Below the pieces are notes generated by a model. It ran no database searches. It was not told the DNA's origin and saw nothing but the letters and a program-made list of their open reading frames with translations. DNA of 33,819 bases from a virus. Every line of letters begins with the position of its first letter. Position 1 is the first letter of the stretch. The stretch spans positions 1 through 33,819 of IMG/VR virus record IMGVR_UViG_3300047510_001102. One strand, 5' to 3'. This document shows, piece after piece, positions 1-33,819 of the stretch. The position numbers were made by a program, and so were the translations under genes.

Positions 1-1
1 G

Positions 2-655
2 TTTCGCAGCAAAGCACTCAAAGCGGTAGATCTTTATCTTAAGAAACCACTAGAAGAACGTAAACCTTGCATCTTCGTTCTAGACTCTTTGGGTATGCTT
101 TCTACTGAGAAAGAAATCACTGATGCACTGAACGATAAACAAGTTCGTGATATGACTAAATCTCAATTGGTCAAAGGTGCATTCCGAATGCTCACACTTA
201 AACTAGGTCAAGCAAATGTCCCGCTCATTGTCACAAATCATACATACGATGTCATTGGAGCTTACGTACCAACTAAAGAAATGGGAGGAGGTTCTGGACT
301 CAAATACGCAGCAAGTACGATCATTTATCTCAGCAAAAAGAAAGAAAAGGATGGAACGGAAGTGGTCGGAAATATTATCAAGGCTAAGACTGCTAAATCG
401 CGTTTGAGTAAGGAGAACAAAGATGTTGAAGTCCGTCTTTATTATGATGAGCGCGGTCTTGATCGTTACTACGGTCTTCTGGAACTTGGTGAGATTGGTG
501 GACTCTGGAAGAATGTAGCAGGACGCTATGAGATTGATGGTAAGAAGATTTATGCTAAGCAGATTCTAAAAGAACCTGAAGTATATTTTACGCCAGAAGT
601 AATGGAACAACTTGATCAAATTGCACGAAAGGAATTTAGTTATGGAGAAAGTTGA
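2..655 (+). CDS. uvsX: UvsX RecA-like recombinase (3' part)
   Basis: This is the C-terminal 217 residues of a T4 UvsX-type recombinase, the strand-exchange protein of phage recombination and recombination-dependent replication. The frame is open from base 2, so the start lies outside the window; T4 UvsX is about 390 residues. Visible features are the Walker B strand CIFVLDS, the segment [11 protein letters not shown], and the Gly-rich [12 protein letters not shown] stretch typical of the DNA-binding L2 region. The end overlaps the helicase gene by 14 nt, and a uvsX-41 neighbourhood is usual in T4-like phages. The Walker A motif is upstream and cannot be checked. Confidence 0.93.
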
Positions 656-2018
656 GTTTCTAGTTCTTAGAAACCTTTTAAACAATGAAGCATATGTAAG
701 AAAAGTAATTCCATTTATTAAGTCTGAATATTTTGAAGATCAAAATCAAAAGATTGTATTTGAAGAAATATTAAAATTTGTACATGAATATAATCAACCA
801 GCAACAAAAGAGATTCTCTACATTGAGGTTGAAAAAAGAACGGATATAAACGAAACTTCTTTCAAAGAAATCACTAAAATTATTAGTTACTTGGATGATG
901 AACCATCTGAGTTTAACTGGTTGGTTAATACTACTGAAAAATGGTGTCGTGATCGCGCTATTTACTTAGCGTTAATGGAGTCAATTCATATTGCAGATGG
1001 TAATGATGAAAAGAAAAATCGTGATAGCATCCCTTCTATTCTTTCTGATGCTCTTGCTGTAAGTTTTGATACTCACATTGGGCATGATTACTTACAAGAT
1101 TACGAACAACGATATGAGTCTTATCACAAAAAGGAGGATAAAATTGAATTTGATCTTGAATACTTTAACAAAATCACGAAAGGTGGTCTCCCTAACAAAA
1201 CTCTTAACATCGCTCTTGCTGGTACGGGTGTCGGGAAATCTCTATTCATGTGCCATGTGGCTAGCTCCGTCTTGCTCCAGGGGAGGAACGTTCTGTACAT
1301 TACGTTGGAAATGGCAGAAGAACGCATTGCTGAAAGAATTGACGCAAACCTCTTGAATGTACCTATTCAAGATATTGTAGATCTTCCTAAGCAGATGTTT
1401 GAGAATAAGGTGACTAATATTTCTAAGAAGACACAAGGAACTCTTATAATTAAGGAATACCCAACAGCGTCTGCTCATGCTGGACATTTCAAATCACTTC
1501 TTAATGAACTTGCACTTAAGAAGTCATTTAGACCTGATATTATCTTTATTGATTATCTTAATATTTGTTCTTCCTCTAGGTATAGGGGAAATAGTAACAT
1601 CAATTCTTATACTTTCGTTAAAGCAATCGCAGAAGAACTCAGGGGACTTGCTGTTGAATTCAACGTACCAATTGTATCAGCCACTCAAACTACACGTTCT
1701 GGTTATGGTAGCTCTGACGTTGAACTTACTGATACTTCTGAATCCTTTGGGCTTCCTGCTACTGCCGATCTTATGTTTGCTCTTATTAGCACTGAAGAGT
1801 TGGAAGATCTCGGACAGATACTTGTAAAACAACTTAAGAATCGTTATAATGACCCAACCATCTATAAGAGATTTGTCGTTGGAATTGATCGTGCTAAGAT
1901 GAGACTCTACGATTGTGAGCAATCAGCACAAAATAATATACTTGACTCTGGAAACGATGACGAGTATGATTATGAAGAAAGAAAACCTAAGAAATCATTT
2001 GAGGGATTTAAGTTTTGA
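642..2018 (+). CDS. 41: gp41 replicative DNA helicase (DnaB family)
   Basis: This 458-residue DnaB-type hexameric helicase unwinds the fork and works with the gp61 primase encoded at 11312. Walker A GTGVGKS is at residues 194-200. The Walker B strand [11 protein letters not shown] runs from residue 298, with the acidic residue D304. Length matches T4 gp41 (about 475 aa). I chose ATG 642 over the longer TTG 612 because an AAGGA ribosome site lies about 8 nt upstream and the protein then begins MEKVEFLVL. It overlaps uvsX by 14 nt and the next gene by 4 nt, which suggests translational coupling. Confidence 0.93.
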
Positions 2019-2326
2019 AGTATAGATCAGAAGATTACTTTTCGGTTATTGAAATAAAAACTGGTAGAAAAATTTGCGATTGTGCTGATGAACTTGATGC
2101 TCTAATGATGGTTTCATTTGATCCTACTAATAGGACAATTACTAGAAATCAATTTCTTATGGGACAAGTTGTAGATATTGAAATTCAAAAGCAACTTCCA
2201 ACTTCAAATATTTCAGTTTCTACTACTAAAGAAGGTGAATGTACTACCAGGAAAAAGCAATTGGAAGACATTACACCCAATAAACTGCCACAATCTAATC
2301 TAGAACCACTTAATTTAAAACTATGA
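2015..2326 (+). CDS. Small protein of unknown function after gp41
   Basis: A 103-residue protein I do not recognise by function. It starts at TTG (2015), because an in-frame stop lies just upstream and no ATG follows until 2105. GAGGGA about 8 nt upstream can serve as ribosome site. The N-terminal 50 residues (YFSVIEIKTGRK, ALMMVSFDP, NRTI) look like a compact conserved domain, and the C-terminal third is polar and probably flexible. It shares TTGA with the end of gp41 and overlaps mazG by 4 nt, so it sits in the replication operon. Confidence 0.75.
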   Translation: MKYRSEDYFSVIEIKTGRKICDCADELDALMMVSFDPTNRTITRNQFLMGQVVDIEIQKQLPTSNISVSTTKEGECTTRKKQLEDITPNKLPQSNLEPLNLKL

Positions 2327-2727
2327 CTATTGATCTTAATAAGTATGTCGAGTTCGTTAATACCACTACCTCTAATCCTAGCAAAGACCACACATCTTTC
2401 ATCAATCGTCTCATGGAACTTCGAGAACAGGAGTTTCCTTCCGAGCGATTGCTTACTGCTGCTGTAGGTATGTCCGCAGAAGCAGGTGAGTTTACTGAGA
2501 TTGTAAAAAAGATCGTCTTTCAAGGTAAACCTGTAAATCAAGAAAATCTGTTTCACCTAAAACGTGAACTTGGGGACATTATGTGGTATGTTTCTCAGGC
2601 ATGTATTGGACTTGATATTTCACTTGAAGAAGTAATTCAAATGAACTTTGAGAAACTAACTGCTCGCTATCCTGATGGTGCATTTAGTATTGAACGTTCT
2701 GAAAATCGTAAGGATGGTGATCTATGA
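2323..2727 (+). CDS. mazG: MazG-like nucleotide pyrophosphohydrolase
   Basis: A 134-residue all-alpha NTP pyrophosphohydrolase of the MazG type, which cleaves (d)NTPs to monophosphates and pyrophosphate. Two metal-binding half motifs are visible: AEAGEFTEI (E-x2-E) and KRELGDIMWYV (E-x2-D). Many cyanophages carry mazG. A role in altering host (p)ppGpp has been proposed, but work on cyanophage MazG favours dGTP/dCTP hydrolysis, which fits nucleotide recycling beside ribonucleotide reductase. It overlaps both neighbours by 4 nt. Confidence 0.88.
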   Translation: MTIDLNKYVEFVNTTTSNPSKDHTSFINRLMELREQEFPSERLLTAAVGMSAEAGEFTEIVKKIVFQGKPVNQENLFHLKRELGDIMWYVSQACIGLDISLEEVIQMNFEKLTARYPDGAFSIERSENRKDGDL

Positions 2728-2897
2728 GTAAAGTAAAACTGGAAATGGATGTTCGTTCTGCTGCTGCAGTTCGACAAGTTCTATTCGAAGCACAAAAAGG
2801 ATATACTAATAATATTGATACTACTCCAATTCGTATCTTTGAGATCCGCGAGGTAATTGCTGATCTGGATGATGCAATTAGTCAAGTAGTTGAGTGA
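2724..2897 (+). CDS. Small hypothetical protein
   Basis: A 57-residue protein of unknown function. It starts MSKVKLEMDVRSAAAVRQVL and ends with an acidic helix. ATG overlaps the mazG stop (ATGA), and the stop codon lies in the upstream arm of the terminator, so this is the last gene of the uvsX-41-mazG operon. It appears all-helical, with no membrane segment or cysteine pattern. Confidence 0.75.
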   Translation: MSKVKLEMDVRSAAAVRQVLFEAQKGYTNNIDTTPIRIFEIREVIADLDDAISQVVE

Positions 2898-2919
2898 CCC
2901 TTCGGGGTCTTTTTTTTTT
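2896..2919 (+). terminator. Intrinsic terminator with UUCG loop
   Basis: GACCC-TTCG-GGGTC forms a 5-bp stem with a UUCG tetraloop, followed by ten T (2910-2919). It closes the uvsX-41-mazG operon. Confidence 0.9.
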
Positions 2920-2926
2920 ATAAATA
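2919..2926 (+). promoter_or_regulatory. T4-type late promoter box TATAAATA
   Basis: An exact match to the T4 late -10 element TATAAATA, read by the gp55-type late sigma. It lies 20 nt before the start codon at 2947 and directly after a terminator. Confidence 0.75.
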
Positions 2927-2946
2927 ACTAAAAAGTATTTTAAAAA

Positions 2947-3813
2947 ATGGATATCAATAATCTTAAAGGATTGATGGAAGCATATCAGCAAGTCAATGCT
3001 CCTCAAGAAGTTGATGAGGCAACTGCAATGGCGAAGCGTGGTCATGATGAAACTGCGATTCGCAATAAGATTGCTAAGTCAACTGGTGGCGGTAAGTCTG
3101 CAGATAGAGCAACTGCACTTGAGAATAGACCAACTTATGGTGATGATAAGAAGGCAAAGGCAAGGCAAGAACTTGCGAGAAAGCAAAGAGGTGACTTCCG
3201 CAAGACAACTTCATCATCTCCTGGTCTTCACGGTTATGCTCACAAGTCTGATGATCCTGCAGTAAAAGCAAAGCAAGCAGCAAGAGGAGCACAAAGAGGT
3301 GCTCTAACCCCAGCAGAGAAAAAGCAACTCAATAGAGAAGAGTTTGATATTTTTGATACTGTTTTAGAATTTCTTTGTGTAGAAGGATATGCAGAAACTC
3401 TAGAGGAAGCAGAGTGGATCATGGCAAATGAATTGGATGCTGAAGATATCGAAGAGATTCTTGAAGCAGAAGGTTCTTATGGACAAACTCCCAAAGCAAA
3501 AGCAGCAATGAGCAAACTTGCTATTGGTAGAATGCGTAAACCTGCAACTGAGTATTCCCAAAAGGGTGAAAAAACTAAAAAAGTAAAGGCAGCAGAAAAG
3601 CATACAAGAAGACAGGAAACCCTAAGTCAAGGTAAGTCTGGTGGTAAGAAATCTTCTAGACCTTGGGCTGCTAGAGGTAAGATGGATGCTGATGAGAGGG
3701 CAGAAAGAAGGGCTGAGCGTGCCTTTGATGGGGAGAATACATATGGAGCTGGTTCAGTCACTAAGAACCCCAAGAAACTCCGTAAGCAAAAAGCAATGGG
3801 TGAGCACGACTGA
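2947..3813 (+). CDS. Lys/Arg-rich protein, likely virion or prohead component
   Basis: A 288-residue, strongly basic protein of unknown function behind a late promoter. The N-terminus MDINNLKGLMEAYQQV contains L-M-E-A at residues 9-12, which fits the (L/I)xE cleavage rule of the T4 prohead protease. The middle has an acidic helical segment (VLEFLCVEGYAETLEEAEW, then DAEDIEEILEAEG). The remainder is disordered and rich in K, R, A and S. The last 16 residues (NPKKLRKQKAMGEHD) recur in the 852-residue protein at 6435. Basic composition and late control suggest a DNA-contacting internal or core protein; this is inference. Confidence 0.7.
   Translation: MDINNLKGLMEAYQQVNAPQEVDEATAMAKRGHDETAIRNKIAKSTGGGKSADRATALENRPTYGDDKKAKARQELARKQRGDFRKTTSSSPGLHGYAHKSDDPAVKAKQAARGAQRGALTPAEKKQLNREEFDIFDTVLEFLCVEGYAETLEEAEWIMANELDAEDIEEILEAEGSYGQTPKAKAAMSKLAIGRMRKPATEYSQKGEKTKKVKAAEKHTRRQETLSQGKSGGKKSSRPWAARGKMDADERAERRAERAFDGENTYGAGSVTKNPKKLRKQKAMGEHD
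3760..3803 (+). repeat. Repeat copy 1: TKNPKKLRKQKAMG module
   Basis: This 44-nt segment matches 8664-8707 at 40 positions. All four differences are at synonymous third codon positions, so selection has kept the peptide. Confidence 0.85.
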
Positions 3814-3819
3814 TAAATA
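3812..3819 (+). promoter_or_regulatory. Possible late promoter box GATAAATA
   Basis: A TAAATA box at the end of the preceding gene. A terminator follows within 20 nt, so it may be non-functional or give a very short RNA. Confidence 0.35.
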
Positions 3820-3836
3820 ATCAGGGAAGTTGGATC

Positions 3837-3866
3837 AACCCCTTGACTTTTTAGTTGAGGGGTTTT
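3837..3866 (+). terminator. Intrinsic terminator, 12-bp stem
   Basis: Arms 3837-3848 (AACCCCTTGACT) and 3853-3864 pair over 12 bp with two G-U pairs and a 4-nt T loop, ending in a short T run. It terminates the gene at 2947. The upstream arm also contains the -35 box of the next promoter. Confidence 0.85.
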
Positions 3867-3871
3867 ATACT
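3843..3871 (+). promoter_or_regulatory. Sigma70-type promoter for tRNA-Ala
   Basis: TTGACT (3843-3848), 17 nt, TATACT (3866-3871); a second -10-like TATAAT lies at 3873-3878. The promoter is nested in the terminator. The leader to the tRNA can fold, with GGTTAAGT (3885-3892) pairing to 3922-3929. Confidence 0.7.
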
Positions 3872-3934
3872 ATATAATGATAGAGGTTAAGTCCCTGTTA
3901 TATCCTTATGAGGTATATCACACTTAATCCATCT

Positions 3935-4007
3935 GGGGGATTAGCTCAGTTGGTAGAGCACCTGCTTTGCAAGTAGGGAGTCAGGAGTTCGAGTCTCCTA
4001 TTCTCCA
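3935..4007 (+). tRNA. tRNA-Ala (UGC)
   Basis: A 73-nt cloverleaf. Acceptor GGGGGAT pairs with ATTCTCC, the D-arm is GCTC/GAGC, the anticodon loop is TTTGCAA (anticodon TGC at 3968-3970), and the T-arm is AGGAG/CTCCT with TTCGAGT. CCA is not encoded. Confidence 0.96.
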
Positions 4008-4008
4008 T

Positions 4009-4016
4009 TCTAAATA
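4009..4016 (+). promoter_or_regulatory. Late promoter box TCTAAATA
   Basis: A TAAATA-type late box directly after tRNA-Ala and 22 nt before the start at 4039. Confidence 0.6.
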
Positions 4017-4038
4017 CTTGAAAGAGTAATATTCAAAA

Positions 4039-5214
4039 ATGGCTACAAGTGCTATAGAGACTGCTAAGCAAGAGAACGGTTCTAGAGTATTCTTTGAAAG
4101 TGTAATAGAACGTAATACAGAACCATCTGATGCGGAAATGTTGAAAGTTTATGATGGTTATAATGCAGAATGGAAAGAAACATATAGAAAACAAGCTGCT
4201 GCTTTAAAATCTTTTCTTGGTAGCAATAAGGGGTATGAATATTCTAGAGATTCTGGGATAATGCCTTATATTGAGGGAATTGCTAAAACTGACTGTGGAG
4301 TTAGTGTTAAGGATAGATGGAATCCAATGGATATTGTTATGGTTAAAAAAAGTATGAAGAGAACTATTGAGGGAACAATAAGAGAACTTACTAATATAGA
4401 TGGTATGAATAAACCAGCTAGGTTAGTTTTATTAAATGCTTATATGAGAGAGGCACTTGAAGATAAAATTCTTATAGGAGTTTCTCTAAAAGCTATAGCA
4501 AAAAATAAAAGAACCGCAAGTGTTGAACTTGCAAATATGGGAGGATCTGCTGGAGCAAGAGCGCATATTGATTTAGTTCCTGGGTCTATAAAATGTACAT
4601 TAACTCTTGGGAAAAAAGCGAATTATTTGTTTGATACTGGAGAGTTGGGATTTGATTTGCAGACGGAATCTGGTGGAAAGATTCATGGTCAATCTAGAAA
4701 CTTTCAGTACTCTAAAGAAAGAAACCTAGTACAAACTGATTTAACTCCAAAAGGAAAAGATTCTGGTGCAAAACTTGGTAAAGTCTCTAGTGTTGCTTTA
4801 GACCAATTCTTAAGTGATATTGGATTGACTAGACCAACTTCTGCCGCTAAGCATCCGCATATTCCTGCCGTAGGATCTTGGACTGATGCTGATAAAAAAT
4901 ATTGGATAGACCTTTATAATAAACTCAAAAATAATAATATGATAGACTTTGGTGAAATATCAGTATATCAAAATGGTAAAAAAATTGGAGATACCTTCGA
5001 ACAAATTTTAGAAAATGCAATAATTTATGAAACGGGAAAAGCGGATAGAAGTTCTGCCGGAAGATTTTCATCTAAATTAATTGCTATGGAATGGGCAAAC
5101 ACTTGGGTTGAAATTTCAAAAAAAGGTAAAATGTCTGATTGGTGTACTGTTCTTTATTATGGAGCAAAAAAAGAATTCTCGCAAAAGAATGGTCCATTTC
5201 TAAAGATTTACTAA
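4039..5214 (+). CDS. Protein of unknown function, possibly nuclease-like
   Basis: A 391-residue protein behind a late box. I do not recognise the family with certainty. Motifs that stand out are DRWNPMDIVMVKK (D98), followed about 50 residues later by ILIGVSLKAI (S149, K151). The order acidic residue, then a strand ending x-S-L-K, resembles PD-(D/E)xK nuclease cores with a variant second motif; this is a suggestion only. A Trp-rich C-terminal domain follows (AMEWANTWVEIS, MSDWCTVLYYG). No signal peptide or membrane segment is visible. The neighbours are probable virion genes. Confidence 0.8.
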   Translation: MATSAIETAKQENGSRVFFESVIERNTEPSDAEMLKVYDGYNAEWKETYRKQAAALKSFLGSNKGYEYSRDSGIMPYIEGIAKTDCGVSVKDRWNPMDIVMVKKSMKRTIEGTIRELTNIDGMNKPARLVLLNAYMREALEDKILIGVSLKAIAKNKRTASVELANMGGSAGARAHIDLVPGSIKCTLTLGKKANYLFDTGELGFDLQTESGGKIHGQSRNFQYSKERNLVQTDLTPKGKDSGAKLGKVSSVALDQFLSDIGLTRPTSAAKHPHIPAVGSWTDADKKYWIDLYNKLKNNNMIDFGEISVYQNGKKIGDTFEQILENAIIYETGKADRSSAGRFSSKLIAMEWANTWVEISKKGKMSDWCTVLYYGAKKEFSQKNGPFLKIY

Positions 5215-5217
5215 ACA

Positions 5218-5225
5218 AATAAATA
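5218..5225 (+). promoter_or_regulatory. Late promoter box AATAAATA
   Basis: A TAAATA box 20 nt upstream of the ATG at 5246, between two late-type genes. No clear ribosome site is visible for that ATG. Confidence 0.55.
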
Positions 5226-5245
5226 TAAGTATATCAAAACACAGT

Positions 5246-6421
5246 ATGAAAAGTTTTTCCCGATTTCTTTCAGAGGCAGGTAAGTCTCTTGCTGTTATGC
5301 AAGCGACTCGTCTTGGACTGACTGGTGATGGTCATGGTGGATGGTATGATAAAAATGGAGAGTTTGTTGCTAAGACTGAGGGTGGTCGTTTAAAGTTTTA
5401 CAATAAGAATCAGAAAATTGGTGAAAAGGATCCCCCACAGGATCAAGCAGCAGATCAACAACCAGTTGCTACTCAAGTTCAACCAGCAAAGCAAGAACCA
5501 GATGCATCTCCAGAAACAGAAGATAAAGGTTCATTGACTATTGCTTTTGGTAGATTTAATCCACCAACAACTGGTCATGAAAAACTATTGAATACTGTAG
5601 CAACAGTTGCTGGAAAAGGAGAGTATAAAATTTATCCATCAAGATCTAATGATCCAAAGAAAAATCCATTAGATCCTGATACAAAAATATCTGTTATGCG
5701 TAAGATGTATCCAAAGCATAGTGAGAGAATCGTTAACGATGCTAATTCCAAAACTATTTTTGATGTGTTGAAGCAGGCACATGCGGATGGATATTCATCT
5801 GTTAATATTGTAGTTGGATCGGATAGACAACCTGAATTTGAGAAACTTGCAAATTCTTATAATGGTAAGTTATATGATTTTGCTGCAATTAATGTAGTTT
5901 CGGCTGGTGAGAGGGATCCAGATTCTGATGATGTAAGTGGAATGTCTGCATCAAAACTTCGTCAAGCAGCAGCAATGGGTGACTTTGAAACCTTTAGAAA
6001 AGGTACTCCAAAAAGTCTTGATGATGAATCTGCTAAACAACTCTTTATGACTCTTCGTAAGAGCATGAAAATCAAAGAGGGATGGAGTCTTTGGGAAATT
6101 GCTCCTAAGTTTGATTGGGAAAATCTCAGAGAAAATTACATAACCAAGAGAATTTTCCAGGTAGGAGATTTAGTTGAAAACCTAAACACTGGATTAGTTG
6201 GGAAGATTATTCGTAGAGGTACTAATTATCTTATTTGCGTTACAGAAGATAATATTATGTTTAAGTCGTGGATTCGTGATGTATCTGAGTGGACTGAAGT
6301 ATCAGGTGTTCTTGCGAATCAGAGAGAAGTTGGTACTGATTCTTTGAGAAAATATACTATGAAAATGTCTAATACAGAGACAATTAGGAATTTCATAAAT
6401 AAATATAAGGCAAAAAAGTAA
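5246..6421 (+). CDS. Cytidylyltransferase/NMNAT-like protein with capsid-targeting-like N-terminus
   Basis: A 391-residue multidomain protein. Residues 1-11 (MKSFSRFLSEA) resemble the capsid-targeting peptide of T4 internal proteins, with an L-S-E|A prohead-protease-type site. A short module GDGHGGWYDKNGEFVAKT follows, then a Pro/Gln linker. From about residue 96 there is a nucleotidylyltransferase domain: FGRFNPPTTGH (101-111, HxGH-type nucleotide loop ending T-G-H111) and MSASKLR (S234, S236, R239), the SxS/TxxR signature of NMN/cytidylyltransferases. The reaction would be adenylyl or cytidylyl transfer; the substrate is unknown. The C-terminal 100 residues carry a KOW-like segment (GLVGKIIRRGTNYLI). 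A late box precedes it. Confidence 0.8.
   Translation: MKSFSRFLSEAGKSLAVMQATRLGLTGDGHGGWYDKNGEFVAKTEGGRLKFYNKNQKIGEKDPPQDQAADQQPVATQVQPAKQEPDASPETEDKGSLTIAFGRFNPPTTGHEKLLNTVATVAGKGEYKIYPSRSNDPKKNPLDPDTKISVMRKMYPKHSERIVNDANSKTIFDVLKQAHADGYSSVNIVVGSDRQPEFEKLANSYNGKLYDFAAINVVSAGERDPDSDDVSGMSASKLRQAAAMGDFETFRKGTPKSLDDESAKQLFMTLRKSMKIKEGWSLWEIAPKFDWENLRENYITKRIFQVGDLVENLNTGLVGKIIRRGTNYLICVTEDNIMFKSWIRDVSEWTEVSGVLANQREVGTDSLRKYTMKMSNTETIRNFINKYKAKK
6394..6401 (+). promoter_or_regulatory. Late promoter box CATAAATA
   Basis: A TAAATA box inside the 3' end of the preceding gene, 33 nt before the start at 6435. Confidence 0.45.
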
Positions 6422-6434
6422 GTAAGTTATTAAA

Positions 6435-8993
6435 ATGTCAATGAATCCTCTTAACGATATCTCTGCAGTTTATATGCAAGAGGTATTCAAACCTCAGCTT
6501 GGTAAAGGTTCAGACTCCGAAAAGTCTGCAGATTCTTCGTCTGCTAATAAAGTAGAGAAGGGTAAAGATGATGCTGAGTCATCTGCAAAGAGAATTCGTC
6601 AAGCAGTTTATGATATTCGTTATCGTGCGAGAAGAGAGGATGTTAAACTAGATCAAGCTTATTCTCAGTACATGGGGCATACTACAATGAATGCTCAAGA
6701 GAAATCTGCTGTTAAGGAAAAACTGGGATTAACTGCTGGATCATCTGCTGCCCCAGTAAAAGAGGAAACTGAGTCTAAGAAATTTAAAGTTAGAGTGAAA
6801 GATAAAGAGTCTGGTAAATCATACGTTCGTTATGCTACTCGTGAAAAAATCAGTCAATTGAGATCAAATCCAAATATTTCATCTGTTGAGATGACTGGAT
6901 ATGGTGATCCATATGAAGGTGAAAAAAGAAGGGGTAAAGCAACTGCTAAAGTAACCTCAGGAAAAGGACTTGATCCTGTTGGTGGTGAGGATAAAGATAT
7001 TGATAATGATGGCGATCACGATAAGAGCGATAAGTACTTGTTGAATCGTAGAAAAGTTCGTAGTGCTGCAATCGGAAAGAAAGAGGTAAAGGAGGGATTT
7101 TCTGATTGGAGAAATGATCTTCGTGAAGTTTTGAGTTCTAATGAAGATTCAAAACAAGTCAAAGAGAAGAAAGTTAATAATAAAATCACTATCAATCCTG
7201 ATCTCAAAGAAGCTGTTGAGTCTGTTGGTGGATTAATAATTGGTCTTGAGGAATTAACTTGTGTTCTTGATGGTATTTCTGATGAAGAAATTATCTTTTT
7301 ATCGGATGATATAATTGAAGAGGTAGTTGAAGAAGTTTTTTATGATCTTTTGAATGAAGGTTATGATCTCGATTCTATCGAACAATCTATTTGCGAATCT
7401 TTGGATATTTCTTATAATTTAATTGACGAAAAAGTTGATATGGCTGCTCGTGCTGCAGCAAGAAAAGAGTATGCATCTTCATCTGAAAAGTCTGCTAAAG
7501 AAGCAAGAAAGCGTGGTGCTGACGTAGTTAAAAAAGAGAAGAGAGCGGAAAGAATCCAAAAAGTTAAAGATACAGTTAAGAAAATTGGGTCTTCTATTAA
7601 GTCTGGACTCAAAAAAGCAGGAAAGTCTGCAGTTCATGGTGCTTCCAATGTTGCCGGTAAAGCAGTTGGAACTGCTAAGAAAGTTGCTGCAACTGCAAAA
7701 TCTGGATATGAAGCAGGAAAGAAATCTACTGAGGATGACTCAACTTCTTCTGGAACCAGAACTCCAAAGACTTACAGATACGCTAAGAAAAAGTCTGGAT
7801 TGTCATCTAAGGTTGGATCTTTATTGAAGAAAGGATTGAAGAAAGCAGTTGGTAAAACTGCTAGAGTAGTTGCTAAGGGTGCAGAGAAAGTTGCATCTAG
7901 GCTTGGTGAAGAAAAAGATCCTTGTTGGAAAGGTTATACAATGGTTGGAATGAAGAAAAAGGGTGGTAAAGAAGTTCCCAACTGTGTTCCTGCAAAAGGA
8001 GTTAAGAAGGCAAAAGGATTTAAAGAAGAGAGTGAACTTGAAGAAAAAGCTCTAAGTAGAGCACAGCAACGCTTTATGGGTATGGTTTATGCGGCAAAGA
8101 AGGGTGAAACTCCTGCCTCTCCTGAGGTTGCAAAAGCAGCTGCTGGTATTTCTAAAAAATCAGCTAGAGATTTTGCTAAAACAAAGCATACAAAACTTCC
8201 AGAAAAGAAGGTTGAAGAAGCAGTAACTCAAATTTCTGGTAAGGAAACAACCCCACCATCAGGAACAACTGCTAAGCAAGATGATGTTCAAAAAAAGCAG
8301 ATGCTTGCTAATAAGCAAAAGATGATGCAAAAGCAAATGATGTTACAGCGTCAACAACTTCAACTTCAAAAGCAAGGTAAGCTTCCTGTGGGACATACTG
8401 CTGAGGAAGTTGAATATGAAATTGATGAAGGCATGACCATGAAGGATTTCAAAGCAAATCGTAGAAAACTGAAGCGTAAAGAATCTTCTGACGATGCTAA
8501 GAAGAGAGGTCATGTAGGTAAGGAATGGTACAACAGTGGTAGAACGTATTCTCCTGATGAAGCGAAGAGTGGTCGTGCAAATATGCAAGATCATGAAAGA
8601 AGCACAAGACATCGTAGTGCCATAGATCCTGAGGGTGATGATGATCTCTACTCAGCAGATAAGACTAAAAATCCCAAGAAACTCCGCAAGCAAAAGGCAA
8701 TGGGTGAAGATTTCGTAACTGAACTCAATCGTTATGAAAAAGAAACCGGTAAAGATTATAAGACTGGTAAAGAAGTCAAGTCTGGTGGATCGACTGATAA
8801 GGCATACACTCATGTTAAAAAAATGATTCGTGGTATGGAAGGAAAACCTGCCGGTCAGCGTAAGAAAGTTCCTGGTAAAAAACCACCCACTGCTGGACAG
8901 TATGGTGGTCCTAAGTCTCCTGCTCAGAAGGTAGCTGCTAGACGTGCTGCTGCTCAAAGATCACAAGATAATATGTCTTCAAGGTTTGACTGA
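6435..8993 (+). CDS. Large modular basic protein with Ca-loop-like motif and DUF3008-like domain
   Basis: An 852-residue low-complexity, Lys-rich protein, probably a virion or prohead-core component. In order: a polar N-terminus; a dockerin/EF-hand-like loop at 188-199 (D188, D190, D192, G193, D196, D199) followed by KYLLNRRK; an acidic helical segment around 240-330; a long K/A/S/G-rich histone-like stretch (about 335-490); a two-Cys module DPCWKGY to PNCVP (C497, C517); a segment ALSRAQQRFMGMVYAAKKG to AKTKHTKLP (about 538-590) resembling DUF3008; a Gln/Lys/Met-rich run; and the NPKKLRKQKAMGE module shared with the 2947 protein. Function unknown. A late box precedes it. Confidence 0.78.
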   Translation: MSMNPLNDISAVYMQEVFKPQLGKGSDSEKSADSSSANKVEKGKDDAESSAKRIRQAVYDIRYRARREDVKLDQAYSQYMGHTTMNAQEKSAVKEKLGLTAGSSAAPVKEETESKKFKVRVKDKESGKSYVRYATREKISQLRSNPNISSVEMTGYGDPYEGEKRRGKATAKVTSGKGLDPVGGEDKDIDNDGDHDKSDKYLLNRRKVRSAAIGKKEVKEGFSDWRNDLREVLSSNEDSKQVKEKKVNNKITINPDLKEAVESVGGLIIGLEELTCVLDGISDEEIIFLSDDIIEEVVEEVFYDLLNEGYDLDSIEQSICESLDISYNLIDEKVDMAARAAARKEYASSSEKSAKEARKRGADVVKKEKRAERIQKVKDTVKKIGSSIKSGLKKAGKSAVHGASNVAGKAVGTAKKVAATAKSGYEAGKKSTEDDSTSSGTRTPKTYRYAKKKSGLSSKVGSLLKKGLKKAVGKTARVVAKGAEKVASRLGEEKDPCWKGYTMVGMKKKGGKEVPNCVPAKGVKKAKGFKEESELEEKALSRAQQRFMGMVYAAKKGETPASPEVAKAAAGISKKSARDFAKTKHTKLPEKKVEEAVTQISGKETTPPSGTTAKQDDVQKKQMLANKQKMMQKQMMLQRQQLQLQKQGKLPVGHTAEEVEYEIDEGMTMKDFKANRRKLKRKESSDDAKKRGHVGKEWYNSGRTYSPDEAKSGRANMQDHERSTRHRSAIDPEGDDDLYSADKTKNPKKLRKQKAMGEDFVTELNRYEKETGKDYKTGKEVKSGGSTDKAYTHVKKMIRGMEGKPAGQRKKVPGKKPPTAGQYGGPKSPAQKVAARRAAAQRSQDNMSSRFD
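8664..8707 (+). repeat. Repeat copy 2: TKNPKKLRKQKAMG module
   Basis: The partner of 3760-3803, with 40 of 44 bases identical and all differences synonymous. Here the module is internal, about 95 residues before the C-terminus. Confidence 0.85.
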
Positions 8994-8994
8994 T

Positions 8995-9002
8995 ACTAAA
9001 TA
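8995..9002 (+). promoter_or_regulatory. Late promoter box ACTAAATA
   Basis: A TAAATA box directly after the stop at 8993 and 30 nt before the small gene at 9033. Confidence 0.6.
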
Positions 9003-9032
9003 GCCCAGGATACTCTCTATAAGGAGGTCATC

Positions 9033-9215
9033 ATGGAAGCAGTAGTAGCAGTGGTAAAACCACTTCTTCTTAAAATTGCAACCCACCCAGCAGTTAAAAA
9101 TCTTGTTATTTCTCTTCTTGAGAAATATGTAAAAACAACTGATAATAGTATTGATGATGAAATCTTGAAAACTATTAAGGTTCTTATCTTTAAACCAGAA
9201 GAACCTAAAGCATGA
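9033..9215 (+). CDS. Small hydrophobic/amphipathic protein
   Basis: A 60-residue protein with a strong ribosome site AAGGAGG (9021-9027). Two hydrophobic helices are suggested (AVVAVVKPLLLKI and NLVISLLEKYV), then an acidic turn and IKVLIF. It may be membrane-associated. It overlaps the next membrane gene by 4 nt, and the pair behaves as one late unit between a TAAATA box and a terminator. The function is unknown; a holin-like or envelope role is possible but unsupported. Confidence 0.8.
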   Translation: MEAVVAVVKPLLLKIATHPAVKNLVISLLEKYVKTTDNSIDDEILKTIKVLIFKPEEPKA

Positions 9216-9376
9216 TTACTTGTTTCTTAACTAACTGGGGAGTAACCATTATTCTTGGTCTATTACTAACTGCTTCTGAGTGGTTAGCAAAAACAAAAAG
9301 ATTTGAAGAGAATGGATTACTTGATCTAATAACTCACTTTTTAAAAGTAGTTTTACACAAAGGAGACGCAAAGTAA
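9212..9376 (+). CDS. Small single-pass membrane protein
   Basis: A 54-residue protein with one clear membrane segment (VTIILGLLLTASEWLA, about 11-26), followed by an amphipathic basic helix (LLDLITHFLKVVLHK). Its ATG overlaps the stop of the preceding gene (ATGA). Its own stop codon lies in the loop of the terminator hairpin. Function unknown. Confidence 0.8.
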   Translation: MITCFLTNWGVTIILGLLLTASEWLAKTKRFEENGLLDLITHFLKVVLHKGDAK

Positions 9377-9390
9377 CGTCTCCTTTTTTT
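9359..9390 (+). terminator. Intrinsic terminator, 10-bp stem
   Basis: AAAGGAGACG (9359-9368) pairs perfectly with CGTCTCCTTT (9377-9386) across an 8-nt loop, and T continues to 9390. The last T begins the next late promoter box. Confidence 0.92.
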
Positions 9391-9397
9391 ATAAATA
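9390..9397 (+). promoter_or_regulatory. T4-type late promoter box TATAAATA
   Basis: An exact T4 late consensus, 34 nt upstream of the structural-type gene at 9431. Confidence 0.8.
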
Positions 9398-9430
9398 TTT
9401 TATAGCAAATAATTTTTTACGGAAAAGAAC

Positions 9431-10189
9431 ATGGCACTCTGGGGAAATAACGATGCAGTAGGATCATTGGGTACTGTATCTCTAAACTATTCTACGGGAG
9501 TAGTAACAGGTTCTGGTACAACCTTTGGACAAGTGGGTGCAGCAGCAACTGGAGACATTATAAGATTTGGTGATCGTGCTGGTACTTATTTTGGAGACGC
9601 AGTTATTGTTGGTATTGCAAGTACAACACAATTAACAATTGGTTCGACTGCTGGTTTAAGTGGAGCTTCAATTGCGTCTACAGCATTTTCAGTATCTCAA
9701 CTTCCCAAGTATACCGTTCTTGATAGTTCATTTAGAGCAGGAAATAGAACCGCACCTACTGCAACTTCACTTGGAGTTACTGGAACTGCAACTACTAACG
9801 CTGGAATTGGTACAAATATTATTCCAGTAGTGATTGGAAATAAAAATGTTATAGTCGGTGATACTCTATTAAATGGTGGAAATGATCTAGTAATTACTGC
9901 TATCGGTGCTGCTACAATTACACTAGGATCTACAATTTCCTCTGGTATTTCTACTGGGGCAACACTAACATTTAAGAGATATATTGATGGTTATGATAGA
10001 TACGTATATGGAGCAGCAGGTGGAGCAACTGCAGCTGCTGAAAATACCAGATATGATTTAACTCATGGTGGATGGGTTGGCGTTACAACCTATATTGATC
10101 AGCATGGAAATCTAAGAGTCAAGAGTGAAACGCTTGTAGCAATGTCTGGAATTACTACAGGTAATACACCACTATACCCACCTGCATGA
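9431..10189 (+). CDS. Gly/Thr/Ala-rich structural protein
   Basis: A 252-residue protein beginning MALWGNNDAVGSLGTVSLNY and rich in G, T, A, S and I. Strand-turn repeats such as TGVVTGSGTTFG, TTQLTIGSTAG and AATITLGSTISSG suggest a beta-rich virion protein. Charged residues are few. The C-terminus contains DLTHGGWVGVTTYIDQHGNLRVKSE. I recognise it as a type often seen in cyanophage structural-gene regions but cannot name the particle part. It sits alone behind a consensus late promoter, as expected for an abundant virion protein. Confidence 0.82.
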   Translation: MALWGNNDAVGSLGTVSLNYSTGVVTGSGTTFGQVGAAATGDIIRFGDRAGTYFGDAVIVGIASTTQLTIGSTAGLSGASIASTAFSVSQLPKYTVLDSSFRAGNRTAPTATSLGVTGTATTNAGIGTNIIPVVIGNKNVIVGDTLLNGGNDLVITAIGAATITLGSTISSGISTGATLTFKRYIDGYDRYVYGAAGGATAAAENTRYDLTHGGWVGVTTYIDQHGNLRVKSETLVAMSGITTGNTPLYPPA

Positions 10190-10195
10190 TAATAT

Positions 10196-10588
10196 ATGTT
10201 ATTTGATGAGTTGAATGAGGACAACTTTCTCCTCTTTGCAATTAAACATTATGAAAATCCTCAGGCAGTAACAAAAGAAGATTTTGATAAAGATCTAAAT
10301 CACTTCAAATATATAAAACGTCTCTTGAGAAGATATAGAAATACAGGTGAATTAAAAACTCACCTGTTGATAAATCATTTTATTATAATCTATAACATTT
10401 TCAGTGACGCAGCTACCCCAATGCTATTTTATAAAATTGAAAAAGATCTGTGGTCTTTGATGAAAACATTCATTGTATTCTTAAATAAACTTCCTCAGTA
10501 TCCAAAGTGTTATATACATGATATACAAATAGACATTGATTGTTTATCCGAACTACAAAAAATATATAACAAAGATGGAAAAGATTGA
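10196..10588 (+). CDS. Conserved-type hypothetical protein
   Basis: A 130-residue helical protein (MLFDELNEDNFLLFAIKHY). It has a basic patch FKYIKRLLRRYRNTGELKTH, then hydrophobic helices LLINHFIIIYNIFSD and LWSLMKTFIVFLNKL, and ends acidic/polar. It starts 7 nt after the structural gene and overlaps the next gene by 14 nt, so it is probably co-transcribed late. I recall similar proteins in T4-like marine phages but no function. Confidence 0.8.
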   Translation: MLFDELNEDNFLLFAIKHYENPQAVTKEDFDKDLNHFKYIKRLLRRYRNTGELKTHLLINHFIIIYNIFSDAATPMLFYKIEKDLWSLMKTFIVFLNKLPQYPKCYIHDIQIDIDCLSELQKIYNKDGKD

Positions 10589-10769
10589 TAGAATAATAGA
10601 TATAATAAGAAATTTGAGGGAAGATAGTGGTCCAACTATGTCCATGGGAAATGGACAAATTGCCGGATCTGTTGAGGCGGGTGACGATCCTCCAGTGAAA
10701 AAAAAGAAAAAATACATTTCTGGCGGTTCTGGAAGTAGAAAGATGTGGTTGGACTATTTTAAAAAATAA
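10575..10769 (+). CDS. Small basic hypothetical protein
   Basis: A 64-residue protein. I use ATG 10575 rather than an upstream start at 10536, because it gives the short overlap typical of this genome. A helical N-terminus (MEKIDRIIDIIRNLRED) is followed by GPTMSMGNGQIAGSVEAGDD, a Pro/Lys stretch (PPVKKKKKY) and a Gly-Ser-rich tail ending MWLDYFKK. Probably disordered after residue 18. Function unknown. Confidence 0.7.
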   Translation: MEKIDRIIDIIRNLREDSGPTMSMGNGQIAGSVEAGDDPPVKKKKKYISGGSGSRKMWLDYFKK

Positions 10770-10772
10770 ATA
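10765..10772 (+). promoter_or_regulatory. Possible late promoter box AATAAATA
   Basis: A TAAATA box overlapping the stop of the previous gene, 22 nt before the short gene at 10795. Confidence 0.45.
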
Positions 10773-10794
10773 ATAATCAGAGGCATACAAGCCA

Positions 10795-10932
10795 ATGATT
10801 ATAAACAAAGAAAATTCATTATACTTTCTTTTGAAGAGGACTAATTCCGTTATAAAGTGGACTGGAATAATTACAGACTTGTGTAATATTAAAATATCCC
10901 AGCAAGAAAATGTTCTCAAACATCGCATCTAA
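10795..10932 (+). CDS. Possible 45-residue protein
   Basis: A short open frame starting MIINKENSLYFLLKRTNSVI, behind AGAGG about 11 nt upstream and a TAAATA box. It overlaps the next gene by 23 nt, more than usual here. The composition is coding-like but there is no recognisable domain. It may be a real small gene or leader sequence of the next one. Confidence 0.45.
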   Translation: MIINKENSLYFLLKRTNSVIKWTGIITDLCNIKISQQENVLKHRI

Positions 10933-11302
10933 CCAATTATCTGTTTTAGAATCAAAATTTGAGATATACGAAAATTTATCCAAGGAAATGTTGGATAAAT
11001 TAGAAAGAGCTGTAGCAAGTATATCTGAAAGCAGTAATAGGGTTGCTATAATTCTTGAGAGGCACCAACTTCAGATTGATGAAGCAAACCGAGCAGATGA
11101 AGCTATAATGAAACTAATTGAAAAGGTAGAAACCAGAATGGAATCTACTGAAAAGAAAGTTGATGATTTGGTGAAATTTAGATGGATTACTTTTGGAGTA
11201 GTGATTGCTATAACAAGCGCGATTCAATTCAGTGGGTTTTATTCTCGTATACTGTTGACTGGCGCAGGAACTGGTGCTACAGTGCAGGTGAGACCAAAGT
11301 AA
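10910..11302 (+). CDS. Coiled-coil protein with C-terminal membrane anchor (XhlA-like layout)
   Basis: A 130-residue protein with a long amphipathic coiled coil (about 10-90, heptads such as LERAVASISESSNRVAII and KLIEKVETRMESTEKKVDD), one membrane segment ITFGVVIAITSAIQFSGF (94-111) and a short Gly/Thr tail. The order coiled coil, R/W, membrane helix resembles hemolysin XhlA-type proteins that assist holins. This is a layout resemblance only; a virion or lysis role is open. It lies just before the primase gene. Confidence 0.75.
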   Translation: MFSNIASNQLSVLESKFEIYENLSKEMLDKLERAVASISESSNRVAIILERHQLQIDEANRADEAIMKLIEKVETRMESTEKKVDDLVKFRWITFGVVIAITSAIQFSGFYSRILLTGAGTGATVQVRPK

Positions 11303-11311
11303 TTTTTTGAT

Positions 11312-12280
11312 ATGGATTTTGTTGATGTAAAGTACATCAATTTGATTTCTGTTCGATTTCAGAAGTTTAAGAAAGTAAAGCATAATCTCTACAATTTTCG
11401 ATGTCCGATTTGTGGAGATTCTCAGAAGAATAAAAATAAAGCACGAGGATATTTGTATCAAGTAAAAAATAATACTAACTTTAAGTGTCATAACTGTGGA
11501 GTTAATATTTCATTTAATAACTTCTTAAAGCAGATTGATCCCGTAGTTTATAAACAATATACTTTTGAAAAATTTAAAGAAGGTAATACTGGGAAAAACT
11601 TTACTACGAAAGAACCCGAGTTTAATTTTATCTCCCCAAAATTTAAGACAAAACTGGACTTACCTAAAGCATCGGAAAATCCCGACGCAAATGAATATTT
11701 GGTAAAGAGAAAATTAAATCCATATAACTATTATTACGCCGAAAAATTTAAGTCATGGACTAACTCCTTAAAAGAAGTCTTTGACGATACAACTAAAGAT
11801 GAACCTAGGATTATTATTCCTTTGTTCTATCAAAATACTCTTGTTGGATTTCAGGGCAGAGCACTTAATCCAAGCAAGATTAAATACATCACTGTAATGA
11901 TTAATGATGACGCACCAAAAATCTATGGTATCGATGAAATCGAAAAAAATAAAACTGTCTATATCACCGAAGGTCCCTTCGACTCAACTTTCATTCGCAA
12001 CGCGATTGCTCTTTGTGGAGCTGACGGTGATATTAGTAAGTGGGGTATTGGCGATTGTGTGTGGATCTATGATAACGAACCACGTAATGCAGAAATCCAC
12101 CGCAGAATTGACCAATGTATTAGTAGAGGAGATAAGGTCGTAATATGGCCCTCCAATATAAAAGAAAAGGACATTAATGATATGGTTTTATCTGGACTGG
12201 ATGTACAGTCTGTGATAGAATTAAATACTTATTCTGGATTAGAAGCAAAACTAAAATTTACTACCTGGAAGAAAATATGA
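11312..12280 (+). CDS. 61: gp61 DNA primase
   Basis: A 322-residue T4 gp61-type primase, which makes RNA primers at the fork together with gp41. The N-terminal zinc ribbon is C31-x2-C34 (CPICGDSQ) and C59-x2-C62 (CHNCG). A TOPRIM-like core follows: VYITEGPFDSTFIRNAIALCG with the catalytic-type Glu and D in EGPFD, and VWIYDNEPRN. Size is close to T4 gp61 (about 340 aa). It overlaps nrdA by 4 nt, which links priming to dNTP supply in one operon. Confidence 0.93.
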   Translation: MDFVDVKYINLISVRFQKFKKVKHNLYNFRCPICGDSQKNKNKARGYLYQVKNNTNFKCHNCGVNISFNNFLKQIDPVVYKQYTFEKFKEGNTGKNFTTKEPEFNFISPKFKTKLDLPKASENPDANEYLVKRKLNPYNYYYAEKFKSWTNSLKEVFDDTTKDEPRIIIPLFYQNTLVGFQGRALNPSKIKYITVMINDDAPKIYGIDEIEKNKTVYITEGPFDSTFIRNAIALCGADGDISKWGIGDCVWIYDNEPRNAEIHRRIDQCISRGDKVVIWPSNIKEKDINDMVLSGLDVQSVIELNTYSGLEAKLKFTTWKKI

Positions 12281-14574
12281 GCAACGGCACCAAAGTAAAA
12301 AAGCGTGATGGAAGAATTGAGTCTCTTGACCTAGACAAGATGCATTTGATGGTTGAAGAGGCGTGTAAGGGTCTTGCAGGCGTCTCTGCTAGTCAAGTTG
12401 AGATGACCTCTGGTATTCAGTTTTATGATGGAATTACTACTGCAGAAATTCAGGAGATTCTAATTCGCAGTGCAAGTGATCTTATTGATCTTGATCATCC
12501 AAACTATCAATATGTTGCTGCTCGTCTTCTCCTGTTTGCTGTTCGTAAGCAACTTTATGGGAAGATGAAAGATCTTCCTAGTCTAGAGAAACACATTATT
12601 AGTTGTGTTTCTGCGGAAGTTTATGATAGTGATATCTACAACAAATATTCACAAGAAGAAATTGAAAAAGCTAATAGTTTTATCGATCATGATCGTGACT
12701 TTCTCTTCACTTATGCAGGTCTACGTCAGGTCGTTGATAAGTACCTCGTGCAGGATAGAAGCAGTGGTGGTGTATATGAAACACCACAATTTATGTACAT
12801 GATGATTGCTTTGACTATCTTTGCAGAGTACCCAAAGGAAACAAGACTTTCTTATGTAAAGAGGTATTATGACGCAATCTCAAAGCACAAAATCAACATC
12901 CCAACACCAATCATGGCGGGAGTGCGAACTCCGCTTAGACAATTTGCTAGCTGTGTCCTTGTTGACGTTGATGACACCCTCGATAGTATCTTTAGTTCTG
13001 ATATGGCTATTGGCCGATACGTTGCACAGAGGGCGGGCATCGGCATCAACGCTGGTCGAATCCGTGGGATCAACAGTAAGATCCGAGGTGGAGAAGTTCA
13101 ACATACGGGTGTTGTACCATTTCTCAAGAAGTTTGAAGCAACTGTCCGATGCTGCACGCAAAATGGCATACGAGGTGGATCCGCGACAGTACACTTCCCA
13201 ATCTGGCACCAAGAAATAGAGGATATCCTAGTATTAAAAAATAACAAAGGAACTGAGGATAACCGAGTTCGCAAGTTAGACTATAGTATCCAAATTAGCA
13301 AACTATTCTATGAGAGATTCCTTCAAGATGGAGAGGTCACTTTATTCTCTCCACACGATGTTCCTGGTCTTTATGATGCTTTTGGTACTGATAGATTTGA
13401 TGAGTTATATGTGGATTACGAACGAAATCAGTTTATTCCTAAAAAAACTATCCGTGCTCAGGAACTAATCCTAAATTTACTTAAAGAACGTGCTGAGACT
13501 GGTCGTATTTACATCATGAATATCGACCATTGCAATTCTCACTCATCATTTAAAGATAAGGTTGAGATGAGTAATCTATGTCAGGAGATAACCCTACCAA
13601 CATATCCAATTCAACATATTGATGATACGAGCGGGGAGATTGCTCTCTGCATTCTTTCTGCTATTAATGTTGGAAAAGTAAAATCTGATGAAGAACTTGA
13701 AGAACTTTGCGATCTTTCTGTTCGTGGTTTGGATGAGTTAATTGACTATCAGAAATATCCTGTATTGGCGGCAGAAATCGCTACAAAGGCACGTCGTTCT
13801 CTTGGTGTGGGATTTATTGGTCTGGCGCATTATCTAGCAAAATTGGGATTTAAGTATGAGTCTCAAGAAGCATGGGATGCAGTTCATGGACTTTCCGAAT
13901 CTTTCCAGTATTATCTTTTGAAAGCATCTAACCAACTTGCTAAAGAAAAGGGATATTGCGAATACTTTGGTCGTACTAAGTATGCTGATGGTATTCTTCC
14001 TATTGATACATATAAGAAGGAAGTAGACGAAATTACATCTATTAATCTTCAGCATGACTGGGAAACTCTTAGGGCATCTATCTTGGAATATGGTCTCAGG
14101 CACTCAACATTGTCCGCACAGATGCCATCGGAGAGCAGTTCCGTTGTGTCAAACGCAACTAATGGAATTGAACCACCTCGCGGATACTTGTCCATTAAGA
14201 AGTCGAAGAAGGGACCCCTTAAACAGATTGTTCCACAATATCAAACTCTTAAGAACAATTATACTCTTCTTTGGGACATGCCTGATAATGGTGGTTATAT
14301 CAATGTTGTTGCTGTGATGCAAAAATTCTTTGACCAAGCAATTAGTGGAAACTGGAGTTATAATCCAGAAAATTATCCTGATAACGAAGTACCTGTTTCT
14401 GTAATGGCTAAAGATTTTCTAACTACATATAAGTACGGTTGGAAAACTTCTTACTATCAAAACACTTATGATATTAAGACCGATGAGGTAGTAGAAGAGA
14501 AACCCAATCTTCAAGATTTGTTAAGTGAGTTAAGTTCAGTAGAGGAGGGAGAGTGTGAATCCTGTGCAGTTTAA
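12277..14574 (+). CDS. nrdA: Ribonucleotide reductase class Ia, large subunit
   Basis: A 765-residue alpha subunit that reduces ribonucleoside diphosphates to deoxynucleotides. The N-terminal ATP-cone is intact (VKKRDGRIESLDLDKMH to about residue 95). Active-site residues align with E. coli NrdA: C226 (FASCVL) and C458 (IALCIL) form the redox pair, C435 (NLCQEI) is the thiyl site with E437, and Y726-Y727 (SYYQNT) form the radical path. The C-terminus GECESCAV keeps the CxxC reduction tail. No intein or intron is seen. It supplies dNTPs for phage DNA. Confidence 0.97.
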   Translation: MSNGTKVKKRDGRIESLDLDKMHLMVEEACKGLAGVSASQVEMTSGIQFYDGITTAEIQEILIRSASDLIDLDHPNYQYVAARLLLFAVRKQLYGKMKDLPSLEKHIISCVSAEVYDSDIYNKYSQEEIEKANSFIDHDRDFLFTYAGLRQVVDKYLVQDRSSGGVYETPQFMYMMIALTIFAEYPKETRLSYVKRYYDAISKHKINIPTPIMAGVRTPLRQFASCVLVDVDDTLDSIFSSDMAIGRYVAQRAGIGINAGRIRGINSKIRGGEVQHTGVVPFLKKFEATVRCCTQNGIRGGSATVHFPIWHQEIEDILVLKNNKGTEDNRVRKLDYSIQISKLFYERFLQDGEVTLFSPHDVPGLYDAFGTDRFDELYVDYERNQFIPKKTIRAQELILNLLKERAETGRIYIMNIDHCNSHSSFKDKVEMSNLCQEITLPTYPIQHIDDTSGEIALCILSAINVGKVKSDEELEELCDLSVRGLDELIDYQKYPVLAAEIATKARRSLGVGFIGLAHYLAKLGFKYESQEAWDAVHGLSESFQYYLLKASNQLAKEKGYCEYFGRTKYADGILPIDTYKKEVDEITSINLQHDWETLRASILEYGLRHSTLSAQMPSESSSVVSNATNGIEPPRGYLSIKKSKKGPLKQIVPQYQTLKNNYTLLWDMPDNGGYINVVAVMQKFFDQAISGNWSYNPENYPDNEVPVSVMAKDFLTTYKYGWKTSYYQNTYDIKTDEVVEEKPNLQDLLSELSSVEEGECESCAV

Positions 14575-15745
14575 AATTTCTTCAGTAGAGGAAACACAAA
14601 CGAATATTAAAGGAATGACTGTATTCAATACGGAAAAAGTTGATACAAAAAAGCAACCAATGTTTTTTGGTAAACCTCTGGGAATCCAAAGGTATGATTC
14701 TTACAAATACCCAATTTTTGATAAACTAACCACTCAACAACTTGGATACTTCTGGAGACCCGAAGAGGTGTCTCTCCAGAAGGATCGTGGAGATTACCAA
14801 ACACTTCGTCCGGAACAAAAGCATATCTATACTTCTAACCTGAAGTATCAGATTATGCTTGATTCTGTTCAAGGTCGTGGTCCTGGTATGGCATTTATTC
14901 CTTATTGTTCTCTTCCAGAACTTGAGGCATGTATGGAAGTATGGGGATTTATGGAGATGATCCATAGTCGTTCTTATACTTACATTATCAAAAACATATA
15001 TTCGGATCCTTCCGAAGTGTTTGATACTATTATTACTGATAATCGTATTCTTGATCGTGCTAAGAGTGTTACTGAATCATATGATGACTTTATTCAATCA
15101 GCACAGTCCTATGGTGCATCAGATACCTGGATGCATAATCTTGAAGGAGTCTCATACGCAAAGGAAACAATCAACGATGTTAAAAGAAAACTCTACCGAG
15201 CAGTTGCAAACGTTAACATTCTTGAAGGTATTAGGTTCTACGTTAGTTTTGCTTGTTCTTTCGCTTTTGGTGAGCTCAAACTCATGGAGGGTTCGGCAAA
15301 AATAATTTCTCTTATTGCTAGAGATGAAAACCAGCATCTAGCAATTACTCAGAATATTCTGAATAAATGGAAGGAAGGTGATGATCCTGAAATGAAGCAG
15401 ATTGCTAAAGAAGAGGAAGAATGGGTTTATGCGATGTTTGATCGTGCAGTAAATGAAGAAAAACGTTGGGCAGACTATCTGTTCAAAGATGGAAGCATGA
15501 TTGGACTTAATGATAAACTACTTCAGCAATATGTTGAATGGATTGCTAATCGTCGTATGAAAGCAATCGGACTTAAACCAGTATATGATATTTCAGCAAA
15601 CAATAATCCGCTTCCTTGGACTCAACACTGGATTTCTTCTAAAGGTCTTCAAGTTGCTCCACAGGAAACAGAAGTAGAATCCTATGTTGTGGGAGGAATT
15701 AAGCAAGATGTTACCAAAAATACTTTCGCAGGATTCCAATTATGA
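14555..15745 (+). CDS. nrdB: Ribonucleotide reductase class Ia, small subunit
   Basis: A 396-residue beta subunit carrying the diiron-tyrosyl radical cofactor. Helices with iron ligands are visible (WGFMEMIHSRSY, FGELKLMEGSAKIISLIARDENQHL). The start is uncertain. GTG 14555 has a strong GAGGAGGG site 6 nt upstream but overlaps nrdA by 20 nt. ATG 14615 gives MTVFNTEKV, which aligns with the T4 NrdB start (MSTVFNT), but its AAAGGA lies too close. The C-terminus (KNTFAGFQL) is the type that docks into NrdA. Confidence 0.95.
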   Translation: MNPVQFKISSVEETQTNIKGMTVFNTEKVDTKKQPMFFGKPLGIQRYDSYKYPIFDKLTTQQLGYFWRPEEVSLQKDRGDYQTLRPEQKHIYTSNLKYQIMLDSVQGRGPGMAFIPYCSLPELEACMEVWGFMEMIHSRSYTYIIKNIYSDPSEVFDTIITDNRILDRAKSVTESYDDFIQSAQSYGASDTWMHNLEGVSYAKETINDVKRKLYRAVANVNILEGIRFYVSFACSFAFGELKLMEGSAKIISLIARDENQHLAITQNILNKWKEGDDPEMKQIAKEEEEWVYAMFDRAVNEEKRWADYLFKDGSMIGLNDKLLQQYVEWIANRRMKAIGLKPVYDISANNNPLPWTQHWISSKGLQVAPQETEVESYVVGGIKQDVTKNTFAGFQL

Positions 15746-15869
15746 TGAATGGTGCGAACAAGAAATCCTGAACGCTTATAAAGAAGCAGCAGAATCTGAT
15801 GAGTTTTTATTTGGTGATTATGACTATTGTAAAGAATGGATGGGTAAAAACTCTAACGATGTTTCCTAA
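15708..15869 (+). CDS. Small acidic protein after nrdB
   Basis: A 53-residue protein, MLPKILSQDSNYDEWCEQEI to KNSNDVS, rich in D and E. ATG 15708 has GGAGG 11 nt upstream; a start at 15684 would also keep the frame. It overlaps the end of nrdB by 38 nt and is the last gene before the operon terminator. Function unknown. Its position suggests co-expression with ribonucleotide reductase. Confidence 0.65.
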   Translation: MLPKILSQDSNYDEWCEQEILNAYKEAAESDEFLFGDYDYCKEWMGKNSNDVS

Positions 15870-15880
15870 TTGTATAGATA

Positions 15881-15905
15881 GAGGAAGATATCTTCCTCTT
15901 TTTTT
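15881..15905 (+). terminator. Intrinsic terminator closing the nrd operon
   Basis: The perfect palindrome GAGGAAG-ATAT-CTTCCTC (15881-15898) is followed by seven T. The next gene's ATG begins right after the T run. Confidence 0.92.
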
Positions 15906-16067
15906 ATGCCTAAGAATCAACTGACCAAAGATGAAATAAAAGTTCGTGTATTAAAATTAAAAGATAAACTTTATAAAGATCATATTCGTCCAGAAATGGA
16001 TATGAAAGGGATTGCCCATAAATATCTGAACGAAGTCCTTGATATAATTGATGAGTATAGATATTGA
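15906..16067 (+). CDS. Small charged protein of unknown function
   Basis: A 53-residue protein, MPKNQLTKDEIKVRVLKLKD to DIIDEYRY, predicted helical, alternating K and D/E. Its ATG abuts the terminator T run, so the only upstream AGGA lies inside the hairpin. It overlaps the next gene by 17 nt. No domain is recognised. Confidence 0.72.
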   Translation: MPKNQLTKDEIKVRVLKLKDKLYKDHIRPEMDMKGIAHKYLNEVLDIIDEYRY

Positions 16068-16494
16068 CTATGAGAACCCTTGGGTCTATAATGGAACTCC
16101 TTTTAGTTCAACTGATATTCAAGATTATTTTGGTTTTGTTTATCTTATCGAGAATAATCTTAATGATAGGAAATATATTGGTAGGAAGTATTTCTGGCAG
16201 TTTAGAACTCCTAAAGGTAAAAAAAGAAAAGTAAAATCCGAATCAGATTGGAAAAACTATTATGGGTCTTGTCCAGAACTTAAAGAAGACATTATCAAAT
16301 TTGGTAGAGAAAATTTTAGTAGAACTATCTTATCAGTACATAAAACAAAGGGCAAAACAAACTTTGAGGAGACCAGACGACTCTTCACCCACAATGTTCT
16401 TACAGAATCCCTTGACGACGGAACACCAGCCTGGTACAATAGCAACATCCTCAACAGGTACTTCCGAAAAGATTATTATGGAAACAGAGATTGA
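16051..16494 (+). CDS. GIY-YIG-like endonuclease
   Basis: A 147-residue protein. G28-F-V-Y31 and, 10 residues later, Y42-I-G44-R form the GIY-YIG pair, preceding a basic stretch (TPKGKKRKVKSE) and SDWKNYYGSCPELKEDI. This pattern occurs in phage-encoded homing-type nucleases. It would cut DNA; the target is unknown. There is no intron or split gene nearby, so it may be free-standing. ATG 16051 is preferred to TTG 16048. It overlaps both neighbours by 17 nt. Confidence 0.75.
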   Translation: MSIDIDYENPWVYNGTPFSSTDIQDYFGFVYLIENNLNDRKYIGRKYFWQFRTPKGKKRKVKSESDWKNYYGSCPELKEDIIKFGRENFSRTILSVHKTKGKTNFEETRRLFTHNVLTESLDDGTPAWYNSNILNRYFRKDYYGNRD

Positions 16495-16702
16495 ACCGCT
16501 ACCTTTGAAGTTGAGAGATTGGTCTATTGATAGAATTCATTATCTAGCGGATACTGGGAATATTGAGCAACAATTAGATGCGGTTTCTATTGCAGAGGAA
16601 TTTGATGAATGGATTAATCTTCCAAATGAAGGTGAATATGAATTAAACTATTTGTGCCTTGAGGACGATTCCTTTGGTGATCAAGAAATTGATGTTCGGT
16701 AA
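16478..16702 (+). CDS. Small acidic hypothetical protein
   Basis: A 74-residue acidic protein, METEIEPLPLKLRDWSIDRI to DDSFGDQEIDVR. ATG 16478 is chosen because the in-frame upstream extension (from 16262) only shadows the nuclease gene. It has helical segments and no Cys or membrane pattern. It overlaps the nuclease end by 17 nt. Function unknown. Confidence 0.72.
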   Translation: METEIEPLPLKLRDWSIDRIHYLADTGNIEQQLDAVSIAEEFDEWINLPNEGEYELNYLCLEDDSFGDQEIDVR

Positions 16703-16711
16703 ACAAACCTA

Positions 16712-16740
16712 TTGACTTATCCTAAATAAAAACTTATAAT
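16712..16740 (+). promoter_or_regulatory. Overlapping early and late promoters
   Basis: TTGACT (16712-16717), 17 nt, TATAAT (16735-16740). Within the spacer lies the late box CCTAAATA (16721-16728). Expected sigma70 start is about 16747, upstream of the lysin gene. Confidence 0.78.
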
Positions 16741-16746
16741 GCTTAT

Positions 16747-16767
16747 AACCCACCTTTGGTGGGTTTT
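16747..16767 (+). terminator. Hairpin with short T run
   Basis: AACCCACC (16747-16754), a TTT loop and GGTGGGTT form 8 bp, followed by TTTTCTT. It can end transcripts from the 16051-16702 genes. It also falls exactly at the predicted start of the promoter just upstream. Confidence 0.7.
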
Positions 16768-16797
16768 CTTATAATGAGTCTTTGAATGATTTTAGAG

Positions 16798-16854
16798 CCG
16801 TGGAGATTGCCCTCTGAGAGGAGGGTCTACCCCTTTCTCTATACGGATGTAGAG
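16798..16854 (+). other. Folded leader upstream of the lysin gene
   Basis: Two hairpins occupy the 100-nt gap: GCCCTC/GAGGGT (16809-16814 with 16821-16826) and CTCTA/TAGAG (16837-16841 with 16850-16854). An alternative CCGT/ACGG pairing (16798-16801 with 16843-16846) would enclose the first. It may be a structured 5' leader; no known riboswitch recognised. Confidence 0.4.
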
Positions 16855-16868
16855 TTCAATTAAATTTA

Positions 16869-17519
16869 ATGCAACAATTCTTTACTGTAGCCCTGCCTCT
16901 TATGGCCATGGTTACAACCAATACGGCAACACTGCCATTCTCTAGTTATAAACTACAAGGTCCTCCTCCACCAGTGGAGAAACCTTATTCAATTATTAAA
17001 GAGTTTGAACCTGAGAAGACAGCAATCCTAGAGGTTGCATCGCCAAAGCCTAAAGAGAAAAGGCTAATTTGTAAAGGGTGTTCAGAATATGAGAACCTTG
17101 CTTTGGATTATTTCCAAGACCAAGGAATTAAAGACAGAAACGCCCTTGCTACTATCCTGGGCAATATTAAGCAAGAATCTATGTTTGTGCCTAATATTTG
17201 TGAAGGTGGTAGCAGGACCAGTTATCATAACTGCGGACGTGGTTATGGACTGATCCAATGGACATCTGCCGATAGATATTATGGATTGGGTGATTTCGCT
17301 AAGAAGTTTGGTGGTTCTCCATCAACACTTCCAACGCAGCTTCGTTATCTAACGACTGAGGTTCAATGGAAACGAATTGAAGACAGGATGAAAACTCCTG
17401 GTAAATCTATCAATCGTTACATGGACTATGCGTATAGTTGGATTGGTTGGGGCATTCATGGTGCTCGCACTTCGTATGCTCATCAGTATGCTTCCAAACT
17501 GATCACGGTAGAAGTTTGA
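16869..17519 (+). CDS. Phage tail-lysozyme-type peptidoglycan hydrolase
   Basis: A 216-residue lysin. Residues 4-22 are hydrophobic (FFTVALPLMAMV) and may act as a signal or anchor. A Pro-rich linker follows, then a domain from about 72 to 205 like the phage tail lysozyme family: ATILGNIKQESMF with the probable catalytic E103, GRGYGLIQWTSADRY, LPTQLRYLTTEV. It would cleave the glycan chain of the cell wall during entry or lysis. No good ribosome site is visible before ATG 16869. It stands alone behind the dual promoter. Confidence 0.82.
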   Translation: MQQFFTVALPLMAMVTTNTATLPFSSYKLQGPPPPVEKPYSIIKEFEPEKTAILEVASPKPKEKRLICKGCSEYENLALDYFQDQGIKDRNALATILGNIKQESMFVPNICEGGSRTSYHNCGRGYGLIQWTSADRYYGLGDFAKKFGGSPSTLPTQLRYLTTEVQWKRIEDRMKTPGKSINRYMDYAYSWIGWGIHGARTSYAHQYASKLITVEV

Positions 17520-17527
17520 TAAAATAG

Positions 17528-17535
17528 AATAAATA
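17528..17535 (+). promoter_or_regulatory. Late promoter box AATAAATA
   Basis: A TAAATA box just after the lysin stop, 47 nt before the oxygenase gene. A G/C-rich hairpin lies between. Confidence 0.5.
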
Positions 17536-17537
17536 TC

Positions 17538-17557
17538 GGGGGGTAATGATACCCCCC
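17538..17557 (+). terminator. Strong hairpin, weak terminator
   Basis: GGGGGGTA-ATGA-TACCCCCC is a perfect 8-bp stem, but the following bases (TTACTAAT) are not a real T run. It may end the lysin transcript or shape the next leader. Confidence 0.6.
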
Positions 17558-17582
17558 TTACTAATATTTTAATATTATAATA

Positions 17583-18134
17583 ATGAGAATAATAGATGAT
17601 GCTATAACTAAAGAACTAGCACAAGATTGTATAAAAGAAATAGAATATAAAAAAAAAGAACATCTTTGGATGGCTAGTAATGTATTTTGGCCAGAAGGAA
17701 TCAAAACAAATGTTACTGGTACATGTATCCAGTGTTCTGTTTCTAAACCATTGAAGAAGAGAATTGTAAGTCAGATATCTGAATATCTTCCCGACCATAA
17801 AGTTTTAACATTCCAGTTTTACATATGGTTATACAATGGTGCAATATCAAATCATAATGATTATGGGCATGGTTTTGGAGTTACAATATATTTGAATGAG
17901 AAATGGGATGTTGATTATGGTGGAATATTTTTATGGAATGATAATAATGATTATCAAGATCCAGAATATTATAAATCTTGGAAAGCTTGCACTCCAAAAT
18001 ACAGGACAATGATTTTAAATGATAATTTGCATGATCATTTAGTAACACCTGTTTCTCCACAATCTCCAGAATTTAGGTATACGATTCAAATATGGGGAGA
18101 TCCTTTTATTGGTGCAACCAATAAAACCTCTTGA
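17583..18134 (+). CDS. 2-oxoglutarate/Fe(II)-dependent oxygenase
   Basis: A 183-residue double-stranded beta-helix dioxygenase. Fe ligands are H91-x-D93 (SNHND) and H152 (DHLVTPV), and R165 (FRYTIQIWG) would bind 2-oxoglutarate. The core strand FGVTIYLNEKWDVDYGG is typical. Substrate unknown; prolyl or other hydroxylation of protein, lipid or nucleotide is possible. It lies downstream of a late box. The next promoter's -35 overlaps its stop. It is one of four such enzymes in 7 kb, and they differ widely in sequence. Confidence 0.86.
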   Translation: MRIIDDAITKELAQDCIKEIEYKKKEHLWMASNVFWPEGIKTNVTGTCIQCSVSKPLKKRIVSQISEYLPDHKVLTFQFYIWLYNGAISNHNDYGHGFGVTIYLNEKWDVDYGGIFLWNDNNDYQDPEYYKSWKACTPKYRTMILNDNLHDHLVTPVSPQSPEFRYTIQIWGDPFIGATNKTS

Positions 18135-18159
18135 CTTCCCCCATAAACCCTGTTATAAT
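18131..18159 (+). promoter_or_regulatory. Sigma70-type promoter for tRNA-Ile/Arg unit
   Basis: TTGACT (18131-18136), 17 nt, TATAAT (18154-18159). Expected start is about 18166, at the foot of a long stem-loop. Confidence 0.82.
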
Positions 18160-18164
18160 TCTCT

Positions 18165-18213
18165 CATGGGCAGGCGGGGTTCCACTCCTTCCGTAAGACC
18201 CGCCCCCTCCATG
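18165..18213 (+). ncRNA. Stem-loop leader before tRNA-Ile
   Basis: CATGG (18165-18169) pairs with CCATG (18209-18213), and GGCGGG (18173-18178) with CCCGCC (18199-18204), leaving a 20-nt loop. It begins at the predicted transcription start. Function unknown. Confidence 0.5.
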
Positions 18214-18245
18214 CCTCTCATAGAAGCACAAACAGGAGGGTCCCT

Positions 18246-18317
18246 GGGACTGTCGCCTATTGGTTAAGGCCCACTGCTTATAACGGTGTGAAGAGGGTTC
18301 AATTCCCTCCAGTCCTA
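18246..18317 (+). tRNA. tRNA-Ile (UAU)
   Basis: A 72-nt cloverleaf. Acceptor GGGACTG pairs with CAGTCCT (terminal G-U), the D-stem is GCCT/AGGC, the anticodon stem CACTG/CGGTG has loop CTTATAA (anticodon TAT at 18279-18281), and the T-arm is GAGGG/CCCTC. It reads AUA codons. CCA is not encoded. Confidence 0.92.
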
Positions 18318-18420
18318 CTTGATATGATTGGAAATATCCGATTGTATCATACGTTTCGGGATCATCATATCCGAAACAACCAAGTGCCTGGTACGCAGAG
18401 GGCACTCTCTGCTTTATTAT
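18318..18420 (+). ncRNA. Folded spacer between tRNA-Ile and tRNA-Arg
   Basis: A 103-nt spacer with several helices: TGATA/TATCA, GTTTCGG/CCGAAAC, and two competing ones, AGTGCC (18383-18388) with GGCACT (18401-18406) versus GCAGAG (18395-18400) with CTCTGC (18407-18412). The last is followed by TTTATT. It may guide tRNA processing or partial termination. Confidence 0.4.
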
Positions 18421-18494
18421 GACTCAATAGCTCAGATGGATAGAGCAACTGCCTTCTAAGCAGTCGGTCGTAGGTTCGAGTCCTACTTGAGTCG
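18421..18494 (+). tRNA. tRNA-Arg (UCU)
   Basis: A 74-nt cloverleaf. Acceptor GACTCAA pairs with TTGAGTC, the anticodon stem ACTGC/GCAGT has loop CTTCTAA (TCT at 18475-18477), and the T-loop is TTCGAGT. It reads AGA. Confidence 0.96.
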
Positions 18495-18498
18495 TTTA

Positions 18499-18506
18499 TA
18501 TAAATA
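18499..18506 (+). promoter_or_regulatory. T4-type late promoter box TATAAATA
   Basis: An exact late consensus between tRNA-Arg and the Dps gene, 16 nt before its ATG. Confidence 0.75.
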
Positions 18507-18522
18507 CTCAAAAAAGAGTAAT

Positions 18523-18957
18523 ATGGAAACACTGTATAAATTACTTTCTGATACTCAGGCAAGTCTTTTTGTTCTTTTCCAAAAGACTTGGGTGTATCAC
18601 TGGAATGTAGTGGGAGAAGACTTTAAACAGTTTCATGATCTTTTTGGAGAACAGTATGAAGCAGTTTATGGGGAAATAGATCGTCTCACAGAACACATGA
18701 GATATTTGAATATAAAACCAGTTCCTACTCTATCAAGGATTACTGAAGTTTCTTACATTTCAGAAGCAAATAGTGGATTAGATGCAATGGGAATGGTTAG
18801 TGATTTAATTGAAGGACATCAACAGATTGTGGAACTTTTGAATAAGGTTGCTGAAGAAGCAGAAATTCAAAAATCAAGAGGTACTACTAATCTTGTCGAT
18901 GATTTAAATGAAGAGCATGGTAAATTTATTTGGATGCTAAGGTCTTTTACACTGTAA
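18523..18957 (+). CDS. dps: Dps-type ferritin (DNA-protecting, iron-storing)
   Basis: A 144-residue Dps family protein, normally a 12-subunit shell that oxidises and stores iron and can bind DNA. The ferroxidase residues H26 (YHWNV), H38 (FHDLF), D53 and E57 (EIDRLTE) keep exactly the spacing of E. coli Dps (12, 15 and 4 residues). The N-terminus lacks the long Lys-rich tail of E. coli Dps, so DNA binding is uncertain. ATG 18523 is chosen because the upstream extension only reads through tRNA-Arg and the promoter. It stands alone behind a consensus late promoter, so late expression is expected. Confidence 0.9.
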   Translation: METLYKLLSDTQASLFVLFQKTWVYHWNVVGEDFKQFHDLFGEQYEAVYGEIDRLTEHMRYLNIKPVPTLSRITEVSYISEANSGLDAMGMVSDLIEGHQQIVELLNKVAEEAEIQKSRGTTNLVDDLNEEHGKFIWMLRSFTL

Positions 18958-18958
18958 T

Positions 18959-18987
18959 TTGACTTATTAAAGTAAAAATATTATATT
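18959..18987 (+). promoter_or_regulatory. Sigma70-type promoter for the HNH gene
   Basis: TTGACT (18959-18964), 17 nt, TATATT (18982-18987), 24 nt before the start at 19012. Confidence 0.72.
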
Positions 18988-19011
18988 GATTATTAATCTT
19001 GGAGTTCTAAA

Positions 19012-19482
19012 ATGGATATGATAGAACCTCATTCCACGATACTGGTTCTTAACAGTTCATATGAACCACTTCATTTTACAAATTGGAAAAGAGCAGTTGT
19101 TTTGCTTTTCAAAGAAAAAGCAAAAGTTATTTCAAGTAGAGTAATTAAACTTATAAATTTTGTGAAAATTCCTTTTAACCGACCTTCAGAAACTTTTCCA
19201 TCACGTTCGATGATATATAAGAGAGACAAGAATACATGTCAGTATTGTGGAGCACAAAGTAGATTAACAATTGATCATGTGATTCCAAAATGCAGAGGAG
19301 GAAAGGATACTTGGGAAAATTTAGTTGTTGCATGTTCTTCATGCAATACTAAAAAGGGTGATAAGCTTTTAGAACATACGAACATGAAACTTCGTAAAAA
19401 ACCAAAAGCTCCTCTAAGCAACGTTATGATAGATCTTGAAGAAACAAAAGTTGATCAATGGAAAGAATTCTATTACAGTTGA
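19012..19482 (+). CDS. HNH endonuclease
   Basis: A 156-residue HNH nuclease with a free-standing, bacterial-type layout. The N-terminal domain VLNSSYEPLHFTNWKRAVVL is shared with cyanobacterial HNH proteins. The Zn-binding pairs are C76-x2-C79 and C108-x2-C111, and the catalytic core is IDHVIPKCRGG (D88, H89) with N103 and N112. Likely gained from a cyanobacterial relative (inference). It has its own sigma70-type promoter, so early expression, perhaps host DNA attack or homing, is plausible. A ribosome-type GGAG lies about 9 nt upstream. Confidence 0.87.
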   Translation: MDMIEPHSTILVLNSSYEPLHFTNWKRAVVLLFKEKAKVISSRVIKLINFVKIPFNRPSETFPSRSMIYKRDKNTCQYCGAQSRLTIDHVIPKCRGGKDTWENLVVACSSCNTKKGDKLLEHTNMKLRKKPKAPLSNVMIDLEETKVDQWKEFYYS

Positions 19483-19507
19483 CTTTTTAATAAAGATACT
19501 ATATAAT
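19479..19507 (+). promoter_or_regulatory. Sigma70-type promoter for tRNA-Gly/RNA unit
   Basis: TTGACT (19479-19484), 17 nt, TATAAT (19502-19507). The -35 overlaps the HNH stop codon, and tRNA-Gly starts 12 nt after the -10. Confidence 0.83.
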
Positions 19508-19518
19508 GTATCTTATAA

Positions 19519-19589
19519 GCGGGTATGGTGTAGCGGTAACACGCCATCCTTCCAAGTTGGAATCACCGGTTCGAACCCGGTTACCCGCT
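19519..19589 (+). tRNA. tRNA-Gly (UCC)
   Basis: A 71-nt cloverleaf. Acceptor GCGGGTA pairs with TACCCGC, the D-stem is GTGT/ACAC, the anticodon loop CTTCCAA (TCC) sits on stem CCATC/GTTGG with one T-T mismatch, and the T-arm is ACCGG/CCGGT. It reads GGA. Confidence 0.93.
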
Positions 19590-19959
19590 CTTGGTAGTCC
19601 TTATTAATTAAGCAGACGCCAACTTCTACTACGGGTATCTTCCGTAGCGTCGTAAGGGGATGATTGGGCAGGGTCCTAAGGACTTTGCCTTCTGGGCAAA
19701 GTCCGATTATCCCCTTGGTTCTGGGTGGAACTCCCAGCAGTTCCTTTAGGGACTGTCCTTTGTAGGTTCGATACCTACATCTTCCTTATGGGAGATAAGA
19801 ACGGCTATTGGAGACCACTCTAAATCCTAAGTTCGCTTAGGTCGGGGATTTGATCACCCCCGCTCGTAGGTGCCAAAACCGCTCCTCATCCCTAGTATTC
19901 TGTGGGTGAGTGAATGTCAAGAGTGGGGACATAGGTAAAGTCCTCAACACCTACCATAA
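19590..19959 (+). ncRNA. Unassigned, strongly folded RNA region with permuted-tRNA-like core
   Basis: About 370 nt with no open frame worth naming, but many perfect helices: CTACGG/CCGTAG (19629, 19642); AAGGGGAT/ATCCCCTT (19654, 19709) enclosing a 10-bp hairpin GGACTTTGCC/GGCAAAGTCC (19680, 19695); CTGGG/CCCAG; a canonical T-arm GTAGG-TTCGATA-CCTAC (19762-19778), followed directly by ATCTTCC (19779-19785), which pairs with GGGAGAT (19790-19796) across TTAT; CCTAAG-TTCG-CTTAGG (19826-19841); CGGGG/CCCCG; and a three-way junction closed by GTAGGTG/CACCTAC (19866, 19948). It is transcribed with tRNA-Gly. Not recognised as RNase P, 6S, SRP or a standard tmRNA. Confidence 0.6.
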
Positions 19960-20031
19960 CCTCTGTTAGTCTATTGGTAAGGACAGGCGGACAACGCACT
20001 TGGATACTGGGTTCGATTCCCAGACAGAGGA
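19960..20031 (+). tRNA. tRNA-like element without a usable anticodon arm
   Basis: A 72-nt element, exactly tRNA length. Acceptor CCTCTGT/ACAGAGG is perfect, the D-arm GTCT/GGAC has loop ATTGGTAA, and the T-arm CTGGG-TTCGATT-CCCAG is perfect. The anticodon stem positions (GGCGG and ACTTG) do not pair, and the loop ACAACGC lacks the usual U33. The D-arm is Glu-like. It is either a decayed tRNA or a tRNA mimic. Confidence 0.65.
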
Positions 20032-20035
20032 ACAT

Positions 20036-20108
20036 TCCCTTGTAGTTCAGTTGGTAGAACGGAGGACTGTTAATCCTTATGTCCCTGGTTCGAGTCCAGG
20101 CGGGGGAG
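20036..20108 (+). tRNA. tRNA-Asn (GUU)
   Basis: A 73-nt cloverleaf. Acceptor TCCCTTG pairs with CGGGGGA, the D-stem is GTTC/GAAC, the anticodon loop CTGTTAA (GTT at 20069-20071) is on GAGGA/TCCTT, and the T-arm is CCTGG/CCAGG. CCA is not encoded. Confidence 0.95.
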
Positions 20109-20126
20109 TTTTGCTGAGATATTGGT

Positions 20127-20597
20127 ATGATTTATGTGGATGAAAATTTCTTGTCCATGGATGAATGTGGATACTTTGTAAAATTATTTCTTGAAAATAA
20201 AAATAAAACAAGAGAATATAGAAGCACAAAAATCCTTAGCACAAAACTTTTGTACGATAAGAGTTTAGATGCATCTCTGCAAAAAATTACTAATAAAGTT
20301 AGAATATTATTTGATGTAGATTGTACTTTAAACAATTCTCAATTAGTTTTATGGCCTTCTGGTTCATATCAAAATCCACACTATGACCCTCCAGGAGATC
20401 TGTGTGCATGTATTATTTACTTAAATGATAATTACAATGGTGGATCTACATCATTTAATGAAAACCTTAAAATTAAACCAGAAGTAGGAAAATGTTTAAT
20501 ATTTTCAAACTCTCAATACTTACATTGGGTTGAAAAAATTACAGAGGGGAATAGATATACTCTTTCAACTTGGTTTATAAATAAACTTAATAATTGA
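20127..20597 (+). CDS. 2-oxoglutarate/Fe(II)-dependent oxygenase (prolyl-hydroxylase-like)
   Basis: A 156-residue dioxygenase with Fe ligands H85-x-D87 (NPHYDPPGD) and H133 (QYLHWV), and R143 (GNRYTLSTWF) for 2-oxoglutarate. Strands CIIYLNDNYNGGSTSF and GKCLIFSN match the prolyl 4-hydroxylase fold. It starts 18 nt after tRNA-Asn, so it may be read from the tRNA-Gly promoter. Substrate unknown. Confidence 0.87.
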   Translation: MIYVDENFLSMDECGYFVKLFLENKNKTREYRSTKILSTKLLYDKSLDASLQKITNKVRILFDVDCTLNNSQLVLWPSGSYQNPHYDPPGDLCACIIYLNDNYNGGSTSFNENLKIKPEVGKCLIFSNSQYLHWVEKITEGNRYTLSTWFINKLNN

Positions 20598-20606
20598 AAA
20601 AATATC

Positions 20607-20861
20607 ATGATTGTTGTAAGATGCAAAGAATGCAATACTGAAATAACTAGTCATCCATCAAAAACACAATGTTGCGGTTGTCCAAATATGATGACTGTCT
20701 GTGGTGATAAAATTTCAGCATTGGATCTGGGTAAAGTTGTTATGACAAATTCTTTTACAAAAAAAGAAAACACCAAAACAGTTCTTTCTACAGAGGATTT
20801 ATCCTTTCAAGAAGCAAGGAGACAACGAAAGGTTCGAAAATTGGACTTCGAAGTTCGTTGA
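20607..20861 (+). CDS. Small zinc-ribbon-like protein
   Basis: An 84-residue protein. CKEC (residues 6-9) and CCGCPN (22-27) suggest a four-Cys zinc site. The C-terminal half is polar and basic (EARRQRKVRKLDFEVR). It starts 9 nt after the oxygenase stop, so the two may be co-transcribed. Similar short Cys-containing proteins occur in cyanophages, as I recall; function unknown. Confidence 0.8.
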   Translation: MIVVRCKECNTEITSHPSKTQCCGCPNMMTVCGDKISALDLGKVVMTNSFTKKENTKTVLSTEDLSFQEARRQRKVRKLDFEVR

Positions 20862-20867
20862 ATACTT

Positions 20868-20952
20868 GGAAAGGTGGTCGAGTGGTTGAAGGCTCTAGTC
20901 TTGAAAACTAGCGATGTGAAAGCATCCGTGGGTTCGAATCCCACCCTTTCCG
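20868..20952 (+). tRNA. tRNA-Ser (UGA)
   Basis: An 85-nt class II tRNA. Acceptor GGAAAGG pairs with CCTTTCC, the anticodon stem CTAGT/ACTAG has loop CTTGAAA (TGA at 20902-20904), there is a variable arm GATG-TGAAAG-CATC, and the T-arm is GTGGG/CCCAC. It starts 6 nt after the preceding gene. Confidence 0.96.
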
Positions 20953-21013
20953 TTTTAAGATAAATTACAAATTTAATAATTCCTTCAACAGTGTTACAGT
21001 ATGAACACAAATG

Positions 21014-21044
21014 TTGACTTTTAAGATCGTGTAATTAGTATATA
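21014..21044 (+). promoter_or_regulatory. Weak sigma70-type promoter candidate
   Basis: TTGACT (21014-21019) as at the other early promoters, but the best -10 (TATATA, 21039-21044) is at 19 nt rather than 17. It precedes the block of tiny genes at 21067-22109. Confidence 0.45.
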
Positions 21045-21066
21045 GTAGTATGCTAATTAAAAACCC

Positions 21067-21216
21067 ATGGATCAACATACCTATAATAATTGGGTGAAGA
21101 TCAAGGAAACTTTTGAGGAGTCTGGTAACACTAATAATATGTTCTATAAAAGGGCAGTGGAAATTGTTAAGACACGAAGAGATCCTCTCGCAAAATTTCT
21201 TGGAGATGAAAAATGA
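21067..21216 (+). CDS. Small hypothetical protein
   Basis: A 49-residue soluble protein, MDQHTYNNWVKIKETFEESG to DPLAKFLGDEK, predicted as two helices. It overlaps the next gene by 4 nt (ATGA). No ribosome site stands out. It is first in a chain of six very small genes. Function unknown. Confidence 0.72.
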   Translation: MDQHTYNNWVKIKETFEESGNTNNMFYKRAVEIVKTRRDPLAKFLGDEK

Positions 21217-21416
21217 TGCACGAGCAGGAAGAATTTATAACACGTTCCGAAGTTCAGGAGATGATAGATGATGCAATACGAAGACACAATCGTAATGCTT
21301 CGATTATTTCAATGTGTGTTGGCTGGGTTGTTCTTGCACTTTTTGCTGAAGGTCTTCTTCGACTCGTTGGAGTAATACCCCCTTTACTACCATGGCTCAA
21401 GATTACTCTGAACTAA
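21213..21416 (+). CDS. Small membrane protein
   Basis: A 67-residue protein with a charged N-terminal half (HEQEEFITRSEVQEMIDDAI), then one membrane segment IISMCVGWVVLALFAEGLL and a hydrophobic tail (VIPPLLPWLKITLN). The start overlaps the previous stop. It overlaps the next gene by 25 nt. Function unknown. Confidence 0.78.
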   Translation: MMHEQEEFITRSEVQEMIDDAIRRHNRNASIISMCVGWVVLALFAEGLLRLVGVIPPLLPWLKITLN

Positions 21417-21703
21417 TATTTTTAGTTCCTTGGTTGGTTCTAGTGGGAATATCATTAACAATGATTGTGCAGGGATGGATGATAATGAATGCCTATCATG
21501 GATATTCAAAAAGTCCAAAAGTAAAACATCCAGAACTTAACGACGTTAAAGCAGGAGATCCTTTACTAGTGGTTAGATTTACAGAGGAAGAAATAGCAAA
21601 ACTACAACAAAGAGTTACTGAACAAAAAATGATGGAACTCTTTGAAGAACCATCAACTTATGAGGACGAAGATGACGACGACAGATTGGATCGTATTCAT
21701 TGA
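21392..21703 (+). CDS. Membrane protein with acidic cytoplasmic tail
   Basis: A 103-residue protein with a membrane segment at about 9-31 (IFLVPWLVLVGISLTMIVQG). A soluble region (DPLLVVRFTEEEIAKLQQRV) and a very acidic C-terminus (TYEDEDDDDRLD) follow. It overlaps the following gene by 32 nt. Function unknown; single-pass proteins of this layout could act at the host membrane. Confidence 0.8.
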   Translation: MAQDYSELIFLVPWLVLVGISLTMIVQGWMIMNAYHGYSKSPKVKHPELNDVKAGDPLLVVRFTEEEIAKLQQRVTEQKMMELFEEPSTYEDEDDDDRLDRIH

Positions 21704-21794
21704 ATTTTTTTCGCACATGCTCTATATGCTTATAGCGTTTATGTGTGGGATTATTATCGGTTATATAGTTGGATTTAGAAATGGAGGAATGTAA
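21672..21794 (+). CDS. Very small membrane protein
   Basis: A 40-residue, mostly hydrophobic protein, MTTTDWIVFIEFFSHMLYML then AFMCGIIIGYIVGF. One or two membrane passes are likely. The start lies within the acidic tail of the preceding gene. Its TAA shares a base with the next ATG (TAATG), which suggests coupled translation. Function unknown. Confidence 0.65.
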   Translation: MTTTDWIVFIEFFSHMLYMLIAFMCGIIIGYIVGFRNGGM

Positions 21795-21925
21795 TGAGTC
21801 ACTTACTTGGAAGATTTCTTGTAATTCTAGCAATACCTTTTGTACTTTCTACTTTATATTTTGGGTCAAAGAAAGGAGGATACTATGATTCAAAAGATTA
21901 CAAAGGAAATGGAACCGCACATTAG
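21794..21925 (+). CDS. Very small membrane protein
   Basis: A 43-residue protein with a membrane helix at 5-23 (LGRFLVILAIPFVLSTLYF), then a Gly/Tyr/Lys-rich tail (KKGGYYDSKDYKGNGTAH). I recall near-identical small proteins in cyanophages, which supports a real gene. GGAGG precedes it. It overlaps the next gene by 41 nt. Confidence 0.72.
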   Translation: MSHLLGRFLVILAIPFVLSTLYFGSKKGGYYDSKDYKGNGTAH

Positions 21926-22109
21926 ACAAAAATATAATTTTGCAATGTCTTCTTTTGTGAGAATGTGTGGGCATTCTGTTATACATAACCACGATATTAA
22001 ACAGTTTTGTAATGAGTGGTCTTTGTTGGAAGTAAATGCTCCATTATCGGGACTTGACGAAGTGGATCAATACATGTATTATGAATATAAAAACTGGAGA
22101 GGTAGGTAA
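21885..22109 (+). CDS. Small hypothetical protein
   Basis: A 74-residue soluble protein, MIQKITKEMEPHIRQKYNFA to YYEYKNWRGR. ATG 21885 is preferred over an earlier in-frame start (21840) because AAAGGAGGA lies 4 nt upstream. It contains a Cys-His stretch (RMCGHSVIHNHDIKQFC) that could bind metal, though this is not a known motif. Last of the small-gene chain. Confidence 0.75.
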   Translation: MIQKITKEMEPHIRQKYNFAMSSFVRMCGHSVIHNHDIKQFCNEWSLLEVNAPLSGLDEVDQYMYYEYKNWRGR

Positions 22110-22118
22110 TTTATTTGT

Positions 22119-22126
22119 AATAAATA
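22119..22126 (+). promoter_or_regulatory. Late promoter box AATAAATA
   Basis: A TAAATA box 12 nt before tRNA-Pro and about 110 nt before the oxygenase at 22236. Confidence 0.45.
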
Positions 22127-22138
22127 TACATGAATCAA

Positions 22139-22212
22139 CGGGATGTAGCTCAGCTTGGTAGAGCACTCGCTTTGGGAGCGAGTGGCCGTAGGTTCGAATC
22201 CTATCATCCCGA
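22139..22212 (+). tRNA. tRNA-Pro (UGG)
   Basis: A 74-nt cloverleaf. Acceptor CGGGATG pairs with CATCCCG, the D-stem is GCTC/GAGC, the anticodon stem CTCGC/GCGAG has loop TTTGGGA (anticodon TGG), and the T-loop is TTCGAAT. Confidence 0.96.
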
Positions 22213-22235
22213 CCTTTATTATCCTTCATAAAAAA

Positions 22236-22886
22236 ATGCAGAACGATCAATCAATACAAAACGAACTGGAATCTTTAGAGCAAGAAGAGTATATCGAAAA
22301 TGATATAATCAAAGGAGATCATATAGTTTCTAAATCACAAGTTATTATTGAGAATGTAATTCCAGATTATCTTTTGGAATTGATTAGGAAAAGAATATCA
22401 GATATACCAGAAGATCAATGGGAACGGGGGCAAGTTGGTGATGCTAAGGGTGGAAAAGTTTATGAAGAAGTTAGAAGATGTGATGTTGCATGGTTGAATG
22501 AGTTAGACTGGCTTTGTGGAATTTTTACCCATTATTTTAATATTGCAAATTCTTCTTGCTGGCAATATGATGTTACTAAATTTGATTCGATACAGGTAAC
22601 AAGATATAGAAAAGGAAATTATTATGACTGGCATGCCGACTATGGATCATCTTTTGATTCTAGTTTGACTAGAAAAATAAGTGCTAGTATGATAATAAGT
22701 GATCCATCAGATTATACTGGAGGTAAATTGCAAGTGATGGATTATCATGGTAAGATTTCATCTTGTGAAAAGAAAAGGGGTAATATCATTTTCTTTGATT
22801 CAAGAACACCACATAGAGTTACTCCAGTTCTTGATGGTGAAAGAATTTCTTTAGTAGCCTGGATGCTTGGACCAAAACTGAGGTGA
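22236..22886 (+). CDS. 2-oxoglutarate/Fe(II)-dependent oxygenase (PKHD type)
   Basis: A 216-residue prolyl/lysyl-hydroxylase-type dioxygenase. Fe ligands are H133-x-D135 (DWHADYG) and H193 (TPHRVTPV), with R203 (DGERISLVAWM) for 2-oxoglutarate. YTGGKLQV is a usual core strand. The N-terminal 50 residues are acidic and specific to this protein. ATG 22236 is used, since a longer frame would run into tRNA-Pro. The PKHD subgroup (PiuC-like) is often iron- or stress-linked in bacteria; the phage substrate is unknown. Confidence 0.88.
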   Translation: MQNDQSIQNELESLEQEEYIENDIIKGDHIVSKSQVIIENVIPDYLLELIRKRISDIPEDQWERGQVGDAKGGKVYEEVRRCDVAWLNELDWLCGIFTHYFNIANSSCWQYDVTKFDSIQVTRYRKGNYYDWHADYGSSFDSSLTRKISASMIISDPSDYTGGKLQVMDYHGKISSCEKKRGNIIFFDSRTPHRVTPVLDGERISLVAWMLGPKLR

Positions 22887-22889
22887 AAC

Positions 22890-23102
22890 ATGGAAGAGTT
22901 TACTGTAGAAGAATTTCAGTCCGATTTTGATAATCTGATATCTAGAGTTGAAAATGGAGAATCATTTATTATTAAGGATGGAAATAATACTGCTGTTATA
23001 GTTCCCTACAAGGAAACTATAAAGTGTGCATTGGAGTCTTTGGTTTCTGATACTGATGATGAATTGATACGGATTCACACTGATCATTGTGACGCTTGTT
23101 AA
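22890..23102 (+). CDS. Phd/YefM antitoxin-like protein
   Basis: A 70-residue protein whose first 42 residues match the Phd/YefM fold: FQSDFDNLISRVENGESFII, then KDGNNTAVIVPYKE. Such proteins bind operator DNA and neutralise a toxin. The C-terminus ends with a Cys/His cluster (HTDHCDAC) that is not typical. No toxin gene is adjacent, so it may be a solo regulator or an antitoxin against a host toxin. It begins 3 nt after the oxygenase. Confidence 0.75.
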   Translation: MEEFTVEEFQSDFDNLISRVENGESFIIKDGNNTAVIVPYKETIKCALESLVSDTDDELIRIHTDHCDAC

Positions 23103-23117
23103 ACCGTCACACTTCAC

Positions 23118-23146
23118 TTGACTCTGGGAAAAATTTTTCCTATAAT
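23118..23146 (+). promoter_or_regulatory. Sigma70-type promoter
   Basis: TTGACT (23118-23123), 17 nt, TATAAT (23141-23146), 22 nt before the start at 23169. Confidence 0.83.
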
Positions 23147-23168
23147 ATTAAGGTCAACATTCAAAACA

Positions 23169-23384
23169 ATGACTCTCACTTCTAAATTCAAGAAAGACGT
23201 TCAAACACTTCGCGGTGCAGCAAATGGTGATTTTTACCTTGATGTAAAGAATCCTAAACTTTTCAAAAAAGTTCGCCGCTACTATGAAAACGAAGGTGTA
23301 GTATTTTCTGGTGATCCTCTTGATGACTATGAAATGCTAATGGAATATGTTCTTGCTGATCTTGAATCTGTCGAGGTTGCTTGA
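23169..23384 (+). CDS. Small conserved-type hypothetical protein
   Basis: A 71-residue protein, MTLTSKFKKDVQTLRGAANG to LADLESVEVA, with a central VKNPKLFKKVRRYYENEGVV. It has a consensus sigma70 promoter of its own, so early expression is likely. It shares one base with the next start (TGATG). I recall this type in cyanophages but no function. Confidence 0.8.
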   Translation: MTLTSKFKKDVQTLRGAANGDFYLDVKNPKLFKKVRRYYENEGVVFSGDPLDDYEMLMEYVLADLESVEVA

Positions 23385-23629
23385 TGAAAGTAGTCAAAAA
23401 ACCAACAGTTCTTATGGAACGCTTTCCGTATCGTTATGTACAATGTGGTACTTTAGAAATAAATGGAAAACCAGATTATAGAATTCAAAAAGTAGATTCT
23501 TATACTGGAAGATATCGTGATATGTATCTCTTAGATAATGAGATGCAACTATTAACTGCTATGGAAGATCATGACTATACTTGCTGGTTAGATCCAGATG
23601 GTGTACCAGCTTACGTTAAAGATGACTGA
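23384..23629 (+). CDS. Small hypothetical protein
   Basis: An 81-residue protein, MKVVKKPTVLMERFPYRYVQ to DPDGVPAYVKDD, beta-rich with several aromatics. ATG 23384 is coupled to the previous stop. Likely co-transcribed from the 23118 promoter. Function unknown. Confidence 0.75.
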   Translation: MKVVKKPTVLMERFPYRYVQCGTLEINGKPDYRIQKVDSYTGRYRDMYLLDNEMQLLTAMEDHDYTCWLDPDGVPAYVKDD

Positions 23630-23711
23630 GACACGGATGGTCTATAACAGAACTGGTCGGAGCATCATTGGTTTCCTAGTTTCCCTAAAACTAGGTGGTG
23701 GAGTCAAATGA
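23622..23711 (+). CDS. Possible 29-residue peptide
   Basis: A short frame, MTETRMVYNRTGRSIIGFLV then SLKLGGGVK, overlapping the previous stop by 8 nt. Its codons contain an 8-bp hairpin CCTAGTTT/AAACTAGG (23675-23695). No clear ribosome site. It may be real or only an operon tail. Confidence 0.4.
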   Translation: MTETRMVYNRTGRSIIGFLVSLKLGGGVK

Positions 23712-23729
23712 CCCTTATAAATTGAATAC

Positions 23730-23737
23730 TCTAAATA
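23730..23737 (+). promoter_or_regulatory. Late promoter box TCTAAATA
   Basis: A TAAATA box 22 nt upstream of the start at 23760. Confidence 0.6.
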
Positions 23738-23759
23738 AAATTAGTCAAATTAGAAAAAA

Positions 23760-24020
23760 ATGGCTAAGACAACACAACCAAAGCAACATACTTATGGCGC
23801 AGCGGCACCTACTCCTACTTCCAACAACTTAGATATATCTAAGTTAGAAGAAAAGATTGCTATTCTTGAGGATAAGTTAAATCAAAAAGAAGCAAATAGA
23901 GTTTCTTTGAATATTTCTAGTTTACCTTCTCTCCTTCCTAGGAGAGAAACTGAGGTTATCCAAAGAGTAGATGCTATTGAAAATAGGTTAGAAGAGTTAA
24001 TAAAACTTCTAGCAGAATAA
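23760..24020 (+). CDS. Small coiled-coil protein under late control
   Basis: An 86-residue protein with a flexible N-terminus (MAKTTQPKQHTYGAAAPTPT) and two coiled-coil segments (KLEEKIAILEDKLNQKEANR and VIQRVDAIENRLEELIKLLA) joined by a Ser/Leu/Pro linker. It has a late box upstream and a terminator downstream, so it is a one-gene late unit. It could be a minor virion or assembly protein (inference). Confidence 0.78.
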   Translation: MAKTTQPKQHTYGAAAPTPTSNNLDISKLEEKIAILEDKLNQKEANRVSLNISSLPSLLPRRETEVIQRVDAIENRLEELIKLLAE

Positions 24021-24028
24021 TTTTTTAA

Positions 24029-24053
24029 TGGAGAGAGAAATCTCTCCAATTTT
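24029..24053 (+). terminator. Intrinsic terminator with GAAA loop
   Basis: TGGAGAGA-GAAA-TCTCTCCA, a perfect 8-bp stem with a GNRA loop, followed by ATTTT. Confidence 0.82.
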
Positions 24054-24065
24054 AATATACAAAAA

Positions 24066-24587
24066 ATGATAGAATCATATATAGATTTCAAAATCATAGA
24101 TAACTTTTTTCCTGAAGATAAGCATCAGTTTGCTCTTTCTAAATGTAGAGAACTTCCATATTTTTGGGGAGAAACTGAGGGTGCATCGTATCCTCCTACT
24201 GGAATGGTAGCGGATGTTGAAGAAGAATCTTCTCTTTATGATTTGTTTGTAACAACAATAAGAGATAAGGTTGAACAATATAGGGAAAGAATTCCTGCAA
24301 AATTTTATGTGAATTTATTCTCTCCAAAAGAATTATCATATTATCATGTAGATGCTCAAAAAAATTTTACTGGAACGACTTTAATATATTATCCTCAACT
24401 GGTATATGATAAAAATGATGGGGGAGAAACACTATTTTTTGATGAAGAAAAGAATATAGTGTTTGGAGTTCCACCGATACCAAATAGACTTGTGATATTT
24501 GATAGTAAAATCCTTCATAAAGCTACATCATTTCATAGTAGGCATAGATTCACTGTCGTAATAAAATATTGCGACCAGATAAGTTGA
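24066..24587 (+). CDS. 2-oxoglutarate/Fe(II)-dependent oxygenase
   Basis: A 173-residue dioxygenase with Fe ligands H94-x-D96 (YHVDAQ) and H151 (ILHKATSFH), and R161 (HRFTVVIKY) for 2-oxoglutarate. GGETLFFDEEKN and RLVIFDSK are the expected core strands. This HVD-type layout resembles proline or aspartyl hydroxylases. It lies between a terminator and the glycan-operon promoter, whose -35 overlaps its 3' end. Substrate unknown; a glycan- or lipid-modifying role is conceivable from position only. Confidence 0.87.
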   Translation: MIESYIDFKIIDNFFPEDKHQFALSKCRELPYFWGETEGASYPPTGMVADVEEESSLYDLFVTTIRDKVEQYRERIPAKFYVNLFSPKELSYYHVDAQKNFTGTTLIYYPQLVYDKNDGGETLFFDEEKNIVFGVPPIPNRLVIFDSKILHKATSFHSRHRFTVVIKYCDQIS

Positions 24588-24612
24588 TATATTGTTTCAT
24601 TTCTAATATAAT
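24584..24612 (+). promoter_or_regulatory. Sigma70-type promoter of the glycan operon
   Basis: TTGATA (24584-24589), 17 nt, TATAAT (24607-24612), 24 nt before the epimerase start. It is the only promoter-like site found before a run of 13 near-touching genes. Confidence 0.78.
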
Positions 24613-24636
24613 ATACAAAGAGATTAAATTAATTTT

Positions 24637-25725
24637 ATGAGCGAATGTACTAAAACAGCACTTGTTCTTGGTGCTGGTGGCTTTATTGGAAGTCATATGG
24701 TAAAAAGGTTGAAGTCTGAGGGATATTGGGTCCGTGGTGTTGACCTTAAATATCCTGAATTTTCTGTATCTGAAGCAGATGAATTTATTCAGGGAGACTT
24801 GCGCGACATGAGTTTTGTTCGCCGTGTTCTTGAATTCAAAGGAGAGCAGGGTAATTTTTACGCTAATGTTCCTTACCGTTATATTGTTCCTTTCCATGAA
24901 ATTTATCAGTTTGCTGCTGATATGGGTGGGGCAGGATTCGTCTTTACTGGCGAAAATGATGCCGATATCATGCATAACTCGTCACAAATTAACCTTAATG
25001 TTCTTGAAGCACAACGCCAGTTGAATGAGACATTTGATGGAGTTGATAAAGAATGGACTGTATGCAATCGTCCTGTTTTAGATTATAAGACTAAGATTTT
25101 CTATTCTGGTTCTGCTTGCATGTATCCAGAGCACAATCAATTAGACCCAGATAATCCAGATTGCCGTGAAGAATCAGCATACCCAGCAGCACCCGATTCT
25201 GAATATGGTTGGGAGAAACTGTTCTCAGAGCGGTTGTTTTTCGCTTATTCTCGTAATTATGGGATCCCTGTTCGGGTTGCTCGGTATCATAATATCTTTG
25301 GACCAGAGGGAACTTGGGAAGGTGGAAGAGAAAAAGCACCAGCAGCAATCTGCCGTAAAGTTGCCTATCTTCCAGAGGAAGGCGGAACCATCGATGTGTG
25401 GGGAGATGGCCTACAAACTCGTTCCTTCCTGTATATTGATGAATGCATCGAAGCAACCCGCCGAATGATGGAGTCTGATTTCCAAGGACCAGTTAATATT
25501 GGTTCAGAAGAAATGGTAACTATTAATCAACTTGTTGATACTGCCGCTAAAGTTTCTGGTAAGAATGTAGAGAAGAATCACATTGATGGTCCTCTTGGCG
25601 TTCGTGGTCGTAATTCCAACAATGATCTTATTCGAGAAAAACTTGGATGGGATTATACCCAAAGTCTTGAAGAAGGAATTTGTAAGACTTATAATTGGAT
25701 CTCTGAGCAAATTAAAAACAAATGA
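24637..25725 (+). CDS. gme: GDP-mannose 3,5-epimerase
   Basis: A 362-residue SDR-family epimerase converting GDP-D-mannose to GDP-L-galactose. The NAD-binding loop is G12-A-G14-G-F-I-G18. Catalytic residues match the plant enzyme in identity and spacing: C161 (SACMYP), Y190 and K194 (YGWEK), K233 (GGREKAPAA). C to Y is 29 residues and C to K 72, as in Arabidopsis GME (C145, Y174, K178, K217). Other signatures are RYHNIFGPEGTW, WGDGLQTRSF and GPLGVRGRNS. It begins the surface-glycan operon and overlaps the next gene by 4 nt. Confidence 0.93.
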   Translation: MSECTKTALVLGAGGFIGSHMVKRLKSEGYWVRGVDLKYPEFSVSEADEFIQGDLRDMSFVRRVLEFKGEQGNFYANVPYRYIVPFHEIYQFAADMGGAGFVFTGENDADIMHNSSQINLNVLEAQRQLNETFDGVDKEWTVCNRPVLDYKTKIFYSGSACMYPEHNQLDPDNPDCREESAYPAAPDSEYGWEKLFSERLFFAYSRNYGIPVRVARYHNIFGPEGTWEGGREKAPAAICRKVAYLPEEGGTIDVWGDGLQTRSFLYIDECIEATRRMMESDFQGPVNIGSEEMVTINQLVDTAAKVSGKNVEKNHIDGPLGVRGRNSNNDLIREKLGWDYTQSLEEGICKTYNWISEQIKNK

Positions 25726-26492
25726 GCAAATCAATTACTGTAGTTTTGAACGCTTATAAGCGTTCAAATTTGAAGGAGCAAGTTGATGCAGTTAGAAATC
25801 AATCTGTTCCGGTAAAAGAAATTTTTTACTGGCAGAATACTGCTCCTGGATTTGATTATGATGAAGACACTTATATGGAGCTTAATGCTGCACTAAGTAA
25901 TTATAATTATGGTGTTTGGGCACGGTTTGCGTATGCTTTAAATGCAAAGAGTGATTACATATGTGTACTTGATGATGATACGATTCCAGGTTCTAGATGG
26001 TTAGAGAATTGTCTTACTACTTATGAAACACATCCTGGACTTTTGGGTGGTATTGGACTTAGGTTTAAGAATGGAAACTATGAACTAGATCAACTTCCTG
26101 ATGGAAAGTATGCTAGATTTGGGTGGGATAGTAATCCTATTTGCGCTGGTAATAATACGGAACCTCAAGAAGTTGATATTGTTGGGCACTCTTGGTTCTT
26201 TGCTAGAGATCTTCTTTCTGTCTTTTGGAGGGAGCTCCCTGCAGAACAATGGAGTATGCTTTGTGGGGAAGATATTCACTTCTCATATATGCTTCAGAAA
26301 TATACTGATCTAAAAACATATGTTCCCCCCCATCCCCCAAATGATCAATCTATGTGGAGTAGTTTAAAAGCAGTTCAATATGGTGGTGATCAACATGCAA
26401 CTGCAAATATAACAACCCGCACTGGAGAGATGGCTAAATATCTTGCTTACTGCGTTGAAAACGGATTTAAACTTTATAAGGATAGAAACTGA
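25722..26492 (+). CDS. GT2-type glycosyltransferase
   Basis: A 256-residue GT-A-fold transferase. The N-terminus SITVVLNAYKRSNLKEQVDA is the nucleotide-binding start, and the D84-D85-D86 cluster (VLDDDTIPG) is the metal/nucleotide-sugar site. VGHSWFFARDL and LCGEDIHFSYM (ED motif) complete the family pattern. Donor and acceptor unknown. The stop shares a base with the next ATG. It probably adds a sugar to a host or phage surface glycan. Confidence 0.87.
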   Translation: MSKSITVVLNAYKRSNLKEQVDAVRNQSVPVKEIFYWQNTAPGFDYDEDTYMELNAALSNYNYGVWARFAYALNAKSDYICVLDDDTIPGSRWLENCLTTYETHPGLLGGIGLRFKNGNYELDQLPDGKYARFGWDSNPICAGNNTEPQEVDIVGHSWFFARDLLSVFWRELPAEQWSMLCGEDIHFSYMLQKYTDLKTYVPPHPPNDQSMWSSLKAVQYGGDQHATANITTRTGEMAKYLAYCVENGFKLYKDRN

Positions 26493-27202
26493 TGGATTTG
26501 ATGGATGCTAAACCCTTTGAACCTTACATTGAAGTTCTGGGCAAAAAAACAAATAAGTATGCAAAATTAATTTCTGCTGCTCTAGATAAAGCAGTTAAAG
26601 ATGAATCTAAACTACCAGATTGGATTCTCACTCTCAATGGAATGTCTGGAAAGAGATATCGTAGATTTATTAATAATTTAGTAGAATCAGTTGATGATGC
26701 TAGGTATCTTGAGGTTGGATCTTGGAAAGGATCTACGGCAACTTCTGCAGTCTATGGAAATAAAGTAAAGTCAGTTTGTATTGATAACTGGTCTCAGTTT
26801 GGAGATGTTCGTAATGCTTTCTATGAAAACATTCAGCGTTGTACAAATGACGAAACTATTGTAGAACTATACGAAAGTGATTTTCGCCAAGTTGATTACA
26901 CTTCACTAGGAAAACATAACATTTATTTCTTTGATGGTCCTCATGAAGAAGAAGATCAGTATGATGGTTTAGCACTAGCTCTTCCTGCACTCGATGATAC
27001 CTTTATTCTCTTAGTCGATGATTGGAATGATCCACGTCCTAGGGATGGTACAGAGAGGGCAATTAAAGAACTGGGAATTGAGGTAATTTACTCTATGCAA
27101 ATTAGAACAAGTAATGGTGTAGATGTTGTTTATCCAACCCCTCACGTTTTAGAGAATAGTGATTGGCATAATGGTTACTATGTTGCTGTCTGTAAAAAAT
27201 AA
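26492..27202 (+). CDS. Class I SAM methyltransferase
   Basis: A 236-residue Rossmann-type methyltransferase. Motif I is ARYLEVGSWKGSTATSAV; KSVCIDNW and the acidic YFFDGPHEEEDQY follow, with FILLVDDWNDPR. It resembles the group of methyltransferases found in glycan clusters (rhamnosyl O-methyltransferase-like). Likely sugar O-methylation; the target is inferred from context. The start overlaps the previous stop by one base. Confidence 0.82.
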   Translation: MDLMDAKPFEPYIEVLGKKTNKYAKLISAALDKAVKDESKLPDWILTLNGMSGKRYRRFINNLVESVDDARYLEVGSWKGSTATSAVYGNKVKSVCIDNWSQFGDVRNAFYENIQRCTNDETIVELYESDFRQVDYTSLGKHNIYFFDGPHEEEDQYDGLALALPALDDTFILLVDDWNDPRPRDGTERAIKELGIEVIYSMQIRTSNGVDVVYPTPHVLENSDWHNGYYVAVCKK

Positions 27203-28020
27203 TGGCTGAACTACACAATCTAAGATCTGACTGGTTTGAGAATGCTGGATATAGTCAGAAAATTATAAATGATTTTTCATATGTACTTGTAATTCAAGGT
27301 CCAACTACATATTGCAGAGAACTTGTAGAGTTTTATAAAGGTTTTATTTGTGTATGGTCAACATGGTCAAATGAACCAATTGAAAATTTGAATTATCTTA
27401 GAGATCAAGAAAATGTTCATTTAGTTGTTACTGACTTACCAGACTTTTCTAGTAAAGATCTTTCTCACTTATCTAATCATGCTGCTTGGACATTAGAAAG
27501 AGCAACATATCAATTTACATCTACTTTGCGTGGATTTGAGTATGCTCATAAACAATTTGATAGTGTATACGCTATCAAGATTAGATCAGACTTTCTTGTA
27601 GATGTTGGAACAGTCATTGAGAAGTCAAAACCAAATTCTTTCAATTGTTTAGGATGGCATACTGGTAGTGTTGGATATCTTGTAGATTATTGTTTTGCCG
27701 GACAGACTGGACTCATTACAGAATTAATGAGGATATCTTTGGATTTAAATCATCCATCCCATTCCGAAAACGTACTAACATATTCTCTACTAGAAAAACT
27801 AAGAATTAGAGAGGTTGATTATTTTCTTGATAGATCTTTGTATACATATTCTTTGAAACACAAGTATGATACTGAGTTGTTTTTGGGTGAAATTGAAAAG
27901 GGTAAATGGATAAATGATAGAAGTAAATTGCATGTATCAGATAATGTGATGCATACATTTACTAAAGATAATCTTCCTGATAATTATCCTTTAACTTATG
28001 GATGGGGACCTGGAGTATGA
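27202..28020 (+). CDS. WavE-like LPS glycosyltransferase
   Basis: A 272-residue protein with the WavE-type start FSYVLVIQGPTTYCRELVEF, followed by ICVWSTWSNEPI and, later, STLRGFEYAHKQFDSVYAIK with R128-x-D130. WavE acts in Vibrio cholerae lipopolysaccharide core synthesis. No membrane segment. It shares TAATG with the preceding gene and overlaps the next by 4 nt. Confidence 0.8.
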   Translation: MAELHNLRSDWFENAGYSQKIINDFSYVLVIQGPTTYCRELVEFYKGFICVWSTWSNEPIENLNYLRDQENVHLVVTDLPDFSSKDLSHLSNHAAWTLERATYQFTSTLRGFEYAHKQFDSVYAIKIRSDFLVDVGTVIEKSKPNSFNCLGWHTGSVGYLVDYCFAGQTGLITELMRISLDLNHPSHSENVLTYSLLEKLRIREVDYFLDRSLYTYSLKHKYDTELFLGEIEKGKWINDRSKLHVSDNVMHTFTKDNLPDNYPLTYGWGPGV

Positions 28021-28721
28021 AAGACTATAAAAAAGAAATAGAATTTTTCTACAACAAATTAGTAAATAAAGAAAATTTTGCTCTAGGAAAGTTTGCCGAT
28101 GGGGAATGGGGAGCAATTAAAGGAACACAATTTTTACCAGCAAATGGGGAATGGGCTGCTAATGGAGATCATCCCCTTTATGAAATTGCTAGGAAAGAAC
28201 TAGAAGATGCTTTGAAGTATCAACACTCAGATTATTATGTTGCTATTTGTCCATGTTATCAAGATACCATTTCTTTTTCTGGACAACCAGAAAGTAATAT
28301 TACATATGCAAATATCTTTGTAAATTCAAATTATGAATTCTATAAAGAAAAGTATATCGAAATTTATAATCAATATGATATTCATTTGGTAACTCATAAA
28401 GATACTAATTTGGAGAATCTTCCATTTAAGGTGGAAAAATTTTATCCAATAGAGTATAATGCTTGGGTATTAAATAGAGATCTTCCAGATCAAATTCTTG
28501 AGCAAAATCTAGAGGGTAAATTATTTTTGTTTGCTGCTGGATCTTTTGCAAATATTCTTGCCCATAAACTATGGGATAAAAATAAGAAGAATATTTATCT
28601 TGACGTTGGTTCTACTCTTAATCCATGGACTCAGATTGAAAGATTGAAGAGAGATTACTATATGGGAAATAAGGAACTGGAATGTCTTGTTTGTCCATGT
28701 CCAAATTATAAATCAATTTAA
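28017..28721 (+). CDS. GT-D-type glycosyltransferase
   Basis: A 234-residue protein. FALGKFADGEWG (D28-G-E30) is the DxE site of GT-D (DUF1792-like) transferases, and LFLFAAGSFANILAHKLWD with YLDVGSTLNPW matches the C-terminal half of that group. In streptococci, GT-D enzymes add glucose to glycoprotein glycans. ATG 28017 is coupled to the upstream stop. Acceptor unknown. Confidence 0.78.
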   Translation: MKDYKKEIEFFYNKLVNKENFALGKFADGEWGAIKGTQFLPANGEWAANGDHPLYEIARKELEDALKYQHSDYYVAICPCYQDTISFSGQPESNITYANIFVNSNYEFYKEKYIEIYNQYDIHLVTHKDTNLENLPFKVEKFYPIEYNAWVLNRDLPDQILEQNLEGKLFLFAAGSFANILAHKLWDKNKKNIYLDVGSTLNPWTQIERLKRDYYMGNKELECLVCPCPNYKSI

Positions 28722-28727
28722 TTAGAT

Positions 28728-29531
28728 ATGTTATCATTTAATAGACTTGGAAATCTTGGTAGACTAGCAAACCAGATGTTTCAATATGCAGCTATCAAAG
28801 GGATTGCTTCAAATAGAAATTTAGAATTTTGCATCCCACCAAAAGAAATTTTTGGAATGCAAGATCCTATGGTAAAAAATTCGGATACAACTTTGTATGA
28901 TTGCTTTAAGTTGTCTGAATTTAATATTGGTCTACCACCAAAAAATACTCCAGTAGTGGAATCTACTTTTTCATTTGATGAAAATCTTTTTAATAATTGC
29001 GAAGACAATATAGATTTGATTGGATATTTCCAAACAGAAAAATATTTTAAGCATATTCAAGATGAAATAAGAAAAGATTTTACCTTCAAAGATGAAATTT
29101 TTCATCCAACCTTTGATAAATTTAATGATATATTCTTCGGAAATGAAGTATTATCTCTACACATTCGTAGAGGAGATTATGTAAATCATAGTGCTCATCC
29201 TGTTCAACCGATTTCTTATTATAAAAAGGCTCTAGATTATTTTGATGAATCTCTCCCTGTGATTATTTTCTCGGACGATCCTGATTGGTGCATGGAACAA
29301 GATTTATTCTCTTCGGATAGATTTTTGGTTTCGGAATCTCAGGATAGTAATGTTGATTTATGTTTAATGAGTCTCTGTAACTATCATATTATTGCGAATA
29401 GTTCTTATAGTTGGTGGGGATCTTGGCTTGCTAAGAGTAAGAAAACTATTGCTCCTAGTAACTGGTTCTCTGGTGAACTATCTCATAAAGATACCAAAGA
29501 CATTTATTGCGAAGGTTGGGAGATTATTTGA
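28728..29531 (+). CDS. GT11 alpha-1,2-fucosyltransferase-like
   Basis: A 267-residue GT11 enzyme. The N-terminal GRLANQMFQYAA is the family's GxxGNQ-type loop, HIRRGDY (145-151) is the GDP-sugar-binding motif, and IIANSSYSWWGSWLA is the C-terminal signature. These enzymes normally transfer L-fucose from GDP-L-fucose. In this operon the available GDP-sugar would be GDP-L-galactose, the 6-hydroxy analogue. It lies 6 nt after its neighbour. Confidence 0.88.
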   Translation: MLSFNRLGNLGRLANQMFQYAAIKGIASNRNLEFCIPPKEIFGMQDPMVKNSDTTLYDCFKLSEFNIGLPPKNTPVVESTFSFDENLFNNCEDNIDLIGYFQTEKYFKHIQDEIRKDFTFKDEIFHPTFDKFNDIFFGNEVLSLHIRRGDYVNHSAHPVQPISYYKKALDYFDESLPVIIFSDDPDWCMEQDLFSSDRFLVSESQDSNVDLCLMSLCNYHIIANSSYSWWGSWLAKSKKTIAPSNWFSGELSHKDTKDIYCEGWEII

Positions 29532-30259
29532 TGTCTGATCTTACTGTTATACTTCCTTGTGCAGGAGAGGGAACTCGCCTTTCTCTACCCTACCCAAAGG
29601 AAGTTTTTTCAATTGAAAAACATAAGTCTCTTATTGACTATAGTTTTGATTTATTTTCAAACTATGGACGTAGAGATGTTCAATTTGTTATTACATTGAA
29701 TGAACATAAAACTGAAATTGTAAAATACCTAAGTCGATATAAGCATCGATTTAATATTTCATTTACATATTTTAATCCAACTGAAACAGAGTATACTGGA
29801 TCTATTAAGAGTGCTAAGCATCTTTTTGGTGAGAAGAATCTTGTTCTTCTTCCCGATACTTTTCTAAAGATGAAAACCTCTGATGATATTTTGGATCTTG
29901 TAAATAATAGTCTAAATGAGACTGGATTTACTTTCTTCTTTAAGAGAGAAAATAATGCAGAGATGTTAAAAACAAAAGGAGCACTTGTTATCTCGGATGA
30001 TAACCAAGTATTGGATTATGAAGATAAACCACAAGAAAACTTAGATAGATTCAATGCTTTCTGGTGTGCTTTTGCATTTAGAAAAAGAGTGTTTGATTCA
30101 TGCATAGAATTCATGGAAAAGTCAACACTCAATCATCGTTTGTTGGTTGGGGAAATTGAGAACACTCCACTATATAATTCAAGAGCTATTGAAGTAGATG
30201 AGTATATCGATCTTGGGACGTGGGAGCAAATTTATAAATTCATCTCAAAAAATGGATAA
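29531..30259 (+). CDS. Sugar nucleotidyltransferase
   Basis: A 242-residue NTP-transferase-fold enzyme. LPCAGEGTRLSLPYPKE (G12-E-G-T-R16, K23) is the nucleotide loop, LLPDTFL the metal Asp strand, and VDEYIDLGTWEQ the second metal site. It would activate a sugar phosphate with an NTP; the exact sugar is unknown. It is short, with no C-terminal beta-helix, so no acetyltransferase part. ATG 29531 is used; the longer frame from 29507 shadows the GT11 end. Confidence 0.83.
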   Translation: MSDLTVILPCAGEGTRLSLPYPKEVFSIEKHKSLIDYSFDLFSNYGRRDVQFVITLNEHKTEIVKYLSRYKHRFNISFTYFNPTETEYTGSIKSAKHLFGEKNLVLLPDTFLKMKTSDDILDLVNNSLNETGFTFFFKRENNAEMLKTKGALVISDDNQVLDYEDKPQENLDRFNAFWCAFAFRKRVFDSCIEFMEKSTLNHRLLVGEIENTPLYNSRAIEVDEYIDLGTWEQIYKFISKNG

Positions 30260-30836
30260 AAAAATTATTGTTGATTGCGACGGAGTTCTATTAGATTGGG
30301 CATATGCCTTTGATGTTTGGATGGGTGAACATGGATATCAAAGAATTTCAAATACAAACCACCATTATGGGCAAGCACTAAGGTATGGTATAACCGAAGA
30401 TGAAGCTGCTAGGCAGATTAAAAAGTTTAATGAATCTGGATGTGTTGGATTTATTCCTGCGTACAAAGATGCTGTTGAATATGTAACTAAGCTCTATAAT
30501 ATTGGATGGAGATTTGAAGTTATTAGTTCCTTAGATAAGGATAAGTACGCTCAAAAACTTAGAGAAAAAAATTTAATCCACGTCTTCGGTAATGTATTTG
30601 ATTTTATTGATTGTGGATTAGATTATAATGTTGGTAAAGAGGATTATCTAATTAATCGATATAGTGGTAAAGGATACTACTGGATAGAAGATTCTGTTAG
30701 AAATGCTCAATCTGGCTTGAAAGCTGGACTAACAAGTGTTATAATGGATCATGATTATAACAAAGAGTGGGAAGGACTCAGAGTTAAGAATTGGAAAGAA
30801 ATTTACGCACTAACATCAAATGACTCCCCATATTGA
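30252..30836 (+). CDS. HAD-superfamily phosphatase
   Basis: A 194-residue HAD-like hydrolase. Motif I is VDCDGVLLDW (D8, D10), the mid-region is WRFEVISSLDKD (motif II Ser-type), and WIEDSVRNAQSGLKAGL is the motif IV region. It resembles small 5'-nucleotidase-like or sugar-phosphate phosphatases. It sits between a nucleotidyltransferase and a nucleoside phosphorylase, so its substrate may be a sugar phosphate or nucleotide. ATG 30252 overlaps the upstream gene by 8 nt. Confidence 0.8.
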   Translation: MDKKIIVDCDGVLLDWAYAFDVWMGEHGYQRISNTNHHYGQALRYGITEDEAARQIKKFNESGCVGFIPAYKDAVEYVTKLYNIGWRFEVISSLDKDKYAQKLREKNLIHVFGNVFDFIDCGLDYNVGKEDYLINRYSGKGYYWIEDSVRNAQSGLKAGLTSVIMDHDYNKEWEGLRVKNWKEIYALTSNDSPY

Positions 30837-31509
30837 AGCAAAAAAAGGAGATTATCATCCTACAGTTTTAATGCCTGGTGATCCACTTAGAGCAAAATGG
30901 ATCGCTGAAAATTTTTTAGAAACCTATGACCTTGTTAATGAGGTTAGAAATTGTTTAGGGTATAGTGGAACTTATAAAGGAAAACCTGTATCTATTCAAG
31001 CGAGTGGAATGGGTCAACCTAGTCTTGGAATTTATGCTCATGAATTATATAACTTCTATGATGTTCAAAGAATAATTAGAGTTGGTAGTTGTGGTGGAAT
31101 AAATTCCTCTTTGAGAGTTGGAGATATTGTCGTTGCATTAACTGCATCTACCGATAGTGCTATGACTAGTAATCTTTTTCCTGGATTCACAATCTCTCCA
31201 TGTTGTGACTATTCTCTCCTTAAAAATTATATGGAAGTAAATCCAAAAGCATATGTTGGAGCAATGATATCTAATGATTATTTTTACCAACCAGATAGAA
31301 ATTGGTTTAGATCATTATCTGGGTATGGAATTCTTGCTGTAGATATGGAAACTCATTTATTGTATTCTATTTCAATGAAAAATAAAAAACAATCTCTTTC
31401 CGTAAATACGGTTTCTGATCATTTGTTTGGTGGGGTAGAGATGTCTAGTTCGGAAAGAGAAACTGGTTTGTTTAAAATGGTAGAATCTGTTCTTGAGAGT
31501 TTAGTATGA
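30820..31509 (+). CDS. deoD: Purine nucleoside phosphorylase, DeoD type
   Basis: A 229-residue homohexamer-type phosphorylase that splits purine nucleosides with phosphate into base and ribose-1-phosphate. The motifs MPGDPLRAKWIA (phosphate/entry), SGMGQPSLGIYAHEL, RVGSCGGIN, VDMETH (ribose-binding Met-Glu) and TVSDHLF (catalytic Asp) are intact. Length matches E. coli DeoD (239). Such an enzyme fits host nucleotide salvage but is unusual inside a glycan cluster. It overlaps neighbours by 17 and 4 nt. Confidence 0.92.
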   Translation: MTPHIEAKKGDYHPTVLMPGDPLRAKWIAENFLETYDLVNEVRNCLGYSGTYKGKPVSIQASGMGQPSLGIYAHELYNFYDVQRIIRVGSCGGINSSLRVGDIVVALTASTDSAMTSNLFPGFTISPCCDYSLLKNYMEVNPKAYVGAMISNDYFYQPDRNWFRSLSGYGILAVDMETHLLYSISMKNKKQSLSVNTVSDHLFGGVEMSSSERETGLFKMVESVLESLV

Positions 31510-32360
31510 TTAATCTATTTTATGACCCTGGTTATTGGGGTGGATCTTCTAGAATGAATGGTCCAAGAAAAGTAGTAGATAATTTGTTCAATAGTCTAGA
31601 ACAAGAAAATATTGAATATGCTATCAACGTTGAAAAGTATAAGTATAATTTTCTTGTCCATTATGATTATCGTGGATATTTAAAGCATTCTGAATTAACT
31701 TTGGAGAATTGTATCATTGGTCCTCAGATATGGTTTTTTGATCAGCATGTTAAAGAACTTCAGCAATATCCAGAAAGATATAAGTCTATTATTGTTCCAT
31801 CAGAATGGGTTAAAACTTTAGCAATTGAAAAGTTTGGATTTGATCGAGTTGATGTATGGCCAGTTGGAATCAGGCATTCAAATTTAAACCGTAATGTTAA
31901 GTATGATTGTTTGGTTTACTTTAAGAGAAGATCTCGGGAAGAATTAGATAAAGTTAAAACCTTCTTGAAATCTAAAAATCTAACATATAATATAGTATCA
32001 TATGGAAACTATGAAGAATCTGATCTTGAATTGTTGGCTAGTCAGTCAAGGTTTTGTTTCCTTTTAAATGGAACTGAGAGTCAAGGTATTGCAGTCCAAG
32101 AAATAATGGATTTAAATGTTCCTTTATTTGTTTGGGATTTGGAATACTGGAATGATCAAGGTGAAGCATATAAGGTTCCTGCATCATCCGTTCCATATTG
32201 GTCGGAATTGTGTGGTGAAAGATTTTATTTGGAGTCTCAGATGGAAGAGACATTTGATAGATTTTATAGTAATATAGATATATACAGTCCGCAGAAATAT
32301 GTGGAAGAAAACCTATCATACAAAGCATCTGTAAATAAACTTTTGGAGATATTATGCTGA
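31506..32360 (+). CDS. GT-B-type glycosyltransferase
   Basis: A 284-residue transferase-like protein. It begins MINLFYDPGYWGGSSRMNGP, then KSIIVPSEWVKTLAIEKFGF and VDVWPVGI, typical of GT4-like domains; CFLLNGTESQGIAVQEIMD is a shortened version of the donor-binding E-x7-E loop. It is shorter than usual GT4 enzymes (about 350-400). Sugar unknown. Confidence 0.75.
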   Translation: MINLFYDPGYWGGSSRMNGPRKVVDNLFNSLEQENIEYAINVEKYKYNFLVHYDYRGYLKHSELTLENCIIGPQIWFFDQHVKELQQYPERYKSIIVPSEWVKTLAIEKFGFDRVDVWPVGIRHSNLNRNVKYDCLVYFKRRSREELDKVKTFLKSKNLTYNIVSYGNYEESDLELLASQSRFCFLLNGTESQGIAVQEIMDLNVPLFVWDLEYWNDQGEAYKVPASSVPYWSELCGERFYLESQMEETFDRFYSNIDIYSPQKYVEENLSYKASVNKLLEILC

Positions 32361-32980
32361 TAAATTTTGCTAATTTATATGAAAAATATAATATGAATAT
32401 TCGTGGTGTACTTCATATTGGAGCACACTATGGTGAGGAAGTAAAAGATTATATTGATTATAAAATTAATAATCTTGTATTTTTTGAGCCTCTTTCAAAT
32501 AGTCTAGAAATACTAGAAGAAAATCTATCAGTATATGCAGATAAAGCAAATATTCAAATATTTCCATATGCATTAGGTAATGAAGAAAAGGATGTTGAGA
32601 TGTATGTAAGTGATCATGGTGGAATGTGTAGTTCCGTTCTAAAACCAAAAATTGTTTTGGAACAGTATCCAGGTATTAAATTTCCCGGTAAAGAACTGGT
32701 AAAAATGATCAGATTGGATGATGCAGAAATAGACATTGTTGATTATAATTTCATGAACATTGATGTTCAGGGTTATGAATTAGAAGTTTTGAAAGGATCC
32801 GAAAAGACTTTGAATAATATTGATTATGTCTATACTGAAATTAATGTAGATGAGGTATACGAAGATGCACCTCATGTTGATAAGTTGGATGAATTCCTAT
32901 CAACTTATGGATTTGCCAGAGTAGAAACAGATTTATCTGGGACTACTTGGGGAGATGCTTTTTATATCAAAAACAAATAA
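32354..32980 (+). CDS. FkbM-family methyltransferase
   Basis: A 208-residue SAM-dependent methyltransferase. GVLHIGAHYGEEV is motif I, VFFEPLSNSLEIL the acidic ribose site, and FMNIDVQGYELEVLKGS the FkbM hallmark. It would O-methylate a sugar hydroxyl. It overlaps the previous gene by 7 nt and is followed directly by a second FkbM gene of quite different sequence. Confidence 0.88.
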   Translation: MLINFANLYEKYNMNIRGVLHIGAHYGEEVKDYIDYKINNLVFFEPLSNSLEILEENLSVYADKANIQIFPYALGNEEKDVEMYVSDHGGMCSSVLKPKIVLEQYPGIKFPGKELVKMIRLDDAEIDIVDYNFMNIDVQGYELEVLKGSEKTLNNIDYVYTEINVDEVYEDAPHVDKLDEFLSTYGFARVETDLSGTTWGDAFYIKNK

Positions 32981-32991
32981 GGATTAAATTA

Positions 32992-33660
32992 ATGTATAAC
33001 GTTTCTAGAACATGTCAGGTTAATGACCTGAATTCAATTTATATGAAGTATTTTGGGTATCCTTCAAAAGGGTTCTTTGTTGAAGTTGGTGCCTTTGATG
33101 GAGAATCATTTTCAAATACTTCTTGTTTGGCAGATCATGGTTGGAATGGTATCTATGTGGAGCCAATTGAACCTCATTATAATGCCTGCATGAATCGTCA
33201 TAAAGATAATGATGTTTATGTAGTTAATTGTGCTATTGGTACTCAAGAAGGTGAGATTGATATCTACGTTGGTGGTCCTTTGACTACTTCAGATCCTGAG
33301 CAAGTGAAGAGATACTCTGAGATTGATTGGGCTCAACACATTCCATTTTCTCACGGAAAGTGTGAGCAAATGAAACTCGATTCACTTCTGGAACATTTTG
33401 AAGTGGAACCTGGATTTGATATTCTTGGTGTTGATGTTGAAGGTCGTGAGCATGATGTTTTTGATTCTTTCGATCTTGCAAAGTGGAAACCAAAGATGAT
33501 GCTTGTTGAACTGGAAGATGAGCATGAATCATTCCAAAAGTATCAAGATCATGTTGAAGTTCATAAAACTCTAAGAGATAAGATTCATTCTCATGGGTAT
33601 GTTGAAATTTACAAAGATCATATCAATACAATTTTTGTACGTGAAGACTTTCAAAAATGA
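32992..33660 (+). CDS. FkbM-family methyltransferase
   Basis: A 222-residue SAM-dependent methyltransferase. GFFVEVGAFDGESFSNT is motif I, IYVEPIEPHYNACM the ribose site, and FDILGVDVEGREHDVFDSF the FkbM hallmark. ATG 32992 is used, with GGAT upstream; the longer frame from 32947 shadows the other FkbM gene. Likely methylates another sugar or position. It overlaps the next gene by 4 nt. Confidence 0.87.
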   Translation: MYNVSRTCQVNDLNSIYMKYFGYPSKGFFVEVGAFDGESFSNTSCLADHGWNGIYVEPIEPHYNACMNRHKDNDVYVVNCAIGTQEGEIDIYVGGPLTTSDPEQVKRYSEIDWAQHIPFSHGKCEQMKLDSLLEHFEVEPGFDILGVDVEGREHDVFDSFDLAKWKPKMMLVELEDEHESFQKYQDHVEVHKTLRDKIHSHGYVEIYKDHINTIFVREDFQK

Positions 33661-33819
33661 AAATTTGCATTCTAACTATTGCTACAAATAAGTACATTCA
33701 TTTTGTACAAGATCTTTATAATAATTTGGAAGAATTTTTTCTACCAGATTATGAAAAGAATTGCTTGCTTTTTACAGATCATGAAATAGAAGAGTCTTCT
33801 GATAATGTAAGAATCCATC
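33657..33819 (+). CDS. GT6-like glycosyltransferase (5' part)
   Basis: Only the first 54 residues are in the window; the frame is open at the edge. MKICILTIATNKYIHFVQDL, then EEFFLPDYEKNC and LLFTDHE, match the start of GT6 enzymes (the ABO blood-group and alpha-1,3-Gal family), where a conserved Ile-Ala-x-x-Lys-Tyr precedes a Phe-Thr-Asp strand. Bacterial and one cyanophage (P-SSM2) GT6 members are known. The DxD motif lies beyond the window. Confidence 0.65.
   Translation, partial: MKICILTIATNKYIHFVQDLYNNLEEFFLPDYEKNCLLFTDHEIEESSDNVRIH

Follow-up and report, generated by a model that had tools for sequence, protein, structure and literature searches.

A circularly permuted tRNA-like RNA module among exchangeable elements of cyanophage tRNA arrays

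The window analyzed here is the entire 33,819-nucleotide virus record IMGVR_UViG_3300047510_001102 (positions 1 to 33,819, one strand, 5' to 3'). Its ribonucleotide reductase and epimerase are nearest to proteins of T4-like Synechococcus phages, with 84-90% identity, and a cyanobacterial host is therefore very likely. The tRNA genes of the window lie on the + strand. Positions 19591-19959 exactly fill the space between tRNA-Gly and an aberrant tRNA-like gene, and the region 19590-19959 folds much more stably than its shuffles (z = -6.3). Homologues of this region were gathered through a flanking ferritin-like protein and through DNA patterns. The region and its borders contain the following elements, named M0 to M5 in order:

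19519..19590, + strand: tRNA-Gly(TCC), the upstream limit of the RNA region
19591..19622, + strand: M0, a hairpin TTGGTAGTC...GACGCCAA; 11 copies, including L149 and isolate S-SZBM1
19620..19657, + strand: M1, CAACTTCTACTACGGGTATCTTCCGTAGCGTCGTAAGG; nearly invariant in 4 contigs with differing flanks
19656..19714, + strand: M2, a long hairpin; compensatory changes in L124 and L629
19716..19817, + strand: M3, a 102-nt autonomous RNA module with a closing stem P1 around four hairpins; supported by covariation
19820..19863, + strand: M4, two short hairpins; 77 copies, including isolate S-PM2 (L318)
19866..19956, + strand: M5, closed by GTAGGTG/CACCTAC, with an inner hairpin and conserved loop ATAGGTAAA
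19960..20031, + strand: aberrant tRNA-like gene (tRNA-Leu caa according to ARAGORN); about 129 copies in cyanophage loci
20035..20109, + strand: tRNA-Asn(GTT), downstream of the RNA region

The first-pass annotation described 19590-19959 as a single folded RNA, which was not borne out, because other contigs carry its pieces singly or in a different order. Bases 30-124, 126-228, 230-277, and 276-369 of the query were found alone or newly combined in different contigs. Depending on the contig, M3 is directly preceded by tRNA-Gly, M7, M2, or other sequence, and directly followed by M4, M5, M6, the aberrant tRNA, tRNA-Leu, or tRNA-Arg. M3, M0, M1, M2, M4, M5, M6, and M7 are separately exchangeable units between the tRNA genes of T4-like cyanophages. 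At least eight RNA modules recur in the gaps between the array tRNAs; several of them covary, and nearly all are absent from Rfam. Changes on both sides of a pair were found at 10 pairs of M5 (54 distinct sequences), 6 pairs of M6, and 8 pairs of M8. None of the papers found describes such an array as modular.

Elsewhere in the window, between tRNA-Ile and tRNA-Arg (18319-18410), there are more short hairpins (TTGATATGATTGGAAATATCCGATTGTATCA; GTTTCGGGATCATCATATCCGAAAC), which have relatives elsewhere in the arrays. The isolates S-RIM32, DSL-LC03, S-SZBM1, and S-RIM8 (L320, L321, L322, and L323) carry other recurrent inter-tRNA elements, for example GGGGTTCGGCTCTACCCC..AACAAAAGGGCCGCCA and GAGGGTAAGCCTCTGTTATATCC..., and a scan of L321 and L322 gave no Rfam match for these.

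M3 was found in 72 copies in viral contigs, 33 of them distinct, with nearly constant length. Its closing stem P1 is formed by TGGTT (19716-19720) and GACCA (19813-19817). The parts enclosed by P1 are as follows:

19721..19737, + strand: hairpin a, 5 bp with a 7-nt loop TGGAACT, where an anticodon arm would lie; compensatory U-A to C-G in L588
19738..19755, + strand: hairpin b, 7 bp with a 4-nt loop, in the position of a class-II variable arm; 98.9% paired
19762..19778, + strand: T-arm GTAGG-TTCGATA-CCTAC with the loop TTCGATA; 99.2% paired, compensatory U-A to C-G in L588
19779..19796, + strand: acceptor-like 7-bp helix in circularly permuted order (3' strand, TTAT, 5' strand); supported by covariation
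19797..19812, + strand: conserved strand AAGAACGGCTATTGGA with an 8-9 linker, a possible D-strand GAAC, and a D-loop-like CTATTGG

The T-arm and the 7-bp helix that abuts it (ATCTTCC at 19779-19785, loop TTAT, GGGAGAT at 19790-19796) had been recognized in the first-pass annotation, and both were confirmed at these positions and found to be conserved across relatives. The + strand of the window contains nine perfect T-arms, and only the one at 19762-19778 runs straight into a 7-bp helix. When the window was dinucleotide-shuffled 200 times and both strands were read, a T-arm appeared 0.38 times per shuffled window, and a T-arm with an abutting 7-bp helix never appeared. Given a T-arm, the probability of such a helix in random sequence of the region's composition is 0.0023. 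Because of the 0/200 shuffled windows and this low probability, the combination is beyond chance, and it is conserved. Covariation in the relatives also supports the helix, which is 99.5% paired in 26 distinct sequences though all of its pairs vary, with one compensatory change (A-U to G-C).

The whole of M3 behaves in the same way. In the alignment of 26 distinct sequences, 97.9% of cells are paired, and changes on both sides occur at 7 of 29 pairs, including two pairs of hairpin b. None of 500 shuffles matched these pairing and both-sided-change values, and pairing falls to 41-53% when the partners are slid by 1-3 columns. RNAalifold, unaided, gives nearly the same fold. The predicted probability of the T-arm and the 7-bp helix is about 0.9-1.0 in most variants and low in a few (the T-arm in L295; the acceptor-like helix in L559, L077, and L589). 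In the divergent contig L588, the T-stem is GCAGG/CCTGC in place of GTAGG/CCTAC, the acceptor-like helix is GTCTTCC-GCCA-GGGAGGC in place of ATCTTCC-TTAT-GGGAGAT, the closing stem is GCGTT/GACGC in place of TGGTT/AACCA, and a further stem has CCGGG/CCCGG in place of CTGGG/CCCAG. The case for covariation is limited in strength because most double changes come from L588 alone, the other 32 variants being close relatives; one-sided changes that preserve pairing are scattered over these variants. Outside the helices, AAGAACGGCTA and TGG of the strand at 19797-19812 are invariant in the 26 distinct sequences, and the strand that follows the acceptor-like helix, AAGAACGGCTAYTGG, is constant except for Y. 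The D-stem-like GTTC/GAAC is also invariant. It competes with P1 in the predictions, and P1, if formed, excludes it.

A further helix in the first-pass annotation, TTTAGGG/CTCTAAA, proposed as the tmRNA P2 or anticodon stem, was rejected, as its nucleotides belong to the conserved 7-bp hairpin at 19738-19755 and it crosses the boundary of modules that occur separately.

Rfam gave no family for the region, M3 included, at gathering or relaxed thresholds, and the tmRNA, tRNA, and RNase P models that had been named as candidates were among those giving no match. RNase P RNA and group I/II introns had no Rfam support anywhere in the region. M3 was not found by blastn in annotated phages, and when viral sequences were scanned more loosely, everything outside the known set was a chance match. 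The T-arm alone is unusable as a probe, since it matches ordinary tRNAs. M3 is a new predicted structured RNA module, with no counterpart in Rfam or in the isolated phages searched. In a genome collection, matches to TTCG...AAGAACGGCTATTGG failed the M3 profile; coding sequence (KNGYW), not RNA, accounts for them best.

Read as a circle, the helices of M3 follow the order acceptor (7 bp), D side, anticodon-arm-like (5 bp/7 nt), variable-arm-like, and T-arm (5 bp/7 nt). This order and these lengths are those of a rotated class-II tRNA whose acceptor is capped by 3-4 nt, and a 2-nt linker follows the acceptor-like helix before the possible D-stem GAAC/GTTC. M3 is therefore a tRNA-like RNA in circularly permuted form, with the opening on the D side. 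At an 85% threshold, ARAGORN reported a tRNA-like fold in 22 of the 33 circularized M3 variants, which are related and not independent, compared with 24 of 1000 shuffles and 0 of 33 linear M3 sequences; at the default threshold, 1 of the 33 circularized variants passed. The M3 covariance model found, next after M3 itself, a tRNA-Ser/tRNA-Ile junction (L150:2184-2292, E = 9e-4). This junction aligns in register with M3: its tRNA-Ser contributes the anticodon arm, variable arm, and T-arm, and its tRNA-Ile contributes the GGGAGAT with which that gene starts. Weaker matches of the model likewise start in tRNA-Ser genes and extend into their downstream neighbors. In addition, GTAGGTTCGATACCTACATCTTCC of M3 matches the 3' end of a tRNA-Val in the viral contig L021 at all positions but one. 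The junction match and the likeness to the tRNA-Val 3' end are consistent with an origin of M3 from tandem tRNA genes.

The first-pass annotation proposed a permuted tRNA/tmRNA-like acceptor. The helix is real, conserved, and in permuted order, whereas an identity as a working tRNA or tmRNA is not supported (no model match, no U33, no tag, and CCA possible in L588 only). M3 as it stands was not matched by the tRNA model RF00005. The tmRNA models gave no match in 19480-20130 up to E = 10, with L149 and L181 as positive controls at 120 and 107 bits. The M3 sequences have neither the D-loop signature GGxTTCGAC nor a tag frame, and ARAGORN found no tmRNA in the M3 loci; the absence of signature and tag from this locus had already been remarked and agrees with the result of the tmRNA models. 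The anticodon-like loop TGGAAYT and its variants have G at the U33 position, and G3-U70 is not kept (L569, L589). The acceptor loop measures 3-4 nt in all copies; that of L588, GCCA, could be a discriminator followed by CCA. The predicted features do not support M3 as a working tRNA or tmRNA.

Two other unusual RNA genes belong to the same array. One is the aberrant tRNA-like gene, which has a normal acceptor, D-arm, and T-arm, with a covarying 3-bp stem and a conserved GACAA loop in place of the anticodon arm. It is also present in isolates S-PM2, S-CREM1, S-RIM32, S-RIM8, S-SZBM1, and DSL-LC03. The other lies beside tRNA-Ile:

18205..18241, + strand: abiF RNA (RF03085), 44.7 bits against a cut-off of 37

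The isolates S-CREM1 and S-SZBM1 and other contigs also carry this abiF RNA, and its annotation in S-CREM1 has been published (PMC9964418). The Abi_2 protein was found in 0 of 20 related records, and no Abi gene was found among ten window proteins around the abiF RNA. The RNA at 18205-18241, an orphan by these searches, is likely an antitoxin mimic. In Clostridioides difficile, an abiF-motif RNA binds the AbiF toxin directly and neutralizes it in trans (PMC12373285), and the phage PhiTE evades ToxIN through an antitoxin-mimic RNA (PMC3475682). The abiF motif matched only at 18205-18241 and not in M3, and a shared role for M3 does not follow from the abiF neighborhood. By eye, a sequence resembling the abiF motif, under the Rfam threshold and interrupted by a hairpin within its loop, can be seen at L588:7321-7410 (- strand); the divergent M3 copy with the GCCA acceptor loop lies downstream of it.

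The explanation tentatively preferred here is that M3 is a permuted tRNA-like array module, derived from a tandem-tRNA junction, that acts as a decoy in a set of counter-defense RNAs. M3 would arise at the junction of two tandem tRNA genes by keeping their inner halves only, namely the 3' part of a class-II tRNA, a short spacer, and the 5' part of the next tRNA. It would be co-transcribed with the tRNAs and cut free by tRNA processing. M3 could then present its tRNA-like T-arm/acceptor minihelix to a tRNA-binding or tRNA-cutting protein of the host. It would thus be one of a set of phage counter-defense RNAs that includes the orphan abiF antitoxin RNA. The decoy role is favored because an abiF RNA without Abi_2 and an aberrant tRNA share the array with M3.

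Other explanations were considered. M3 might serve the processing or stability of the tRNA operon, with its minihelix recruiting RNase P, RNase Z, or another tRNA enzyme for the trimming of neighbors. RNase P recognizes a coaxial stack of a T-arm and a 7-bp stem, such as M3 has, and M3 stands among tRNA genes in almost every contig, so that no further assumption is required. However, many tRNA gaps in the arrays measure only 1-4 nt without an M3-like element, many related arrays lack M3, and about 100 nt are conserved in M3, which exceeds the needs of a cleavage guide; such a role is considered rather unlikely. The resemblance of M3 to a tRNA-tRNA junction and the shuffling of modules between contigs would also fit a degenerate tandem-tRNA remnant that is moved by homing endonucleases and recombination and is functionless as RNA. 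By eye, open coding sequence similar to the C-termini of homing endonucleases is found immediately upstream in L027, L168, L158, and L550. The compensatory changes and 97.9% paired cells, the invariance of AAGAACGGCTA and TGG outside the helices, and the near-constant length over 72 copies argue against this, and a functionless remnant is judged unlikely.

M3 might also be a precursor from which a true permuted tRNA or a two-piece RNA is made: the 4-nt loop would be excised, the upstream half would receive CCA, and the product would be charged. The permuted order, the 7-bp acceptor abutting a 5-bp T-arm, the 2-nt linker, the possible D-stem GAAC/GTTC, and the potential discriminator and CCA in L588 are consistent with such a precursor, and relatives carry real permuted tmRNAs. 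A short loop also has a precedent, since the intervening sequence of permuted tRNA genes can be as short as 1 nt, in that case with an encoded CCA (PMC3978253). Against this reading, the known permuted tRNAs depend on a splicing endonuclease that acts at a BHB motif (PMC3978253). To our knowledge, that enzyme is not known in bacteria. Moreover, the 3-4-nt loop in all copies, the lack of U33, the unconserved G3-U70 (L569, L589), the lack of any tRNA or tmRNA model match, and the single circularized variant passing ARAGORN at its default make a true permuted tRNA very unlikely. Least credible is that 19590-19959 forms one 370-nt structured RNA closed by TGGTAG/CTACCA (19592-19597/19951-19956). 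This is the minimum-free-energy fold, but the covarying closing stem of M5 takes the same CTACC strand. Because the modules occur separately and reordered in other contigs, the 370-nt closure is not a conserved feature, and the RNA is refuted as a conserved unit.

The idea that a phage-coded permuted RNA would be new was wrong as stated. Phage two-piece tmRNAs are documented, with 53 described, 50 of them from marine or aquatic samples (PMC9004378). Three related loci in this study also carry permuted cyanobacterial-type tmRNA genes in phage tRNA arrays (L149:1930-2230, L181:1562-1861, and L182:996-1295), with the tags ANNIVAFSRSNTTALV and ANNIVAFSRSKSTALV (ANNIVAFSRS...). Like M3, permuted tmRNAs (RF01851, RF04321) have the T-arm and 3' acceptor strand upstream, a short spacer, and the 5' acceptor strand downstream. 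Unlike them, M3 lacks the D-loop signature, tag frame, and model match, and its acceptor is capped by 3-4 nt; the likeness is one of topology only. Algal and archaeal permuted tRNA genes share with M3 the rotated order and lengths of the cloverleaf helices, and a very short acceptor loop is also seen in a permuted tRNA of Thermofilum pendens (PMC3978253). M3 differs from these genes in being carried by a phage, having no usable anticodon loop, and showing no identified BHB junction. Type III antitoxin-like RNAs and their mimics (abiF RNA RF03085; PhiTE pseudo-ToxI) are, like M3, small structured phage RNAs, but M3 fails the abiF model, and no toxin is known to pair with it. The CDS-less tmRNA-like RNA of mycobacteriophage DS6A is tag-less and tRNA-like and, according to PMC11915505, acts by interfering with a tRNA-like RNA of the host; set beside it by description only, M3 differs in being permuted and in having extra arms.

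Phage tRNA arrays are usually read as a means of codon supply or tRNA replacement. It is possible, albeit doubtful, that cyanophage tRNA arrays are cassettes of recombining decoy RNAs against defenses that sense or cut RNA, with M3 and the GACAA-loop tRNA as two undescribed decoys beside the abiF mimic. If the modules are decoys, cyanophages would carry an RNA arsenal against RNA-based immunity, and every module would point to a host defense open to search. M3 may also represent a stage in the origin of permuted tRNA and tmRNA genes from tandem tRNA genes.
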